Shown: piece by piece, positions 1 to 64,000 of the stretch
How the letters are laid out: the number at the start of each line of letters is the position of its first letter
Numbering within the stretch: the stretch's first letter is position 1
Source: Alistipes sp.
Lineage (GTDB): Bacteria; Bacteroidota; Bacteroidia; Bacteroidales; Rikenellaceae
Length of the DNA stretch: 64,000 nt
Reading direction: 5' to 3'
NCBI GenBank assembly: GCA_017629985.1
Contig: JAGBWD010000033.1
Location: 1 to 64,000 of the forward strand
Notes under the pieces: model-generated
The model's input: the letters and a program-made list of their open reading frames with translations, nothing else
Database searches by the model: none
Told to the model about the DNA's origin: nothing
Program-made: the position numbers and the translations under genes

Positions 1-92
<92 letters not shown>

Positions 93-95
93 TTC

Positions 96-126
96 AAGCC
101 AGGTCATAAAGACCTGGCTTTTTTTT
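96..126 (+). terminator. rRNA operon terminator
   Basis: A perfect 10-bp stem (AAGCCAGGTC / GACCTGGCTT) with a 5-nt loop is followed by a run of T. It sits a few bases after the 5S gene, where an intrinsic terminator of the rRNA operon is expected. Confidence 0.93.
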
Positions 127-183
127 GTTTTATGGTCATGGTGGAGTGGGTCCCATGGCAGATAGGAACTGGAGGGATGGTGG

Positions 184-246
184 TTAGGGAGTTTAGGGAG
201 TTTAGGGAGAGTAGGGAGAGTAGGGAATTTAGGGAGGTTAGGGAGT
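184..246. repeat. 9-bp tandem repeat, 7 imperfect copies
   Basis: Seven consecutive 9-mers of consensus TTAGGGAGT (variants GTAGGGAGA, GTAGGGAAT, TTAGGGAGG) run without a break. An open frame crosses them and would read as Arg-Glu-Phe/Ser triplets, but it has no homology that I recognise and no convincing ribosome site. I treat this as non-coding repeat DNA between the rRNA terminator and the lipocalin gene. Nothing else is visible between 127 and 391. Confidence 0.85.
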
Positions 247-391
247 TATTTAGTGTTGTGCTGGGCATCTCTGCTGATACCTATATATATAATATACGTG
301 AAAATAAAAAGAGAGACCAGCAATCCGATGAAGAGTTAGAATCTTGCTGTTCGGTTGCTGGTGCAGTCTATAGGTGAAGGTATGAGCTTTA

Positions 392-907
392 CTACTGTCT
401 AACCCATATAAGTTTTGATGTGTCGTAACCTCGTTGTTGTGCGATTGATAAAATCTCCTCTATCGTGGACTTTGGGAGTGTGGGAGTGCGAGATAGTATC
501 CACAGATACTTGTCACTTTTGCTTCCGACCAAAGACCAATCGTAATTATCGCCTAGTGCAAGAATGTTATAGTCGGAGTAGAAGAACCAAAAGAATGATA
601 CTCGCAGAGTGCCAGGCTTATTACCAGCTTTGGCCTTGCCCACGGAGAGCTTAAAATTACCTGTATGGGCATTTACGCCACTATTCTCAACAACAATTTT
701 ACCATCGGGAAGCTTTGTGTAGATTGCTCTGCACTTCTCCAAGTTGCGCTCAAAGCTATGGTCGAAACGGGCTATTTCGAACCATTGTCCCATATATCTA
801 TCTATATTTAGCTGCTCTACAGTTGTTCGATCAATGTCGCCATGTTGTGCCTTACATGCTGTAATTGCCATAATTAGTGTCGTTAGAATTAGGATACTAT
901 GTTTCAT
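392..907 (-). CDS. blc: Outer-membrane lipocalin (Blc family lipoprotein)
   Basis: A 171-residue lipocalin. The start was placed at 907, not at the upstream in-frame ATG at 1063, because 907 opens a lipoprotein signal peptide ending in the lipobox AITAC (Cys18). The lipocalin signature G-Q-W (about residues 40-42, in YMGQWFEIAR) and the late YLWILSRTP segment match bacterial Blc. Family members bind fatty acids or lysophospholipids at the outer membrane, often under envelope stress. The gene is divergent from rpmB and stands alone. Function is inferred from family only; the ligand is unknown. Confidence 0.9.
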   Translation of the reverse strand: MKHSILILTTLIMAITACKAQHGDIDRTTVEQLNIDRYMGQWFEIARFDHSFERNLEKCRAIYTKLPDGKIVVENSGVNAHTGNFKLSVGKAKAGNKPGTLRVSFFWFFYSDYNILALGDNYDWSLVGSKSDKYLWILSRTPTLPKSTIEEILSIAQQRGYDTSKLIWVRQ

Positions 908-985
908 AACTGTTTTTGTCTCTCTTAAATACATATATAATGCCAAGATATTGAGATTAAAGGTGTAATAATTAGATGTTATATA

Positions 986-1016
986 TTTGCAGTTTGAGAA
1001 AAAATATGTATCTTTG
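986..1016 (+). promoter_or_regulatory. Promoter of rpmB-rpmG cluster
   Basis: TTTG at 986-989 and TATCTTTG at 1009-1016 are separated by 19 nt, matching the Bacteroidota primary-sigma consensus (TTTG, about 19 nt, TAnnTTTG). The leader to the rpmB start is about 40 nt. Confidence 0.8.
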
Positions 1017-1062
1017 TGCGCTTTTGTGCCACGGTGGCACTTAAGATAAAAAATAAAGTACA

Positions 1063-1296
1063 ATGAAAGTTTGTGAAATCACTGGCAAGGTAGCGATGGT
1101 GGGTAACAACGTTTCTCACTCGCATATCCGCACCAAGCGTAAGTTCTCGCCAAACTTGAGAACAAAGCGTTTTTGGTCTGAGGAGGAGAACCGCTGGATC
1201 ACTTTGAAGGTATCAGCAGCGGGTATCAAAACAATTAACAAGAAGGGTCTTTCTGCAGCACTTCGTGACGCAAAGGCCGCAAAGAAGGTTTACTAA
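1063..1296 (+). CDS. rpmB: 50S ribosomal protein L28
   Basis: 77 residues, opening [20 protein letters not shown], a clear bL28 start, with the basic [12 protein letters not shown] segment that contacts rRNA. It is a structural part of the large ribosomal subunit. First gene of the rpmB-rpmG-DUF4295 cluster usual in Bacteroidota, with rpmG 15 nt downstream and a good promoter upstream. Length is normal for the family. Confidence 0.97.
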
Positions 1297-1311
1297 AAAA
1301 GCTAACAGAAA

Positions 1312-1494
1312 ATGGCAAAGAAAGGTAACAGAGTTCAGGTGATCCTTGAGTGCACAGAGCAGAAGGAGAGCGGCGTTGCAGGTATGTCTCGCTACGTAAC
1401 CACAAAGAACAAGAAGAATACTCCTGACCGTTTGGAGCGTAAGAAGTACAATCCTTACTTGAAGCGAGTAACTTTACACCGTGAGATTAAGTAA
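1312..1494 (+). CDS. rpmG: 50S ribosomal protein L33
   Basis: 60 residues beginning [20 protein letters not shown], with [20 protein letters not shown] in the middle, a standard bL33. The zinc-binding cysteine pairs of the C+ form are absent (only one Cys, near residue 14), so this is the zinc-independent form. It lies between rpmB and the DUF4295 gene in one transcript. Confidence 0.96.
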
Positions 1495-1514
1495 TTTAAA
1501 CACTAGGTTAGAGT

Positions 1515-1673
1515 ATGGCAAAGAAAGTAGTTGCAACCCTTAAAACAGGTAATGCAAAGAAGTACACAAAGTGTATCAAGATGGTTAAGTCTGAGAAGAC
1601 TGGTGCATACGTGTTCCAGACCCAGAATATCCTTGAGGATGATGATATCAAGGCATTCTTCGCTCAGAAATAA
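1515..1673 (+). CDS. DUF4295 family small basic protein
   Basis: A 52-residue basic protein (starts MAKKVVATLKTGNAKKYTKC, ends KAFFAQK) found by translating the gap after rpmG. DUF4295 proteins follow rpmG in many Bacteroidota, which suggests a ribosome-linked role, but no function is established to my knowledge. It is 20 nt after rpmG and is followed by a strong terminator, so it closes the operon. ftsY, which often comes next in relatives, is absent here; gadB lies convergently instead. Confidence 0.9.
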   Translation: MAKKVVATLKTGNAKKYTKCIKMVKSEKTGAYVFQTQNILEDDDIKAFFAQK

Positions 1674-1706
1674 TTTTTATTAAGAGTCCTTTAGGATACT
1701 TAATAT

Positions 1707-1734
1707 AAAAGGCGGTCTTCGGGCCGCCTTTTAT
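1707..1734. terminator. Bidirectional terminator between DUF4295 gene and gadB
   Basis: Stem AAAAGGCGGTC / GGCCGCCTTTT with a TTCG loop, A-rich before and T-rich after, so it can serve both converging genes. Confidence 0.9.
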
Positions 1735-1749
1735 ATTTATATGTATGAG

Positions 1750-3165
1750 CTAGTGTGTAAACACCTTGCCTAGTTGCTGCTCCTGCTCCTCGAAGGCCTG
1801 ACGTGATGCTGTCGGATACTTCAGCTTTTCAAGCTCTGCCACGCCATTCTCTATATCTCGAATGAGCATGTCTGCCATGTCGCGCGACATACCTTGGCGT
1901 ACCACGATGCGCATGACGATAATATCCTCGATATCCTTTGGCAGTGAGTATGCAGGAACCATCCAGCCACTCTGCTGCAAAAGAGCTTGTAAATCATAGA
2001 GAGTCCATTTAGCACTCTTCTCGTACTCTGGACTCAACGACCATACAAAGAGTGGATTTACTACATCCTTGGCATAGTTCTCAAAGCAATCCATCTCTCC
2101 TATGCGCTTGTGGCAGTAGCGAGCTATCTCCATAGAGTTTTGCTGAACACGTGTATAGCCCTCACGACCAAGACGTATAAAATTGTAGTACTGTCCAAGA
2201 ACCTGTGCTGCAGGGCGTGAGAAGTTTAAGCCTACTTGCGTGACCTCGGCGCCGAGGTAGTTTACCGAGAAGCTCATCTCCTCGGGGAGGTAGCTCTTAT
2301 CACGCCAGATGACCCATCCAAGACCTGGGTAGACAAGACCAAACTTATGTCCTGACGTTGATATAGATATCACGTTTCGAAGACGAAAATCCCATCGCGT
2401 GTCAGGACTTACAAATGGGAGGATAAAGCCTCCTGATGCTGCGTCTACGTGTATAGGAATCTCATATCCTGTTCTCTTGTTAAAGTCATCAAGCTCGCGA
2501 TCTAGCGCCTCAATGTCATCATTAAGACCAGTCCATGTGACACCTGCAATAGGTACAATACATATAGTGTTTTCGTCACAAAGTTTCAGTGCATCCTTTG
2601 CACAGAGGGTACGCTTCTCGCGTGTTAGAGGTACCTGGCGTAGCTCTATCTGCCAGAGCTTACAGAACTTCTCCCATACCACCTGCATACCTGCGCTCAT
2701 CACAAGATTAGGCTTTGTGCAATCCTTGCCCTGTTCTTTACGCCGCTTACGCCAGCGGAGCCATGCAGCAACGCCACCAAGCATACATGCCTCCGAGGAG
2801 CCGATGCCCAAAGCACCAGTTTTTGACTCTCCCTTCTCGGGGCTATTCCAGAGATTTGCTAAAATATTGATGCAACGGCTAGTCATAACAGCTACACGGG
2901 GATACTCCGTCTGGTCGATATAGTTCATAGCTATAGCCTCGTTCATAAGACGTGTTGCATACTCATCCATGTAGGTTGTTACGAATGTTGCTAGGTTAAG
3001 ACGAGGCTGTGTCTGTGCGTAGGTCTCATCTTTAACCATACGATAGGCAATCTCGGGAGTGGTCATCTCCTCGGGAATAGTCATTGTTGGTGCAGGGCGC
3101 ACCATCTCCTCCGAACCGTATACTGCGGTGGTGGCTGTTGAGTGTTTTACATGTGTCATAACCAT
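1750..3165 (-). CDS. gadB: Glutamate decarboxylase
   Basis: 471 residues, PLP-dependent glutamate decarboxylase of the bacterial GadA/GadB type. It converts glutamate to GABA and CO2, consuming a proton, and gives acid resistance in family members. The Schiff-base lysine is in SGHKFGLVYPG (Lys274); HVDAASGGF holds the PLP-contacting Asp. The N-terminus reads MVMTH, so translation may begin at either Met (3165 or 3159). The gadC antiporter and glutaminase that often accompany it are not adjacent. No clear consensus promoter was seen upstream. Confidence 0.95.
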   Translation of the reverse strand: MVMTHVKHSTATTAVYGSEEMVRPAPTMTIPEEMTTPEIAYRMVKDETYAQTQPRLNLATFVTTYMDEYATRLMNEAIAMNYIDQTEYPRVAVMTSRCINILANLWNSPEKGESKTGALGIGSSEACMLGGVAAWLRWRKRRKEQGKDCTKPNLVMSAGMQVVWEKFCKLWQIELRQVPLTREKRTLCAKDALKLCDENTICIVPIAGVTWTGLNDDIEALDRELDDFNKRTGYEIPIHVDAASGGFILPFVSPDTRWDFRLRNVISISTSGHKFGLVYPGLGWVIWRDKSYLPEEMSFSVNYLGAEVTQVGLNFSRPAAQVLGQYYNFIRLGREGYTRVQQNSMEIARYCHKRIGEMDCFENYAKDVVNPLFVWSLSPEYEKSAKWTLYDLQALLQQSGWMVPAYSLPKDIEDIIVMRIVVRQGMSRDMADMLIRDIENGVAELEKLKYPTASRQAFEEQEQQLGKVFTH

Positions 3166-3255
3166 AATTTTTAGTTGTTCATGGAGCTAAAAACAGAAAT
3201 TATGCCACAGGAATAGGCGAAAAACTATAAAAATGTAAAAAAAGTTATGATTTTA

Positions 3256-3286
3256 TTTGCAGAATAAAAAAAAAGGTGTACCTTTG
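3256..3286 (+). promoter_or_regulatory. Promoter of tRNA-Pro
   Basis: TTTG at 3256-3259, 19-nt spacer, TACCTTTG at 3279-3286; start of transcription expected about 15 nt before the tRNA. Confidence 0.8.
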
Positions 3287-3307
3287 CATCCGCAATGATA
3301 AAGCAAT

Positions 3308-3382
3308 CGGGATGTAGCGCAGTCCGGTTAGCGCACCTGCTTTGGGAGCAGGGGGTCCCAGGTTCGAATCCTGGTATCCCGA
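3308..3382 (+). tRNA. tRNA-Pro (anticodon TGG)
   Basis: Cloverleaf with acceptor CGGGATG / TATCCCG (last pair G-U), D-arm containing GGTTAGCGC, anticodon stem CCTGC / GCAGG around the loop TTTGGGA (anticodon TGG), and T-arm CCAGG-TTCGAAT-CCTGG. The discriminator is A. The 3' CCA is not encoded. It is a single-gene unit with its own promoter and terminator. Confidence 0.97.
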
Positions 3383-3386
3383 CTAC

Positions 3387-3416
3387 GAGAGAAACGAGAG
3401 TTTCTCTCTTTTTTTT
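3387..3416 (+). terminator. Terminator of tRNA-Pro
   Basis: Perfect 9-bp stem GAGAGAAAC / GTTTCTCTC, 4-nt loop, then eight T residues, starting 4 nt after the tRNA. Confidence 0.93.
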
Positions 3417-3527
3417 GTATGCGTGTGTATGAGGGTGAGGGCGAGAATGGTGTAAAGCTATGGGTGTGTTGGGGTTGTAGTTTATCTCTTCCGATTGTTA
3501 GATGTCCCTCTATTTTCTATCCTTGTT

Positions 3528-3559
3528 TTTGTATCTTTCAAAACTATTGTGTATCTTTG
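3528..3559 (+). promoter_or_regulatory. Promoter of small membrane protein gene
   Basis: TTTG at 3528-3531 and TATCTTTG at 3552-3559, 20-nt spacer. The start codon at 3589 lies about 30 nt downstream of the -7 box, supporting that small ORF as real. Confidence 0.75.
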
Positions 3560-3588
3560 CTTATCAGATTCTTTACACTCGATAAGTT

Positions 3589-3876
3589 ATGGTATACCCT
3601 CTTATTATAGGCACGCTGATACATCCTACTGCAATACTTGTTGTAATAGGAGCATTGCTCGGGTTGGTGCTTCTTGCTGCTCTGCTCTATTGGTGGAGTC
3701 CTGTCGTGGCGAGATGCTTCATTTATGGCATTGTCGGAATGTTTATAATGGCGCTCATAGGTGTTGCCATAGGCCTTCTAGGTAGGTGGAGTGGCATAGG
3801 AAGCACACCTGTAATAACCATACTCTTTGCTTTAGGAGGTTTGGCTTATGGAGTATTTGCAGGAGCATCTAAATAA
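3589..3876 (+). CDS. Small hydrophobic membrane protein, unknown function
   Basis: 95 residues, almost wholly hydrophobic: about three membrane helices (residues 4-33, 43-66, 74-91), with Gly-rich packing such as GALLGLVLLAALLYWW. I recognise no family. A consensus promoter at 3528-3559 and the hairpin at 3907-3939 make it a single-gene unit. Overlapping frames at 3419 and 3495 are shadows: they start upstream of or within the promoter. Probably an inner-membrane protein. Confidence 0.7.
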   Translation: MVYPLIIGTLIHPTAILVVIGALLGLVLLAALLYWWSPVVARCFIYGIVGMFIMALIGVAIGLLGRWSGIGSTPVITILFALGGLAYGVFAGASK

Positions 3877-3906
3877 TCTGCAAGCAATCACTAGAAAGTA
3901 ATGAAG

Positions 3907-3940
3907 AGGGCCTGCCCAACGTCATGTTGGAGAGGCCCTT
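3907..3940. terminator. Two-part hairpin terminator with CAACGT core
   Basis: Outer stem AGGGCCT / AGGCCCT and inner stem CCAAC / GTTGG around a 5-nt loop, between two convergent genes. Similar hairpins with a CAACGT...GTTG core occur at 5533-5564 and 11364-11395. Confidence 0.75.
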
Positions 3941-3948
3941 TATCTATA

Positions 3949-5313
3949 CTAGTTGTTTAGTAGTCTGTTTAGTCGCTCATGGATGGAGCTGCGAAGTTTG
4001 CCAAGTCTCTTAACCTCGTTACGGTTGCTACGTGCTACGAAGTTGCATGAGCCTATGAACTTTTGCCATATACGCATATAGTTCCAGGCGAGGATAAACA
4101 TGAGCGGAAAGGCGATGAAGTAGCCTAAAGCCCACCAGAATCCAGAGAATACCCACAAAAGAACAATAGGGATTATCAAGCACAACGGCACTGTGATAAA
4201 GGCGCTGACGCCGATGTTAAATGAGCTGACAAACATCTGGTCTTTAATGAGCTTCTTCAGGAAGAGCTTTGGGATGACAAAGAGCAGTCCTGTAGGGATA
4301 ATAGATATCAAGAAGAGAGGCAATAGTAGCAATAGCCCTATGGCGCGAAGGATGACTGCTGCGATGCCTGGGTTGTGGATATAGAGCCAGTCTCGGATAT
4401 TGAGCCTCTTCAGGCCTTCAGCATACTCGTTGGTGTCGCGATATACCTCCTCCATCTCCTCGGGATGCTCCTTATGGGCACTCTGCAGGGCATCAACAAG
4501 CTTCTGGTCGGAGAGTAGTCGTGATGGTAGAAAGGTGTGTTTGTAGCCATGCTTAATGGCGAACTTCTTGCCATACTCCGACTCGCGGATAAAATCTATA
4601 GCGTTGTAGTTTTCAAGATCCTCTACATGGAGCATCATCTCCTGAATACGATTGCGAACGATGGTGTTTATCTTAACCATGGTTTCGCGAGGAGATTCAC
4701 GATACTCATCATAGTATTGCTTAAGGGATACAGGCTCACCAAATTTAATAAGCATGTCGGTACGAGCATGGAAGTAGTTGGAGTAGTGGTTGCACGATGG
4801 TAGAATCATAACATCCTGCTTAAACTCCATTCTCTCTGCCGCGTCAAAGGCGATACGCAGGTATCCGAGTTTAAAGTTTCCCAGCCATCGCTTATCTTGA
4901 TGGTCTGCCTCGGGATATAGCATCAGTGTCTCGCCATCGGTGAGTGCCTGGCCCGCCGCATCCATCGTATCTTTGTTGTTGTTTATAGCTGCAAAACCCT
5001 CGTGACTCATGCGGTATGCAGGGAGCAGTCCCATTGCACGTAGAGCTTTGTTGAAGAGGGGGTTCTTAAAGACATTGGCACGAGCTATGAAGTTCATTCG
5101 TCTATCTGTTAGCTTAAGGCAGACACATAGTGGGTCGTTAAGGCAGTTTTGGTGGTTTGATACAACAACTAGAGGTGTGCCATCTATTGGGACATTCTCC
5201 AAACCTAGGATATGCTCCTTACGGAAATATAACCCTGAGTTTACAAACTGCAGATATGTGCGAAATGCGCGGAGGAATAGAGGATGCTGTCTGGGTTTTC
5301 GTTCTCTTGACAT
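3949..5313 (-). CDS. PlsC-domain acyltransferase with C-terminal membrane segments
   Basis: About 454 residues from the ATG at 5313 (MSRERKPRQHP); an in-frame ATG at 5346 would add 11 residues. The N-terminal half is a phospholipid/glycerol acyltransferase domain: SNHQNCLNDP carries the catalytic His (54) and Asp (60), and YPEADH stands where PlsC has its EGTR-like motif. The His-Asp spacing is five residues rather than the usual four, a variant I associate with Gpt2/Sct1-like acyltransferases. The C-terminal part has two or three hydrophobic stretches (about 320-410). It probably acylates a glycerol-phosphate or lysolipid at the inner membrane; the substrate is not known. A second, typical PlsC is at 21006. 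Confidence 0.82.
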   Translation of the reverse strand: MSRERKPRQHPLFLRAFRTYLQFVNSGLYFRKEHILGLENVPIDGTPLVVVSNHQNCLNDPLCVCLKLTDRRMNFIARANVFKNPLFNKALRAMGLLPAYRMSHEGFAAINNNKDTMDAAGQALTDGETLMLYPEADHQDKRWLGNFKLGYLRIAFDAAERMEFKQDVMILPSCNHYSNYFHARTDMLIKFGEPVSLKQYYDEYRESPRETMVKINTIVRNRIQEMMLHVEDLENYNAIDFIRESEYGKKFAIKHGYKHTFLPSRLLSDQKLVDALQSAHKEHPEEMEEVYRDTNEYAEGLKRLNIRDWLYIHNPGIAAVILRAIGLLLLLPLFLISIIPTGLLFVIPKLFLKKLIKDQMFVSSFNIGVSAFITVPLCLIIPIVLLWVFSGFWWALGYFIAFPLMFILAWNYMRIWQKFIGSCNFVARSNRNEVKRLGKLRSSIHERLNRLLNN

Positions 5314-5400
5314 AGAATAATAGTTTACGTAGATTCTAAAAATCATGAGAGATTCTATGTATCTATTGCTAACCGATATCGGAACCTCTCATCACAAACT

Positions 5401-5408
5401 CAAAGATA
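5401..5408 (-). promoter_or_regulatory. Probable -7 element of the acyltransferase gene
   Basis: Reads TATCTTTG on the minus strand, about 90 nt before the start at 5313. No TTTG is seen at the -33 position, so this is only a partial match. Confidence 0.45.
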
Positions 5409-5528
5409 CGATTTTTAGACCATCTATCCTATCTTTTTGAGCTGTTTTCGGCCATTATCTGGGTGAAATTAAGTACTTATACTAATCAAAAGATATATGA
5501 AAACAGCTTTTGTGGGGCAGCTAATGAA

Positions 5529-5570
5529 AAAGAGAGTCTGCTCAACGTATGTTGAACAGACTCTAATTGT
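5529..5570 (-). terminator. Terminator of lpxC-fabZ/lpxA unit
   Basis: Stem AGAGTCTG / CAGACTCT with inner CAAC / GTTG; on the minus strand it is followed by CTTTTTC. Belongs to the CAACGT-core hairpin group. Confidence 0.82.
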
Positions 5571-5589
5571 CAGATATAGATTAAAATCT

Positions 5590-6375
5590 CTATCGGCGAG
5601 AGATATACTGCTTGATAACACCTCGCTTTGAGCCACGAACAAACTCAATAAGTTTATTGCGCTCTGGGCTCTCTGGAAGCTCGGCCTCTGCCTTGTCGCA
5701 ACCAGCCTGGTAGTTTAGCTCGCTCTGGAAGAGGATACGGCAGGTGTTGTGAATTGACTCTATCTGCTCTGGGGTAAAGCCGCGGCGCGATAGACCAACT
5801 TTGTTGATACCGGCATAGTGTGTCTCGCCATTTGTAGCGATGATATATGGAGGGATATCCTGCGATACAAGAGCGCCACCCTGAATCATGGCGTGGTCGC
5901 CAACATGAATCCACTGGTGGAGAGCTGCATGACCACCGATAACTACCCAATCACCAATCTCCACCTCGCCAGCCAAGGATACGCGGTTAGCAATAACGCA
6001 GTGGCTACCAACAACGTCATCGTGAGCTACGTGAACGTATGCCATAAGGAGATTGTGGCTACCAACAACTGTAGTGCCGCGTGATGCTGTGCCACGTGCA
6101 ATAGTCACACACTCGCGAATATCGTTATAGTCACCGATAACTGCTGTTGTCTGCTCGCCCACAAACTTCAAATCCTGTGGTAGGCAGGCGATACATGCTC
6201 CTGGGTGTACCTTGTTACCCTTGCCCAAACGCGCTCCATTGAATATATTAGCGTGTGGACCAATCCAGCAATCATCGCCAATGACAACATCACCCTCGAT
6301 ATAGGCGAATGGCTCGATAGTTACGTTCTTGCCTATTTTGGCATCAGGATGAACGTAAGCTAAATTACTAATCAT
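5590..6375 (-). CDS. lpxA: UDP-N-acetylglucosamine acyltransferase
   Basis: 261 residues, close to the E. coli length of 262. Left-handed beta-helix of hexapeptide repeats (such as VTIEPFAYIEGDVVIGDD), with the catalytic-His region around AYVHVAHDDVVG and the C-terminal helical part. It adds the 3-O-hydroxyacyl chain to UDP-GlcNAc, the first step of lipid A synthesis, in the cytoplasm. It lies 36 nt after lpxC-fabZ and must share its transcript. lpxD, often found upstream in relatives, is not in this window. Confidence 0.97.
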   Translation of the reverse strand: MISNLAYVHPDAKIGKNVTIEPFAYIEGDVVIGDDCWIGPHANIFNGARLGKGNKVHPGACIACLPQDLKFVGEQTTAVIGDYNDIRECVTIARGTASRGTTVVGSHNLLMAYVHVAHDDVVGSHCVIANRVSLAGEVEIGDWVVIGGHAALHQWIHVGDHAMIQGGALVSQDIPPYIIATNGETHYAGINKVGLSRRGFTPEQIESIHNTCRILFQSELNYQAGCDKAEAELPESPERNKLIEFVRGSKRGVIKQYISRR

Positions 6376-6411
6376 AATGTTTTGTCTGTTAATAATTTGT
6401 ATGTTTCTTCA

Positions 6412-7794
6412 CTATTTGTTCTTTGCCATCTGTGCAGTGAGTGTAGCCTCGCATACTAGCTGTCCCGCTACAAAGGCCTTACACTCTGCGGTGCATATTC
6501 CGCGGCGCATATCCACCAAGTGACACTCTAGCTGTAGGGTGTCGCCAGGAACAACCTTACGCTTCCACTTCACGCCGTCTGCCTTGAGGAAGTATGTAGA
6601 GTATAGATGTGGATCCTCCAAGCGGCTCAATACGAGGATGCCGCAGCACTGTGCCAAGGCCTCGATGATGAGAACTCCAGGCATCACAGGCTCCTCGGGG
6701 AAGTGACCTACGAAGAATGGCTCGTTCATAGATACATTCTTCACACCACCAATAGCATTCTCCTCAATGTGGAAGATACGGTCTACGAGCAAGAATGGAG
6801 GACGGTGAGGAAGAAGCTGCTTGATGCGGTTTATATCCATCAGAGGCTGCTCCTTTGAGCTATACTTGAATGATGGCTTCTCACCACTACGGCGTATGGC
6901 GCGTGAGAGATCCTTCATGAACTCCGTATTTGCAAAGTGTCCAGGACGTGTAGCCCATACACGACCCTTGATGCGCATGCCAAGAAGTGCGAAATCTCCC
7001 AAAAGGTCTAGGAGCTTATGGCGTGCCAACTCATTGTTAGCGCGAAGCTGCTGGTTGTTAAGATATCCTCCTGTTACACGAATCTCATCCTTGCCAAATA
7101 TCTTCTTAAGATGCTCTAGCTGGTCATCCGATACAGGGTTCTCAACAACAACGATAGCGTTATCCAAGTCACCACCCTTGATGAGGTTCATCTTCATAAG
7201 AGGCTCAAGCTCGTGGAGGAAGACGAAGGTGCGGCACATAGCAATCTTCTCGGTGTAGTTATCCTCCTTGCTATATACAGCATACTGGTTTCCTACAATC
7301 TTTGAGTTGTAGTCCACGTGTACCGAAACAGAGTACTCATCATCGGGGTATATAACAATCGCCACGCCCTTCTCTGGAAGTGTGTATACCTGCTTCTCGG
7401 TAACTTCAAAATATTTGCGCTCGGCATCCTGCTCTACGACACCTACCTCTATGATGCGCTGTGCATACTCTAGTGCCGAACCATCCATAATAGGGGTCTC
7501 TGGAGCGTTGATGTCTACCACGGCATTATCCACGCCGAGAGTCCATAGTGCCGACATAATATGCTCGATGGTGCTTACTTTAGCATCCCCCTTCTCGATA
7601 GTTGTACCGCGCGATGTATCAGTAACATATTCGCACAATGCAGGAACTTCAGGTGCGCCTTCAATATCTACGCGGCGGAAAACAATACCACGATTCTCCT
7701 CTGCAGGGTTTACGGTCATCTCCACCTGTAGACCAGTGTGTAGACCCTTACCTTTGAACGATATTGACGAAGCTAGAGTTTGTTGTTTTGCCAT
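6412..7794 (-). CDS. lpxC/fabZ: Bifunctional LpxC-FabZ fusion
   Basis: 460 residues with two fused enzymes, an arrangement characteristic of Bacteroidota. Residues 1 to about 300 are UDP-3-O-acyl-GlcNAc deacetylase, the committed zinc-dependent step of lipid A synthesis (STIEHIMSAL and ARHKLLDLLGD hold metal ligands). Residues about 318-460 are 3-hydroxyacyl-ACP dehydratase (LLPHRPPFLLVDR; catalytic His in GHFPEEPVMPGV). FabZ draws on the same hydroxyacyl-ACP pool that LpxA and LpxD use, so the fusion may balance lipid A and phospholipid synthesis. Followed by lpxA. Confidence 0.97.
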   Translation of the reverse strand: MAKQQTLASSISFKGKGLHTGLQVEMTVNPAEENRGIVFRRVDIEGAPEVPALCEYVTDTSRGTTIEKGDAKVSTIEHIMSALWTLGVDNAVVDINAPETPIMDGSALEYAQRIIEVGVVEQDAERKYFEVTEKQVYTLPEKGVAIVIYPDDEYSVSVHVDYNSKIVGNQYAVYSKEDNYTEKIAMCRTFVFLHELEPLMKMNLIKGGDLDNAIVVVENPVSDDQLEHLKKIFGKDEIRVTGGYLNNQQLRANNELARHKLLDLLGDFALLGMRIKGRVWATRPGHFANTEFMKDLSRAIRRSGEKPSFKYSSKEQPLMDINRIKQLLPHRPPFLLVDRIFHIEENAIGGVKNVSMNEPFFVGHFPEEPVMPGVLIIEALAQCCGILVLSRLEDPHLYSTYFLKADGVKWKRKVVPGDTLQLECHLVDMRRGICTAECKAFVAGQLVCEATLTAQMAKNK

Positions 7795-7913
7795 AATAAT
7801 CTATGTTTTAGTGTTCTCTGTAGGCTGCTATCAATCGAAAAAAATCGGATACCTAACATTAACGATATCGTGCGATTAATTCAATAACAGCCATACTTAT
7901 ACTTATAATGGTA

Positions 7914-7921
7914 CAAATATA
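7914..7921 (-). promoter_or_regulatory. Probable -7 element for lpxC-fabZ
   Basis: Reads TATATTTG on the minus strand. No clear TTTG at the -33 distance. It lies about 120 nt before the start codon. Confidence 0.45.
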
Positions 7922-7942
7922 GGAATTTTTTTAAAAATTTAC

Positions 7943-7950
7943 TATTTTTG
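7943..7950 (+). promoter_or_regulatory. Probable -7 element for the TonB-like gene
   Basis: TATTTTTG fits TAnnTTTG and is 23 nt before the start at 7974, giving a short leader; no good -33 box. Nearly back-to-back with the lpxC-fabZ -7 element. Confidence 0.45.
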
Positions 7951-7973
7951 TCCCTGATTTATGCGACAACGCT

Positions 7974-8801
7974 ATGCAAGACAGGTCGAAACAGCAGATA
8001 AATAGACGAAATACCTCTAGAAATAAGCCCCTTGTGGATCTCAATGACACTCGCCGAGAGTCATTGGGCGAGTGGTTGTTTAGCCATAGGGTAGGCCTTC
8101 TTGTAGTTGTAGCGGTGTTTTTGGTTAGTGGTGTTGTGTTAGCTACGGCGCGTTACAACGTTGAGCTTCGCCCCGTGGAGTATATCATCGAGCTTGTCGA
8201 TGAGGCTCCCACAGCCGAGGAGGTGGAGGAGCTAAAGAAAAAGCGCGACCAGCTGCAGGAGGATATAAATCGCCGTATGGCAGCTATCGAGAAGGTTAAA
8301 AACCTTCAGTCGAATGATGCTGCCGAGGCTGCAGGCTCCGTGGAGCAGATGCAGTACGATAGCGATATGCAGCAGATGATGGATAAGGTTGCCTCGGATA
8401 TGGCCGAAAACCGTGGTGATTATGAGAAGGGTATGCGCGAGGTGAAGGGTATAGGCAAGGGTGGCTCTGGAGGCGGCTCTGGAGGTACCAAGGGTAGCGG
8501 CGACAAGGGTAAATTCTCTGGCGCTGTAACCATATCCTATCGCTTTGAGGATCCTGTACGTCATCACCGCGATCTATATGTTCCGGCATATAGGGCCAAG
8601 GAGGGTGGTGAGGTAGTTGTAGATGTGTGGCTAGACCGCAATGGTACTGTTACGGCCGCGCGTATAAACTCCTCTACAAATCCATCGCTTAACGACCAGG
8701 CTTTAAGTGCGGCACGCCACCATCGTACACTCTTCAAGATTGATGGCTCGGCACCTACGTCACACCGAGGAACGATAACCTATACTTTTGTTGCGCAATG
8801 A
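7974..8801 (+). CDS. TonB-like protein with C-terminal TonB domain
   Basis: 275 residues. One membrane helix (about 40-58) after a basic N-terminus, a charged coiled coil (about 80-112), a Gly/Lys-rich linker (160-180), and a C-terminal TonB-type domain (about 200-275; VPAYRAKEGGEVVVDVWLDR with the closing GTITYTFVAQ). TonB proteins span the periplasm and pass inner-membrane energy to outer-membrane receptors. The usual Pro-rich linker is replaced by coiled coil plus Gly-rich sequence, and no exbB or exbD is near. It could serve the barrels at 15686 or 39361; that is inference. It overlaps the next gene by ATGA. Confidence 0.8.
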   Translation: MQDRSKQQINRRNTSRNKPLVDLNDTRRESLGEWLFSHRVGLLVVVAVFLVSGVVLATARYNVELRPVEYIIELVDEAPTAEEVEELKKKRDQLQEDINRRMAAIEKVKNLQSNDAAEAAGSVEQMQYDSDMQQMMDKVASDMAENRGDYEKGMREVKGIGKGGSGGGSGGTKGSGDKGKFSGAVTISYRFEDPVRHHRDLYVPAYRAKEGGEVVVDVWLDRNGTVTAARINSSTNPSLNDQALSAARHHRTLFKIDGSAPTSHRGTITYTFVAQ

Positions 8802-9202
8802 TACGTACGAAGTATATATTGATGCTTGTGCTTGCATTTTTGATGCTGCAAGTATCGTCATCTTCGGCAGGCGATGGCGCAATTAGTGAGGTTTCGCTGC
8901 AGTGTGCCTCGCCACAAGCTTCGCAAAAGCCGGTCTCTCACCAGCCAGAGTTTACACAGCGAGAATATGCTCTTCTGGCAGGGACTTCTAGCTCGGCTGT
9001 ATCACATAGTATAACACCTGTGGTACGCACGTTAAATCGTAGTGTACGCAGTCACGAGCAGATAAGATATTGCGGTAGAGTAGTGTCGGCTATAGATAGT
9101 ACTACTACTGCCGAAAGATATGGATTGTACAACCATAAAATACTCTTTGTATCTCACGCACGATACTACTATTTGTGTCGTCTTGTGAGGCTGATTATTT
9201 AG
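8798..9202 (+). CDS. Small secreted protein, unknown function
   Basis: 134 residues. A clear signal peptide (MIRTKYILMLVLAFLMLQVS, cut near SSSAG) is followed by a Ser/Thr-rich stretch and a basic Tyr-rich tail. I recognise no family. The start overlaps the stop of the TonB-like gene by ATGA, so the two should be translationally coupled. The protein may therefore act in the periplasm with the TonB-like partner, but the sequence shows no direct link. Confidence 0.6.
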   Translation: MIRTKYILMLVLAFLMLQVSSSSAGDGAISEVSLQCASPQASQKPVSHQPEFTQREYALLAGTSSSAVSHSITPVVRTLNRSVRSHEQIRYCGRVVSAIDSTTTAERYGLYNHKILFVSHARYYYLCRLVRLII

Positions 9203-9276
9203 TAGTTGATATATCTATGCCAAAGGGTGATGCCCTATAACGTATTTATTATCAATTTATTAAATAATTATTTTTT

Positions 9277-9771
9277 ATGATTGCACATGAAATTTGTGAG
9301 GCATTATATGCCTTGCCTGGTGGTGTTGTAGAACCACGCCGCCGCTCAATCTTTAAGCCAGTAATGTTTGCTATTATTGGTGTTGTTCTTTTGATTATTA
9401 ACGTTGTAGCTGTATATAATTCGGATGCCTTGAGTATGTTTCTGATAGTTGCAGGAATGTCGCTTTTGGGTTATGGTGTCGTGGTAGGTGTTATGCGAAT
9501 GGTTAGCGATGAGCGAGTACCTTACCATACTGCATCGCACCGCTATATGCGCTACAAGGAGAGTTTTTACGACCGTCAGCAACTAGCTGCGTTACAGAGG
9601 GCTGTGGCTATGGGCGATGAGGGTGCTATAGCAGCTATTGAGAAGAGCGATATTGCTGTTATTACGCTTGTTAGCTATAGTAGCAGCGATGGCTCTATCG
9701 TAGGCTATGCGCTTTATGAGTATGTCGATATGGAGAGCCGTATAATTGGCAAGCCAACCATTAAGGCATAA
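9277..9771 (+). CDS. Two-helix membrane protein, unknown function
   Basis: 164 residues. Two membrane helices (about 28-47 and 52-74) are followed by a cytoplasmic C-terminal domain of about 90 residues with a beta-rich tail (IAVITLVSYSSSDGSIVGYA). The N-terminus before the helices, MIAHEICEALYALPGG, is short. No family recognised. 74 nt after the small secreted protein and 45 nt before the antiporter gene, so it could be in one transcript with the latter. Confidence 0.72.
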   Translation: MIAHEICEALYALPGGVVEPRRRSIFKPVMFAIIGVVLLIINVVAVYNSDALSMFLIVAGMSLLGYGVVVGVMRMVSDERVPYHTASHRYMRYKESFYDRQQLAALQRAVAMGDEGAIAAIEKSDIAVITLVSYSSSDGSIVGYALYEYVDMESRIIGKPTIKA

Positions 9772-9816
9772 TTAGAATTTAGGGTCGGGTCGTAACTCTC
9801 GTAAAACTTTTAGAGT

Positions 9817-11304
9817 ATGTTGAACGAAAACTTTTTGCTTGTAGGAGCTCTTTTGCTCTTTGTAGCTGTGCTTGCTGGTAAGGCTGCTTACCGCCTTGGT
9901 GCGCCAGCTCTCTTGTTGTTCCTAGGTGTGGGAATGCTTTTTGGCTACAATAATTTTGTGCATTTCGACTCCACAGAGTTTGCAGAGTTTATAGGTATGA
10001 TAGCTCTCTGTATCATCCTCTACTCTGGAGGTATGGATACGAAGTTTTCGGAGATACGACCTGTGTTGGCCCCTGGTGTGGTTATGGCTACGCTCGGGGT
10101 CATGCTTACGGCGCTCATTGTTGCAGGATTTATATATGCCGTAGCGCCATTTCTTGGTATTGAGCTTACCTTGCCATTTGCGATGCTTCTCTCTGCCACG
10201 ATGTCCTCTACCGACTCGGCATCGGTATTCTCTATTTTGAGAACCAAGAAGCAGGGCTTGAAGGAGAACCTGCGTCCACTTCTTGAGCTGGAGAGTGGTA
10301 GTAACGACCCTATGGCATATATCCTTGTCGTGGTGCTTACGGGTATCTTGACCGATGGTGGAGATATCAATATCTGGGGTGCTTTGGGTACATTCCTTGT
10401 GCAGATGCTCCTTGGTGCAGGCTTTGGCTATGGCTTTGGACGTATAACGGTGTGGATACTCAACAAAATCAATATCCGCAGTAACGCCTCTCTCTACTCG
10501 GTGCTACTCTTGGCGTGTGCCTTCTTCACCTTCTCGCTCACAACGCTGGCGTATGGTAATGGTTACTTGGCTATATATATCGCAGGTCTTGTTGTCGGCA
10601 ATCTCAAGATTCCACACCGAAACATGCTTCGCACCTTCTTCGATAGTTTTACATGGTTGCTTCAGATTGTGATGTTCCTTGTTCTAGGACTTATCGTTGA
10701 TGTCCATGAGCTATTGTCGTACGATGTCCTCTTTATGGGTATAGGCATTGGTGCCTTCATGATTTTTGTTGCTCGTCCTATCGCTACGTTGATAAGCATG
10801 TCGCCATTTAGAAGCTTCTCCACCAAGGCACGTCTATATGTGTCGTGGGTAGGCCTCCGTGGTGCTGTACCTATCATCTTTGCCCTTTATACGGTCACCC
10901 ATGGCGTGGAGAACTCTGAATATCTCTTTAATGTGGTCTTCCTTGTCACCATCATCTCACTTGTTCTGCAGGGTACTACGGTTAGCGGTATGGCAAACTG
11001 GCTGAAGCTCTCATTCATGGAAAGGGAGCAGACCTTTAAGCTCACCGTACCTGACCATATACGTAGTGAGTTCTCCGAGATAGAGGTTAATAATGCGATG
11101 TTGAAGGGTGGTAAGACATTGAAGGATATCCGTCTTCCGGGTCACACCCTTGTAGTTATGGTGCATCGTGCTGGTAACTACTTTGTGCCAAAGGGAGATA
11201 CCGAGCTAAATAAGGGTGATAAGCTCCTTGTGGTGTCGGATAATAATGATGAGCTAGTTAATAAGGTTAGGGAGATGGGTATCGAGGATATTATCAAGAT
11301 GTAG
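9817..11304 (+). CDS. nhaP2: Potassium/proton antiporter, NhaP2/CvrA type
   Basis: 495 residues. The CPA1-family transport domain has about 12 membrane helices, with the ion-site motifs SSTDSASVF (about 130) and ESGSNDPMA (about 158). The last 95 residues form a TrkA-C (RCK-C) domain, closing with KGDKLLVVSDNNDEL, expected to bind a ligand that gates the transporter. Family members expel K+ (or Na+) in exchange for protons at the inner membrane and control cell K+ and pH. The length matches E. coli CvrA plus its C-terminal domain. Confidence 0.92.
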   Translation: MLNENFLLVGALLLFVAVLAGKAAYRLGAPALLLFLGVGMLFGYNNFVHFDSTEFAEFIGMIALCIILYSGGMDTKFSEIRPVLAPGVVMATLGVMLTALIVAGFIYAVAPFLGIELTLPFAMLLSATMSSTDSASVFSILRTKKQGLKENLRPLLELESGSNDPMAYILVVVLTGILTDGGDINIWGALGTFLVQMLLGAGFGYGFGRITVWILNKINIRSNASLYSVLLLACAFFTFSLTTLAYGNGYLAIYIAGLVVGNLKIPHRNMLRTFFDSFTWLLQIVMFLVLGLIVDVHELLSYDVLFMGIGIGAFMIFVARPIATLISMSPFRSFSTKARLYVSWVGLRGAVPIIFALYTVTHGVENSEYLFNVVFLVTIISLVLQGTTVSGMANWLKLSFMEREQTFKLTVPDHIRSEFSEIEVNNAMLKGGKTLKDIRLPGHTLVVMVHRAGNYFVPKGDTELNKGDKLLVVSDNNDELVNKVREMGIEDIIKM

Positions 11305-11360
11305 TGCGACAAATATAGCTATTTGGGCGCTACTCAAACTCTCAAGATGCTCATTACACA

Positions 11361-11400
11361 AAAAGGGCTGTTCAACGTACTTGTTGGACAGCCCTCTCTC
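11361..11400 (-). terminator. Terminator of pyrD-cinA-pncB, CAACGT core
   Basis: Outer stem AGGGCTG / CAGCCCT and inner TTCAAC / GTTGGA around a 6-nt loop; followed by TTTTTGTG on the minus strand. Also lies beyond the end of nhaP2. Third of the related hairpins. Confidence 0.82.
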
Positions 11401-11409
11401 TTTATCACA

Positions 11410-12579
11410 TTACTTCGATAGCTGGTTGCGTAGTAGATATCGGTATACCTTAATCTCCTCGGGATCACCCATCTCCTTACCCTCTACGTCCGAAAGCTTC
11501 ACACATAACTCTTTTGGCTTGCGTGAGTTAATCTGACAAGATGATAGCTTCATAACAATATTGCACGAGGCGTGTCCGGTGTCACAAGTGAGGTTGGTGC
11601 CGATGCCAAACATACACTTGATGCGTCCCTCGCAGGCTCTCTTAATCTCAACACATTTCTCAAAGTTGAGCGAGTCGCTGAAGACGATGCTCTTTGTCAT
11701 TGGGTCTATGCCTAGCTCCTTGTAACGAGCTATGGCCATATCTATAAATGCTATAGGGTCACCAGAGTCTTGGCGTACACCGTCAAATAAGCAGGCATGC
11801 TTCTTCGAGAAGTTGTTGAAGAATACCTCCGAGCCAAAGCTATCGGTAAGGGCTGTACCTAGGTAGCCATCATATACCTTTACCCAATCCTCCATAGTTA
11901 GGTAGTTAGCATTACGAGGTCCACCATTTACCGCTGCAATAAACATAGGAAGCTCATGAGGATATGTGCCTATCATCTTCATATCTAGTTCCATGGCTAG
12001 GTGGCAGTTGGATGTTCCTGCGCATCCGCAAGGGTTGTTCTTGAGGTGCTTGACAACCATTCTCTGTACATCGTACGAGAAGCGGCGGCGTGTGCCGAAG
12101 TCGGAGAAGACGATGTTGTTGTCACGAGCTATCTGCTCCTTCTTCTCCAGACGCTCTATCATCGTCTCGGCATCATAGCTATTGCGAAGGTGGAATAGCT
12201 CCGACACTGTGGCAAGGATAGGAATCTCGTAGAGTGTCACCTTATACATGAAGTCTGTGACGTTTATCTGCAGGTGATGCTCCTCATCAAGCCATACGTT
12301 AATCTTCGAGGCATCGAAGTGGAAGCCCTTGAGCCACTCAAAGTAATTTTGAGGTATATACTTGCACTGTGTACACATGTAGTTGAACTCATCGTCCGAC
12401 AACGATATGCGCTCCAAGGCCTTAAGCTCTGCTTTTAGGTCGTCCAGGAAATCCTCGTCAAACTCCGTCTTTGCACGGTCGTTGAAGGTAAACGTTCCTA
12501 TCGCCTCGGGATATAGTTTAAAGTAGGCGTAGGATGTCGTAAACTTGTAAAGGTCAGTGTCTAGGATAGAACGTATCAT
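11410..12579 (-). CDS. pncB: Nicotinate phosphoribosyltransferase
   Basis: 389 residues, near the 400 of E. coli PncB. MIRSILDTDLYKFTTSYAYF at the N-terminus and GTRRRFSYDVQ (around the catalytic His region) are typical. It makes nicotinate mononucleotide from nicotinate and PRPP, the first step of the Preiss-Handler NAD route. It lies 18 nt after cinA, whose product can convert NMN to the same nicotinate mononucleotide, so the pair joins two salvage routes at one metabolite. Confidence 0.96.
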   Translation of the reverse strand: MIRSILDTDLYKFTTSYAYFKLYPEAIGTFTFNDRAKTEFDEDFLDDLKAELKALERISLSDDEFNYMCTQCKYIPQNYFEWLKGFHFDASKINVWLDEEHHLQINVTDFMYKVTLYEIPILATVSELFHLRNSYDAETMIERLEKKEQIARDNNIVFSDFGTRRRFSYDVQRMVVKHLKNNPCGCAGTSNCHLAMELDMKMIGTYPHELPMFIAAVNGGPRNANYLTMEDWVKVYDGYLGTALTDSFGSEVFFNNFSKKHACLFDGVRQDSGDPIAFIDMAIARYKELGIDPMTKSIVFSDSLNFEKCVEIKRACEGRIKCMFGIGTNLTCDTGHASCNIVMKLSSCQINSRKPKELCVKLSDVEGKEMGDPEEIKVYRYLLRNQLSK

Positions 12580-12597
12580 AGCATTTATTAGTTTGTG

Positions 12598-13842
12598 TTA
12601 CATATTCTTAACCTCATCGTAGAGCATCTCAATAGCGTAGGCTGATGCTCTGCTAATTATCTGTGAGCGGTCTGTGCCGCAGTTGCGCATTGTGGCTATG
12701 GTGCCATGAGGTGTTGCAATCGCCATCCATACCGTGCCTACGGGCTTTGCCTCGCTACCTCCTGTGGGTCCTGCAATGCCTGTTGTGGCTATGGCGTAGT
12801 CTGCGCCGCTAATCCTGCGTACCCCCTCTGCCATCTGTCGTGCCACGCTCTCGCTAACGGCGCCGTAGCGTGCTATATCATCGGCATTTACGCCTATTAT
12901 ATCACTCTTTGCGCTATTGGCATACGACACTACTCCTGCGAGGAAGTATGCCGAGGCTCCAGCCATAGCGGTAAACTTCGAAGCTATGCTACCTCCTGTG
13001 CAGCTCTCCGCCACGGCAAGGGTTAGTTTCCTGCGAGTAAAGATATCGTGTATAAGGCTCTCCATTGTAGCGCCCTCCCAGCCTACAATGTTATCGCCAA
13101 TAATCTCTCGTAACTTATCAAATTCGGCTACTATAGTCCTCTCCGCCTCCTCGCCATCTATGTTGTATGCCGAAAGACGAAGACGTACGATGTTTGGAGC
13201 AGGGAGATATGCGAGATGCAAGTAGTGTGGTAGTGCCTCTTCCCACCTCTCGATTCTCTCGGCAAGTATAGATTCGGGAATACCACGTGTAATAAGTGTC
13301 TTATGCACTATGCTCTGCAGCAGCAGCCTCTCCTTGAGTTGTGGGATGACGATATCCTCCATCAGATGCTCCATCTCGAAGGGAACGCCAGGGAGTGAGA
13401 TGATTATATTACCCTCGGGGGTGTCAAACCACATTCCTGGGGCTGTGCCATGGGCGTTGTGAAGCACCGTGCAGCACTCGGGAACAAGGGCCTGTCCGCG
13501 ATTTAGCTCTGTGAATGGGATGTTACGGCGTGCTAGGAGCTGTCGTATATGCTCGCCCTCCTGTTCGTTGTACACTAGCTTGCTGTTAAATATCTCGGCA
13601 AGCGTAGTCTTGGTGATATCATCCTTCGTAGGGCCTAGGCCGCCTGTCATTATTATCACCTTGCTCTCGCGCATGGCGCGAGCTACACAATCCTTTATAG
13701 CTTGTGCCTCATCGCCTATAGACGTCTTCTCGGCGATGGTGATGCCAATGGCGTTGAGTTTACGTGATATAGAGGCAGTGTTGGTATCTACAATCTGCCC
13801 TATAAGTATCTCATCTCCAATGGTTATAACTGTAGCTTTCAT
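12598..13842 (-). CDS. cinA: CinA family protein (NMN amidohydrolase/COG1058 fusion)
   Basis: 414 residues with both CinA domains: an N-terminal MoCF-like domain (about 1-170; ITIGDEILIGQIVDTN, GGLGPTKDDITK), shown in some members to be an ADP-ribose pyrophosphatase, and a C-terminal PncC domain (about 255-410; catalytic Ser in VAESCTGGSI) that deamidates NMN. The name comes from a competence-linked gene in Gram-positive bacteria; here the neighbour pncB points to NAD recycling. It begins 3 nt after pyrD, so they are co-transcribed. Confidence 0.94.
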   Translation of the reverse strand: MKATVITIGDEILIGQIVDTNTASISRKLNAIGITIAEKTSIGDEAQAIKDCVARAMRESKVIIMTGGLGPTKDDITKTTLAEIFNSKLVYNEQEGEHIRQLLARRNIPFTELNRGQALVPECCTVLHNAHGTAPGMWFDTPEGNIIISLPGVPFEMEHLMEDIVIPQLKERLLLQSIVHKTLITRGIPESILAERIERWEEALPHYLHLAYLPAPNIVRLRLSAYNIDGEEAERTIVAEFDKLREIIGDNIVGWEGATMESLIHDIFTRRKLTLAVAESCTGGSIASKFTAMAGASAYFLAGVVSYANSAKSDIIGVNADDIARYGAVSESVARQMAEGVRRISGADYAIATTGIAGPTGGSEAKPVGTVWMAIATPHGTIATMRNCGTDRSQIISRASAYAIEMLYDEVKNM

Positions 13843-13845
13843 TGG

Positions 13846-14871
13846 TTAATCCTCTTTATTGTCAATCGTAGCAATAGCCTCTGTTGCCTTCTTCAGTAGC
13901 CTAAAGCCATTCTCGCGAATACCCGTATTTAGGGCTACGAGCGATGCTCCAGCCTCCATCATGTGGCGTATATCCTCGGGCTTCATCATACCTCCAGAGC
14001 CTATGATGGGGTAGTTATGGTCTGTTCTTTGGGCGATATATCGCACAATCTCTATGGCGCGCTCGGTTAGTAACGCTCCTGTTACGGCGCCAGGACTTTT
14101 GCGGGCCATCTCTATAGAGCCTGCTACAGCCTCTATGCCATCTAATGGAGTCTCAATGAGGAGGTCTATTATTGTATCAACCTCCGCTTTTGTGAGGTCG
14201 GGGGAGATTTTTAGTAGGATAGGGCGGTAGTCTAGTTGTCCACGGCGGAACTCAAAAAGTGGTTCTATGAGTTGTTGTATCTCCTCACGATTGCGTAGTA
14301 TAAACCTCTTTGACGCAGTGTTACATGATATGTTTATCACAAAGAAGTCTACATACTGATACATGTTGCGGAATACTCTCAAGTACTCCTTTACGCTATC
14401 TTCGCGGTGTGATGCTGTGAGGTGTCCTATGTTGCATCCTATGACCAATTCACGGGCGTAGCTTCCTCTTTGTCGTAGGTTGTTGAGGATATATTCTAGA
14501 CCTCGACAAGGGTATCCCGAGTTGTCAATCAGGGAGTTGCTGGAACGTAGACGCTTGATGCGGGGTCGTGGCGTGCCAGGCTGTGGGCGTGGCACTACGG
14601 AGCCAATCTCTACAAATCCAAATCCTGTTGCAGCAAGCTCCTCTAGTCTATCCCCATTAGGGTCGAAACCTGCGGCAAGGCCTACAGGATTACGAAAGTG
14701 TATGCCGAAAACCTCTCGCTCGAGATTCTTGCTCTGTGGCGCATGGCATAGCCGTAGCCACCACTTCCCTGATGGGATAAGGCCCACCACGCCGAGCAGT
14801 GCCATTCGGATATTGTGAGCTACTTCGGCTGGTAGTGTCCACAGGATATTTTGGAATAACGAGCGTCTCAT
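13846..14871 (-). CDS. pyrD: Dihydroorotate dehydrogenase, class 2-like
   Basis: 341 residues from the ATG at 14871 (MRRSLFQNILW); an upstream TTG at 14883 is in frame but unlikely. The N-terminal helical hook (to about residue 40) and GLAAGFDPNGDRLEE mark the quinone-linked, membrane-attached form, which oxidises dihydroorotate to orotate in pyrimidine synthesis. The catalytic loop reads NISCNTASKRF: Cys where class 2 enzymes usually have Ser, and the usual Pro before Asn is missing. FMN-site residues near the C-terminus (PIIGSGGM) are intact. First gene of pyrD-cinA-pncB. Confidence 0.92.
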   Translation of the reverse strand: MRRSLFQNILWTLPAEVAHNIRMALLGVVGLIPSGKWWLRLCHAPQSKNLEREVFGIHFRNPVGLAAGFDPNGDRLEELAATGFGFVEIGSVVPRPQPGTPRPRIKRLRSSNSLIDNSGYPCRGLEYILNNLRQRGSYARELVIGCNIGHLTASHREDSVKEYLRVFRNMYQYVDFFVINISCNTASKRFILRNREEIQQLIEPLFEFRRGQLDYRPILLKISPDLTKAEVDTIIDLLIETPLDGIEAVAGSIEMARKSPGAVTGALLTERAIEIVRYIAQRTDHNYPIIGSGGMMKPEDIRHMMEAGASLVALNTGIRENGFRLLKKATEAIATIDNKED

Positions 14872-14897
14872 ATCGTTCACCAATAGAAAATATTATA

Positions 14898-14905
14898 CAA
14901 ATATA
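14898..14905 (-). promoter_or_regulatory. Probable -7 element for pyrD operon
   Basis: Reads TATATTTG on the minus strand 27 nt before the ATG at 14871. The -33 position has only TTCG, a weak match. Its place between 14871 and the hairpin at 14971 supports the shorter pyrD start. Confidence 0.5.
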
Positions 14906-14968
14906 GTGAAAAAATATGAAATGCGAAGCCTAAACCATGAAAATCTGTGCTATAGCTCGGAAAATGAC

Positions 14969-15000
14969 GAGGAGGTTAGGATGAATACTCCTAACCTCCC
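14969..15000. terminator. Hairpin after the DUF2807 lipoprotein gene
   Basis: Perfect 11-bp stem GGAGGTTAGGA / TCCTAACCTCC, 7-nt loop. The T-run is poor on both strands, so it may be a weak terminator or a 3' stabilising hairpin. Confidence 0.65.
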
Positions 15001-15019
15001 CACATAAAAGATGTTATTA

Positions 15020-15673
15020 CTAGTCGTTCAGGTATACGTCAGCACCTCCCGACTTGCTGATATCTTTGTTTTCGGGATTACCTTTGTAGCTGACATCGGC
15101 ACCTCCCGAGGCATTCACCGTTAGGCTCTTTATGGCGTATACCTCGACATCTGCGCCTCCCGATGCTGCAACCTCTACATACTCCGATGGTAGCTCGTTA
15201 AGGTCTACATCTGCGCCTCCCGATGCGGCAACGGTGAGATATCTACAGATACCCTTGATTTCGATGTCGGCGCCTCCCGATATTGCTAACGTGAGGTACT
15301 CCGAGCCGCAGTAGTACCAATCCATGTCGCAGCCTCCCGATAGTGCTACGGTGGTGTAGCCTAGGGCTGGGATGCGTACATTGAAGGTCTTTGGGTATGG
15401 GTTTGTTGATGTGAGGCCTATGTTTAGCGTCATGCCCTCGGTCTCAATCTTTAGGTTGTCAAAGACGTCAGTGTGTGTGGTTACACGTATCTCGTTGCGT
15501 GGAATGCTAGGGTCTACAATGATGTTTGCGCTACCCGATGCTGCAATAGATGTGATTTCACATGTGAGGGGGAATGTGCGCTCCTCGACCTCTCCTGTAG
15601 CGACATTCTGATTCGTGGTGATGTGTATGCACGATGTAAGTGCTAACGCTAGAATAAATGATGTAAGTCTCAT
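15020..15673 (-). CDS. DUF2807 (head GIN domain) lipoprotein
   Basis: 217 residues. A lipoprotein signal ends at Cys15 (ALTSC). The body is a beta-solenoid: the motif A-S/A-G-G-A-D-V recurs about six times at roughly 17-22-residue spacing between residues 115 and 215 (for example TVAASGGADVDLNELPSEY). Such DUF2807 proteins are exported; no enzyme activity is known. The gene starts 12 nt after the outer-membrane barrel gene stops, so they form one operon, and it may attach to the barrel or the cell surface. Confidence 0.85.
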   Translation of the reverse strand: MRLTSFILALALTSCIHITTNQNVATGEVEERTFPLTCEITSIAASGSANIIVDPSIPRNEIRVTTHTDVFDNLKIETEGMTLNIGLTSTNPYPKTFNVRIPALGYTTVALSGGCDMDWYYCGSEYLTLAISGGADIEIKGICRYLTVAASGGADVDLNELPSEYVEVAASGGADVEVYAIKSLTVNASGGADVSYKGNPENKDISKSGGADVYLND

Positions 15674-15685
15674 ATTGGTAATTTT

Positions 15686-18100
15686 TTAGTTGTTGCTATT
15701 TCCTCCGCCACCAAGACGCTCGCGGTCTGCTGCCGAGCCACTCTCTACGCTCTTTGCGCGGAACTGCTTTCCTGCGCTGAAGTTATACGATATCTGGAAC
15801 TTCGCCGAGGGGCGTGACCATGGCTGGTCGATAATCATCTCGCGCTTAAATGTTGGCTCCTCGATGGTTATAGTTTGTGTTGTTGGGATAATATTTTGAA
15901 CGCCAATGCTTATGGTAAGCCTCTTGTCAAGCATTCGCTTCTTGAGTGTTAGGTTTATGTTTCCCATGTCGTCCAAACGCGTATTTCCTGCCACTAAGCC
16001 GTGCATGTATCTACCATCAACCTCTATGAAGAACTCCTTGGGTAGGGAGAAGGAAATCTGCGCGTTGGCCGTACACATAAAGCTGCGGCGTACAGGCTCC
16101 TCGGGGTATATGCGCTGACCGAGGTACATCGCCATAACATTTAGGTTTGTGGACCACCACTTTGTAATCTGGAATGGTAGGTTTGCCGCGGCGTAGAAGT
16201 TGTTGAGCGTAGGGTAGTTGATGTGCTTCATGATAAGCACCTCGGGGTTCTCCTTGTCGATAATTGTGGTCTGCTGTATGGCATCCTCCGTAATCTTCAT
16301 GCCTAGGGTGATGTTAAACTTATATTTTAGCACGAAGGTTAGCGATAGTGAGTTGTCGTATGAAGGGTTTAGCTCGGGGTTTCCGCACTGTATCATATAC
16401 TCCGATATCTTTGTCTCGCTGGGTGATAATGCCCAAAACGAGGGGCGGCTTATGGTGCGAGCATACTGCGCTACAATGGAGTAGGCACCATTCTTGGTTA
16501 GTGAGTATGAGATGTTGGCATTGGGGAACAATCCTGGGTAGTTCTTGTTTACCTTGCCATCCCTCGAGCGGAACCATGTATACTCGCCACGAAGACCTCC
16601 CACAAGACTCCAGCGTCCTAGACGTGCTGTGGCGATAAAGTATGCTGCTCCAATATCCTCGGTATATCCGATGTTGTAGCTTGTAGCATCATCTCTCTGC
16701 CATGCTCCATCGAGGAGCGTGTCGTATGTAGCTATATTGCTATTGGTGTTGTTCGTATACTTCACACCTGCCTTAAGGGTCACCTTGGGAGATAGCACCT
16801 GCTCTAGGGCCACTGTGGCCGTACCTAGCTGGTAGTGGGATTGGGTGTTATCGCGCGACTCCATAGTACTCTTTGTGTCAGGCTCTTGGAGTTCGTATGT
16901 GGTGTCTATGTAGTGGTTGCCGTTGGGGTATCTCGAGCTGGTGTAGTCGCCGATAAACTTCAGTTTAGAACCCTTGTTATCGAGCTTATAGATGTAGTTG
17001 AGTGTGGCGGTGACCATCTGGCTTGTGTAGTCGTTACTGTATAGGCCCTCGATGCGTGTTGCTGTTTCGGAGCTCTTGCGCTCGGTCCATGTGTCGGTGT
17101 CACCGTTGCCACCATAGTAGTTATACTGTATCTCGCCACCCAAGGAGTGCTTGTCGGTGATATCGTAGACGATACCTACGTTACCGCCGCCCCACAATGA
17201 TTTGTTGTAGAGCAGCGACTTTGCGTCAATGACGCTACTCTCGGTATTTGTGTATGTGGTATGCTCTGTGCTTTCATTGTAGTTGCCCGTTGTGCCAAAC
17301 CATGCCCTACCATAGGCATTTATCTTGCCGCGGTTGTAGTTGAGCGATAGAGATGGCATCACATTATACATACCCTTGGTTCCATTCACAACAAGCGATG
17401 TGGTACCCATAAGTCCCGAGTCGTTGCGCTTCTTGGTGGTGATGTTGATGATACCTCCCGAAGATGAAGCATCATAGTCGGCTCCCGAGAGTGGGATAAC
17501 CTCGATACGTTGTATATCCTCGGCACGCAACGAACGTAGGTAGGCGATAAGCTGCTCCTTGTCCATCTTCACCTCGCGGTCGTTGATGTATACCTTTGAC
17601 CCTGAAGCGCCGTTGATGGATATTGCATCGTCTTGAATCCACACGCCTGGCGCCGTCTTTAGAAGCTCCTCGCCATCCTTGCCTATTGCTATAGGTGAGT
17701 TGGCAACGTCTACAACAAAGCGGTCTGCCTCGCGGCGTATGAGCTGCGCTGTTACTACCACCTCGTCAATCTTCTCGCTATCTTCGGCAAGGGTGATGTC
17801 GTCAAGGGTGGTGTTCTCCGTAAGTGATATATCAAGCTGTGCGCTCTTATATCCCACGTAGCTGACGTTGAGGGTGTAGTTGCCACTCGTAGCTGTGATG
17901 GTGTAGCGTCCTTCGCTATTTGTTGTTGTACCTGTTATCTGACTCTTCTGCTCGAGGAGGACAACTGTGGCGTAGGGTATAGGTTGCCCCGCGCTATTTA
18001 TCACACGACCCCCTAGTGAGTATCGCTGTGCCAAGATGGTGCTTGAGCTACCTACGATAAGCACCATGACGGCCATAGCTATTTGAATAAATCGTTTCAT
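15686..18100 (-). CDS. Outer-membrane beta-barrel protein (TonB-receptor-like)
   Basis: 804 residues from the ATG at 18100 (MKRFIQIAMAVMVLIVGSSS, a signal peptide); an in-frame ATG at 18130 lies before it. Order: signal peptide, a carboxypeptidase-regulatory-like beta-sandwich (about 25-110, GRVINSAGQPIPYATVVLLE), a plug-like segment (about 115-225, VYINDREVKMDKEQL), then a long barrel. This matches the Bacteroidota barrel family related to TonB receptors but without a SusD partner. Its promoter carries the same operator as the divergent ABC-GntR operon, and it is followed by a DUF2807 lipoprotein. The substrate is unknown; a peptide, metal complex or antibiotic are all possible. Confidence 0.88.
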   Translation of the reverse strand: MKRFIQIAMAVMVLIVGSSSTILAQRYSLGGRVINSAGQPIPYATVVLLEQKSQITGTTTNSEGRYTITATSGNYTLNVSYVGYKSAQLDISLTENTTLDDITLAEDSEKIDEVVVTAQLIRREADRFVVDVANSPIAIGKDGEELLKTAPGVWIQDDAISINGASGSKVYINDREVKMDKEQLIAYLRSLRAEDIQRIEVIPLSGADYDASSSGGIINITTKKRNDSGLMGTTSLVVNGTKGMYNVMPSLSLNYNRGKINAYGRAWFGTTGNYNESTEHTTYTNTESSVIDAKSLLYNKSLWGGGNVGIVYDITDKHSLGGEIQYNYYGGNGDTDTWTERKSSETATRIEGLYSNDYTSQMVTATLNYIYKLDNKGSKLKFIGDYTSSRYPNGNHYIDTTYELQEPDTKSTMESRDNTQSHYQLGTATVALEQVLSPKVTLKAGVKYTNNTNSNIATYDTLLDGAWQRDDATSYNIGYTEDIGAAYFIATARLGRWSLVGGLRGEYTWFRSRDGKVNKNYPGLFPNANISYSLTKNGAYSIVAQYARTISRPSFWALSPSETKISEYMIQCGNPELNPSYDNSLSLTFVLKYKFNITLGMKITEDAIQQTTIIDKENPEVLIMKHINYPTLNNFYAAANLPFQITKWWSTNLNVMAMYLGQRIYPEEPVRRSFMCTANAQISFSLPKEFFIEVDGRYMHGLVAGNTRLDDMGNINLTLKKRMLDKRLTISIGVQNIIPTTQTITIEEPTFKREMIIDQPWSRPSAKFQISYNFSAGKQFRAKSVESGSAADRERLGGGGNSNN

Positions 18101-18188
18101 CTCTAAATCTGTTTGCACGGCTATATACAATACGTATTGTTATGCCGTTTTGTTGCACAAAGTTTTCGGAATTGTGTTGTTTTGTGGT

Positions 18189-18208
18189 GTGTTACTCAAC
18201 TAGTACAC
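18189..18208 (-). promoter_or_regulatory. Probable GntR operator at the barrel-gene start site
   Basis: On the minus strand, GTGTACTA and AGTAACAC form an imperfect dyad just after the -7 box. The first 20 nt from the -7 box match the ABC-operon promoter at 16 or 17 positions, including TTTGCAGTGTA, then C or T, then TAGT. Confidence 0.75.
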
Positions 18209-18210
18209 TG

Positions 18211-18242
18211 CAAATATATCTTCAATTTTTCATACTTGCAAA
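18211..18242 (-). promoter_or_regulatory. Promoter of the barrel/DUF2807 operon
   Basis: Minus strand: TTTG at 18242-18239, 20-nt spacer, TATATTTG at 18218-18211. The expected start of transcription falls within the operator-like dyad. Confidence 0.8.
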
Positions 18243-18328
18243 TTTTTTGCTATAAATTTTATAGTAAAATAATATACCTATTTATATTTGTTTAGCCTCT
18301 CTTTTTATGAAAAAATATTACCGAAAAA

Positions 18329-18359
18329 TTTGGATATTAAGAAAAAGGTAGTACCTTTG
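18329..18359 (+). promoter_or_regulatory. Promoter of ABC transporter-GntR operon
   Basis: TTTG at 18329-18332, 19-nt spacer, TACCTTTG at 18352-18359. Between this and 18243 nothing else is visible in the 339-bp divergent gap. Confidence 0.85.
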
Positions 18360-18361
18360 CA

Positions 18362-18383
18362 GTGTATTAGTGGTGTAATACAC
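18362..18383 (+). promoter_or_regulatory. Probable GntR (YtrA-type) operator
   Basis: Perfect inverted repeat GTGTATTA - 6 nt - TAATACAC, starting 2 nt after the -7 box and so covering the transcription start. The half-site fits the GTnTA...TAnAC form known for GntR-family operators. The GntR gene is the third gene of this operon, so autorepression is the simplest model. Confidence 0.82.
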
Positions 18384-18439
18384 GTGGTGGCGAGAGGTTC
18401 GCTGCCAATCTCAACTGAACATAAAAAAACTTTACGACA

Positions 18440-19267
18440 ATGATTACAGCAAAAGAAGTCTCGTTTGGATACACCGCAGGAAGAGGGGTGTTGAACAATA
18501 TCTCGCTCACGCTGGGCGAGGGACATATTCACGGTCTGTTGGGCTGCAATGGTATAGGTAAGACAACACTCCTAAAGCTTATTTGTGGCATTATGCGTCC
18601 CGACTCTGGAGAGATTACAGTAGATGGGTGCGATGCTATGTCTCGCCAACCAAAGATATTTAGTGAGTTGATGATACTCCCCGAGGAGTTCGATCTCCCA
18701 AATATATCTTTGGAGCGCTATGCAAAGGTTACCTCGCCATTCTATCCACGCTTTGACATGGGGCAGATGCGTGGCTACTGCCAGGAGTTGGGTGTAAATC
18801 CTCTGGAGCGACTACACTCTATGTCGATGGGTCAGCGCAAGAAGGCATATATCGCCTTTGCCTTGGCTTGTAATGTGAGAATGTTGCTTATGGATGAGCC
18901 TACAAATGGTCTTGATATACCATCCAAGAGCGTATTCCGCAGGTTGTTGGCCGGATATGTGGATGAGAATCGTATGGTTATCATCTCTACGCATCAGGTG
19001 GCAGATGTGGAGTCGCTCCTTGATAGTATCGTGATTCTCGATGCAAAGGGTGTTGCGCTGAATGCTACTACCGCAGAGATATGTCAGCGTCTTAAGTTTG
19101 GTAAGGCTTCGGAGGGGGATAGGGTTGTCTACTCGGAGCGCACCATAGCTGGAGATATGGCGGTGATATATAACGAGAATGAGGAGGAATCACAACTAAA
19201 CATAGAGCTTCTCTTTAATGCCACAGTGGCTAACAGAGATGCTATACGTGCAATTTTTAATAAGTAG
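18440..19267 (+). CDS. ABC transporter ATP-binding protein
   Basis: 275 residues, a single ATPase domain: Walker A GCNGIGKTT (about 35-43), signature SMGQRKKAY (about 128), Walker B LLMDEPTNGLD (about 150), switch His in STHQVAD. The signature has Met for the usual Ser-Gly (SMGQ), as in many YtrB/ABC-2 exporters. The C-terminal 60 residues are a family-like accessory tail. It pairs with the permease 5 nt downstream and the GntR regulator after it, the arrangement of YtrA-type antibiotic or envelope-stress exporters. The substrate is unknown. Confidence 0.92.
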   Translation: MITAKEVSFGYTAGRGVLNNISLTLGEGHIHGLLGCNGIGKTTLLKLICGIMRPDSGEITVDGCDAMSRQPKIFSELMILPEEFDLPNISLERYAKVTSPFYPRFDMGQMRGYCQELGVNPLERLHSMSMGQRKKAYIAFALACNVRMLLMDEPTNGLDIPSKSVFRRLLAGYVDENRMVIISTHQVADVESLLDSIVILDAKGVALNATTAEICQRLKFGKASEGDRVVYSERTIAGDMAVIYNENEEESQLNIELLFNATVANRDAIRAIFNK

Positions 19268-19272
19268 GGATT

Positions 19273-19986
19273 ATGGGAGTATTTTCATTAAGACGCGTAG
19301 TTGATTATCTGCGCTACATCTATACTGTTCAGGCAAAGAACTATTTGTGGAACCTAATGAGTCTGTTTGCTGTGCCGCTCTTCTTTGCTGTGCTATCTCG
19401 AGATGTCGGTACAGCATCCTCAATGGCGATGTTTGTATATATCGTTGCGGCATGGGTGTTCCCCGTGCGTGAGATGTCACCTCTGCGCGGTAGGGGTACC
19501 AAGGTTATGGCGATGACGCTCCCCGTATCTACCGAGGAGCGCTTGGTGGCGATGATGTTTAACCTTATGGTGGTCCTCCCTGTAGCCTCGCTCCTTACCT
19601 CGGTGTTGGCTGTTGTTGCTGCCGCGCCATTTGACTATCATAGCATGAGTACTCCTGCGATTATGGAGTTTCTAGGTTCTCATGTTGGTCGTTACTACCT
19701 AGAGTGGTCAATATATGTCCTCGTGCAGTTGTTTGCCGCGGTGTCGCTCTTTATGGCTATAATCTCGCGCCGTAGCATTATGGCTACCTATGCAGTTGTG
19801 ATAGTGGGTATTATCCTGTTTTTGTATGTTGTGGTGGGCTTTGCGGTAGACCATGAGTGGTACATCAATATTGAGGCAAATATCGAGACGGTGGAGATAG
19901 CGGGCAAAATTTTCTACTGTTTGCTCCCTGTGGTGTTCTACGTATTGAGTTATGTGGCGTTGAGGAGACGTCAGGTAAAATGGTAG
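19273..19986 (+). CDS. ABC-2 type permease-like membrane protein
   Basis: 237 residues with about six hydrophobic segments (near 22-40, 45-65, 95-120, 145-165, 170-195, 212-230) and little soluble sequence. It has the size and topology of the permease partner of the preceding ATPase, though I see no family-defining motif. Five nt separate it from the ATPase gene and 3 nt from the GntR gene. The transporter is probably a homodimer of this protein with two ATPases; direction, by analogy, is export. Confidence 0.82.
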   Translation: MGVFSLRRVVDYLRYIYTVQAKNYLWNLMSLFAVPLFFAVLSRDVGTASSMAMFVYIVAAWVFPVREMSPLRGRGTKVMAMTLPVSTEERLVAMMFNLMVVLPVASLLTSVLAVVAAAPFDYHSMSTPAIMEFLGSHVGRYYLEWSIYVLVQLFAAVSLFMAIISRRSIMATYAVVIVGIILFLYVVVGFAVDHEWYINIEANIETVEIAGKIFYCLLPVVFYVLSYVALRRRQVKW

Positions 19987-19989
19987 GTT

Positions 19990-20334
19990 ATGATGCAGTT
20001 TACAGAGGAGAAGCCTATATGGCGACAGATATATGAGCTTATCGCAATGCGCATCCTCTCGGGAGAGTGGGCAGAGATGGAGCGTATAGTGTCGGTAAGG
20101 GAGATGGCTGCTGCGGTGGGCGTGAACCCCAATACCGTTATGCGTAGCTACGAAAAACTAGAGGCTGATGGTATCATCTTCAACCGTAGAGGTATAGGAT
20201 TCTTTGTGTCGGAGGGTGCGAAGGATCATATCAAACAGCTTGAGCGTAAGAAGTTTATGGACGAGGAGCTTCCAAAGCTCAAGGAGCGACTGTCGCACAT
20301 AGGACTTACGATTGAGGTGAGAGTGAAGGATTAG
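19990..20334 (+). CDS. GntR family transcriptional regulator, YtrA subfamily
   Basis: 114 residues: an N-terminal winged helix-turn-helix (about 8-75; SVREMAAAVGVNPNTVMRSY is the recognition region) and only a short helical tail of about 40 residues. That short tail defines the YtrA subfamily, whose members usually sit with ABC transporter genes and repress them. The start could be either of two adjacent Met codons (19990 or 19993). It should bind the dyads at 18362-18383 and 18189-18208. The inducer is not known. Confidence 0.9.
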   Translation: MMQFTEEKPIWRQIYELIAMRILSGEWAEMERIVSVREMAAAVGVNPNTVMRSYEKLEADGIIFNRRGIGFFVSEGAKDHIKQLERKKFMDEELPKLKERLSHIGLTIEVRVKD

Positions 20335-20342
20335 ACTATCGC

Positions 20343-20394
20343 AAAAAAAAAAGATTCAGAGGAGTTGGCAACTGCTAGCTCCTCTGAATCTTTT
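20343..20394. terminator. Bidirectional terminator, GntR operon and yjdM
   Basis: Perfect 14-bp stem AAGATTCAGAGGAG / CTCCTCTGAATCTT with a 14-nt loop, A-run before and T-run after; between converging genes. Confidence 0.92.
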
Positions 20395-20410
20395 ATGTGC
20401 AGGCGTATGA

Positions 20411-20740
20411 CTACTTCTTTAGGAAGCAGGTCTTAAGTACGATGCTGCTGCCGTCAATTTTGCAATCTACCTCCTCGGGGTTGTCGGTAAGGCGGATGCT
20501 TTTAACCTTTGTGCCGCGCTTGATAACCATAGACGAGCCTTTGACCTTTAGATCCTTGATAACTGTCACAGCGTCGCCATCGCATAGCTCGGCGCCGTTG
20601 CTGTCACGGGCGATGTCATTAGTGTCGTTGCTCTCTTCGCCAGCATTAAATTCATGACCGCAATCTGGGCATACGTTTAGTGAGCCATCGAAGTAGGTGT
20701 TTTCGCCGCCACACTTGGGGCAATGAGGTGTATTTGTCAT
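20411..20740 (-). CDS. yjdM: Zinc-ribbon protein YjdM (PhnA family)
   Basis: 109 residues. An N-terminal zinc ribbon (CPKCGG at 8-13 and CPDCGH about 20 residues later) and a C-terminal small beta-barrel (DGDAVTVIKDLKVKG). This is the family once called PhnA; its link to phosphonate use is now considered weak and its role is unknown. The gene stands alone, converging on the GntR operon. The acidic linker (about 33-47) varies in the family. Confidence 0.92.
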   Translation of the reverse strand: MTNTPHCPKCGGENTYFDGSLNVCPDCGHEFNAGEESNDTNDIARDSNGAELCDGDAVTVIKDLKVKGSSMVIKRGTKVKSIRLTDNPEEVDCKIDGSSIVLKTCFLKK

Positions 20741-20935
20741 CTCTTTAAAAGTTTAAAATTTGTGCAAAAATAGATAAATTTTGCAAACTATTCATGCTCA
20801 CTGGCTAAAATCGTGTGTCACTCATCTTTATAGATGCCCCGACAGCCCTGTTTATGGGTTGTAGGTCACTGTCATTTCGCCTCCTTGAGGATGTTGAATG
20901 TTGAAATTGTTGTTGAAAAAAAAGGGCTTATTTAC

Positions 20936-20966
20936 TTTGTAAATCCGTAAAAAAATGCTACTTTTG
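20936..20966 (+). promoter_or_regulatory. Promoter of plsC
   Basis: TTTG at 20936-20939, 19-nt spacer, TACTTTTG at 20959-20966. An in-frame ATG at 20955 lies inside this promoter, so translation must begin later, at 21006. Confidence 0.82.
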
Positions 20967-21005
20967 CACGATTATAACTATTTGCAAACTCTAACAACAT
21001 CTATT

Positions 21006-21734
21006 ATGTTATCGATTCTCTATTACCTTGTATGTCTTGTGGTAGCAATAGTGCTTTTTGTAGCATCGTTTATTGCTCTTGTGGTATGTTATCCATTTGA
21101 TAAGAAGCGCGTTGTGGTGCATACGCTCTCAAAGTGGATTACCGATGTGGTGTTTGGCTTGCCACCATTCATGAAGCGCGAGGTGATAGGCATGGAGAAT
21201 ATCGACCCAAGCAAGGAGTATGTCATAGTGTTGAATCATAACTCTATGGTCGATATATTGAGTATCTACAACCTTCCATTGATATTCAAGTGGGTATCAA
21301 AGAAGGAGGTGTATAGAATCCCTATCGTAGGTCAGTTGCTCTATGCTCATGGCGATATCGTTATCAATCGTGCTAGCGCCAAGGAGGCTATGAGGTTGGT
21401 ACATACCCGAGGCTTGGAGTGGCTTAAGAAGGGTGCATCGGTCTCTATATTCCCCGAGGGTACACGCTCTAGTGATGGCGAGATTCATAACTTCAAGGCT
21501 GGAGCATTCCTCCTTGCCAAGGATGCTGGAGTGCCAATACTTCCTATCGTGTTGGATGGTACGAATACTATGATTCGCAAAGGATGGTTGGTGAACTGGC
21601 GCAATAAGATAACAATTTGCGTTTTGCCTCCCGTATCTCGCGAGGAGGTCTTGGAACGCGATGTTAAGGACGTTATCGCCGAGGTTCACGATAAGATGGT
21701 AGATACTTTGGCCGAGATTAGAGCATCAAAGTAG
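21006..21734 (+). CDS. plsC: 1-acyl-sn-glycerol-3-phosphate acyltransferase
   Basis: 242 residues from the ATG at 21006 (MLSILYYLVCLVVAIVLF); the upstream ATG at 20955 is within the promoter and is rejected. One or two N-terminal membrane helices, then the PlsC domain with the catalytic NHNSMVDI (His-X4-Asp, about 77-84) and the substrate-binding FPEGTRSS (about 149-156). It makes phosphatidic acid at the inner membrane. First gene of the long co-directional run; parE follows after 75 nt. Confidence 0.94.
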   Translation: MLSILYYLVCLVVAIVLFVASFIALVVCYPFDKKRVVVHTLSKWITDVVFGLPPFMKREVIGMENIDPSKEYVIVLNHNSMVDILSIYNLPLIFKWVSKKEVYRIPIVGQLLYAHGDIVINRASAKEAMRLVHTRGLEWLKKGASVSIFPEGTRSSDGEIHNFKAGAFLLAKDAGVPILPIVLDGTNTMIRKGWLVNWRNKITICVLPPVSREEVLERDVKDVIAEVHDKMVDTLAEIRASK

Positions 21735-21809
21735 TAGTGTGACACGAGTTGTCAAAGTGATGATGTAGTTTTGTAGCCCAAATAAGGAGAAGAAAACAGA
21801 CAAAGATAT

Positions 21810-23687
21810 ATGGCAGAATTGAATTTGACGGATAAGCCTGTAGCAGAATATACCAAAGATGCTATTGTTACGCTGTCGCCCCGTGAGCATATACGCCTAC
21901 GTCCAGGTATGTATATCGGAAAACTGGGAGATGGAACACAGTCAGACGATGGTATCTATGTGCTTATAAAGGAGGTGGTGGATAACTCCATTGATGAGTT
22001 TATCATGGGTGCAGGAAAGCGTATTGAGATTACCATCGAAGGTGATAAGGTCTCGGTACGTGACTATGGTCGTGGTATTCCATTGGAGGCTTTGGCAGAT
22101 GCAGTGAGCAAGATGAATACGGGAGGTAAGTATGGTGGTGATGCCTTCAAGAAGACGGTAGGTCTAAATGGTGTGGGTGTCAAGGCTGTAAATATGCTCT
22201 CTAGCCACTTTATAGCTCGCTCGGTGCGTAACGGCGAGGCGCGTACAGTCACCTTCTCGCAGGGCTTGGAGCTTACCGACCGCTCGGAGAGTGGCGTTAC
22301 AGAGCAGAATGGTACCTATGTGGAGTTTGTGGTAGATAGGGAGGTCTTTGGCGAATATAGCTATAACCTCGAGTATGTGGAGCAGATGGTCAAGAACTAC
22401 ACATACCTAAACCTAGGCCTCACGGTAGTCCTCAATGGCAAGCCATATATCTCGAAGAATGGACTCTTGGATTTGGTAAACGACAATATGTCGAGTGAGC
22501 CTCTCTATGCCCCTATGCACATCACAGGTGAGGATATTGAGATTGTTATCACGCACGGCAACGGATATGGTGAGTCATACTACTCCTTCGTAAATGGTCA
22601 GTATACCCCTCAAGGTGGTACTCATCAGGCGGCCTTCCGCGAGGCTATCGCCAAGACCATTAAGGAGTTTTTCCATAAGGACTACGACCCTTCGGATATC
22701 CGTACCTCTATCATCGCCGCTATCTCGGTGCGTGTGGATGACCCTATCTTTGAGTCGCAGACCAAGACAAAACTCGGCTCAAAGGATAAGGAGCCTGGGG
22801 TTACGATGCGTCAGTTCGTTGGCGACTTCCTCGCCACAAATCTCGATAACTACTTGCATAAGAACCCCGAGGTAGCGCAGACATTGCAGCGCAAGATTGT
22901 GGAGAACGAGAAGGAGCGTAAGGCGATATCGGGATATCAGAAGCAGGCTCGCGAGGCGGCCAAGAAGGTGTCGCTAAACAACAAGAAGCTCCGCGACTGC
23001 AAGATACACTACACCGATAAGAGTGACCTTGCGGAGCAGACAATGATATTCATCACCGAGGGTAACTCTGCATCGGGATCTATCACCTCGAGTCGCGATC
23101 CTCGTACCCAGGCGGTATTCTCGCTACGTGGTAAGCCCCTAAACTGCTTCGGTCTCACGAAGAAGGTGGTGTACCAGTTTGAGGAGTTTAACCTCCTGCA
23201 GGCGGCCTTAAATATCGAGGAGGATATGGAGAACCTGCGATACAACAAGGTTATCATAGCTACGGATGCCGATGTCGATGGCATGCACATCCGCCTGCTA
23301 TTGACCTCCTTCTTCTTGCAGTTCTTCCCCGATTTGATACGTTTGGGACACCTCTATATTCTTCAGACCCCACTATTTAGAGTGCGTAACAAGAAGGAGA
23401 CGCACTACTGCTACTCGGAAGAGGAGCGACAGGTGGCTGTGAAGCGCTGTGGTGCGCAGGCGGAGATTACCCGATTTAAGGGTCTTGGTGAGATATCTGC
23501 TGCCGAGTTTAAGGAGTTCATCGGTGAGGGCATGCGCCTCGACCGAGTACGTCTTACCAAGGATGACCCTATCAAGGATTTGTTGGAGTTCTATATGGGT
23601 AAGAATACTCCCGACCGTAAGGATTTTATTGTGGCTAACCTCCGTGTTGAGGAGGATATTGTCGAAAACCCTAAAAACGTAGACTAA
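21810..23687 (+). CDS. parE: DNA topoisomerase IV subunit B
   Basis: 625 residues. GHKL ATPase domain ([10 protein letters not shown]; the Gly loop [11 protein letters not shown]), transducer domain, Toprim domain ([11 protein letters not shown], with Asn where most type II enzymes have Asp in EGDSA; later [10 protein letters not shown]), and the C-terminal tail. With ParC it decatenates daughter chromosomes. The stop overlaps the parC start as TAATG, so subunits are made in balance. The EGNSA change appears to be a lineage feature of Bacteroidota ParE, to my knowledge. Confidence 0.94.
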
Positions 23688-26428
23688 TGGAGGATAACAG
23701 AGATATTATGGATGTGGAGATTCAAGATGTTGAGTCGCAGGATGCCGAGATGCAGGATACCCCAAAGGGTAAGTATGGAGCATTGACAGGTGCCGAGGAC
23801 TCTATGCGCCGCCTTACGGGCATGTACAAAAACTGGTTTTTGGACTACGCCTCGTATGTTATCCTTGAGCGTGCGGTGCCACACCTTGCCGATGGTCTAA
23901 AGCCTGTGCAGCGCCGTATCCTTCATGCTATGAAGTGCGTGGAGGATGGCCGCTATAATAAGGTTGCTAATGTCGTAGGTCAGGCAATGCAGTATCACCC
24001 TCACGGTGATGCTTCCATCAAGGATGCGCTTGTGCAGCTAGGACAGAAGGGTCTGCTTATAGATATGCAGGGAAACTGGGGTAATATTCTCACAGGTGAT
24101 GAGGCTGCCGCAGCACGTTATATCGAGGCGCGACTATCGAAGTTTGCCCTCGATGTGGTATATAACAAGAAGACTACCGAGTGGATGTTGGCCTATGATG
24201 GCCGTAAGGAGGAGCCTGTGACCCTTCCTATCAAGTTCCCACTCCTTTTGGCGCAGGGCGCTGATGGTATCGCTGTAGGTTTGGCCTCGAAGATTCTCCC
24301 TCACAACTTCAATGAGTTGATAAATGCCTCTATTGCCTACCTCCGAGGTGAGGAGTTTGTGCTTCTTCCCGACTTCCAGACAGGAGGTATCATGGATGCC
24401 AGCAACTACAACGATGGCCTTCGTGGTGGCTCGGTGCGTGTCCGTGCGCGAATCTCGAAGATTGATAAGCGTACGTTGGCAATCACGGAGATTCCCTACA
24501 CTACGACCTCGGAGTCTATCAAGGAGTCTATCATCAAGGCTAACGAAAAGGGTAAGATAAAGATTAAGAAGGTGGATGATAACACTGCCGAGAAGGTGGA
24601 GATTGTTATTCAGGTGGCAGCGGATGAGTCATCGGATAAGACTATCGATGCTCTATATGCCTTCACAGAGTGTGAGGTCTCTATCTCGCCTAACGCCTGC
24701 GTTATCGTTGATGATAAGCCTGTGTTTATGGGCGTGAGCGACATCCTTCGTTACTCTACAGACCACACCAAGGCTCTCCTTGGCCGCGAGCTAGAGATAA
24801 AGCTCGATGAGCTAAATGGAGCGTGGCACGCAGCATCATTGGAGCGTATATTTATCGAGAATAAGCTCTACCAACTTATCGAGGGTTGTCGCACACGTGA
24901 GGCGGCCTATGAGGCTGTTGATGGCGGTCTGGAGCCATTCAAGAAGCAGCTACGTAGGGAGGTTACACTGGAGGATGTGCAGCGTCTTACGGAGCTTAAG
25001 TTCATACGTATATCGCGCTACGATTCGGAGAAGGCCGATAACGAGATAAAGCAGATAGAGCGCGACATTAAGGCTACGAAGCACGACCTGGAGCATCTCA
25101 CCGATTATGCTATAGCCTACTTTGAGCGCATAAAGGAGAGATATGGCGAGGGTAAGGAGCGCCGCACGGAGATTCGCGAGTTCGACACCATCGAGGCGTG
25201 GAAAGTAGCATCTACAAATGCAAAGCTCTATGTAGACCGTGCCGAGGGCTTCTTTGGTATGGGTAAGAGCATGAAGGATGCAGAGTTTGTCTGCGACTGC
25301 TCGAACCTCGATGACGTTATCATTATCCTCAAGGATGGTAGATATAAGATTACGAAGATATCCGAAAAGGCATTCTTCGACAAGGGCATCTACTACATTG
25401 GCATCTACAAGCGTAACGATGAGCGCACGATATACAATATGCTCTATCGCGATGGCCGTGGTGGTGCAATAATGATGAAGCGCTGTGCCATTAAGAGCGT
25501 TACACGCGACAAGGAGTATGACCTTACGAAGGGTACCGCAAAGAGTGAACTCTTGTACTTGTCTGTAAATCCTAATGGTGAGGCAGAGGTACTGCGCATA
25601 TACCTACGTCCTAGGGCGCGCCTCAAGAAGTGTATTATAGACCTCGACCTCTCGACACTAGCTATCAAGGGCCGTCAGAGTGTCGGAAACCTTGTGACAC
25701 GTCACTCCATAAACAAGATAGTGCTTAAGGAGCGTGGTACATCAACTCTTGGTGGTCAGAATATCTGGTATGATGAGGATGTGCGCCGCCTAAATGTCGA
25801 TGGTCGTGGTATATTGCTTGGTGAGTTCAAGGGTGATGATAAGATTGTGGTGTGGACAGCGAAAAATCAGTACTACATCACGGGCTATGACATCCAGCAG
25901 CACTTCCCCGATGACACACTTCGCGTGGAGCGCTTTGTTGCCGACAGGGTATATGCCCTATGTTACTACGATGGCGAGCAGAACTACTACTACATGAAGC
26001 GCTTCCAGCTCGAGGTTAGCGATAAGACGCAGTACTTCTTGGACGAGGGGTCGCCAATGCGTTTTGTGACAATAACATATCGCAAAGGCTCTACGCTCGA
26101 GGTGGTATTTGGCGGTCAGCATAGTCAGCGCCCTACAGAGATGGTCGATGTTGATGAGTTTATCGGCATCAAGAGCCACAGGGCAAAGGGTAAGCGCATA
26201 ACAACATACGAGGTTGATACGTTACGTTTTATAGAACCCGAGGAGCCAGAGGCAGAGGAGGATATAGAGGAGCTAGAGCCTATGGATGTTGTTGATGGTG
26301 GTCAAGATGATATAGATGTTGAGGAGTTGGTAGGTGAGGGCATCGAGGTAGTCCCAGGTGTAGATTATGACTCTCGCGAGGAGGGTGATGATGTGGGATT
26401 CACGGCCGAGCAGCTCGACCTATTCTAA
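23687..26428 (+). CDS. parC: DNA topoisomerase IV subunit A
   Basis: 913 residues. Winged-helix breakage domain with YHPHGDASI and the active-site Tyr145 (in AAARYIEARL), then coiled-coil tower, beta-pinwheel C-terminal domain and an acidic tail (about 850-913, rich in Glu/Asp). The region equivalent to the quinolone-resistance segment, HPHGDASIKDALVQLG, has no obvious resistance change that I can call. A 20-residue acidic lead ([20 protein letters not shown]) precedes the core. Pairs with the overlapping parE. Confidence 0.94.
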   Translation: MEDNRDIMDVEIQDVESQDAEMQDTPKGKYGALTGAEDSMRRLTGMYKNWFLDYASYVILERAVPHLADGLKPVQRRILHAMKCVEDGRYNKVANVVGQAMQYHPHGDASIKDALVQLGQKGLLIDMQGNWGNILTGDEAAAARYIEARLSKFALDVVYNKKTTEWMLAYDGRKEEPVTLPIKFPLLLAQGADGIAVGLASKILPHNFNELINASIAYLRGEEFVLLPDFQTGGIMDASNYNDGLRGGSVRVRARISKIDKRTLAITEIPYTTTSESIKESIIKANEKGKIKIKKVDDNTAEKVEIVIQVAADESSDKTIDALYAFTECEVSISPNACVIVDDKPVFMGVSDILRYSTDHTKALLGRELEIKLDELNGAWHAASLERIFIENKLYQLIEGCRTREAAYEAVDGGLEPFKKQLRREVTLEDVQRLTELKFIRISRYDSEKADNEIKQIERDIKATKHDLEHLTDYAIAYFERIKERYGEGKERRTEIREFDTIEAWKVASTNAKLYVDRAEGFFGMGKSMKDAEFVCDCSNLDDVIIILKDGRYKITKISEKAFFDKGIYYIGIYKRNDERTIYNMLYRDGRGGAIMMKRCAIKSVTRDKEYDLTKGTAKSELLYLSVNPNGEAEVLRIYLRPRARLKKCIIDLDLSTLAIKGRQSVGNLVTRHSINKIVLKERGTSTLGGQNIWYDEDVRRLNVDGRGILLGEFKGDDKIVVWTAKNQYYITGYDIQQHFPDDTLRVERFVADRVYALCYYDGEQNYYYMKRFQLEVSDKTQYFLDEGSPMRFVTITYRKGSTLEVVFGGQHSQRPTEMVDVDEFIGIKSHRAKGKRITTYEVDTLRFIEPEEPEAEEDIEELEPMDVVDGGQDDIDVEELVGEGIEVVPGVDYDSREEGDDVGFTAEQLDLF

Positions 26429-26440
26429 AGATTGGGGTCT

Positions 26441-26956
26441 ATGCTTATCTTTTTGGTGGGATACGCCGGGTGTGGCAAAAGCTCGCTAGGAAAACGTCTG
26501 GCGCGTCACATGGGTAAGAGGTATGTCGATACCGATAAGCTTGTTACCGAGAGCGTTGGAGCCTCCGTAGCCGATATCTTTTACTACGAGGGTGAGGAGT
26601 ACTTTCGTAGTGCGGAGCGTGCGGCGCTCGATGAGCTAGCAAGGAGCAACTTCGATGGTGTTGTTGCCACGGGAGGAGGTCTTGCGGTGTGGTACGATAA
26701 TATGGAGCGTATGAACGAGGTGGGAGTGACCATATACCTACGCCGTAGTCCCCAAAATATTATGTCGCGCCTCACGGAGTATGGACGTGAGAAACGCCCT
26801 ATGTTTCGCGGTAAGAGCGATGAGGAGCTACTTCAGTTTATGACCTCTCACATGGCGGAGCGTGAGCCGCACTACCTTAAGGCGCAGCTGGTGGTGGAGT
26901 GTGACACGATGAGCGATGATGCGGCAGTAGAGTATATAGCAAATAGCATAAAGTAG
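26441..26956 (+). CDS. aroK: Shikimate kinase
   Basis: 171 residues from the ATG at 26441 (MLIFLVGYAGCGKSSLG); a TTG at 26432 is in frame but not needed. P-loop GYAGCGKSS, shikimate-binding YVDTDKL and EEYFRSAE, and the VVATGGGLAVW loop all match. It phosphorylates shikimate at C3 in chorismate synthesis. Twelve nt after parC, 11 nt before murI, in the same transcript. Confidence 0.95.
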   Translation: MLIFLVGYAGCGKSSLGKRLARHMGKRYVDTDKLVTESVGASVADIFYYEGEEYFRSAERAALDELARSNFDGVVATGGGLAVWYDNMERMNEVGVTIYLRRSPQNIMSRLTEYGREKRPMFRGKSDEELLQFMTSHMAEREPHYLKAQLVVECDTMSDDAAVEYIANSIK

Positions 26957-26967
26957 GAGGCAAGAGG

Positions 26968-27753
26968 ATGGATAATCGTGCCATAGGGGTATATGATTCG
27001 GGCTTTGGAGGGTTGTCGGTGTGGCAGGAGCTACGCAGGATGCTCCCCCAGGAGTCGCTCATATATCTTGGTGATGGTAAGAACTGCCCCTATGGAGGGC
27101 GTAGCCGTGAGGAGATTAGGGGCTTTGCCACCGCGGCTGTGGAGCGCCTTGTTGCCGAGGGTGTAAAGATGGTTGTCGTGGGGTGTAACACCGCTACCAC
27201 GGCAGCTGTGGAGCATCTCCGCGCAACGTGGCAAGATATGCCTATCGTGGGCCTTGAGCCTGCGGTGAAGCCGGCATGCCTTACTACACGTACACGCCGC
27301 ATCGCAGTCCTAGCTACGGAGCATAGCCTGAGGAGTGATATGTTTCTGGCCACGGCAGCACGTTATGCCTCGGATGTTGAGGTTGTGAAGGTTGTCGGTG
27401 AGGGCTTTGTGGAGCTTGTGGAGCGTGGCGCGGAACGTAGCCCCGAGGCAGAGGATGCTGTGCGCAGGGTTGTGGAGCCTCTGCTTGGTGAGGGCATAGA
27501 TAAGATTGTGCTAGGATGTACACACTACCCCTTTTTGCGCCCGATAATAGAGCGTGTTATAGACGGTAACGATATAGCAGTTATAGACTCTGGCGAGGCT
27601 GTGGCACGCCGTGTAAAGTGGCTGCTGGAGAGGTATGACATAGCGGCAGATGGCACTAAAATGCCACAATATAGCTTCTTGAGCTTTGCCGATGAAGAGT
27701 ATCGTGAAGCACTAGAGAGACGTGCCGAGAGTATAGCGAGAGAGCTAAAATAA
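26968..27753 (+). CDS. murI: Glutamate racemase
   Basis: 261 residues. Catalytic cysteines lie in GCNTATTAAVE (about 73) and LGCTHYPFL (about 183), with the N-terminal IGVYDSGFGGLSV. It makes D-glutamate for peptidoglycan in the cytoplasm. A good ribosome site (AGGAGG at 26956-26961) precedes it, and ftsK follows after 19 nt. Cell-wall synthesis and chromosome segregation genes are thus co-expressed. Confidence 0.96.
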   Translation: MDNRAIGVYDSGFGGLSVWQELRRMLPQESLIYLGDGKNCPYGGRSREEIRGFATAAVERLVAEGVKMVVVGCNTATTAAVEHLRATWQDMPIVGLEPAVKPACLTTRTRRIAVLATEHSLRSDMFLATAARYASDVEVVKVVGEGFVELVERGAERSPEAEDAVRRVVEPLLGEGIDKIVLGCTHYPFLRPIIERVIDGNDIAVIDSGEAVARRVKWLLERYDIAADGTKMPQYSFLSFADEEYREALERRAESIARELK

Positions 27754-27772
27754 AGATTTATTAGCAAGAGTT

Positions 27773-30328
27773 ATGGAGAAGAAAACGAAGAATAGAGATA
27801 CGGAGGAGGCTGCGGTCTCTACGATTGATAATATACGCCTCATAGCGGGCTTTGTGTTTATGCTTATAGGAGCCTTTCTCTTCTGCTCCATAGTCTCATA
27901 TATCTTCTATTGGAAGCAGGATATGAGCGCTTTGGCAGAGCTGGGACACCCCATGAGCAATCCCGAATTTAACAATATCTGTGGCGAGCTGGGTGCTAAA
28001 GTGGCAAATGGCTTGGTGGGCAATGGCTTTGGACTCTTTGCCCTGGTACTCTCGTTCATAGCCGCTGTGCTAGGATGGCGTCTGTTTCGCTACAAGCCTC
28101 TGCGTCTGCACCGCTTCCTGCTCATCTCCAGCCTTGTGTTGGTTTTAGGCTCTCTGACGCTCGGATTTATCTTCGACACTAGCTGGGGAGTCTTTGGCTC
28201 GGGCCTTGGTGGTGCTTATGGCATTGCACTAGATAGCTACCTCGGAGAGGCCATAGGAAGTGTGGGAACGCTGCTTGTTGTTGTGGCGGGATGGATAGTG
28301 ACAGGACTTCTCATTGACAGAAACTTCCTGCGTACGGTAGATAGTGCTAGTGGTCAGGTTGCTGGGGGTATATGGTCCCTCTCGCGCAACCTCTACAACC
28401 GTTTCCGCAACCGTAAGGGTGGCGATGAGCCAGTGATAAACGAGAAACCAGACGAGGAGCAGACGGAGGAGCAGACGGAGGAGCAGTCCGAAAATCATCC
28501 CGAAGAGCAGACCACCGAGAATGAGGGAGAGAATAATGAGGGTAATGATAGTGAAGAGCAGCGTGAGGAGCATACTACGCCTACGCCAAACAACTATGAC
28601 GATATATTCATCGTTGAGCCTAACGATGGCGGCTCCGAGCAGGATACCGATACCCCGATGACTCCTATCGAGGTGGATGAGATACTAGGTGGTAATACCG
28701 AGGAGAGTGCCGAGGAGCAACCTGCGGAGGATGACCCACAGAAGATTGTGGTGAAGGTGATACACACCGACCCCAAGAGACTAGACGAGGAGGATATCGT
28801 AAACTCCCCATACGACCCTACACTCGACATAGCACACTATGAAATGCCTATGCCGCAACTACTGACCGACTACCGCGAGGTAAACCCTCTCGATGAGGAG
28901 GAGATATTTAGAAATAAGGAGCGTATCCGCGAGACGTTGCACTACTTCCACATACCTATTGTGAGCATGACAGCTACGGTAGGCCCCACTGTGACACTCT
29001 ATGAGATAGTGCAGGAGCAGGGTGTGAAGATATCGCGCATCATGGGCCTTGAGGATGACCTTGCGCAGCACCTAAAGGCGCAGAGCGTGCGTATTATAGC
29101 CCCCATACCTGGTAGGGGAACAATCGGTATCGAGGTGCCAAACAAAACCAAGCAGACCGTATCTATGCGTTCGGCAATATGCTCTCCCGAGTTCCAGAAC
29201 TCAAAGGCGGAGCTTCCTGTAGTCATAGGACGAACCATACAGAACGAGAACTACACCTTTGACCTCGCCAAGCTCCCTCACCTTCTTGTGGCGGGTGCTA
29301 CAGGACAGGGTAAGTCGGTAGGTCTGAATGCGATCATCGCCTCGTTGCTCTACCGCAAGCACCCTTCGGAGTTGAAGTTTGTGCTGATAGACCCCAAGAT
29401 GGTGGAGTTCTCGCTCTACAACCGTCTTGAAAAGCACTTCTTGGCGAAGATGGAGTCGGAGGATGAGGCTATAGTGACCGACTCTAAAAAGGCGGTGAAC
29501 ACCCTAAATGCCCTATGCTCCGAGATGGCTACACGTCTTGAGCTATGTAAGATGGCGGCGGCGAAGAACATCGTGGAGTATAACGAAAAGTTTGTGGCAC
29601 GAAGACTCAATCCCGAAAATGGTCATAGGTTCTTGCCATATATCGTGGTGGTCATAGATGAGTTTGCCGACCTGATAATGACCGCCAAGGAGGTGGAGAA
29701 GCCTGTGATGCGTCTAGCGCAGAAGGCGCGTGCCGTAGGTATTCACCTTATCGTAGCTACGCAGCGTCCCGATGTTAAGGTTATCACCGGAGGTATCAAG
29801 GCTAACTTCCCAGCACGTATCGCCTTTCGTGTGATGCAGATGACCGACTCACGAACTATTATCGACCAGCCAGGTGCTAATCAGCTTATTGGCCGTGGTG
29901 ATATGTTGTTCTTGAGTGGTGGTGAGCCGGTGCGTATACAGTGCGCCTTTATCGACACCCCCGAGGTGGAGCGCCTTGTGGAGCATATAGGCTCGCAGCA
30001 GGGATATAGCTCGGCATATAACCTCCCAGATTATGTCCCAGAGTCGGGAGAGGGTGCTTCGGGCTTTGGCAGTGAGGAGAGTGGTGCGCCACAGAAGTTT
30101 GACCCCAAGTTTGCGGAGATAGCACGTGCCGCGGTGTCGCAGGGTGTGATATCTACCTCGATGATACAACGAGGTTTCGAGGTGGGCTTTAACCGCGCAG
30201 GACGTATCATGATGCAGCTAGAGCGTGCCGGTATAGTAGGCCCACAGGTGGGAGCAAAGCCTCGCGAGATAAAGTTCTATGATTTGCAGTCGCTGGAGGC
30301 AAAGCTTCAGGATTTAGGAGTATTTTAA
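27773..30328 (+). CDS. ftsK: DNA translocase FtsK
   Basis: 851 residues. Four membrane helices (within about 20-185), an acidic Glu/Gln/Thr-rich linker (about 220-310), then the motor: alpha/beta domains with Walker A VAGATGQGKSVGLN (about 505-518) and Walker B YIVVVIDEFADLI, and a C-terminal gamma winged helix (about 780-840) that should read polar DNA motifs. It pumps DNA at the septum so XerCD can resolve chromosome dimers. The lolA-like gene follows, an order common in Bacteroidota. Confidence 0.96.
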   Translation: MEKKTKNRDTEEAAVSTIDNIRLIAGFVFMLIGAFLFCSIVSYIFYWKQDMSALAELGHPMSNPEFNNICGELGAKVANGLVGNGFGLFALVLSFIAAVLGWRLFRYKPLRLHRFLLISSLVLVLGSLTLGFIFDTSWGVFGSGLGGAYGIALDSYLGEAIGSVGTLLVVVAGWIVTGLLIDRNFLRTVDSASGQVAGGIWSLSRNLYNRFRNRKGGDEPVINEKPDEEQTEEQTEEQSENHPEEQTTENEGENNEGNDSEEQREEHTTPTPNNYDDIFIVEPNDGGSEQDTDTPMTPIEVDEILGGNTEESAEEQPAEDDPQKIVVKVIHTDPKRLDEEDIVNSPYDPTLDIAHYEMPMPQLLTDYREVNPLDEEEIFRNKERIRETLHYFHIPIVSMTATVGPTVTLYEIVQEQGVKISRIMGLEDDLAQHLKAQSVRIIAPIPGRGTIGIEVPNKTKQTVSMRSAICSPEFQNSKAELPVVIGRTIQNENYTFDLAKLPHLLVAGATGQGKSVGLNAIIASLLYRKHPSELKFVLIDPKMVEFSLYNRLEKHFLAKMESEDEAIVTDSKKAVNTLNALCSEMATRLELCKMAAAKNIVEYNEKFVARRLNPENGHRFLPYIVVVIDEFADLIMTAKEVEKPVMRLAQKARAVGIHLIVATQRPDVKVITGGIKANFPARIAFRVMQMTDSRTIIDQPGANQLIGRGDMLFLSGGEPVRIQCAFIDTPEVERLVEHIGSQQGYSSAYNLPDYVPESGEGASGFGSEESGAPQKFDPKFAEIARAAVSQGVISTSMIQRGFEVGFNRAGRIMMQLERAGIVGPQVGAKPREIKFYDLQSLEAKLQDLGVF

Positions 30329-30345
30329 TCTGTAGATAAGTGAAT

Positions 30346-30945
30346 ATGAGGAGGATAATGATGATGTGTATGGCGCTTATGACCGTAGTTGCGGCATCGG
30401 CGCAGCAGAGTGCAGAGCAGTGGCTCAAGGCCCTAAATAGTTCACTTGGGGAGTGTTATGCGATGCGTGTAGTGGTGAATACCTCTGCAGATACTATGTC
30501 GGGCTATTATATGGTCGATGGCGATAGCTACTACATCGAGTTGGAGCAGATGGAGGTATACTGCAATGGTAAGGTGCGTCACGAGATAAACAACAGCCGT
30601 AAGGAGGTTACTGTAGATAGTGTAGACCCTAGCTCTGGCGACCTTCTCCAAAATCCTACAAGAGCCTTCGATTTTGTGGCCGATGAGTTTAAGATGAGTG
30701 TTGCCGAGACCACCCCTACGGGATGCGTGGTGAGCCTTATGCCTTTGGATTCTTCATCAGGAGTAGTGGAGATAATACTTGTGCTGCAGCGTAATGGCTC
30801 CAAGGTGCTTCCCAAGAATATTCTCTATGATTATGATGGCGAGTGTTATGCCATTGAGCTGGAGATGGTAGATGTAGGAGCTACAAAGCTTCCTCGTTGG
30901 AACAAGGAGAGCTATAGTGATTACGATATGGTGTCGTTTATATAG
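30346..30945 (+). CDS. lolA: LolA-like outer-membrane lipoprotein carrier
   Basis: 199 residues from the ATG at 30346; a GTG at 30340 is also in frame. Signal peptide (MRRIMMMCMALMTVVAASAQ), then an all-beta body with alternate hydrophobic strands such as SGYYMVDGDSYYIEL. Its place just after ftsK is where Bacteroidota carry a LolA-type gene, and that position plus length supports the call more than any single motif. Such proteins carry lipoproteins across the periplasm. Sequence similarity I can judge is only moderate. Confidence 0.7.
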   Translation: MRRIMMMCMALMTVVAASAQQSAEQWLKALNSSLGECYAMRVVVNTSADTMSGYYMVDGDSYYIELEQMEVYCNGKVRHEINNSRKEVTVDSVDPSSGDLLQNPTRAFDFVADEFKMSVAETTPTGCVVSLMPLDSSSGVVEIILVLQRNGSKVLPKNILYDYDGECYAIELEMVDVGATKLPRWNKESYSDYDMVSFI

Positions 30946-30985
30946 CGAGATAGAGAGTGATAATTATTAATTTAAATACGTAGAA

Positions 30986-31684
30986 ATGAGAAGATTATTT
31001 CTGTTTGCGATGACTGTGATTATGCTTGTTGCATGCCATAAGGAGAGTACAACGTTTGTCGATGACCTTCGCAAGGAGTGCTTCGATGTGGCAACCTTAA
31101 GCATCTATAACTATGGATACTCTAATGGTGATATGGAGTTTAGCTTTTTCCATAATTCGGAGTATGATTATTGGGGTGGCTTTGCACACTCCACGCTCCT
31201 TGATGCTGATGCTGCCAATGGTACCTTTGCAAATCAGTATGCCGCCTATAATACCCATGCAGCATCGGGCAATGGCTTCCTGTTGTATTACTACGATAGC
31301 TATAACGACCCATGCGACATCCTCTTTAATAAGGGTATAGAGCTTATGAGTGTCAAACTCAATCTCACCACCTATACCTATGCCTCTATCACCAACGAGG
31401 ATATAAACGCCTTTGCTCGTGCCTTCACCGATGGCGATTATCTCAAGGTGATATTTACGGCTCTTGATTCCTCATTCACGCCTACGGCTGATAGCACCGA
31501 GTGCTATATTGTAGACTATCGCGATGGTAAGCGCTTTGTTGCTGATAGCTGGAACTCCTTTGCCCTTGGCGTAGGCTCCAAGCATGGCGTGCGTGTCACT
31601 ATTGAGACCTCCGATGTTGGTGATTATGGAGCAAATACACCGTTGTATGTATGTCTTGATGACCTTACATATAAGGTTCTTTAA
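30986..31684 (+). CDS. DUF4465 domain lipoprotein
   Basis: 232 residues. Lipoprotein signal with lipobox LVAC (Cys17). The body carries the Trp-Gly-Gly-Phe then Asn-Gln-Tyr-Ala-Ala-Tyr motifs (WGGFAHS, FANQYAAYN) of DUF4465, a beta-sandwich found in Bacteroidota lipoproteins and in some PEP-CTERM proteins. Function unknown; surface ligand binding has been suggested for the fold and is only inference here. The gap to the next gene holds a separate promoter. Confidence 0.8.
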   Translation: MRRLFLFAMTVIMLVACHKESTTFVDDLRKECFDVATLSIYNYGYSNGDMEFSFFHNSEYDYWGGFAHSTLLDADAANGTFANQYAAYNTHAASGNGFLLYYYDSYNDPCDILFNKGIELMSVKLNLTTYTYASITNEDINAFARAFTDGDYLKVIFTALDSSFTPTADSTECYIVDYRDGKRFVADSWNSFALGVGSKHGVRVTIETSDVGDYGANTPLYVCLDDLTYKVL

Positions 31685-31715
31685 TGTAATAGTGGGTTGT
31701 TTCATATTTTTTTAC

Positions 31716-31723
31716 TACCTTTG
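31716..31723 (+). promoter_or_regulatory. -7 element upstream of the unknown Pro/Glu-rich gene
   Basis: TACCTTTG, with GTTG 17 nt upstream (spacing slightly short). The start codon at 31756 is about 33 nt downstream. Confidence 0.55.
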
Positions 31724-31755
31724 GTTAAGTTATATATCTTATTATAGTATCGACT

Positions 31756-32694
31756 ATGGGATTAAAGAGTATAGATGAGCGTTTGTCGCGTGTGGCGACT
31801 ATCATAAATGGTTGGAGTGGCGCGAAGCACGTACCTAGTATAGAGCGAGACTTGGCGCTGGAGCATCTGCGACAGATATACGATGAGGTGTTGGGATATA
31901 CGCCCGATGAGGAGGTTGCGGAGCCTGCTATAGCTCCTGCTGTAACCCCTGTGGTGGTTGAGGCACCCATCGTGGAGCAGAGGGTGGAGGAGCCAGCCTC
32001 GTTGCGCGACATAGTCGAGGAGTTTGATGACGCACTAGATATAGACGCCCTGCTAGGCATAGGTGCAGAGCCAGAGCCTGCAGTGGAGGAGTCGGCAGAG
32101 CCTGCAGAGTCTGCAGAGTCTATAGAGCCTATACAACCTGTAGTAGAGGAGCCTGCAGAGAGTAGCTCCGAGGAGGGTAGTGCTGTGGGTGCATTGTTTG
32201 CTTTGGAGGATATTCCTGTGCGCATGAAGCGTGGCCGTAAGATGGTGCAACTCTATAACGATGACTATACCCCACGTGCTGTAGTGCCAGAGCCAAAACC
32301 AGAGCCAAAGCCAGAGCCAAAACCCGAGCCAGTGGTGGAGAGTCTCCCAAAGGAGGTTGTGTCATCTAGTGAGGAGCCAAAGCCAGCAATTCTTGGCGAG
32401 GTGCTTCGTGGTGATGTCACCACGCTTGCAGATAGCATGGCTTCGGAGGAGCCTACAACACCATTTAACCGCATTACGGAGCTTCGCAATGCCATTGGCC
32501 TTAACGATAGGTTTCTTATGATTCGCGACCTCTTTGGTGGTGATGTAGATCGCTACGAGGCTACGATAGATACCCTCGATGAGTTTGAGGAGCTTGATGA
32601 GTGTATGATATACATCGTTGAGAACTTTCACTGGAACCCCGATTCCGAGGCGGCAAAGCTCATAGTATCGTTATTGGAACGTAAACTAGCATAA
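31756..32694 (+). CDS. Unknown cytoplasmic protein with Pro/Glu-rich linker
   Basis: 312 residues, no family recognised by name. Three parts: a helical N-terminus (about 1-55), a long acidic, disordered linker (about 55-230) with PA-E repeats and the run EPKPEPKPEPKPEP, and a compact C-terminal helical domain (about 235-312; IGLNDRFLMIRDLFGGDVDR). The C-terminal part looks like the conserved functional piece, and I believe similar proteins occur beside rsmI in other Bacteroidales. No signal peptide. Nine nt before rsmI, so co-expressed. Confidence 0.75.
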   Translation: MGLKSIDERLSRVATIINGWSGAKHVPSIERDLALEHLRQIYDEVLGYTPDEEVAEPAIAPAVTPVVVEAPIVEQRVEEPASLRDIVEEFDDALDIDALLGIGAEPEPAVEESAEPAESAESIEPIQPVVEEPAESSSEEGSAVGALFALEDIPVRMKRGRKMVQLYNDDYTPRAVVPEPKPEPKPEPKPEPVVESLPKEVVSSSEEPKPAILGEVLRGDVTTLADSMASEEPTTPFNRITELRNAIGLNDRFLMIRDLFGGDVDRYEATIDTLDEFEELDECMIYIVENFHWNPDSEAAKLIVSLLERKLA

Positions 32695-32703
32695 TAGAGG
32701 AAC

Positions 32704-33411
32704 ATGGCAAAGTTATATGTAGTGCCTACACCTATAGGCAACCTCGAGGATATCACACTTCGAGCAATTACAGTTCTCAAGGAGGTGGACTTTATCCTTG
32801 CCGAGGATACACGTACCACATCTCACCTTTTGCGTCACCTAGGCATCGAGAAGCCGATGCACTCACACCATAAGTTTAACGAACATGCTACGGTAGGTCG
32901 CGTTGCCGAGGCTATAAATAGCGGTCGCGATGTGGCTTTGGTGTCGGATGCTGGTACACCTGGCATCTCCGACCCTGGCTTCTTGCTAGTACGCAAGTGC
33001 GTGGAGGAGGGTATCGAGGTTGTTACGTTACCTGGAGCTACGGCACTCATCCCTGCTGTCGTGCAGAGTGGATTTCCATGTGATAGATTCTGCTTCGAGG
33101 GCTTCCTGCCACAAAAGAAGGGACGTATGAAGCGCCTCGAGGAGTTATCTACAGAGCCACGTACGGTGGTCTTTTACGAATCTCCCTACCGCGTTGTTAA
33201 GTGCTTGGAGCAGCTTGCCGAGAGCTTTGGTGCGGAGCGCCGTGTGGCTGTTGTGAGGGAGATTACCAAGAAGTTTGAGGAGACGGTGCGTGGCACTGTG
33301 GCCGAGGCTCTTGAGCATTTCCGTAGCCACGAACCCAAGGGCGAGTTTGTCATCGTTGTAGAGGGTTATGACGCAAAGCGTAAGCCTCACGAGGAGCAGG
33401 ACGAGGAGTAA
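32704..33411 (+). CDS. rsmI: 16S rRNA (cytidine(1402)-2'-O)-methyltransferase
   Basis: 235 residues. The N-terminal LYVVPTPIGNLEDITLRA and LAEDTRTTSHLLRHLGI, and the SAM-pocket VSDAGTPGISDPG, are diagnostic. It 2'-O-methylates C1402 of 16S rRNA in the decoding centre. The C-terminal 30 residues are lysine/glutamate rich. Same transcript as the unknown gene before it and the glycosyltransferase 12 nt after it. Confidence 0.96.
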   Translation: MAKLYVVPTPIGNLEDITLRAITVLKEVDFILAEDTRTTSHLLRHLGIEKPMHSHHKFNEHATVGRVAEAINSGRDVALVSDAGTPGISDPGFLLVRKCVEEGIEVVTLPGATALIPAVVQSGFPCDRFCFEGFLPQKKGRMKRLEELSTEPRTVVFYESPYRVVKCLEQLAESFGAERRVAVVREITKKFEETVRGTVAEALEHFRSHEPKGEFVIVVEGYDAKRKPHEEQDEE

Positions 33412-33423
33412 TCCCTACAGATT

Positions 33424-34425
33424 ATGGCACGATTAAGCGTTGTGATACTCAACTGGAACGGACGCCGACATTTGGAGCGTTATCTGCCTAGCGTTGTGGA
33501 GCATACCACGGGCGAGGCGGAGGTTGTCATTGCCGACAATAACTCCACGGATGATTCGTTGGTGTGGCTGCGTATCAACTACCCCGATATTAAGGTTGTG
33601 AAGCTCGATAAGAACTATGGCTTCGCAGGGGGGTATAATCGCGCCTTGAAACATATAGATAGCGACTACTACCTACTCCTAAACTCCGATGTGGAGGTCA
33701 CCGCGGGATGGTGGCAACCCTTGGTTGAGGTGCTAGATAGGGAGTCGGATGTTGCTGTTGTCGCCCCCAAGTTACGCTCGGCTACCGACCCTACGATGTT
33801 TGAGTATGCTGGTGCCTCGGGAGGTTTCATCGACTTTTTGGGCTACCCCTTCTGTCGCGGCAGAATACTCTCGGCTGTGGAGCGTGATGAGGGTCAGTAT
33901 GATGACTCGCGTGATATCTTCTGGGCTAGTGGTGCCGCTATGTGTTGCCGAGCTTCGGTGTTTCATGCTCTTGGAGGCTTTGACGAGGATTTCTTTGCCC
34001 ACATGGAGGAGATAGACCTGCAGTGGCGTATGCAGCTCTCGGGATGGCGCATAGTGGTTGAGCCACGCTCTACGGTCTACCACCTTGGAGGAGGTACGTT
34101 ACCCCCATCCTCTATGAAGGTATTTCTTAACCATCGCAACAACCTTGCGATGCTATATAAGTGTGCTACGCCATGGCAGCGCCTTGCCGTAGCTGTTATT
34201 CGCCCTTTTGCTGATGGTGCCGAGGCTTTGGGCTATCTCCTCACGCTCCACCCCCACAAGGCGTGGGCCATAGTGCGTGCATGGGGTCAGTTTTTAGTGT
34301 GGCACCGCTCGCTGGCCCATAAGCGTAAGGCTATACGGCGTACGCATAGTGTTCGGGGCATCTACCGCCACTCCATAGTGTTGCGCTATCTCTTTGGCGT
34401 ACGAAGCTTTAAAAATATGATGTGA
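33424..34425 (+). CDS. Family 2 glycosyltransferase
   Basis: 333 residues. GT-A fold with the nucleotide site LSVVILNWNGRR at the N-terminus, ADNNSTDDS, and the Asp-X-Asp-like LLLNSDVEV (about 80-90). HMEEIDLQWRMQLSG fits the acceptor-side acidic motif of rhamnosyl/galactosyl transferases. The C-terminal 100 residues hold a basic amphipathic tail. It overlaps the next gene (TGATG). The acceptor is unknown; a role in surface glycan or glycolipid synthesis is likely. Confidence 0.88.
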   Translation: MARLSVVILNWNGRRHLERYLPSVVEHTTGEAEVVIADNNSTDDSLVWLRINYPDIKVVKLDKNYGFAGGYNRALKHIDSDYYLLLNSDVEVTAGWWQPLVEVLDRESDVAVVAPKLRSATDPTMFEYAGASGGFIDFLGYPFCRGRILSAVERDEGQYDDSRDIFWASGAAMCCRASVFHALGGFDEDFFAHMEEIDLQWRMQLSGWRIVVEPRSTVYHLGGGTLPPSSMKVFLNHRNNLAMLYKCATPWQRLAVAVIRPFADGAEALGYLLTLHPHKAWAIVRAWGQFLVWHRSLAHKRKAIRRTHSVRGIYRHSIVLRYLFGVRSFKNMM

Positions 34426-35141
34426 TGAAACGACTGATAATTATCCCTACCTACAACGAGCGCGAGAATGTCGTAAGGATGATAGATCGCCTTATGTCTA
34501 TGCCCCAGGCCTTTGACCTGCTTATTGTTGATGATGGCTCTCCCGATGGCACTGCACAGCTAGTTCGTGAGGCGCAGACACGCTATGGTGAGCGTCTGCA
34601 GATGATAGAGCGCAGTGGAAAGCAAGGTCTTGGCACAGCATATATCGAGGGCTTTAAGTATGCGTTGTCGCGGGGCTACGATAGAATCTTTGAGATGGAT
34701 TGCGACTTCTCGCATAATCCCGATGACCTCCCACGTCTCGATGCTATGCTCGATGAGCGCAGCGTGGCTATTGGCTCGCGCTACTCGCGAGGTGTGAATG
34801 TGGTAAATTGGCCTATGGGGCGACTCCTCATCTCCTACTTTGCCTCGAAGTATGTGCGTATCGTAACACGTATGCCTGTGTGTGATGCTACGGCAGGCTT
34901 TGTGGGTTACCGCCGCGAGGTGTTGGAGGCTGTGGACTTCGACCGTGTGGCGATGAATGGCTACGGCTTCCAGATAGAGATGAAGTATACCGCTTGGCGC
35001 CTAGGCTTTACCCTTGGAGAGGTGTCGATAATCTTTATTGACCGCGAGGAGGGTACCTCGAAGATGTCATCAGGAATCTTTGGCGAGGCATTCTTTGGAG
35101 TGCTTAAGCTACCATTTAGAACCATTAAACGTAAAGCATAA
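34425..35141 (+). CDS. Polyprenol monophosphomannose synthase-like glycosyltransferase
   Basis: 238 residues from the ATG at 34425, whose first base is the last base of the previous stop (TGATG); a GTG at 34422 is in frame. DPM1-like GT2: IIIPTYNERENV, IVDDGSPDGT, EMDCDFSHNP (metal-binding acidic motif) and the late ATAGFVGYRREVLE. Family members load mannose or glucose on to a polyprenyl phosphate at the inner membrane, for later transfer outside, as in protein O-glycosylation of Bacteroidota. The sugar used here is not shown by the sequence. Confidence 0.88.
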   Translation: MKRLIIIPTYNERENVVRMIDRLMSMPQAFDLLIVDDGSPDGTAQLVREAQTRYGERLQMIERSGKQGLGTAYIEGFKYALSRGYDRIFEMDCDFSHNPDDLPRLDAMLDERSVAIGSRYSRGVNVVNWPMGRLLISYFASKYVRIVTRMPVCDATAGFVGYRREVLEAVDFDRVAMNGYGFQIEMKYTAWRLGFTLGEVSIIFIDREEGTSKMSSGIFGEAFFGVLKLPFRTIKRKA

Positions 35142-35145
35142 CAGT

Positions 35146-35931
35146 ATGAATATGAAGGATGCGGAGTTGGCTACGGTGCGACTCCTTGAGGTTATGGATA
35201 GGCTTCGCAAGGAGTGTCCATGGGATAGGGAGCAGACCTTTGATACGTTGCGTAACAACACCATCGAGGAGACCTACGAGTTGGTGGATGCCATTACCGA
35301 TAAAAATATGGAGGGTATCAAGGAGGAGCTTGGAGATCTTCTTCTCCATGTAGTCTTCTACTCGAAGATGGGCGATGAGGCAGGAGCATTTAACTACGCC
35401 GATGTGGCAAATGGCGTCTGCGACAAGCTCATTTATCGTCATCCCCACGTCTACGGTGATATCCATGCCGATACCCCCGAGGAGGTGAAGCAGAATTGGG
35501 AGCTTCTGAAGCTTCGCAAGAAGCAGCGTAAGAGTGGTGCTTTGGGAGGTGTCCCACAGTCGCTTCCTGCCATGGTTAAGGCCTTTCGTATTGGTGAGAA
35601 GGCTGCCGCTACGGGCTTTGACTGGCAGAAGAGAGAGGATGTGTGGCAGAAGGTTCGTGAGGAGCTTATGGAGATAGATGCCGAGATTGAGGCACACGAT
35701 AAGGAGCATCTTACAGATGAACTTGGCGACCTCTTCTTTGCTCTTATTAACGCTTGCCGCCTCTATGGCATTGACCCCGAGGGTGCCTTGGAGCGTACCA
35801 ATAAGAAGTTTATCCGCCGCTTTGGCTATGTGGAGCGCAAGGCAGAGGAGCAGGGTAAGAGCCTTCGTGACCTCTCGTTGCAGGAGATGGATAACTATTG
35901 GGATGAGTGTAAACAGCAGGAAACAAGATAA
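35146..35931 (+). CDS. mazG: Nucleoside triphosphate pyrophosphohydrolase MazG
   Basis: 261 residues (E. coli 263) from the ATG at 35146, or 259 from 35152. The frame also opens at 35038, but that would lie inside the previous gene. Two MazG domains: KECPWDREQTFDTL with EETYELVDAI (N-terminal) and LTDELGDLFFALINACR (C-terminal). It hydrolyses non-canonical or excess NTPs and in E. coli lowers ppGpp. Four nt after the preceding gene. Confidence 0.95.
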   Translation: MNMKDAELATVRLLEVMDRLRKECPWDREQTFDTLRNNTIEETYELVDAITDKNMEGIKEELGDLLLHVVFYSKMGDEAGAFNYADVANGVCDKLIYRHPHVYGDIHADTPEEVKQNWELLKLRKKQRKSGALGGVPQSLPAMVKAFRIGEKAAATGFDWQKREDVWQKVREELMEIDAEIEAHDKEHLTDELGDLFFALINACRLYGIDPEGALERTNKKFIRRFGYVERKAEEQGKSLRDLSLQEMDNYWDECKQQETR

Positions 35932-35953
35932 TTAATACTAATATAATAATACT

Positions 35954-36478
35954 ATGGCTTTGATTCGTGAGGTGCGTGGCTATACGCCCGAGATAGGTAA
36001 GGATACATGGTTGGCCGAGAATGCCACAATCCTAGGTAATGTTAAGATTGGTGAGAACTGCTCTATATGGTACAACGCAGTTCTTCGTGGCGATGTAAAT
36101 GCCATCACCATAGGTAATAACTCAAATATTCAGGATGGCGTGGTTATCCACACCCTCTATGATGGTTCGAAGAACCCTTCGCAGACTCATATTGGCGATT
36201 TTGTCTCTGTAGGACACAACGCTGTTATCCATGGTGCTATCATCGAGGATGACTGCCTTATCGGTATGGGTGCTACGATTTTGGATAACGCCGTTGTCGG
36301 CACAGGATGTATCGTTGCGGCAAATGCCTTGGTTCTCTCTAACCAGAAGCTTGAGCCATTCTCGGTGTATGCTGGTGTTCCTGCCAAGAAGGTTAAGGAT
36401 GTCACCCCCGAGCAGCGCGAGGAGATTATCAAACGCACGGCACGTGACTATCGTGTCTATGCTTCGTGGTACGAATAG
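35954..36478 (+). CDS. Gamma-carbonic anhydrase family protein
   Basis: 174 residues, a trimeric left-handed beta-helix of hexapeptide repeats. Three zinc-ligand-like His lie in VVIHTLYDG, TQTHIGD-like THIGDFVSVGH and the following NAVIHG. Members include YrdA, PaaY and CaiE; not all are proven carbonic anhydrases. No acyltransferase C-terminal extension is present. Neighbours give no pathway hint. RBS region AT-rich, as in many Bacteroidota. Confidence 0.88.
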   Translation: MALIREVRGYTPEIGKDTWLAENATILGNVKIGENCSIWYNAVLRGDVNAITIGNNSNIQDGVVIHTLYDGSKNPSQTHIGDFVSVGHNAVIHGAIIEDDCLIGMGATILDNAVVGTGCIVAANALVLSNQKLEPFSVYAGVPAKKVKDVTPEQREEIIKRTARDYRVYASWYE

Positions 36479-36493
36479 TAGTTATGTAACACC

Positions 36494-37822
36494 ATGTCTG
36501 TAAACTGGAAAAATAGTATCCTCCCCCATGTGGTTATCGCTGTGGCGTTGAGCCTTGTGATAAACTTCTCCTATCTTTTAGTCCCCATCATCACCGACCA
36601 GGGTGCTGCACGGCGAGCTAGAGGTGCGGAGATTGCAGAACATAGCGTGGGTGTCTTGCATCTGTCGAGCGATATGCACGGTTATATTATCTGTGACTGT
36701 GCGCTTCGTGACAGCACCTATGTTACGGCGTGGCAGGTGCGTACTATGAAGCTTCAGCATGGTGATACTCTGGAGTTTACATCGCGCCCAGCCCGTGATA
36801 TCCCTGATGGCGTTATTGGAGTGCATCCTCGTCTTGATGATGTTGTGAGGCGCAATGGCGAGGCTTTCGACCTCGACATGATTTACGACAGACCTAGCCG
36901 CACTGTGGAGTTTGTATGGCAGATAGGCTACTATGCGCTGTTGTCCTTTCTGCTGATATCTATCTTTGTGATGACACGCCGCAGAAGTAGCTCCATGGCT
37001 CTATTCTCCGTACGTGTTGTTGTGCTGGCGCTGCTTCTCACCTCTGTTGCCATATATTTCGCCCCTGTCATGGCGTTTAAGGATGGTGTTATGCGCATCG
37101 TCTTCTTCTTTGAGTCTATGCCACGCGACAATCACTACTTTGTGGTGCTTACCAAGTCACTCTTTATGTTGGTTGTGTCGGCATTATACTCCTATATATA
37201 TAAACTCATGCAGCAGCGTCAGATGATGGTTGTTGAGAATGAACGCCTCAAGACCGAGAATCTTGCTACGCGCTACAATATGCTTGTTGGGCAGATAAAC
37301 CCTCACTTCTTCTTCAACTCGCTGAACTCGCTCTCGATGCTTGTTCGTGAGGGTGATGAGCAGCGTGCGCTGGAGTATATAGACCAGTTGTCATACACCT
37401 TCCGCTACATCATTCAGAATGGGCAGACTGGTGAGACAACACTTAAGGAGGAGCTAGCCTTTGCCGAGGCATATATCTACCTCTTCAAGATACGCTATGC
37501 CGATAAGCTATTTTTTGATATAGACATCGACCCTATGTACGATAGCTGGACATTGCCGGCGTTGTCGCTCCAGCCCCTTATTGGCAATGCCGTGAAGCAT
37601 AATAGCATAACTACGAAGAACCCTCTTCGTGTCTCAATTCGTGTGGTTGATGGTGTGTTGGAGGTTGAGAACCCCAAGCACCCAAAACTCGATGTGGAGC
37701 CATCCACAGGCATAGGCCTTGAGAACTTACGTAGCAGGTGGCAGATAATCACAGGTTGTGATATAGAGGTTTTGGATGAGGAGCATCGCTTCATGGTGCG
37801 CCTTCCACTGCAAAAGAGATGA
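36494..37822 (+). CDS. LytS/YehU-type sensor histidine kinase
   Basis: 442 residues. N-terminal membrane helix (about 10-30), a periplasmic segment of about 100 residues, three further helices (about 137-157, 172-192, 213-235), then a cytoplasmic coiled coil and the His-kinase domain: phospho-acceptor His in INPHFFFNSLN (about 275), N-box GNAVKHN, and G-box GIGLENLRSRW. The stop is one base from the response-regulator start. The stimulus is unknown; the periplasmic loop is the probable sensor. Confidence 0.93.
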   Translation: MSVNWKNSILPHVVIAVALSLVINFSYLLVPIITDQGAARRARGAEIAEHSVGVLHLSSDMHGYIICDCALRDSTYVTAWQVRTMKLQHGDTLEFTSRPARDIPDGVIGVHPRLDDVVRRNGEAFDLDMIYDRPSRTVEFVWQIGYYALLSFLLISIFVMTRRRSSSMALFSVRVVVLALLLTSVAIYFAPVMAFKDGVMRIVFFFESMPRDNHYFVVLTKSLFMLVVSALYSYIYKLMQQRQMMVVENERLKTENLATRYNMLVGQINPHFFFNSLNSLSMLVREGDEQRALEYIDQLSYTFRYIIQNGQTGETTLKEELAFAEAYIYLFKIRYADKLFFDIDIDPMYDSWTLPALSLQPLIGNAVKHNSITTKNPLRVSIRVVDGVLEVENPKHPKLDVEPSTGIGLENLRSRWQIITGCDIEVLDEEHRFMVRLPLQKR

Positions 37823-37823
37823 G

Positions 37824-38594
37824 ATGATGAGAAGAGTGATAATTGTTGAGGATGAGACTGCGGCGGTTGTGAACCTTCGTAGTATGCTTGTAAACATAGA
37901 CCCCGATGTTGAGATTGTCGAGGTGCTAGAGTCTGTTGCCGAGGCTGTAGAGTCGTTTTCGGCACACCCCGAGGCAGATGTTGTGTTTATGGATATCCAT
38001 CTTGCCGATGGTGACTCGTTTCGAATATTTCAGAGTGTCGATGTAGATATCCCCATTATCTTTACTACGGCCTACGATGAGTATGCTCTCCAAGCCTTTA
38101 AGGTTAATAGTATAGACTACCTCCTCAAGCCATTTAAGGAGGAGGAGCTTCGCCGAGCGCTTGAGAAGCTTGATAGGCTTACTGCCTCGGAGCGAGCCTC
38201 ACAGCAGCAGAACCGTGAGCGTATGGTGCGCGAGCAGGGTGATGCTATGTATACTATGTTGCTACGCTATAAGGATAAGCTTATCCCCGTTACCATGGAT
38301 GATGTTGCCTTCTTCTACACCTCCGAGGAGCGTGTTACGGTTACTACGCTTCATGGAGATACCTATCCTGTGGATAAGACCCTCGAGGCGTTGAGCCAGC
38401 AACTCCCCGCGGAGCGCTTCTTCCGCGCCAACCGTCAGTTTATCATCTCGCGCCGCGCTGTTAAGGATATCGCGGTGTGGTTTGGTAGCCGTCTGGCGTT
38501 GAATCTCACTATAGATACCCCCGAGCGTATCATAATATCGAAGGCTCGAGTCCCCGAATTCAAGGGGTGGATGCAGTCCGTTCACACCGACTAA
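37824..38594 (+). CDS. LytTR family response regulator
   Basis: 256 residues from the ATG at 37824 (MMRRVIIVEDE; 37827 also possible); the frame opens at 37776 inside the kinase gene, which is rejected. Receiver domain with acceptor Asp57 (VVFMDIHLADG) and Lys in LLKPF, then the LytTR DNA-binding domain (about 145-250; RFFRANRQFIISRRAVKDI). LytTR proteins bind paired direct repeats; none could be assigned here. With the preceding kinase it forms a complete two-component system, followed by the small secreted protein gene. Confidence 0.94.
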   Translation: MMRRVIIVEDETAAVVNLRSMLVNIDPDVEIVEVLESVAEAVESFSAHPEADVVFMDIHLADGDSFRIFQSVDVDIPIIFTTAYDEYALQAFKVNSIDYLLKPFKEEELRRALEKLDRLTASERASQQQNRERMVREQGDAMYTMLLRYKDKLIPVTMDDVAFFYTSEERVTVTTLHGDTYPVDKTLEALSQQLPAERFFRANRQFIISRRAVKDIAVWFGSRLALNLTIDTPERIIISKARVPEFKGWMQSVHTD

Positions 38595-38653
38595 TTGCCA
38601 CTTCAGCGCCCTATGTTGTCGTTTGACGGAGGGGTGAAATCTATATCGTAAAT

Positions 38654-38693
38654 ATGGGTTGTACCTTTGTAACAGAAACAGGGTACAACCCAT
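38654..38693 (+). promoter_or_regulatory. 12-bp dyad over the -7 element of the His/Pro-rich protein gene
   Basis: ATGGGTTGTACC and GGTACAACCCAT are perfect inverted repeats with a 16-nt gap. The left arm overlaps the -7 box TACCTTTG (38662-38669). No good -33 TTTG is found, which suggests control by a regulator. In RNA only the right arm and gap would be present, so an operator is likelier than an attenuator. Confidence 0.7.
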
Positions 38694-38707
38694 TAAATTT
38701 TACGATT

Positions 38708-39064
38708 ATGAAAAAGATGATGTTTTTAGCCCTCATGCTATCTGTGATGGCAGTTGGCGCCGCTTCGGCAAATGATGCTAGTCGTAGACCTTCGGGTGTG
38801 GCATTTGGCTTTGGTGATAATGGAGCCTTTGTAGCCGTAAACATTGACCGCCCAACGGGTCATAAGCCCCCTGTTGGCGAGTATCGTGGAAAGGGTAAGT
38901 TTGGTAAGGAGTGTCATAAGCTAAATCCAAATAAGAGGGTAGGTAAGCGAGGTGAAAAGCGAGGAGTGTGTAATTGCCACGGGTGCCACAAGCACCATCC
39001 AAAGTTCAATAAGCCTCACCGCCCAGGAACTCCTCCACCTCCTCCATATTCACGCAGATTCTAA
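38708..39064 (+). CDS. Small secreted His/Pro/Gly-rich protein, unknown function
   Basis: 118 residues from the ATG at 38708; an upstream ATG at 38654 lies in the promoter dyad and is rejected. Signal peptide (MKKMMFLALMLSVMAVGAAS-A), a basic Lys/Gly middle, then CNCHGCHKHHPKF and a poly-Pro end before SRRF. Cys-His clustering would suit metal binding; that is inference. No family recognised. It is separated from the LytTR regulator gene by 113 nt and has its own promoter. Confidence 0.72.
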   Translation: MKKMMFLALMLSVMAVGAASANDASRRPSGVAFGFGDNGAFVAVNIDRPTGHKPPVGEYRGKGKFGKECHKLNPNKRVGKRGEKRGVCNCHGCHKHHPKFNKPHRPGTPPPPPYSRRF

Positions 39065-39073
39065 CTTTAAGAG

Positions 39074-39201
39074 TAAAAGAGAGTGACTAAAAAGTGTATT
39101 TTGTCGTTACGCTTGCCCTCAAAATGCTCATTTACGTTCAGTAAACTCCGCTTTTTCGGGCTTCGCAAGCCTAAAACTACATCTTTTTATTCACTCTTTT
39201 A
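39074..39201. repeat. MITE-like imperfect palindrome, 128 bp
   Basis: The ends TAAAAGAGAGTGACTAAAAAG and (reverse complement) TAAAAGAGTGAATAAAAAG pair with small gaps, the match continues inward (TGTA/TGTA, TTTT, CTTGC, CCC), and the centre TTTAC-GTTCA-GTAAA is itself a dyad. The whole stretch could fold as one long hairpin. There is no ORF and no transposase. It sits between two genes in a 296-nt gap. Confidence 0.7.
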
Positions 39202-39207
39202 GGTTAT

Positions 39208-39236
39208 GGGGCTGGCTAAGTAGCCCCTTTACTTTT
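39208..39236 (+). terminator. Terminator after the palindrome
   Basis: Stem GGGGCT / AGCCCC, 8-nt loop, then TTTACTTTT. It would end transcripts from the His/Pro-rich gene. Confidence 0.6.
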
Positions 39237-39360
39237 ATCTCTATATGTCAGTTTACCGCCAAAATTGGGCGATTCACCGATTGCGTATTATATGTTTGAG
39301 AAAAAAGTATTATTTTCGCAGAGCGAAAAGCATACCTACGTATAACAGAAAATAATAGAT

Positions 39361-42291
39361 ATGATGAGAAGAGTATTAATGTTGCTTGTTATGCTCTGCA
39401 TAGCAATTCCTACAATGGCGCAGTCGGTGAAGATTACTGCTACTGTGGTGGATGCCGATACGAAGCAGGGTATCATAGGTGCCGTTATGGAGGTTATAGA
39501 TACCAAGAGTGACAAACGCCGTCATTCTGTGTCAGGTGCTGCCGGCGCTACTACAGTCACAGGTGTTACTGCAGGAGAGTATGAGGTCTCTATTGCCTTT
39601 ATAGGCTATACCTCTCACAAGCAGAATCTTAAGGTTGAGGGTAAGAGCGTAGACCTTGGTGTTGTGGAGCTAAAGCCCGAGGCTGTAGCTATCGATATGG
39701 TTGTTAAGGAGGTTCAGGCGTTGCGCACATCCCAGAACGGTGATACTGTAGCCTATAATGCTGCGGCATTTAAGGTGGCTACGGATGCAGATGTCGAGGG
39801 TCTTCTTAAGAAGATGCCAGGTATCACCATCTCTAACGGACAGGTTGAGGCACAGGGCGAGCAGGTCAAAAAAATCTTCGTTGATGGAAAGGAGTTCTTC
39901 GGCGAGGATGTCTCTACGGCATTGAACTCCCTCCCTGCGCAGGCTGTAGACCGCGTTGAGGTCTTCAATAAGCTCTCGGATAATGCCGAGTTTTCAGGCA
40001 TGGATGATGGCGAGGGCTTCAAGGCTATCAACATCGTCACACGTTCCAACATGCGCCAGGGTGTCTTTGGTAAGCTCTATGCTGGTTATGGATATCAGCC
40101 CGATGTGGATGGCTCTCCTGCGGATTTAGATTTTCAGGGTGGTTCGCAGTATAATCCACAGGTTTCGGGTGTTACGTCACACCATAAGTTTAATCTTGGT
40201 GGTAATGTAAACCTCTTTCATGGCAACTCTCGTGTCTCGGTTATTGGCCTTTTCAATAATGTCAATCAGCAGAACTTCTCGTTTGAGGATATCCTTGGTG
40301 TTACAGGTGGTGGTGGCGGCGGTCACCCTGGCCGTGGCGTAGGACGATATATGGTGCGTCCACAGAGCGGTGTGGCACTTGTAGGTTCTATTGGTGTTCA
40401 GTACTCCGACTCGTGGGGTAAGGGTGATGCTGTGAAGCTAAACACCTCATACTTCTTCAACGACACAAAGACCAAGAATAAGAGCCTTTTGGAGCGTTGG
40501 TATGAGGATCCATCGCCCGAGGATTACCTCATTCAGGAGGGAGAGTCAGAGACTCATAACTTTAACCATCGTCTTAACGTACGTCTCGACTGGAAGATAA
40601 ACGAGAATATGTCGCTTATGTCGCGTACTAACTTCAGTTTCCAGGGTAACGACCCTTATCGCCAGGAGTATGGTGAGTTGTCGGGATATACCGCCGAGCA
40701 GATCAAGCACCTCCCACAAGGCTATGAGGTTATCCACAACGGCTCTGAAGGCTCATCGCGAGCATACCGCTTCAGTGAGTTCTTGCAGTATCGTGTGAAG
40801 CTTGGCAAGCCAGGACGTACCCTAACGGTTGATGGTCGCTATGCCACACGTCAGACTCCAAAGTCGTGGACAAACAGCTTCTCAACACGTGTTGAGGAGG
40901 GTACAGGTATCCTAGTACCAGAGTATATAGCCTCTTTTGCGCCACAGAGTCAGAATGAGACTAGAGCAAATGTCACATACACAGAGCCTGTATCGAAGAA
41001 CTCGCAGGTAAGCCTTCAGTATCGCTTCGATATTGAGGATCAGAGCATCGACAAGCGCTCCTATGTTACGGGTGATGATTATAAGGTTAGTGGTGAGCCA
41101 AGTGCATTACTCTCATCGCTTACCACAAGTACAAACATGGAGCATCGCGTAGGCCCTGGCTTCCGCTACTCAAAGCAGCGTAATACCTTCATCGCAAATG
41201 TATACTATCAGCACTCGATACTCGATGCTATGAGCGATGGTGAGAGCATACGCCGCCGCTTCGACCACCCAACATACTTCATTATGGGTAATGTGGCGTT
41301 TAACCCACAGAATACCATCCGTGTATTCATCAGCTCATATACACAAACTCCCGATGTGCGTAACCTTCAGGAGGTTATGGATGTGTCGAATGTGCAGTAT
41401 CTCACACAGGGTAATCGTGACCTACGCTCATCGTATACTCACCGCATGAACTTCCACTATACGCTATCCAATATTGAGAAGGGTCAAACCTTTATGTGGA
41501 TGTTCTCGGGACAGTATACCCAGGACTACATAGGTCAGTCGGTGTCGTTTAACAAGTCTATCGACTACAAGGGTAACACCTACACACCACTGCAGTATAC
41601 CACATACGAGAACCTCGAGGGATATGCTTCGTTGCGTACTCATGTGAGCTATGGATTGCCTATTGCGCCTATTAAGTGTAATCTTAACATGATGGCAGGT
41701 GTTAGCTGGACACGTACGCCTTCTATGATTGACGATAAGCTAAATATAACCTCTACTATGGGTTATGATGCTATGCTCTCGCTTGGTAGTAATATCTCGG
41801 AGAATATAGACTTCACGCTACAGTGGAATGGTGCCTACAACGAGGCTCGTCAGTCGTTGGCAAAGCGTGGAAACCTAAACCAGTACTTCAACCATACCGC
41901 TTCGGGTACGTTGAAGTGGGTATTCTGGAAGGGCTTTACCCTTACCGCTGCGGTAAACTATAACCAGTATATAGGTTTCACCGATAAGTACAACGAGGAC
42001 TACCTCATCTGTAATGTATACCTCGGTAAGAAGCTCTTTAAGAATCAACAGGGCGAGGTGCTTATCGGCGTTAATGATGCTCTAAATCAGAACTCTGCCT
42101 TTGCTCGTACCGTAGGTAGTGGATACACGCAGAATGCTTGGAATAGCGTTGTAGGTCGTTACTACACTATTCAGTTTAACTATAACCTTCGTATCTTCGG
42201 CAAGAAGGGTTCAACGGATATCTCAAAGTATGAGGGTATGGACTTTAAGGCTGGTAGCAGACCTCATTTCGGCCCTCCTATGCACCGATAG
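39361..42291 (+). CDS. Large outer-membrane beta-barrel protein (TonB-receptor-like)
   Basis: 976 residues. Signal peptide (MMRRVLMLLVMLCIAIPTMA-Q), a carboxypeptidase-regulatory-like domain (about 22-105), a plug-like region (about 110-230; VKKIFVDGKEFFGEDV) and a long barrel. A Gly-run VTGGGGGGHPGRGVGRY (about 318-334) lies early in the barrel. It is of the same broad family as the 15686 barrel but not closely alike. There is no SusD gene. The substrate is unknown. No consensus promoter found upstream. Confidence 0.88.
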   Translation: MMRRVLMLLVMLCIAIPTMAQSVKITATVVDADTKQGIIGAVMEVIDTKSDKRRHSVSGAAGATTVTGVTAGEYEVSIAFIGYTSHKQNLKVEGKSVDLGVVELKPEAVAIDMVVKEVQALRTSQNGDTVAYNAAAFKVATDADVEGLLKKMPGITISNGQVEAQGEQVKKIFVDGKEFFGEDVSTALNSLPAQAVDRVEVFNKLSDNAEFSGMDDGEGFKAINIVTRSNMRQGVFGKLYAGYGYQPDVDGSPADLDFQGGSQYNPQVSGVTSHHKFNLGGNVNLFHGNSRVSVIGLFNNVNQQNFSFEDILGVTGGGGGGHPGRGVGRYMVRPQSGVALVGSIGVQYSDSWGKGDAVKLNTSYFFNDTKTKNKSLLERWYEDPSPEDYLIQEGESETHNFNHRLNVRLDWKINENMSLMSRTNFSFQGNDPYRQEYGELSGYTAEQIKHLPQGYEVIHNGSEGSSRAYRFSEFLQYRVKLGKPGRTLTVDGRYATRQTPKSWTNSFSTRVEEGTGILVPEYIASFAPQSQNETRANVTYTEPVSKNSQVSLQYRFDIEDQSIDKRSYVTGDDYKVSGEPSALLSSLTTSTNMEHRVGPGFRYSKQRNTFIANVYYQHSILDAMSDGESIRRRFDHPTYFIMGNVAFNPQNTIRVFISSYTQTPDVRNLQEVMDVSNVQYLTQGNRDLRSSYTHRMNFHYTLSNIEKGQTFMWMFSGQYTQDYIGQSVSFNKSIDYKGNTYTPLQYTTYENLEGYASLRTHVSYGLPIAPIKCNLNMMAGVSWTRTPSMIDDKLNITSTMGYDAMLSLGSNISENIDFTLQWNGAYNEARQSLAKRGNLNQYFNHTASGTLKWVFWKGFTLTAAVNYNQYIGFTDKYNEDYLICNVYLGKKLFKNQQGEVLIGVNDALNQNSAFARTVGSGYTQNAWNSVVGRYYTIQFNYNLRIFGKKGSTDISKYEGMDFKAGSRPHFGPPMHR

Positions 42292-42321
42292 GGGCCCTTT
42301 ACTCCATCTTAAATAGGTGAT

Positions 42322-42365
42322 AGACCAAGGATTAGTACATGATGTGCTATCCTTGGTCTTTTATT
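42322..42365 (+). terminator. Terminator of the large barrel gene
   Basis: Stem AGACCAAGGAT / ATCCTTGGTCT with a 16-nt inner part that can pair further, followed by TTTTATTTT. Confidence 0.9.
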
Positions 42366-42480
42366 TTGTAGTGTACCATATCCAATATCTCCTTGTGTAA
42401 AGGCGGTATTTGCATAGAATCCTGCGAGGGGAGGATAGTTTAGGGATATCCCAAGGGGTTATAACCCTCTCTTCAAGCGC

Positions 42481-42514
42481 CACTCTTTTATCAATCTTTT
42501 GCAGTAAAAGAGTG
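42481..42514. repeat. Inverted repeat upstream of secA
   Basis: CACTCTTTTA - 14 nt - TAAAAGAGTG, a perfect 10-bp dyad ending 19 nt before the secA -7 box, so over the -33 region. The arm TAAAAGAGTG recurs at the ends of the 39074-39201 palindrome. The rest of the 313-nt gap (42366-42480) shows nothing I can identify. Confidence 0.75.
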
Positions 42515-42533
42515 GAAATTACTAAATTTTTTG

Positions 42534-42541
42534 TATATTTG
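42534..42541 (+). promoter_or_regulatory. -7 element of secA
   Basis: TATATTTG, 64 nt before the secA start. The -33 position is occupied by the right arm of the dyad (AGTG) instead of TTTG. Confidence 0.65.
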
Positions 42542-42604
42542 CGCGATATGTGCGTTATAAATAGGTGACTACTCACAGCCAATAAGATAACAAAGATTAA
42601 AGAT

Positions 42605-45600
42605 ATGGATATTTTATCAAAAATCATTAAGCTATTCTTCGGCTCCAAGGCCGATAAAGATCGCAAGGAGATAATGCCTTATGTGGAGAAGATTAAGGCT
42701 ATATATCCTTCAATATCAGCGCTTTCAAACGATGAACTTCGTGCGCGTTCTGCGGCGTTGAGCAAGGCTATTGCCGACTTCATTGCTTCTGATGAGCAGA
42801 GTATTGTTGAGAATAAGCAGCGCTTGGAGCTTCCCGAGACCTCGCTTAAGGATAAGGAGCGTATCTCAAAGGAGATAGACGAGGCTACAAAGCGTATCGA
42901 CCAGAAGATAGAGCAGAAGCTCGAGGAGATACTTCCCGAGGCCTTCGCTATCATGAAGGATACAGCACGCCGCTTTGCAGAGAATGACGAGGTGGTGGTT
43001 ACGGCAAACGACTTTGACCGCAACCTTGCCGCGGAGCGTCAGGACTTGGTTCGTATCGAGGATGACAAGGCTATCTACAGCAGCCAGTGGACTGCAGGAG
43101 GTAATGTCATCAAGTGGGACATGGTACACTACGATGTTCAGCTCTTCGGTGGTGTGGCGTTGCATAAGGGCCGTATCGCCGAGATGGCTACGGGTGAGGG
43201 TAAGACTCTTGTAGCTACCTTGCCTGTCTTCCTCAATGCCTTGGCACGTAAGGGTGTGCATGTCGTTACGGTGAATGACTACCTTGCTCGCCGTGATGCC
43301 GAGTGGATGGGGCCTATGTATCAGTTCCATGGTCTCTCGGTAGCATGTATTGATAATACACGCCCTAACTCTGCGGAGCGCCGTAAGGCCTACATGTCGG
43401 ATATCACCTTCGGTACTAATAACGAGTTTGGTTTCGACTACTTGCGCGATAATATGGCTTCGCAGCCAAAGGATTTGGTGCAGCGTAAGCACCACTACGC
43501 TATTGTCGATGAGGTGGACTCGGTGTTGATTGATGATGCACGTACGCCACTTATCATCTCTGGTCCTGTGCCAAGGGGTGGTGACCAACTCTTTGCGGAG
43601 TATCAGCCTGCTGCGAAATATATTTATGACCTTCAGAGTAAGATGTCATCGGCAGATGTTGCCGAGGCCAAGCGCCTCTATGCGGAGGGTAAGATGGAGG
43701 AGGCTGGAAAGCTCCTGCTTCGCGCACACAAGGCTATGCCAAAGTATAAGGCGTTGATTAAGTTCTTGTCGGAGCCAGGTGTTAAGGTGCTTCTTCAGAA
43801 GACCGAGAATATCTATATGCAGGATAACGAGCGCCGCATGCCCGAGATTACTGATGACAACTTCGTTGTTCACGATGAGAAGATAAACTCTCTTATCCTC
43901 ACCGATAAGGGTCATGAGGTGGCATCAAAACGTTTCAACGAGGATGGCTTCTTCGTATTGCCAGATATCGGAGCACGTATCGCGGAGCTTGAGCAGGATA
44001 AGGACCTTACACACGAGGAGCGCTCACAGCGCAAGGATGAGCTTCTTACGGAGTACTCTGTGAAGGCGGAGCGTGTACACACCATGAACCAGCTCCTCAA
44101 GGCATATTTCATGTTCGAGAAGGAGGTGGAGTATGTACTTATCGATAACAAGGTTAAGATTGTCGATGAGCAGACAGGACGTATCATGGAGGGTCGCCGC
44201 TACTCGGATGGTCTTCACCAGGCTATCGAGGCGAAGGAGAATGTAAAGGTTGAGGATGCTACGCAGACCTTTGCAACTATCACCCTTCAGAACTACTTCC
44301 GTATGTATCACAAGTTGGCAGGTATGACAGGTACTGCGGAGACCGAGGCTTCGGAGTTCTGGAGCATCTACAAACTCGATGTTGTTGTTATCCCTACCAA
44401 CAAGGATGTTATCCGTGATGACCGTGAGGATTTGGTATATAAGACAGAACGTGAAAAGTATAATGCTGTTATCGCGGAGATTGAGAAGCTTGTTGCCGAG
44501 GGTCGCCCAGTCTTGGTAGGTACTACCTCTGTGGAGATTTCGGAGTTGTTGAGCCGTATGCTTAAGATTCGTGGCATCAAGCACAATGTGTTGAATGCGA
44601 AGCAGCACCAGCTCGAGGCGCAGATCGTTGCCGAGGCAGGTCGCAGTGGTCAGGTTACCATTGCTACAAATATGGCAGGTCGTGGTACAGATATCAAGCT
44701 CACCCCCGAGGTTAAGGCCAAGGGCGGTCTAGCGATTATCGGTACGGAGCGTCACGAGAGCCGCCGTGTAGACCGTCAGCTTCGTGGTCGTGCAGGACGT
44801 CAGGGTGATCCAGGTTCGTCACAGTTCTTCGTGTCGTTGGAGGATAAGCTTATGCGTCTGTTTGGCTCTGACCGCATCGCCTCACTCATGGATAAGATGG
44901 GTGTCCAGGAGGGAGAGGTCATCCAGGCCGGCTTGATGACCAAGTCTATCGAGCGTGCGCAGAAGAAGGTTGAGGAGAACCACTTTGGCGTGCGTAAGCG
45001 TCTTTTGGAGTATGACGATGTTATGAACTCGCAGCGTGAGGTTATCTACACACGCCGCCGTCATGCCCTCTATGGTGAGCGCATAGATATCGACCTAAAC
45101 AACCTTCGTTACGACTATGCTATTAAGTTTGTGGAGGCTCATGAGGGTTGTCCTTTCGAGGAGTTTAAGTATGACTTGTTGCGCGAGGTGACCCTCGATA
45201 CAACACTTATCGAGGAGCAGTACGATAAGATGAAGCCACAGGAGATTATTGAGGCTATCGTGAAGGATCTTACAGATCTCTATGAGCGCAAGGCAAAGGC
45301 TATTGCCGACATCCTTCGCCCAAATATGCAGCGCTACTACGATCAGTTTGAGAATAACATGACCGCGCGTCTAGCCTTCCCATTCACCGATGGACGTCTT
45401 CGTTACTCTATCCCTGTAGAGATGCAGAAGTGTAAGGATACAGACTGCATGGAGGTATACCGTGTCTTTGCCAAGGTGGCACTCTTTACCACTATCGATG
45501 ACGCATGGCGTGAGCATCTCCGCGAGATGGATGACCTTCGTCAGAGCGTGCAGAATGCTACTTACGAGCAGAAGGATCCACTCCTCATCTATAAGCTTGA

Positions 45601-45901
45601 GTCGTTCCAGCTCTTCTCAAAGATGTTGGAGGATATAAACCGCGATGTTTTGGCACTTATGAATAAGATATATCTCGATATTCGTGATAATAGCCAAAAT
45701 ATGGAGCAGGCACGTGAGCAGAAGTCAAAGATTGATGTTAATAAGCTACAGGCTTCACGTATGGCTGCCGCTGCGGCAGCAGGCCAGGGTGACCGTGGTA
45801 AGACCTCTCCTATAAAGGTGGATAAGAGTGTAGGCCGTAACGACCCATGTCCTTGTGGCTCGGGAAAGAAGTTTAAGCACTGCCACGGTAAACTAGGTTA
45901 A
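42605..45901 (+). CDS. secA: Preprotein translocase ATPase SecA
   Basis: 1098 residues, longer than E. coli (901) as is usual in Bacteroidota. Walker [15 protein letters not shown] (about 195-208), the [15 protein letters not shown] motif, the preprotein cross-linking domain, the second motor domain ([10 protein letters not shown]) and helical scaffold. The C-terminal 25 residues are a zinc site with [14 protein letters not shown], used to bind SecB or lipids. An extra segment near residues 85-150 and an inserted stretch near 340-440 account for the added length. It drives export through SecYEG. Confidence 0.97.
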
Positions 45902-45913
45902 TAGGGTGTAACT

Positions 45914-46345
45914 ATGGGATATAAGGAGCAGAAACAGCGACAGTTTGACACTCGCTACTTGCAGATGGCGCGTGTGTGGGCCGAAAACTCTTACTGCGTG
46001 CGCCGCAAGGTGGGAGCCTTGATTGTCAAGGATAATATGATTATTTCAGACGGCTATAATGGCACTCCTGCAGGCTTTGAGAATGTATGTGAGGACGATA
46101 TGGGAAAGACCAAGCCCTACGTGCTACATGCCGAGGCTAATGCCATAACCAAGGTCGCCAAGAGCGCTAATAACTGCGATGGTTCCACACTCTATATCAC
46201 CGCATCTCCCTGCATCGAGTGTGCGAAGCTTATCATTCAGGCAGGTATCAAGCGTGTGGTATATAGCGACTCCTATCGCCTCGAGGAGGGCCTAGACCTC
46301 CTTCGTAGGGTTGGTATAGAGTGCGTGCATCTGCCCATAGATTAA
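45914..46345 (+). CDS. dCMP deaminase family protein
   Basis: 143 residues. Zinc-dependent deaminase motifs: catalytic HAEANAI and the cysteine pair SPCIECAKLI. NSYCVRRKVGALIVKDNMI and GYNGTPAGFENV match the deoxycytidylate/ComEB branch. It would convert dCMP to dUMP for dTTP synthesis. Twelve nt after secA, and closed by a terminator, so it ends that transcript. Confidence 0.92.
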   Translation: MGYKEQKQRQFDTRYLQMARVWAENSYCVRRKVGALIVKDNMIISDGYNGTPAGFENVCEDDMGKTKPYVLHAEANAITKVAKSANNCDGSTLYITASPCIECAKLIIQAGIKRVVYSDSYRLEEGLDLLRRVGIECVHLPID

Positions 46346-46376
46346 TATCTCTGTTGATATACGCCGCAATCGGTAC

Positions 46377-46420
46377 TGAAAAAGCCACCAGTGGAAACCC
46401 ATTGGTGGCTTTTTTGCAAA
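46377..46420. terminator. Bidirectional terminator after dCMP deaminase gene
   Basis: Stem AAAGCCACCAGTGG / CCATTGGTGGCTTT (one G-U), short loop, A-run before, T-run after. Confidence 0.92.
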
Positions 46421-46462
46421 GAGTTGTTTCTGAAGCTTTCTGATAGAAGACTCCTATTGCAC

Positions 46463-47083
46463 CTAGAACGAGTGAAAGTAGAATTTGGACTTTCCCCACT
46501 CTCTCTTCTTCAGCTCGCTAGGCTTTATGAGGAAGTTGAGCATTCCACAGTCGTAGAGCCTCAATCCCCAGCTATCCTGCTCATCTATCTGTAGCAGAGA
46601 TATCTCCTTTGTAAACTCCTCGCGCACCTCATCGTAGTAGGGTAGGCCTAGGAGCTTGAAACCATCATACGTAGCATCCTCAACTGTGAATGTTATTCTC
46701 TCGGCAGGGAGTGCCACAGGGGTCTCATCATCATCGTAGAGAAGCTGGCAGGTTTGTAGTGCCGCACCCTCGGGAGCATAAAGCACCGCGAAGCTATCCT
46801 CGCTCCACTCTCCAAGGCCGTTGTGGTTATCCTGCTCCACCTCGAGCTTCTCCACATATTCGGCTATAGCGGCAAAGAAGTAGAGGATGCCATCTTTGGG
46901 GAGTAACCCCTCGGTGTCGTAGGGGGCTATGTCACGAAGACGTATCTGGCATATAAAGGTCAGGGGCGTGTCGTTCATTACTGGGTAGTCCATATCTTCA
47001 GGAAGATCTGGGTCGCCCCACCACTTGCTCTCTCCCAAGGCAACCTCCTCGCCAGGGTGAAAATGTATTCCGATAGAGTTCAT
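46463..47083 (-). CDS. YwqG-like (DUF1963) protein
   Basis: 206 residues, soluble, no signal peptide. KWWGDPDLPEDMDYPV near the N-terminus, LTFICQIRLRDIAPYD and GILYFFAAI are hallmarks of DUF1963/YwqG, a family of unknown function found in both bacterial genomes and near contact-dependent systems. It is 24 nt after the aldehyde dehydrogenase gene and should be in its transcript. No toxin or immunity gene was seen nearby. Confidence 0.85.
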   Translation of the reverse strand: MNSIGIHFHPGEEVALGESKWWGDPDLPEDMDYPVMNDTPLTFICQIRLRDIAPYDTEGLLPKDGILYFFAAIAEYVEKLEVEQDNHNGLGEWSEDSFAVLYAPEGAALQTCQLLYDDDETPVALPAERITFTVEDATYDGFKLLGLPYYDEVREEFTKEISLLQIDEQDSWGLRLYDCGMLNFLIKPSELKKREWGKSKFYFHSF

Positions 47084-47107
47084 ATTGTAAACTATTAAGA
47101 GTTAGTA

Positions 47108-48487
47108 TTATAAAAGTCGTTTTATCCAGCTAAATAGCCTATATGGCATGTAGCGAAATGGCACATCAAGCCATGTTGGCGTGGTCACTACAGCTCTGCG
47201 ATGTGAGAATGTATATAGCGAGTCGCGGCCGTGGTAGCGTCCCATGCCCGAGTTTCCCACGCCGCCAAATGGTAGATGCTCATTTGCTATGTGCATGATG
47301 GTATCGTTTATACATGCTCCGCCCGAGGATGTATGCTCAAGGATGTCGCGTGCTGCACTCTCTGTGGCAAATATATACATCGCCAGGGGCTTCTCACGTG
47401 CTAGAATAAACTCCTTGGCCTCCGCCATGCTCTCTATGGTTATCATGGGAAGTATAGGCCCAAAGATCTCCTCGCGCATCACGACGCTATCTGTAGCTAC
47501 GTTATCTAGCAGTGTTGGCTCTATGTATCTCTCCTCGGCAATGGTGTTACCGCCTAAAACAATATCTCCCATGGCTAGATATCCCCTCACGCGCTCAAAG
47601 GCCTTATCTGACACCATGCGCACGTAGTGCTTGCTCTGTCGTATATCCTCACCATGAAGCTCCCTTAAGGCATTGCGATATGCCTCCACAAATTGCGCTT
47701 TTATATCCTTGTGTATCAGTAGGTAGTCTGGGGCGATACATGTCTGTCCGGCATTTAGTGTCTTTCCCCATGCTATGCGCTTTGCTGCCACCTCGATATT
47801 TGCGCTCTTATCCACCACGACAGGACTTTTGCCACCTAGCTCCAGAACTACGGGGGTTAGGTTCTCCGCTGCGGCACGCATCACCACGCGCCCCAATTCT
47901 GGTGAGCCTGTGAAGAAGATGATGTCGTAGCGCTCCTTGAGTAGTGCGGTGTTTACATCGCGGTTGCCCTGCACCACCGCAATATACTCACTGTCGAAGC
48001 TCTCGGCTATTAACCTCTCGAGTAGTTCTGCTACATGTGGGGTGTATGGCGAAGGCTTTAGCACGGCGGTACAGCCTGCTGCTATGGCACCAATCAGAGG
48101 ATTTAGCAGTAGCTGCACGGGGTAGTTCCACGGCGCTATTATGAGTGCCACGCCGAGAGGCTCGGTCACTATCTCGCTTCGTGATGGAAACATCTTTAGC
48201 GGTGTAGCTTTTTTTGATGGCGCTGCCCACCCCTTCAGATGCTTTAAGAAGTTGTCTATCTCGCCAAGAAGAATGCTTATCTCGGTGAGATATGCCTCCT
48301 CGTATGACTTGTGAAGATCGAGATATAGGGCATCGGTTAGCTCTCTCTCATGTCTCACTATAGCCCCGCGCAGACGCTTGAGCATCTCCAGACGATACTC
48401 AATGCTTAATGTCTTGTGGCTACGAAAAAAGTCCCGCTGTGCTGCAACAATCTCTTTTATTCTCTCGATAGACATGTTAGTAATCAT
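47108..48487 (-). CDS. Aldehyde dehydrogenase, class 3-like
   Basis: 459 residues, short for the superfamily and typical of the ALDH3/coniferyl-aldehyde branch. Glu of VLELGGKSPVVV (about 207) and catalytic Cys of AGQTCIAPDY (about 241) are both present. Two possible starts: 48487 (MITNMS) or 48475 (MSIERIKEIV), the second being likelier from family alignment. It oxidises fatty or aromatic aldehydes; the C-terminal Trp-Ile-Lys-Arg tail could touch membrane. First gene before ywqG-like. Confidence 0.92.
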   Translation of the reverse strand: MITNMSIERIKEIVAAQRDFFRSHKTLSIEYRLEMLKRLRGAIVRHERELTDALYLDLHKSYEEAYLTEISILLGEIDNFLKHLKGWAAPSKKATPLKMFPSRSEIVTEPLGVALIIAPWNYPVQLLLNPLIGAIAAGCTAVLKPSPYTPHVAELLERLIAESFDSEYIAVVQGNRDVNTALLKERYDIIFFTGSPELGRVVMRAAAENLTPVVLELGGKSPVVVDKSANIEVAAKRIAWGKTLNAGQTCIAPDYLLIHKDIKAQFVEAYRNALRELHGEDIRQSKHYVRMVSDKAFERVRGYLAMGDIVLGGNTIAEERYIEPTLLDNVATDSVVMREEIFGPILPMITIESMAEAKEFILAREKPLAMYIFATESAARDILEHTSSGGACINDTIMHIANEHLPFGGVGNSGMGRYHGRDSLYTFSHRRAVVTTPTWLDVPFRYMPYRLFSWIKRLL

Positions 48488-48506
48488 AATGGAAACTTAC
48501 TTTTTA

Positions 48507-48538
48507 CAAATATAGACAATATTAGTAAGAATGACAAC
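48507..48538 (-). promoter_or_regulatory. Promoter of the aldehyde dehydrogenase gene
   Basis: Minus strand: GTTG (48538-48535), 20-nt spacer, TATATTTG at 48514-48507; start codons are 20-32 nt downstream. Confidence 0.65.
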
Positions 48539-48626
48539 AATAATCTTGCTTAATTGCACAGGGTCTCTCTATAGATTATATTTATAGTAAGTTCATTGCA
48601 AATGTGTGATGTTCGCGCTGTAGACG

Positions 48627-48695
48627 AAAAAGCCCTCCTTATAAGAGGAGGGTTTGGGAGGATTGTAAATGCTCAAAATGACGTCAAAAGTTATT
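48627..48695. repeat. Direct repeat copy 1 (69 bp, GGAGGG hairpin plus TGACGTCA)
   Basis: Holds CCCTCC...GGAGGG stem, then GGTTTGGGAGG, then the palindrome TGACGTCA at 48679-48686. Copy 2 starts 86 bp later with 5 differences. A frame across both (48596-48847) is not a gene. Confidence 0.85.
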
Positions 48696-48712
48696 GTCGA
48701 TGCTATAAACGC

Positions 48713-48781
48713 AAAAAGCCCTCCTTATCAAAGGAGGGTTTGGGTGGATTGTATATGTTCAAAATGACGTCAAAAGTTATT
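48713..48781. repeat. Direct repeat copy 2 (69 bp)
   Basis: As copy 1, with CCCTCCTT / AAGGAGGG now an 8-bp stem with a 4-nt loop and TGACGTCA at 48765-48772. The last 5 bases overlap the stop codon of the adjacent cysteine desulfidase-like gene. Confidence 0.85.
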
Positions 48782-48792
48782 TTGACGTCATT
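48763..48792 (-). terminator. Hairpin spanning the stop codon of the desulfidase-like gene
   Basis: 13-bp perfect stem AATGACGTCAAAA / TTTTGACGTCATT with loop GTTA; the gene's stop codon (48777-48779) falls in and next to the loop. The last codons of the gene form one arm. It may act as a terminator or RNA stabiliser; the U-run is weak. Confidence 0.6.
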
Positions 48793-50084
48793 ATGCGAAG
48801 AATCATGGCATCAGTATGTACCATGGCATCACGACCGATGTCTGTAAGGTTGCGTATCGACTTATCAACGTCATCATCTATGATACCCTCCACAGACTTC
48901 ACACAGCGGTTGTTCATCGCCATAAGTGCCGATACCACAGCTGTAGATACTCCCGAGGCACACTTCATAGCGCATGAAGGCTTTGCACCATCGCATATCA
49001 TACCTGCAAGGTTGGCAATCATATTCTTAACGGCGTACGTAACCTCCTGATATCCGCCGCCCATGAGGTAGGTGATACCACATGAAGAGCCTGTAGCTGC
49101 TACAACGCATCCACAGAGCGCCGAGAGACGGCCAAGGCTCTGCTTTATGTATATTACTGTGAGGTTTGAGAGGATGAGTGAACGTATGGTCTGCTCCTCA
49201 TTTGCACCAATCTGCTCGGCATATACTGCCACAGGAACTGTAGATGTAAGACCCTGGTTACCACTCCCCGAGTTACTCATAACAGGAATCATAGCTCCTG
49301 CCATACGTGCATCGCAAGCTGCTGTTGTCATGCCGACAATCTGGCAGTGTAGGGTATCGCCCATCACGTTACGCTCAGACTCCGAACGGAAGAGCTTGCC
49401 AATGGCGTGACCATACTCACCCTTGAGTGATTCGTATGCGGCATTCATATTTAGGCGCTTTGCCTCGAGGATGAAGCGTAGCTCCTCTACAGGCGCTGTC
49501 ATGGCAAAGTCCCATACACGCTTTAGTGTTAGTTCAGGGTCTTTAACCTCTGCTGTGGGTGCTGCACTCTCCTGTGATGATGTAGCCTCGGCGCTGAAGA
49601 GAACCTCGCCGCAACGTGATACGTGGATGAAGCGTGTGTGACCTCCCGAGATTATAGCCATGGCGCTAGCACCACCTGCAAATACCTCAATCTCAATATA
49701 TAGCTTCTCGGAGATGTTATACTTAAGGTCTACGTCAATGCACTTTGCATCAATCATCTTCTTACCCTCTTCAACAGCATTAGCATCGGCATCTTTCAAC
49801 ACCTCAAGCTCATACTCCGATTTTCCTACGATAGCTCCTAGTGCCATAGCGATAGGGAGTCCTGTCATTCCTGTACCAGGGATGCCTACACCCATAGCAT
49901 TCTTAAGTACGTTGGCGCTCAAGCGAGCCTCGATACGCTCGGGGCGACAACCAAGGGTCTCGGTAGCCTTTGCCACGCAGAGGGCTACGGCGATAGGCTC
50001 GGTGCAACCTATTGCAGGGATAATCTCACGATTCATGAGGGCGATAATCTCCTTACGCTCCTCGGCTGTAAATGTGTAATTCAT
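48777..50084 (-). CDS. cyuA: L-cysteine desulfidase family protein (UPF0597, YhaM/CyuA type)
   Basis: 435 residues. The N-terminal IIPAIGCTEPIAVALCVAKA has the conserved Cys, and the later cysteines (CGCVVAATGSSCGITY and GAKPSCAMKC) probably hold an iron-sulfur cluster. The family breaks down L-cysteine to H2S, pyruvate and ammonia; related serine dehydratases are possible. The extreme C-terminus (MTSK) is encoded by the TGACGTCA-containing repeat arm. No cysteine transporter (cyuP) is adjacent. Confidence 0.9.
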   Translation of the reverse strand: MNYTFTAEERKEIIALMNREIIPAIGCTEPIAVALCVAKATETLGCRPERIEARLSANVLKNAMGVGIPGTGMTGLPIAMALGAIVGKSEYELEVLKDADANAVEEGKKMIDAKCIDVDLKYNISEKLYIEIEVFAGGASAMAIISGGHTRFIHVSRCGEVLFSAEATSSQESAAPTAEVKDPELTLKRVWDFAMTAPVEELRFILEAKRLNMNAAYESLKGEYGHAIGKLFRSESERNVMGDTLHCQIVGMTTAACDARMAGAMIPVMSNSGSGNQGLTSTVPVAVYAEQIGANEEQTIRSLILSNLTVIYIKQSLGRLSALCGCVVAATGSSCGITYLMGGGYQEVTYAVKNMIANLAGMICDGAKPSCAMKCASGVSTAVVSALMAMNNRCVKSVEGIIDDDVDKSIRNLTDIGRDAMVHTDAMILRIMTSK

Positions 50085-50131
50085 AGGTATATTAAATAGT
50101 TTCGGTTATTACTTTCTATAGTTTTATCATA

Positions 50132-50162
50132 CGAAGATACATAATTTATATAAAACTACAAA
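50132..50162 (-). promoter_or_regulatory. Promoter of the desulfidase-like gene
   Basis: Minus strand: TTTG at 50162-50159, 19-nt spacer, TATCTTCG at 50139-50132 (one mismatch). Confidence 0.65.
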
Positions 50163-50210
50163 ATCGAGAATAGATTTTTTAACTCCTTGGCAACTTTTTT
50201 GTCGGCGTGT

Positions 50211-50241
50211 TTTGATAATATGTATATTATTCCTATCTTTG
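50211..50241 (+). promoter_or_regulatory. Promoter of deoD
   Basis: TTTG at 50211-50214, 19-nt spacer, TATCTTTG at 50234-50241; deoD starts 38 nt later. Confidence 0.85.
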
Positions 50242-50278
50242 AAGGATAGAAAATAATAATTAATAAATTGATATAGTT

Positions 50279-50992
50279 ATGGCAGGAAAAGTACCTACTC
50301 CACATATTGGAGCGCAGTATGGCGAGATCGCCGATAGGGTAATCATGGCAGGAGATCCCTTGCGTGCTAAATTTATGGCAGAAAACTTCTTGGAGAATCC
50401 CGTTCAGTATAATAACGTACGTGGCATGCTCGGCTTCACCGGAACATACAAGGGTAAGCGTGTGTCTGTGCAGGGACATGGCATGGGTATTCCATCTATA
50501 GGCATCTACACCTATGAGCTATTTAACTTCTATGATGTGAAGCGTATTATACGTTGTGGCTCGGCGGGTGCTTACGACCCATCGTTGAAGCTTGGTGATG
50601 TGGTCTTTGGCATGGGTTCATGCACCGACTCTAACTATGGCTCACAGTTCAACCTACCTGGCACCTTTGCTCCTATCGCCGACTTTGAGCTGTTGCGTGC
50701 GGCGGCGGCAAAGGCCGAGGAGCTAGGTATAGAGTATAAGGTGGGTAATATTCTTGCTAGTGATGTCTTCTATGGCGATGATGCCGAGAGCTGGAAGCAG
50801 TGGCAGAAGATGGGTGTTTTGGCTGTTGAGATGGAGGCTACGGCGCTCTATATGAATGCTGCACGTGCGGGAAAGAGTGCGCTCTGCATCTGCACCATAT
50901 CTGACTCTTTGGTTCATGGTACTGCATGCTCTGCAGAGGAGCGTCAGACATCATTTACAAATATGATGAAGATTGCCTTTGACATCATTTAA
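50279..50992 (+). CDS. deoD: Purine nucleoside phosphorylase, DeoD type
   Basis: 237 residues (E. coli 239). Starts [20 protein letters not shown]; phosphate-site [10 protein letters not shown] and RCGSAGAY, ribose-site VEMEATALY and catalytic Asp in TISDSLVHG. It splits purine (deoxy)nucleosides to base and sugar-1-phosphate, as a hexamer in the cytoplasm. Single gene with its own promoter. Confidence 0.97.
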
Positions 50993-51056
50993 TCTTTGGT
51001 GAGAAGCTTGTTTAATAGTAACGGAAATAAATTTTGTTGGGAAACAAAGACTTAAT

Positions 51057-53573
51057 ATGAATAAAATAGTAAGAAACCTATTTATGGTGGTAGCTGTGGT
51101 GTTAGCCGTGGCTGCTACATCATTTGCACAGGATCTATCTTCGCAGCGCGGTGAGTCCCAGGATTTGGGCGGCCTCTTTGGCGAAAAACTCGACCATGCT
51201 GGCATTATCATAAACCCTACGCCACAGGAGTTAAGGGTGTTGCGCACTGTTCCCCTAGATATTAGAAAGGGTGTTGTGCTGACAGATGGTGCGTTGGAGT
51301 TTGCTGCAGAGATTGACTTTCTGAAGCATAAGAAGCGTGGTGCTATGCTCTCTATTGTCTATGGTGGTGATGCTATGGCACAGGATAACGTAACCCTCAA
51401 GAGTGGCTCTTATGCACTAAATATCGCCCCTAATGGCATTACTATCAAGGCTTTTGACCGTCTTGGAGCCTTCTATGCTATTCAGACATTGCGACAAATC
51501 GTTGAGAGTCCTGCATCGGAGGATGGCATGCTTCCTGCGCTCTCTATTGTCGATTGGCCCGACTTGAAGTATCGTGGTGTTGTCGAGGGCTTCTATGGTA
51601 CCCCATGGTCTCACGAGGTGCGATTGTCGCTTATCGACACCTATGGCCGCTATAAGATGAATTACTACATTTATGGCCCCAAGGATGATCCTTATCATAG
51701 CTCTCCATATTGGCGTGAGCCATATCCTGCGAAGGAGGCACAGCAGATTAAGGAGCTTGTGGAGGCTTGTAATCGCAACCGTGTACACTTTGTGTGGGCG
51801 GTACACCCTGGTAAGGATATCAAGTGGGAGGAGTCTGATATTCAGAATCTTCTAAAGAAGTTTAACGCTATGTACGACCTTGGTGTTCGCGCCTTTGCTG
51901 TACACTTTGACGATATTGAGGGTAATGGTACTAATCCATACTATCAGACCGAGTTGATGAATATCCTTAATGATGATTTTGTGAAGGTTAAGGGCGATGT
52001 TGAGCCTCTTATTGTATGCCCTACAGAGTATACACGTCTTTGGGCAAATCCCACAGAGCGCGGAAGTTTGATGGTGTATGGTAAGGAGCTAGACCCCTCG
52101 GTAGATGTGTTCTGGACTGGTGACGCCGTATGTAGCGACATGACCCCACGCACCATGGAGTGGATATCTTCACGTATCCAGCGTCCTGCGCTCTTCTGGT
52201 GGAACTTCCCTGTTACGGACTATGCACGTCATATCATGATGCAGGGCCCTGTATATGGTCTTTCACCAACCCTCACAGAGAGGGAGACACGAGGTTTGGT
52301 AAGTAACCCTATGGAGCATGGCGAGGCATCGAAATTGGCGCTCTATAGTGTGGCTGACTATACATGGAATACCGAGGCTTATAACCCTATTGATAGCTGG
52401 GAGAGGGCTCTTGAGGCTTTGGCACCAGAGGTTTATGAGGCGTATAGACTATTTGCTATCCACTCATGCGATACCGAGACTGGCTATCGCCGTCATGAGT
52501 CGTGGGAGACAAAAACCTTTGGCTTTGAGGATTATACCCCAGAGCTTTCAGCAAAACTTATGGAGGAGCTGAAGCGTATTGAGGCCTTGCCTGCTGCAAT
52601 GAAGCCTATGAAGAATAAGGCTCTTCTTAATGAGTTGCAGCCATGGATTGTGGAGCTTGGTAAGCTAGGTACACGCTGTCGTAAGGCGTTGGAGATGCTC
52701 GATAAGTATATGCAGAGTCCCGAGGATAAGAAGTTTGAGGGCTTCTGGGAGGCCTATGTAGATAACCTTATGAGTCTTGAGGCTATAGAGATGTATGATG
52801 CTCATCGCGTGGGTACCATGAAGCTAAAGCCCTTCTATGAGCGTGTTATGGATGGCCTAGTATCGCGATATTATGAGTATCTCACAGGTGAGAAGTCATC
52901 TACGCTAAAGGCTTGTGGTACATATAATTCGCTTCTTGCACCACAGAATAAGTATATGTTCGACAACGATATTGAGACCTACTACCACTCTGGCGAGGGA
53001 CAGCGTACCGACCACTTTGTGGGTGCAGATATGGGTGTTGTGCGCGAGGTGCGCGAGATTCGCATCATTCAGGGTCGTAACTCGGTGGATGATGTAGATT
53101 ACTTTGACCACTGCATCTTGGAGTATTCGAAGGATGGCAAGGAGTGGATTGCACTCACCGAGCCTATGCAGGGTGTGTATGATATCGAGTGGAAGGGCGA
53201 GTCTTTTGAGGCACGTTATGTAGGTATCCGTAAGCTCGAGTCACAGAAGCGTAACTGGCTAGCTATCCGTGAGTTTGCCATTAACCCTGTCACAAAGCAG
53301 GAGTATGGCGTAGATGGTAATCCGTTTACAGCATTGGAAGTTGAGAAGGGTGGTAAGGCAGTGTTTGAGGTTAAGGAAGGTGCAACACGTGCTACGCTGC
53401 TATTAGGCTCGTTAGTTGATGCAAGTAAGATGACTTGCCGTCTGTTGGCTGACGATGGTTCTGTTGTCGGTGTTGTTAAGATTACCTCGCCAGTGCTTGA
53501 GGTAGATTGTTCTGGCGCACGAAGAGTTGAGGTTACAGGTGTTAGCAAAGTATTTGAGGCTATATTCTATTAG
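51057..53573 (+). CDS. Beta-N-acetylglucosaminidase, GH84 (BT_4395-like)
   Basis: 838 residues. Signal peptide (MNKIVRNLFMVVAVVLAVAA), an N-terminal GH20b-like domain (about 50-160), then the GH84 (beta/alpha)8 barrel: RGVVEGFYGTPWSH and the catalytic Asp pair D285-D286 in VHFDDIEG. Asp-Asp uses substrate-assisted catalysis with the N-acetyl group. A helical region follows, and a carbohydrate-binding, discoidin-like module (about 650-760) and a further beta domain end it. Exported and probably periplasmic or surface bound, acting on O-GlcNAc/hexosamine sites of host mucin or glycans. Its terminator follows at once. Confidence 0.95.
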   Translation: MNKIVRNLFMVVAVVLAVAATSFAQDLSSQRGESQDLGGLFGEKLDHAGIIINPTPQELRVLRTVPLDIRKGVVLTDGALEFAAEIDFLKHKKRGAMLSIVYGGDAMAQDNVTLKSGSYALNIAPNGITIKAFDRLGAFYAIQTLRQIVESPASEDGMLPALSIVDWPDLKYRGVVEGFYGTPWSHEVRLSLIDTYGRYKMNYYIYGPKDDPYHSSPYWREPYPAKEAQQIKELVEACNRNRVHFVWAVHPGKDIKWEESDIQNLLKKFNAMYDLGVRAFAVHFDDIEGNGTNPYYQTELMNILNDDFVKVKGDVEPLIVCPTEYTRLWANPTERGSLMVYGKELDPSVDVFWTGDAVCSDMTPRTMEWISSRIQRPALFWWNFPVTDYARHIMMQGPVYGLSPTLTERETRGLVSNPMEHGEASKLALYSVADYTWNTEAYNPIDSWERALEALAPEVYEAYRLFAIHSCDTETGYRRHESWETKTFGFEDYTPELSAKLMEELKRIEALPAAMKPMKNKALLNELQPWIVELGKLGTRCRKALEMLDKYMQSPEDKKFEGFWEAYVDNLMSLEAIEMYDAHRVGTMKLKPFYERVMDGLVSRYYEYLTGEKSSTLKACGTYNSLLAPQNKYMFDNDIETYYHSGEGQRTDHFVGADMGVVREVREIRIIQGRNSVDDVDYFDHCILEYSKDGKEWIALTEPMQGVYDIEWKGESFEARYVGIRKLESQKRNWLAIREFAINPVTKQEYGVDGNPFTALEVEKGGKAVFEVKEGATRATLLLGSLVDASKMTCRLLADDGSVVGVVKITSPVLEVDCSGARRVEVTGVSKVFEAIFY

Positions 53574-53598
53574 AGTAGTCGATATATGTTATTGGATA

Positions 53599-53626
53599 AG
53601 AGGACGTTATCAACGTCCTCTTTTTA
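53599..53626 (+). terminator. Terminator of GH84 gene
   Basis: Perfect 10-bp stem AGAGGACGTT / AACGTCCTCT, tri-nucleotide loop, T-run. Confidence 0.93.
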
Positions 53627-53742
53627 TTTCTAATATTGCCAATTATTGCCGTGTGCAAATGTCTATAAATAGTTGCAATGTTAATTTATTCTAAAATATT
53701 ATCTTTTTGCTTTTTACATGTGTGATATTTGACTTTTTTATG

Positions 53743-53750
53743 TATATTTG
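53743..53750 (+). promoter_or_regulatory. -7 element of the repeat-lipoprotein pair
   Basis: TATATTTG, 52 nt before the start at 53802; only a poor -33 match. Separates this pair from the GH84 transcript. Confidence 0.6.
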
Positions 53751-53801
53751 TAACCATAAAACATTTATAAAAGAATAGAATATAAACTTTACTGACTGAC
53801 T

Positions 53802-56744
53802 ATGAGGAGGTTAATATTATTATTACTGCTAGTACCGCTGGTATTTATTGCATGTAAAAAGGATGATATAGATGTGTTGCCTAAAAAGCCTGTGCCGCAG
53901 GATATTTATGATGGTAACCATAAGCATATCACGTTGGCAGATGGATGTGATAGCTTGAATGTAGATAGTGGAAAGCTCATCTTTAAGGCTTCTAATGGAG
54001 ATATTATCTATCGTAGGGCTAGCCATAATCGCAAGAGTAGCGAGTCGGTGTTTACTCTCGAAAATGGATTGACAGATGGCGTATATCACCTCCTTTATAT
54101 GGAATATGAGGCACTGGATGAGGATGGAAGTGTTGAGAATCAGGAGTATGGCATAGGATGTAGGCTTTTGTTTAAAGGTGGCGAGGTGACCTCGTTGAGT
54201 CACTACAACGACACGTTTGAGATGTACTCATCGGGTACGGAGGTAGATACTCTCTATGTAACCTCTGTGGATCATATTATAAACATCGTTAATATGTGTA
54301 ACGATGTGCGCTATAACGATGAGTTTACAGATGATACATACTTCCTTCAGTTAAGAAATATCGATGGTGATGAGCTTGCGGAGGAGGCATCGCGCAAGTA
54401 TGGTTGGTTGCCTATAGGCTGGCAGCCGAGTCTTCCATTTCGAGGTACATACGATGGTGGTGGACACACTATCGAAGGGTTGTGGATAGATAGAGAGTAT
54501 ATGGCCCCTGTAGGTTTTATTGGGGTGTCGGAGGGTGCGCGTGTGTGTAACCTGCATCTCACAAATGCAGATTTGAAGGGAGATATGGCCGTTGCAGGTA
54601 TTGTTGGTGTTGCGACAAGTAGCGAGGGTAAGCGTCAGCTAACGTATATTGATAACTGCTCTATTAGTAATAGTAGCATTGCTGGTGCCAAGGATAGCTA
54701 TGCTGTGGGAGGTATCTTGGGCATAGTTGATTATCAATCTCGCGCACATATTCAGCAGTGTAGGTCTATTTCAAACACCATCTCGGCGCACAGCCAGGCG
54801 GGAGGTCTTGTCGGTGCTGGCGCTCGCACCTCATCGCTTATTGCGCAGAGCTGTGAGAATACGAGTGATGTAACTTCGGAGTATAACTCTTGTGGTGGTA
54901 TAGTTGGTGCTTGCGATACGCTGTTGGCTGGTTCGTGCATCAATCGTGGTGCTGTCACAGGTGCCTATAAGTTTACATCACCAAATGCGGAGCTAGGTCT
55001 AGGTAACACAGGCTGTGGTGGTATTGCTGGTGGTACGGGAGTCTCCTACCTTGTAGGATGCTATAACGAGGGCGTGGTCACTGGTCGCTCGGGAGTAGGA
55101 GGAGTTGTTGGTAGCGCACGATTTACGGGTGGTGACCCTAATGATGAGGGTTACTCCTATAATAATGTTGCTATGCGCATGTGTGCCAACAAGGCTTCGG
55201 TATATGGCGATGAGTTTGTCGGTGGCCTGTGTGGTGATGCACAATTTGCTGTCTATGGAGGCTATAACGAGGGTCATGTTCGCGCCGAGGGTAACTATGC
55301 TGGTGGTATCTTTGGTGGAGGCGCTATGGCCGTAGTTCACAACGCGGTGAATAAGGGATATATCTACGCCGATGCCTTTGCAGGAGGTATTATCGGTATG
55401 TCGGCCGTAGGCTCCATTGTAGTTAATCAAAACTATGGTGTGGTTGAGGCAAAAACCTCTCATGGCGCAGGTATTATTGGCTATCTAGGAGGTCGTGGCA
55501 CGATGACATATTGCGCTAATTATGGCGATATTGTATGTACGGGTTCCTATGCAACTACGCGAGAAGATTCCTCTGGAGAGCATTATGGGGGTGTTTCAGG
55601 CCAGGTTGGCGACCCTAATGAGTATACGCCTCTTGAGATAATGAGTATCGTATATGCTTCAGTGAGTGCGGCTGTAGGTATTGCGGGTGCGATGTTTGCC
55701 ATTGTTGAATATGCAGGAATGGGAGGTAAGTTGCTCACAAAGTTATCTAATTTAGCTACATTTTATGGTGCTAATACAATCTGGATTGACACTTTGTTTT
55801 TTGCTGCTGGCATAAGCGATAAGATGGATGCCGAGGAGGCTCGCAAGATTGCGGAGGAGTCATATAAGGAGAATGAGGAGTCGTCAAACAATGTGAACAA
55901 CTTTATCACCAAGGCACGTAATGCTTATGTAGCCACTATTCCTACAAATTTCTCGGCTACGGTAGCCAATGCGGAGTATCAGCAACGTGTCGAAAATCTG
56001 ATTAGCTTCCTCAATTCGGAGGAGAATATGCGAACCTATAACGATAATTTAAATGAGTCAGAGTATGATAAAATGGTGAGACAGCATGAAGAAGCTCGAG
56101 CCAAGGATATAAGACATTCAGCATTGTCGGGATTCTTTATCGTTGTGGGTGCTGTAGGTACTGCACTAACTATTGCGGCTTCTGCGGGTGCTGCAGTCCC
56201 TGTGTTGGCAGGTGCTGCGTTGGGTGCTTTTGCTGCTGTAGGTGGTAGTGCAAACTCTATCTGGGAGACATGTACTACATACGAGGATAATGTAGACGAG
56301 GTGTCACATTGTTGTAACTTTGCCCATATACACGTTCCTTCGGGAAGTACTAAAGTGGGAGGTGTAGTTGGCGTTGCCGAAGAGAATGTCGTAGTTATGG
56401 ATTGCCTCAATGCTGGTGTCGGTACCGCAGGTGGACATATCGTTGGCGAGATTTACCATCAAGGTGAGCTTCGCCGTTGTATATCTATTGCAGATGGCAA
56501 CGCTTGGGGTGGAGATGTGGTGAGCGATGCAGATAACAATGCCTCTATTGCTGATCTATATTACTACTCTGCTTCGGGTGATCAAACAATGTCCGATGCC
56601 GTGGGTCTCACAAGAGAGCAGATAGGTGATAAGTCGAACTATAAGAATTGGGATATTGGTGATGGTAATTCGTTGTGGACTATTCCTGCGGGTGAGGACT
56701 CATTCCCAATCCCTAACGTGTCGCGATTCACCTATACTAAATAG
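53802..56744 (+). CDS. Gly-rich (GLUG-like) repeat lipoprotein with embedded helical hydrophobic domain
   Basis: 980 residues. Lipoprotein signal with Cys18 (VFIACKKDD). After an N-terminal domain (about 20-130) come many beta-solenoid repeats of GLUG style: a strand with GGIVG or GGLVG, then a Cys-containing CxNxGxVTG loop (about 230-600). They are broken by about 240 residues (roughly 605-845) with two hydrophobic, Gly/Ala-rich segments (about 613-640 and 773-823, e.g. AASAGAAVPVLAGAALGAFA) around a charged coiled coil. The repeat style then resumes (GGVVGVAEENVVVMDCLNAG). GLUG proteins are surface adhesins or carbohydrate-linked; the embedded helical part is unlike them. Paired with the next gene. 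Confidence 0.85.
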   Translation: MRRLILLLLLVPLVFIACKKDDIDVLPKKPVPQDIYDGNHKHITLADGCDSLNVDSGKLIFKASNGDIIYRRASHNRKSSESVFTLENGLTDGVYHLLYMEYEALDEDGSVENQEYGIGCRLLFKGGEVTSLSHYNDTFEMYSSGTEVDTLYVTSVDHIINIVNMCNDVRYNDEFTDDTYFLQLRNIDGDELAEEASRKYGWLPIGWQPSLPFRGTYDGGGHTIEGLWIDREYMAPVGFIGVSEGARVCNLHLTNADLKGDMAVAGIVGVATSSEGKRQLTYIDNCSISNSSIAGAKDSYAVGGILGIVDYQSRAHIQQCRSISNTISAHSQAGGLVGAGARTSSLIAQSCENTSDVTSEYNSCGGIVGACDTLLAGSCINRGAVTGAYKFTSPNAELGLGNTGCGGIAGGTGVSYLVGCYNEGVVTGRSGVGGVVGSARFTGGDPNDEGYSYNNVAMRMCANKASVYGDEFVGGLCGDAQFAVYGGYNEGHVRAEGNYAGGIFGGGAMAVVHNAVNKGYIYADAFAGGIIGMSAVGSIVVNQNYGVVEAKTSHGAGIIGYLGGRGTMTYCANYGDIVCTGSYATTREDSSGEHYGGVSGQVGDPNEYTPLEIMSIVYASVSAAVGIAGAMFAIVEYAGMGGKLLTKLSNLATFYGANTIWIDTLFFAAGISDKMDAEEARKIAEESYKENEESSNNVNNFITKARNAYVATIPTNFSATVANAEYQQRVENLISFLNSEENMRTYNDNLNESEYDKMVRQHEEARAKDIRHSALSGFFIVVGAVGTALTIAASAGAAVPVLAGAALGAFAAVGGSANSIWETCTTYEDNVDEVSHCCNFAHIHVPSGSTKVGGVVGVAEENVVVMDCLNAGVGTAGGHIVGEIYHQGELRRCISIADGNAWGGDVVSDADNNASIADLYYYSASGDQTMSDAVGLTREQIGDKSNYKNWDIGDGNSLWTIPAGEDSFPIPNVSRFTYTK

Positions 56745-56770
56745 TATAACCATAATAAATTGTTGATATC

Positions 56771-59700
56771 ATGAGAGATATATTTTGCCACTTTGCCCTT
56801 GTCGTATTGCTAATTACATCTGTTGTTGGATGTACGAAATATGAGCTGACCCCCGTGGCACCAACACCCGAGCATCCCTCTCTAGAGGATATGGGAGATG
56901 GCTCATACTATACTACCTTCTATCTTCCTGCGCTATGGTCTTTTGGCGATGCTGTGAGGGATGGCGATGTTTTAGATGTGCATCTGGAGTTTCTTCCGCT
57001 CGCACATCGTGTGGTTGCGCATAGCTACCTCGCCTCGCTAACTATTGGAGATAGCTATCTTTTAGGATTTAATATTAATACTGAAGATAGCGAGGATCTG
57101 CCATCCATGAAGTATCTTTTGCGAGGTTATAGCAGCCTTGGTGCGCACCTCAAACACGAGTTTGTTGTTACGGTTGAGTATAGGATGATTACTGAAATCG
57201 TTGCTGTCCCCGACTACTCTTCGGGCCTTAAGAATGGCGATGGTAGCAAGGATCATCCATATCTAATTAGCTCGGCGAATGATTTTCTGGATATGTGTGA
57301 CCTTATTGCCGAAGATCCCTCTTATGGCCGTGGTAAATACTTCAAGCAAGTAGCCTCTTTTGAGTTGAGTTCTAATATGGGTAGTACGACTGTTGAGGAG
57401 GGTTGGTATTGTGTCCCCTTTGCAGGAAGTTATGACGGCATGGATTGCGAGATAGAGGGCTTTGCATTTAATGGTTTGCGCGATGCTTATGCAAAGAATA
57501 TAGGTCTTTTCAGCACGTTGCAAAATGGTGCCGAGATAAAGAACTTGAGGCTCGATACTAATGGCATGAGTGGCATTTCGGAAAATGGTGGTATCCTCGC
57601 AGGCGCTGTCGCTGATAATGCTGTGGTTGCGATTAGAGATTGTGTGGTGTTGGGTGATATCAGTAACTCGGATAAGAATATAGGCGGCCTTATTGGATAT
57701 GCTGGTAATGCTACAGTAGTCATTGATGGCGTTAGAATCGGCATGCACCTCAACTCCAAAGGTACTGCCGATACAGGGTATGGTGAGAATACAGGAGGTA
57801 TTATAGGATATGCCTACAGGTGCGATCTCTCCATTTCGGATGTGGAGATTGATGCCGATTATCTGTTGGTCGAGGGCGGAGAGTGTACGGGAGGACTCTT
57901 CGGTTTAGTCAAGGATTGTGATATGAATATCAACAAGGTTGATTTGGAGCGCTCCGTGACTAAAGATATAACAGTTGTAAGTGGTAAGTCAAATGTAGGA
58001 GGTCTTATCGGAAAGCTATATCTATGTAAATCGGATAATAGTACCATGATTCGTAATACCTCGGTGGTCTTCCCAATCTCGGGTGTTGATAATGTTGGTA
58101 CTATCATAGGCCACTCTTATAACTCTGGTGCTAATGGTGTTGTCGATATCGAGGATTTTTACGGCTCAAGCAGTATCACGGGACAGAACTCCCTAGGAGG
58201 TTTCATCGGCTATGCACAGAGTAGTGGCGGATGTACCGAGTTGGTGCTAAATGGAGATTGTTATTTCGGAAGTATAAACTCCAATAAAAATGCTATTCAT
58301 GGTAGTCGATTTGTGGGTGGTTTGGTAGGTTATGTTGGCCCAAATACTTCATTCTCGTTAGCTGGTGCAGAGGTTGTTGTTGCTGCTACCATGGAGGCTG
58401 TAGAGTCGTGTGCAGGAGGCCTTATAGGTCAGGCTGATGGGTTAGCTCTTAATCTGCATAAGGGTATCACAATGACAAGTACGAGTGTTGTGAAGTCTCC
58501 AAAGTATGTGGGAGGTGTAGTAGGATATATGAATGGAGGATATCTGTCTGGTGGCGCTGCGAACTTCGATTTTGAGGTTAGTGGATGTAGTAATATCCCT
58601 AGCTTTAGTGATGTTGCCACGGGCTTCTGCTCAACTATTAAGATTGAGAGTTCGAGTTATAATCCTACTTATGCAGGAGGTATAGCAGGTTTTGTTGCCA
58701 GCAACTCGGAAGTTTGTGGTATAGCTAGTAGTGTGCAGATAAAGGGCAGTAGTCAAGTGGGTGGTGCCGTAGGTGCTGCTATAGGTGAAAACATTGCTCT
58801 TCGCAATATCTTTACAAGCGGAAATGTTACAGGTAGCGGTCTTGAGATTGGTGGTGTGGTAGGTAGAATAGAGAATGGTGTAACTCTATATAGCTCTATA
58901 AATTATGCTACTGTGGATTGCGGTACTACTGGTGCTGAAATCGGAGGAGTTGTGGGCTACTCAAAATATATAGATAAAATCATGCCGCATATCTACTACT
59001 GTGTAAATACAGGTTCTGTAAAGTCTTGTAACGCAGGCGGTGGTGTCGTGGGTATCGCATTCTATGATATGAAGGATTATAGTGGTACCATAATGATTGA
59101 GAAGTGTGCGAACTTCGGAGATATTGAGGGTATTAATAACGCTAGTTATAAAGGATACTCGGGCTTTGGAGGTATTCTAGGTAATAGCTATAATTCGAAT
59201 GGAGCGCAAGTAGCACATTGCGCAAACTTTGGCGACCTTGACATAGATTGTAATGTGCATGGTGTAGGTGGTATTGTCGGAGCTATTGGTACCGACCCTC
59301 CTGGTATTGAATTTTTGGAGGTGAATAATTTCCATGTCTGGGAGTGCGCCAATCATGGAGATATAACTGGTGATGGCCAATTCCATTGTGGAGGTGTCGC
59401 TGGATATATGGAGGAGGGTTCCTCTGCTAAAGGAAATCACGCTTGCGTTGAGGGGTGCTATAATTGGGGCGATATTGATGTGGATGTCGATGATACTCAT
59501 GGTTTGGGAGGTATTGCCGGCTATCTAGACTCCTATGCCGAGGTGTGGCGAAATATCAATTTCGTGGTTCTTACGGGTTATAGTAGCAGCAAGGGTAATA
59601 CGGGACGAGTCTTTGGAGAGAAAAAGGGAGTATATACAAACGAATATAACTATTATGCGACAAACGGCTCAACTAGCGGATATGCATTTAATCACAATGA

Positions 59701-59836
59701 TATGTATAAGTCTGAAATATTTAGTGAGTTGGATATCAATGAAAATGAAACATTCTGGGTTATGAAATCTGGCGACCCTCACCCACAAATTAAAAACTGT
59801 CCATTCCAGAATGCTACGTATACTCCCAAGGAGTAG
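56771..59836 (+). CDS. GLUG-like repeat surface lipoprotein
   Basis: 1021 residues. Lipoprotein signal with Cys21 (SVVGCTKYE). An N-terminal beta domain (about 30-150) is followed by a GLUG-type solenoid to the end, repeats such as GGLIGYAGNATVVIDGV and GGIVGAIGTDPPG, with conserved Cys-Ala-Asn loops (CANFGDI, CANHGDI, CVNTGSV) like those of its neighbour. It lacks the helical insert. The gene starts 26 nt after the first, so they are one operon and may form a complex or related surface set. Substrate and partner unknown. Confidence 0.85.
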   Translation: MRDIFCHFALVVLLITSVVGCTKYELTPVAPTPEHPSLEDMGDGSYYTTFYLPALWSFGDAVRDGDVLDVHLEFLPLAHRVVAHSYLASLTIGDSYLLGFNINTEDSEDLPSMKYLLRGYSSLGAHLKHEFVVTVEYRMITEIVAVPDYSSGLKNGDGSKDHPYLISSANDFLDMCDLIAEDPSYGRGKYFKQVASFELSSNMGSTTVEEGWYCVPFAGSYDGMDCEIEGFAFNGLRDAYAKNIGLFSTLQNGAEIKNLRLDTNGMSGISENGGILAGAVADNAVVAIRDCVVLGDISNSDKNIGGLIGYAGNATVVIDGVRIGMHLNSKGTADTGYGENTGGIIGYAYRCDLSISDVEIDADYLLVEGGECTGGLFGLVKDCDMNINKVDLERSVTKDITVVSGKSNVGGLIGKLYLCKSDNSTMIRNTSVVFPISGVDNVGTIIGHSYNSGANGVVDIEDFYGSSSITGQNSLGGFIGYAQSSGGCTELVLNGDCYFGSINSNKNAIHGSRFVGGLVGYVGPNTSFSLAGAEVVVAATMEAVESCAGGLIGQADGLALNLHKGITMTSTSVVKSPKYVGGVVGYMNGGYLSGGAANFDFEVSGCSNIPSFSDVATGFCSTIKIESSSYNPTYAGGIAGFVASNSEVCGIASSVQIKGSSQVGGAVGAAIGENIALRNIFTSGNVTGSGLEIGGVVGRIENGVTLYSSINYATVDCGTTGAEIGGVVGYSKYIDKIMPHIYYCVNTGSVKSCNAGGGVVGIAFYDMKDYSGTIMIEKCANFGDIEGINNASYKGYSGFGGILGNSYNSNGAQVAHCANFGDLDIDCNVHGVGGIVGAIGTDPPGIEFLEVNNFHVWECANHGDITGDGQFHCGGVAGYMEEGSSAKGNHACVEGCYNWGDIDVDVDDTHGLGGIAGYLDSYAEVWRNINFVVLTGYSSSKGNTGRVFGEKKGVYTNEYNYYATNGSTSGYAFNHNDMYKSEIFSELDINENETFWVMKSGDPHPQIKNCPFQNATYTPKE

Positions 59837-59853
59837 GCGAATATATCTCTGAT

Positions 59854-59884
59854 AAAGGGTGTCCGATGAGGATGCCCTTTTTTG
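59854..59884 (+). terminator. Terminator of the repeat-lipoprotein pair
   Basis: Stem AAAGGGTGTCC / GGATGCCCTTT (two G-U), GATGA loop, T-run. Confidence 0.9.
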
Positions 59885-59998
59885 TGCGCCCCTCCCACGT
59901 ATGAGTGAGTAAAGCTCTTTAAATCGGCTAAAAACAGCTAATACGGCGATATTTTTAAAATATAATCCTCTTTATCGGATACTTTTTGGACATAAATC

Positions 59999-60029
59999 TT
60001 GGCAAAACCGAAATTTATGAGTAAATTTG
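59999..60029 (+). promoter_or_regulatory. Promoter of gyrA
   Basis: TTG at 59999-60001, 20-nt spacer, TAAATTTG at 60022-60029; gyrA starts 66 nt later. Confidence 0.7.
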
Positions 60030-60095
60030 CACGTCTATACGTATATAGTATAGGTGTCGAAAATAGGATTTAGAGAGTAGAAAATATATACTAAT

Positions 60096-62645
60096 ATGTC
60101 AGAAGAGTTGAATAACACAGAGGTAACCGGACGTATTGTCAAGGTGAACCTCGAAGAGCAGATGAAATCGGCATATATCGACTATTCGATGTCGGTAATC
60201 GTGTCGCGTGCGCTGCCCGATGTGCGAGATGGTTTGAAGCCCGTACATCGCCGTATTTTGTATGATATGGCAGCCGAGTTGAATCTTACATCCGACAAGC
60301 CTACACGTAAGAGTGCGCGTATTGTCGGTGATGTGCTTGGTAAGTTCCACCCTCACGGCGACAGCTCTGTATATGAGGCTATGGTACGTATGGCCCAGGA
60401 GTGGTCTATGCGTTATCCATTGGTTGAGGGTCAGGGTAACTTCGGTTCTATGGATGGTGACTCTCCTGCGGCGATGCGTTATACCGAGGCACGTATGCAG
60501 AAGATTACCGATGAGGTTATGGCCGATATCGAGAAGGAGACTATCGACTGGGGCCTTAACTTCGACGATACTCTTAAGGAGCCTACGGTACTCCCTACAA
60601 AGATTCCATTGTTGCTCGTTAATGGTGCTAGTGGTATTGCGGTAGGTATGGCTACTAACATGGCACCTCATAACCTCTCGGAGGTTGTGGATGCTTGTTG
60701 CGCATATATCGACAATCCAGAGTGTGAGTGCGAGGAGCTGCTCGAGTATGTTAAGGGTCCCGATTTCCCTACAGGTGCGGTTATCTATGGCTACGAGGGT
60801 GTAAAGGAGGCTCTATTGACAGGTCGTGGTCGTGTGGTTATGCGTGCCAAGACCGAGATAGAGCATACGGCATCGGGTCGTGAGTGTATCGTAATTACCG
60901 AGATTCCATATATGGTTAATAAGGCGGAGATGATTAAGCGTATCGCCGATCTTATTAACGAGAAGAAGATTGATGGTATCTCATACATTAACGATGAGTC
61001 TGACCGTCAGGGTATGCGTATCGTGGTTATCCTCAAGCAGGATGCTGTGGCTAGCGTGGTGCTTAACACACTCTATAAGCACACCCCATTGCAGTCATCG
61101 TTTGTGGTAAACAACATTGCATTGGTGAATGGCCGTCCACAGTTGTTGAATCTCAAGGATCTCATCCGCCACTTTGTAGATCATCGTCACGATGTGGTGT
61201 TGCGCCGTTCTCGTTTCGACCTTCAGAAGGCCGAGGAGCGCCTACATATCGTAAATGGACTCCTCATTGCACAGGATAACATCGATGAGGTGGTGCATAT
61301 CATTCGCTCGTCAAAGACTACAGAGGAGGCTCGCACACGTCTTCAGGAGCGTTTCGGACTCTCGGAGTTGCAGACCGCGGCTATTCTTGAGATGCGTCTT
61401 CGCCAGCTTGTAGCTCTTCAGCGTGAGCAGCTAGAGCAGGAGCAGGCAGACCTCATCAAGACCATTGACTATCTTAAGGCGGTGCTTGAAAACCGCGATA
61501 TGCAGATGCAGATTATCAAGGATGAGCTTGTGGAGATTAAGGAGAAGTATGGCGATGAGCGCCGTTCGGAGATTATCTACTCTTCGGAGGAGTTCAACCC
61601 AGAGGATTTCTATGCCGATGATGATATGGTTATCACCATCTCACACATGGGATACATCAAGCGTACACCACTTGCCGAGTACCGCACACAGAATCGTGGT
61701 GGTGTAGGTGCCAAGGGTAGTGCTACACGTGATGAGGACTTCATAGAGCATATCTATGTAGCGTCAATGCACAATACAATGATGTTCTTTACCGAGATGG
61801 GACGTTGCTACTGGCTCAAGGTATACCAGATTCCAGAGGGTACACGCTCATCAAAGGGTCGTGCAATACAGAATGTCATACAGATAGAGCCAGGCGATAA
61901 GGTACGTGCATATATCAATGTTAAGAACCTCAACGATAAGGAGTTTGTTGAGAATAACTACCTTGTTATGTGTACCAAGCGTGGTATTATTAAGAAGACA
62001 ACCCTCGAGGATTATTCACGTCCACGTACTAATGGCGTTAAGGCAATCGTTATTAGAGAGGAGGATCAGTTGTTAGAGGTTAAGCTCACAAGTGGTAATG
62101 CCGAGATTATGATTGCTGCACGTGAGGGTCGTGCTATCCGCTTCAACGAGTCTACGGTGCGTCCTATGGGTCGTGTAAGTTCGGGTGTGCGAGCTATATC
62201 TATCGAGGATGATGACGAGGTTATCGGCATGATTGCCATAGAGCCAGAGTCACAGCAGGATGTTTTGGTTCTTTCGGAGAATGGTTATGGTAAGCGTACT
62301 GATTTGGATGAGTATCGCATCACAAATCGTGGTGGTAAGGGTGTCAAGACTATCAATGTAACAGATAAGACTGGTAAGTTGATATCTATCCAGGCTGTAA
62401 CCGATGATAACGATTTGATGATTATCAACCGCTCGGGTCTTACAATCCGCACCTCTGCCGACCAGATTCGTGTTGCAGGACGTGCCACACAGGGTGTTCG
62501 CGTAATCAACCTCCGCGAGGGTGACTCTATTGCTTCGGTTACTGCAGTGCCAAAGACCGAGGAGGCCGAGGAGATCGGTTCAGTAGGCGAGGAGGGAGCT
62601 ACAGCTTCGGTTGTTGAGCCACAGATAGAGAATAGTAACGAATAG
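60096..62645 (+). CDS. gyrA: DNA gyrase subunit A
   Basis: 849 residues. Winged-helix domain with the quinolone region [17 protein letters not shown] and active Tyr129 ([10 protein letters not shown]), coiled-coil tower, and six-bladed C-terminal pinwheel including the GyrA box-like [10 protein letters not shown]. The Ser matching E. coli S83 is present and E. coli D87 is Glu, which is the usual form in Bacteroidota, so no resistance is indicated. The acidic tail ([13 protein letters not shown]) is normal. gyrB is not nearby. The gene lies 30 nt before the TPR gene. Confidence 0.97.
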
Positions 62646-62675
62646 ATTATTAATAAATAACAGAATTTTCAAATT

Positions 62676-64000
62676 ATGAAGAAGTTATTGTTTTTCGCCG
62701 CTGCATTGTTGATGTTCGCAGTGCCAGCAGCAAATGCGCAGAATGTTAATACCGCTAACGAGCTTAAGAAGCTTGATAAGGTAGATGCAGAGGTTGCAGA
62801 TGCAAAGAAGGGTGCAAAGGCCGCTACATGGATTAAGCGTGCTGATGCCTATGTTAAGGCATATATCGCTCCTACCAAGGAGCTAGGTCACGGTGTGCCA
62901 CAGGAGACCCTTATGTTCAACGTGCCATTGGACCCAAAGATTACTCCAGGTGAGTTCAAGGGCGCTCCAGCTCACGTATGTAACTATGAGTATGTACAGG
63001 TATACCTCGTAAATGGTATGATTGAGGGTTGGAACCAGCTTAAGTCTATCAAGGAGGACCTCCCACAGACAGCTATCGAGTCTTTGGCGAAGGCTTATGA
63101 GCTAGATCCAAAGCAGGAGTCGAAGATTGCTCCTATAGCTCTTACCCTTTCAAATGCTTTGGCACAGCAGGGTGACGCCCTTAATGATGTAGGTCGCACC
63201 TTGGACGCAGCACAGAGCTATGAGTTGGCATACCGCGCACAGAGCATCGTGCCTTCAACAAAGGCTGATGGCAACTTCTTGTTCAACGCTGGTGTTCTTA
63301 CCCTTATGTATGGTCAGTCACTCACAGGTGATGAGGCTTTGGTAGCATGCAAGAAGGCAGAGGGTATCTTCAATGAGGCTCTCTCTACAGGTTACACCGA
63401 TGTTAATGGTAACATCTACTACTACCTCTTCCACTCATACTATGGTCAGAAGAGCGCCGATGCTGCCAAGTATCTTCCATTGGCAAAGGAGGCGTTGTTG
63501 AATGGTATTAAGCTCTTCCCAAAGAACAATACTATCCTCGATGGCCTTATGACATTCTACACTGCCGAGGAGGGTGTTGGTGACCCAGCAGAGCTTATCG
63601 CACTTGTTGAGAACTCTCTTAAGGATGATCCTACAAACTACGACTTGTGGTTTGGTCGTGGCCGTGTATACAACGCTTTGAAGGACTACGATGAGTGTAT
63701 CAAGTCATTCAAGAAGTGCGTGGAGTTGCGCCCAGAGGATTATGATGCAAACTTCTACACTGGTTACTTCATCATCGAGAAGGCTAACGCACAGATCGAG
63801 GCTCTCAACAGCAACACAGGTCTATCTTATGAGGCTTATGAGGAGGAGAATGCAAAGATTAACAATGTATATGCAGAGGCTATTCCATGGTTGGAGAAGG
63901 CTCACAACATCAACCCTTCAGAGGCTTCAGTTATCGACTTCCTTAACAAGTTGTGCTTCCGTCTTCGCGATATGGATGGCATGATGGAGAAGTATAACAA
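62676..64000 (+). CDS. Secreted tetratricopeptide-repeat protein, truncated by window end
   Basis: Open frame from ATG 62676 to the window end (441 codons, no stop seen). Signal peptide (MKKLLFFAAALLMFAVPAAN-A-Q), then about 400 residues of helical repeats of TPR type, for example NYDLWFGRGRVYNALKDYDE and FKKCVELRPEDYDANFYTGY. Its start is right after gyrA. Such exported TPR proteins scaffold periplasmic or outer-membrane assemblies in Bacteroidota. The 3' end and full length are unknown. Confidence 0.88.
   Translation, partial: MKKLLFFAAALLMFAVPAANAQNVNTANELKKLDKVDAEVADAKKGAKAATWIKRADAYVKAYIAPTKELGHGVPQETLMFNVPLDPKITPGEFKGAPAHVCNYEYVQVYLVNGMIEGWNQLKSIKEDLPQTAIESLAKAYELDPKQESKIAPIALTLSNALAQQGDALNDVGRTLDAAQSYELAYRAQSIVPSTKADGNFLFNAGVLTLMYGQSLTGDEALVACKKAEGIFNEALSTGYTDVNGNIYYYLFHSYYGQKSADAAKYLPLAKEALLNGIKLFPKNNTILDGLMTFYTAEEGVGDPAELIALVENSLKDDPTNYDLWFGRGRVYNALKDYDECIKSFKKCVELRPEDYDANFYTGYFIIEKANAQIEALNSNTGLSYEAYEEENAKINNVYAEAIPWLEKAHNINPSEASVIDFLNKLCFRLRDMDGMMEKYN

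Follow-up and report, generated by a model that had tools for sequence, protein, structure and literature searches.

The window analysed here is a 64,000-nucleotide stretch of a contig from a gut Alistipes sp. (family Rikenellaceae) in which two operons point away from each other across an intergenic gap (18097 to 18440). The plus-strand operon encodes a 275-amino-acid ABC transporter ATPase (18440..19267; Pfam ABC_tran, 1.8e-24), a helical protein of 237 amino acids that is the presumed membrane partner of the ATPase (19273..19986), and a GntR-family regulator of YtrA size, 114 amino acids long (19990..20334; Pfam GntR [PF00392], 3.6e-13, residues 12 to 73). The genes are tightly packed, with 5 nt between the ABC and membrane protein genes and 3 nt between the latter and gntR. 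The minus-strand operon encodes an outer-membrane barrel (15686..18097; OMP_b-brl_3, 9.3e-86), which is 803 amino acids long from the ATG at 18097, lies in an open frame that begins at TTG 18130, and has a CarboxypepD_reg-like N terminus. Behind the barrel lies a DUF2807 (head GIN/Toastrack) protein of 217 amino acids (15020..15673; Pfam, 1.8e-24), the translated N terminus of which looks lipobox-like by eye. The DUF2807 domain places this protein in the Toastrack superfamily, the name under which DUF2807, DUF4097, and DUF2154 have been unified (PMC11237479). A Pfam scan of the six proteins of 15020 to 20740 found no PspA or PspC partner.

Comparisons of the individual proteins gave hints of varying strength. 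The best NCBIfam matches of the ATPase were the exporter families PmtA, DrrA, and lantibiotic protection, all under their cut-offs (best 25 of 182), and no operon protein had a match above cut-off among the matches listed. The membrane partner belonged to no Pfam family and was modeled as all helices (pLDDT, 78.7); in Foldseek it weakly resembled NosDFY and ABCG chains (best E, 0.17), with no match under E 0.001. For the barrel, the best 50 Foldseek matches listed were all TonB-dependent receptors (best E, 2.7e-16; TM, 0.39/0.47), as searched with a low-confidence model (pLDDT, 67.3; pTM, 0.53). Pfam at 1e-3 found OMP_b-brl_3 and no Plug domain in the window barrel, and it detected Plug in all three of the relatives' regulon barrels that were submitted. 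No solute-binding protein was recognized by Pfam among the window proteins scanned.

The regulator has the features of the YtrA subfamily. It is the single PF00392 match in the assembly at E≤0.001, the winged helix domain is N-terminal, and the gene shares an operon with an ABC transporter. Its profile aligned with 2du9 over positions 8 to 116, nearly the full length (E, 1e-17), and with 3ic7 (E, 4e-44); the solved relatives also include 2ek5, and we take 2du9 and 2ek5 to be the YtrA-type protein CGL2947. The closest named relative, at locus L123, is 97% identical and also comes from an Alistipes sp. By length, the C-terminal part is short, with 41 of the 114 residues lying past the GntR domain, and the YtrA C-terminal domain is described as very short, about 50 amino acids in two helices, compared with the FadR, HutC, and MocR domains (PMC4494728).

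Both operons are preceded by sequences resembling TTTG-N19/20-TANNTTTG, which we take to be the Bacteroidota promoter form, with TTTG as the −33 box and TANNTTTG as the −7 box. On the minus strand, the barrel/DUF2807 promoter has TTTG at 18239..18242 and, after a 20-nt spacer, the −7 box TATATTTG at 18211..18218, followed by CAGTGTACTAGTTGAGTAACACAC. On the plus strand, the ABC-GntR promoter has TTTG at 18329..18332 and, after a 19-nt spacer, the −7 box TACCTTTG at 18352..18359, followed by CAGTGTATTAGTGGTGTAATACAC. A 22-bp dyad begins 2 nt past the −7 box in each case, operator A (GTGTATTAGTGGTGTAATACAC) at 18362..18383 on the plus strand and operator B (GTGTACTAGTTGAGTAACACAC) at 18187..18208 on the minus strand, with the consensus GTGTAYTA-N6-TARYACAC. 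Direct comparison of the two sites, counted from TTTG, gave 24 equal positions out of 28, and a repeat search of the window detected the two sites as inverted copies of 28 nt (86%) separated by 141 nt. Within the dyads themselves, 8 of 11 and 7 of 11 pairs were symmetric. The initial annotation had described an identical operator with a GTGTA-type dyad at both promoters; the shared site is real and the dyad is present at both, whereas the two copies are near-identical rather than identical and the true dyad is longer, at 22 bp. That two divergent promoters each carry a dyad downstream can be seen directly in the sequence, and we conclude that the paired dyads are real.

The form of the dyad agrees with the assignment of the regulator. 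Operators of the YtrA subfamily are described as long palindromes with GT and AC distant from the center (PMC4494728), and the window dyad, GTGTA-N12-TACAC over 22 bp, fits that description. Its half-sites, AGTGTA and TACAC, are 12 bp apart, versus the 13 bp quoted for the Bacillus subtilis YtrA site, AGTGTA-13bp-TACACT, which lies before two operons (PMC8060467).

Chance was weighed with patterns of different length. The short core CAGTGTAYTAGT with at most one mismatch had 2 matches versus 0.74 expected, and 20 of 100 shuffles reached 2, such that the core alone is weak evidence and insufficient to exclude chance. Among the 62 TANNTTTG sites in the window, however, the operator pair was the most alike, with 20 of 24 nt equal after TTTG against 14 for the next-best pair. 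Moreover, the full 22-bp pattern with at most three mismatches matched twice in the 1.76-Mb assembly (83.8% complete), both times at the window promoters, and a reversed-pattern control under the same threshold matched nowhere in the whole assembly. The whole-assembly search and the TANNTTTG-site comparison together rule out a chance origin of the dyad pair.

The initial annotation had pointed to the corresponding gap of related genomes as the place where paired dyads should recur, and they do. Four relatives have the same divergent layout (G106, G140, G118, and G147), and all four carry a dyad at both promoters, with a degenerate minus-strand −7 box in G106. Both dyads are likewise present at L123; at L125, the second dyad is degenerate, with a GTGTG half-site. 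In an alignment of six divergent spacers, conservation was concentrated in the two promoter-operator islands and in a short element near the center, ATACCTAT, which in the window lies between the two promoters at 18274..18281. The same element or a reverse-strand copy was found in five of seven divergent spacers (the window, L034 at 6525, L035 at 6838, L037 at 10587, and L123 at 6121), with a one-base variant in L036 and none in L125; ATACCTAT may be a second regulatory site. The distances between dyad centers were 175, 184, 191, 190, 188, and 184 bp. DNA looping between the operators was therefore rejected as a conserved feature, as the helical phase varies over 175 to 191 bp, and the lack of a constant phase favors two independent sites, each operator presumably acting on its own.

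If the GntR protein reads the dyads, then regulator and operator should be found together, and we compared their distributions in a family sample of 150 genomes and an order sample of 393. The GntR query matched 58 of the family genomes at E≤0.001, and 42 of these, the window's genome included, matched at E<1e-19 and constitute the short type; DNA around the gene was fetched for 40 of the other 41, G073 being left out there. The pattern TTTGNNGTGTAYTANNNNNNTARTACAC with at most two mismatches was present in 41 of the 150 family genomes, and the reversed control was present in 3. The operator thus accompanied the short GntR in 40 of 42 genomes versus 1 of 108 others (Fisher p, 8e-33). In the order sample, the pattern was present in 119 of 393 genomes, namely, 106 of 122 with a strong GntR match versus 13 of 271 others (p, 1e-62), with seven weak matches to GntR (E between 1e-18 and 8e-16) scored as absent; both p values are inflated by close relatives. 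The family exceptions were few. In the lone operator genome without a short GntR (G107), the ABC gene behind the site is truncated by the contig edge. In the two GntR-positive misses, the dyad was perfect but lay away from the promoter (G049) or was a CTGTA-type variant (G112). In the order sample, 16 of the 122 GntR genomes lacked the pattern, and some of the matches outside the expected genomes are plausibly due to chance.

The dyad itself is highly symmetric, its outer five positions being symmetric in 35, 36, 36, 35, and 33 of 36 distinct dyads, and this near-constant outer symmetry is expected if a homodimer requires a symmetric site. The sites behind these motif statistics were found with the pattern itself, which biases the information content upward, and the accompanying log10 probability of about −29 was calculated from manually entered counts on the assumption of 0.9 genes per kb. 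We note that four genomes (G133, G116, G141, and G112; loci L070, L071, L073, and L068) carry an operator variant with CTGTA/TACAG half-sites, in which G has changed to C in both half-sites at once, one half being imperfect in G112.

The operator of the barrel might have been a by-product of its position next to the ABC-GntR operon, in which case it should be absent where the barrel gene is located at another place. In 12 family genomes, however, the operator fronts a PF14905 barrel gene that is unlinked to the ABC-GntR operon (G038, G130, G143, G110, G013, G040, G027, G073, G062, G109, G083, and G100), and thus adjacency alone does not account for the shared operator. These genomes hold 2 to 15 PF14905 matches each; in 11 of them the operator-bearing barrel was the top match, and in G027 it ranked second. 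A thirteenth unlinked site, on contig C24 of G017 (L120), has two mismatches, lies outside a TANNTTTG context, and has no labeled gene behind it. In G062 and G073, the operator also precedes another ABC gene, behind which come a frame the size of a permease and a barrel frame. In G017 and G035, operators are found before paralogous GntR-ABC operons as well; each of these second operons (L121 and L122) has its own variant operator (GTGCAATA...TAGTACAC), hinting at two regulators insulated from each other within one genome.

The barrel arm has clear limits. We defined a barrel relative as a match to the window barrel at E≤1e-20, and the 42 GntR-positive family genomes divided into 17 with an operator-bearing barrel (the window, 4 divergent, and 12 unlinked), 17 with operator-less barrel relatives, and 8 with no barrel match. 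Among the operator-less relatives, 13 genes from 12 genomes share 34 to 42% identity with the window barrel, and the best gene in each of the remaining 5 genomes is 24 to 30% identical. When 420 bp upstream of 26 operator-less barrel-like genes from 18 genomes was scanned, the best dyads had 4 to 7 mismatches, compared with 0 mismatches in all four divergent positives that served as the control. We therefore rejected the notion that every barrel of GntR-positive genomes belongs to the regulon, 17 such genomes having barrel relatives that lack an upstream dyad. In a tree built from 45 barrels, which has several long branches and some uncertain placements, the operator label needed 6 changes, at least 5 of them forced by well-supported branches, and thus the operator appears to have been gained or lost several times. 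We conclude that the barrel arm is not universal but belongs to certain lineages, among them that of the window.

At 80 named GntR loci, the usual operon was ABC, membrane protein, and GntR, and in some cases a barrel or a protein with DUF2807 or DUF4097 came next. A set of 80 regions was fetched from genomes of the order sample and of one additional genus, many of them picked because the genome had more than one site. In the additional genus, 59 of 60 genomes matched at up to three mismatches, but this cut-off is loose, and the reversed control matched many genomes as well. Sites were kept if they began with TTTG and either had a TANNTTTG context or had at most one mismatch. The filter removed two-mismatch sites of L250, L256, L258, L260, and L262, with no labeled gene behind, as well as the sites of L344 and L347, which begin with TTTA and TTCG. 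In the site table, two rows marked "none" were the reverse reading of dyads in L339 and L364. The 73 filtered sites with a gene behind them comprised 37 ABC-GntR operons, 16 barrels, 12 MacB-type pumps, 2 ABC2/RND pumps, 1 DUF3836 protein, and 5 frames of 277 to 399 amino acids that had no confident family assignment. Outside GntR operons, then, 30 of 36 sites front a barrel or an efflux pump. Local models additionally placed a barrel in 4 of the 37 GntR operons and a DUF2807 protein in 7. Pfam verified the pump proteins of L234 and L244, the DUF3836 protein, and three barrels, the other labels being from local models; one barrel label also caught GntR proteins of about 111 to 131 amino acids, as the L181 frame joins the two families, and the counts were taken from other labelings.

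Several of these loci held further features. In L181 (7989 to 10961), GntR and a barrel are in one open frame, linked by the in-frame ten-residue repeat QQQTTADNSR, possibly through repeat expansion between two genes. Five loci of genus g123 (L334, L337, L358, L359, and L371) have a frame of 277 to 399 amino acids behind the operator, four of the five being 388 to 399 amino acids; three have lipobox-like starts and three have weak C-terminal PDZ matches below cut-off, and these frames are possible further members of the regulon. In three loci of the same genus (L239, L333, and L340), a putative M16-peptidase-like gene lies directly after GntR or one gene further.

We propose that a YtrA-type GntR homodimer represses both divergent operons through one operator each and that an envelope signal releases both arms, a reading to which we assign a probability of about 0.82. 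The homodimer would bind one 22-bp operator at each promoter. As each operator begins 2 nt past a −7 box, it should cover the transcription start, and the bound dimer would block initiation at both promoters. The regulator would thereby silence two operons in parallel, its own ABC-permease-GntR operon and that for the barrel and the DUF2807 lipoprotein. The envelope signal would then free GntR and both arms would rise together, supplying a transporter for the inner membrane, a Toastrack lipoprotein, and, for the outer membrane, a TonB-receptor-like barrel. The initial annotation had assigned both operons to the one GntR protein. Conservation of the dyads, their tracking of GntR, and their position before unlinked barrels support that assignment at the level of sequence, with the correction that the barrel arm is lineage specific, and the window GntR is accordingly the probable binder of the dyads and their probable repressor. 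Overall, we read the system as a probable envelope/efflux regulon of YtrA type that has come to include the outer membrane.

The reading depends on GntR being the protein that recognizes the dyads. That some other transcription factor does so, with GntR as an operon bystander, might be suggested by the 13 of 271 order-level genomes that have the pattern without a strong GntR match, but we consider it very improbable given how tightly GntR and operator co-occur, that the half-sites equal the published YtrA site (PMC8060467), and that the assembly has one GntR-domain match. Nor is it credible that the two sites are mere relics of promoter duplication or gene conversion without shared regulation. 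They do share 24 of 28 positions within less than 200 bp, but both have been conserved though their flanks diverged, in 12 genomes unlinked barrels have this operator in front, and the barrel tree indicates repeated gain or loss. GntR could instead activate, or the dyads could tune the promoters by means other than repression; ClnR of Clostridioides difficile is reported both to repress and to be required for induction (PMC6117091). The location of the dyad, where a bound dimer should block initiation, makes this improbable, and YtrA, PmtR, and YtrASa are all reported as repressors (PMC8060467, PMC5080381, and PMC6746942).

The direction of transport is a separate matter. The dyads might be GntR bound and the ABC transporter, TonB-receptor-like barrel, and lipoprotein might import something: the barrel resembles TonB-dependent receptors, Plug was detected in the relatives' barrels, and a similar operon of Porphyromonas gingivalis has been described among hemin-related transport genes (PMC3764172). 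A barrel of this kind, as modeled, would also fit uptake. We nonetheless regard import as unlikely, since no solute-binding protein was recognized among the scanned window proteins, the ATPase scores best with exporter families, albeit below cut-offs, the membrane partner is weakly NosDFY/ABCG-like, and elsewhere in the order this operator is found before MacB- and RND-type pumps. The presence of MacB-type and RND pumps in the predicted regulon points to export or envelope protection, and the ABC transporter of the window probably exports, whether for detoxification or for envelope homeostasis. More tentatively, a YtrA-type response may have been extended over both membranes in this order, and PF14905 barrels may have joined the operator in several lineages as a working outer-membrane partner of the ABC system, giving a transporter-lipoprotein-barrel machine that would be undescribed; this is a possibility that we rate well below even, and in such a machine the barrel might be an exit path, a sensor, or a repair factor.

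Known members of the subfamily resemble the proposed system in part. In the YtrA regulon of B. subtilis (ytrGABCDEF and ywoBCD), as in the window, a small GntR is encoded inside the ABC operon it controls, the half-sites are AGTGTA/TACACT, and the second target operon encodes membrane proteins among others (PMC8060467 and PMC12772383). The window differs from it in that the half-sites are 12 rather than 13 bp apart, a single divergent spacer serves both targets, and the second operon encodes an outer-membrane barrel and a Toastrack lipoprotein, which would be impossible in a single-membrane cell. YtrASa of Sulfolobus acidocaldarius is likewise reported to repress its own operon and one membrane-protein locus from a site over the start, but its core site is 14 bp, its host is an archaeon, and the available text describes no outer-membrane arm (PMC6746942). 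PmtR of Staphylococcus aureus and ClnR of C. difficile are YtrA-type regulators of ABC transporters and are peptide responsive (PMC5080381 and PMC6117091). Their hosts, however, are single-membrane cells with no outer-membrane target, and the peptide response is theirs; by analogy with them and with B. subtilis YtrA, we guess that the inducer in the window is an antibiotic or a peptide. The Toastrack-ABC-permease-GNTR-DUF2884 operons described in 2024 in the context of PSP are also similar; they combine a Toastrack protein, an ABC ATPase, a permease, and GntR, and for which the available text mentions no barrel, operator, or unlinked target (PMC11237479). A 2015 comparative study covered 229 YtrA-subfamily regulators, none from Bacteroidetes according to its available text, and reported divergent YtrA regulons to be very rare (PMC4494728). 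No paper on this operator or on YtrA-type barrel co-regulation in Bacteroidota was among the hits listed in the literature searches, with regulon databases and most subscription papers outside their scope.

Published expression data from P. gingivalis offer a possible parallel. PGN_1343-1349 encodes an ABC ATPase, two membrane proteins, GntR, a TonB-dependent receptor, a lipoprotein, and a peptidase, and PGN_0449-0444 encodes a possible membrane protein, an ABC ATPase, two permeases, a membrane-fusion protein, and an outer-membrane efflux protein; on arrays, the first cluster and this MacB-like pump rose together under three hemin conditions (PMC3764172). The gene content of the two clusters resembles that of the predicted regulon, and the operator there is a prediction. 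The changes by quantitative reverse transcription-PCR were small, with 18 to 75% increases and a 15% decrease of PGN_0449 in one condition, and the authors linked the first operon to HaeR, which they reported to bind in the promoter region of that GntR cluster, and called the effect on the second operon indirect (PMC3764172). In a har mutant, PGN_0444 and PGN_0446-0449 were listed as decreased, and tags beginning PGN_134 were absent from the text of the paper on that mutant. PG1664 and PG1665 of the pump were reported to be down after a low-dose antimicrobial peptide (PMC5316201), which counts against simple induction by peptides. A different P. gingivalis locus, PG1175-PG1181, was considered as the match and rejected as a different, TetR-linked locus.

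The operators of transcription factors in Bacteroidota are, to our knowledge, poorly mapped, and an operator as strong as this one makes a regulon legible from the sequence by itself. Predictions follow on which barrels and pumps would switch on together, and the GntR regulon is a candidate second layer of control for the co-expression published for P. gingivalis. Moreover, the function of OMP_b-brl_3 and DUF2807 proteins becomes testable by way of one regulator.
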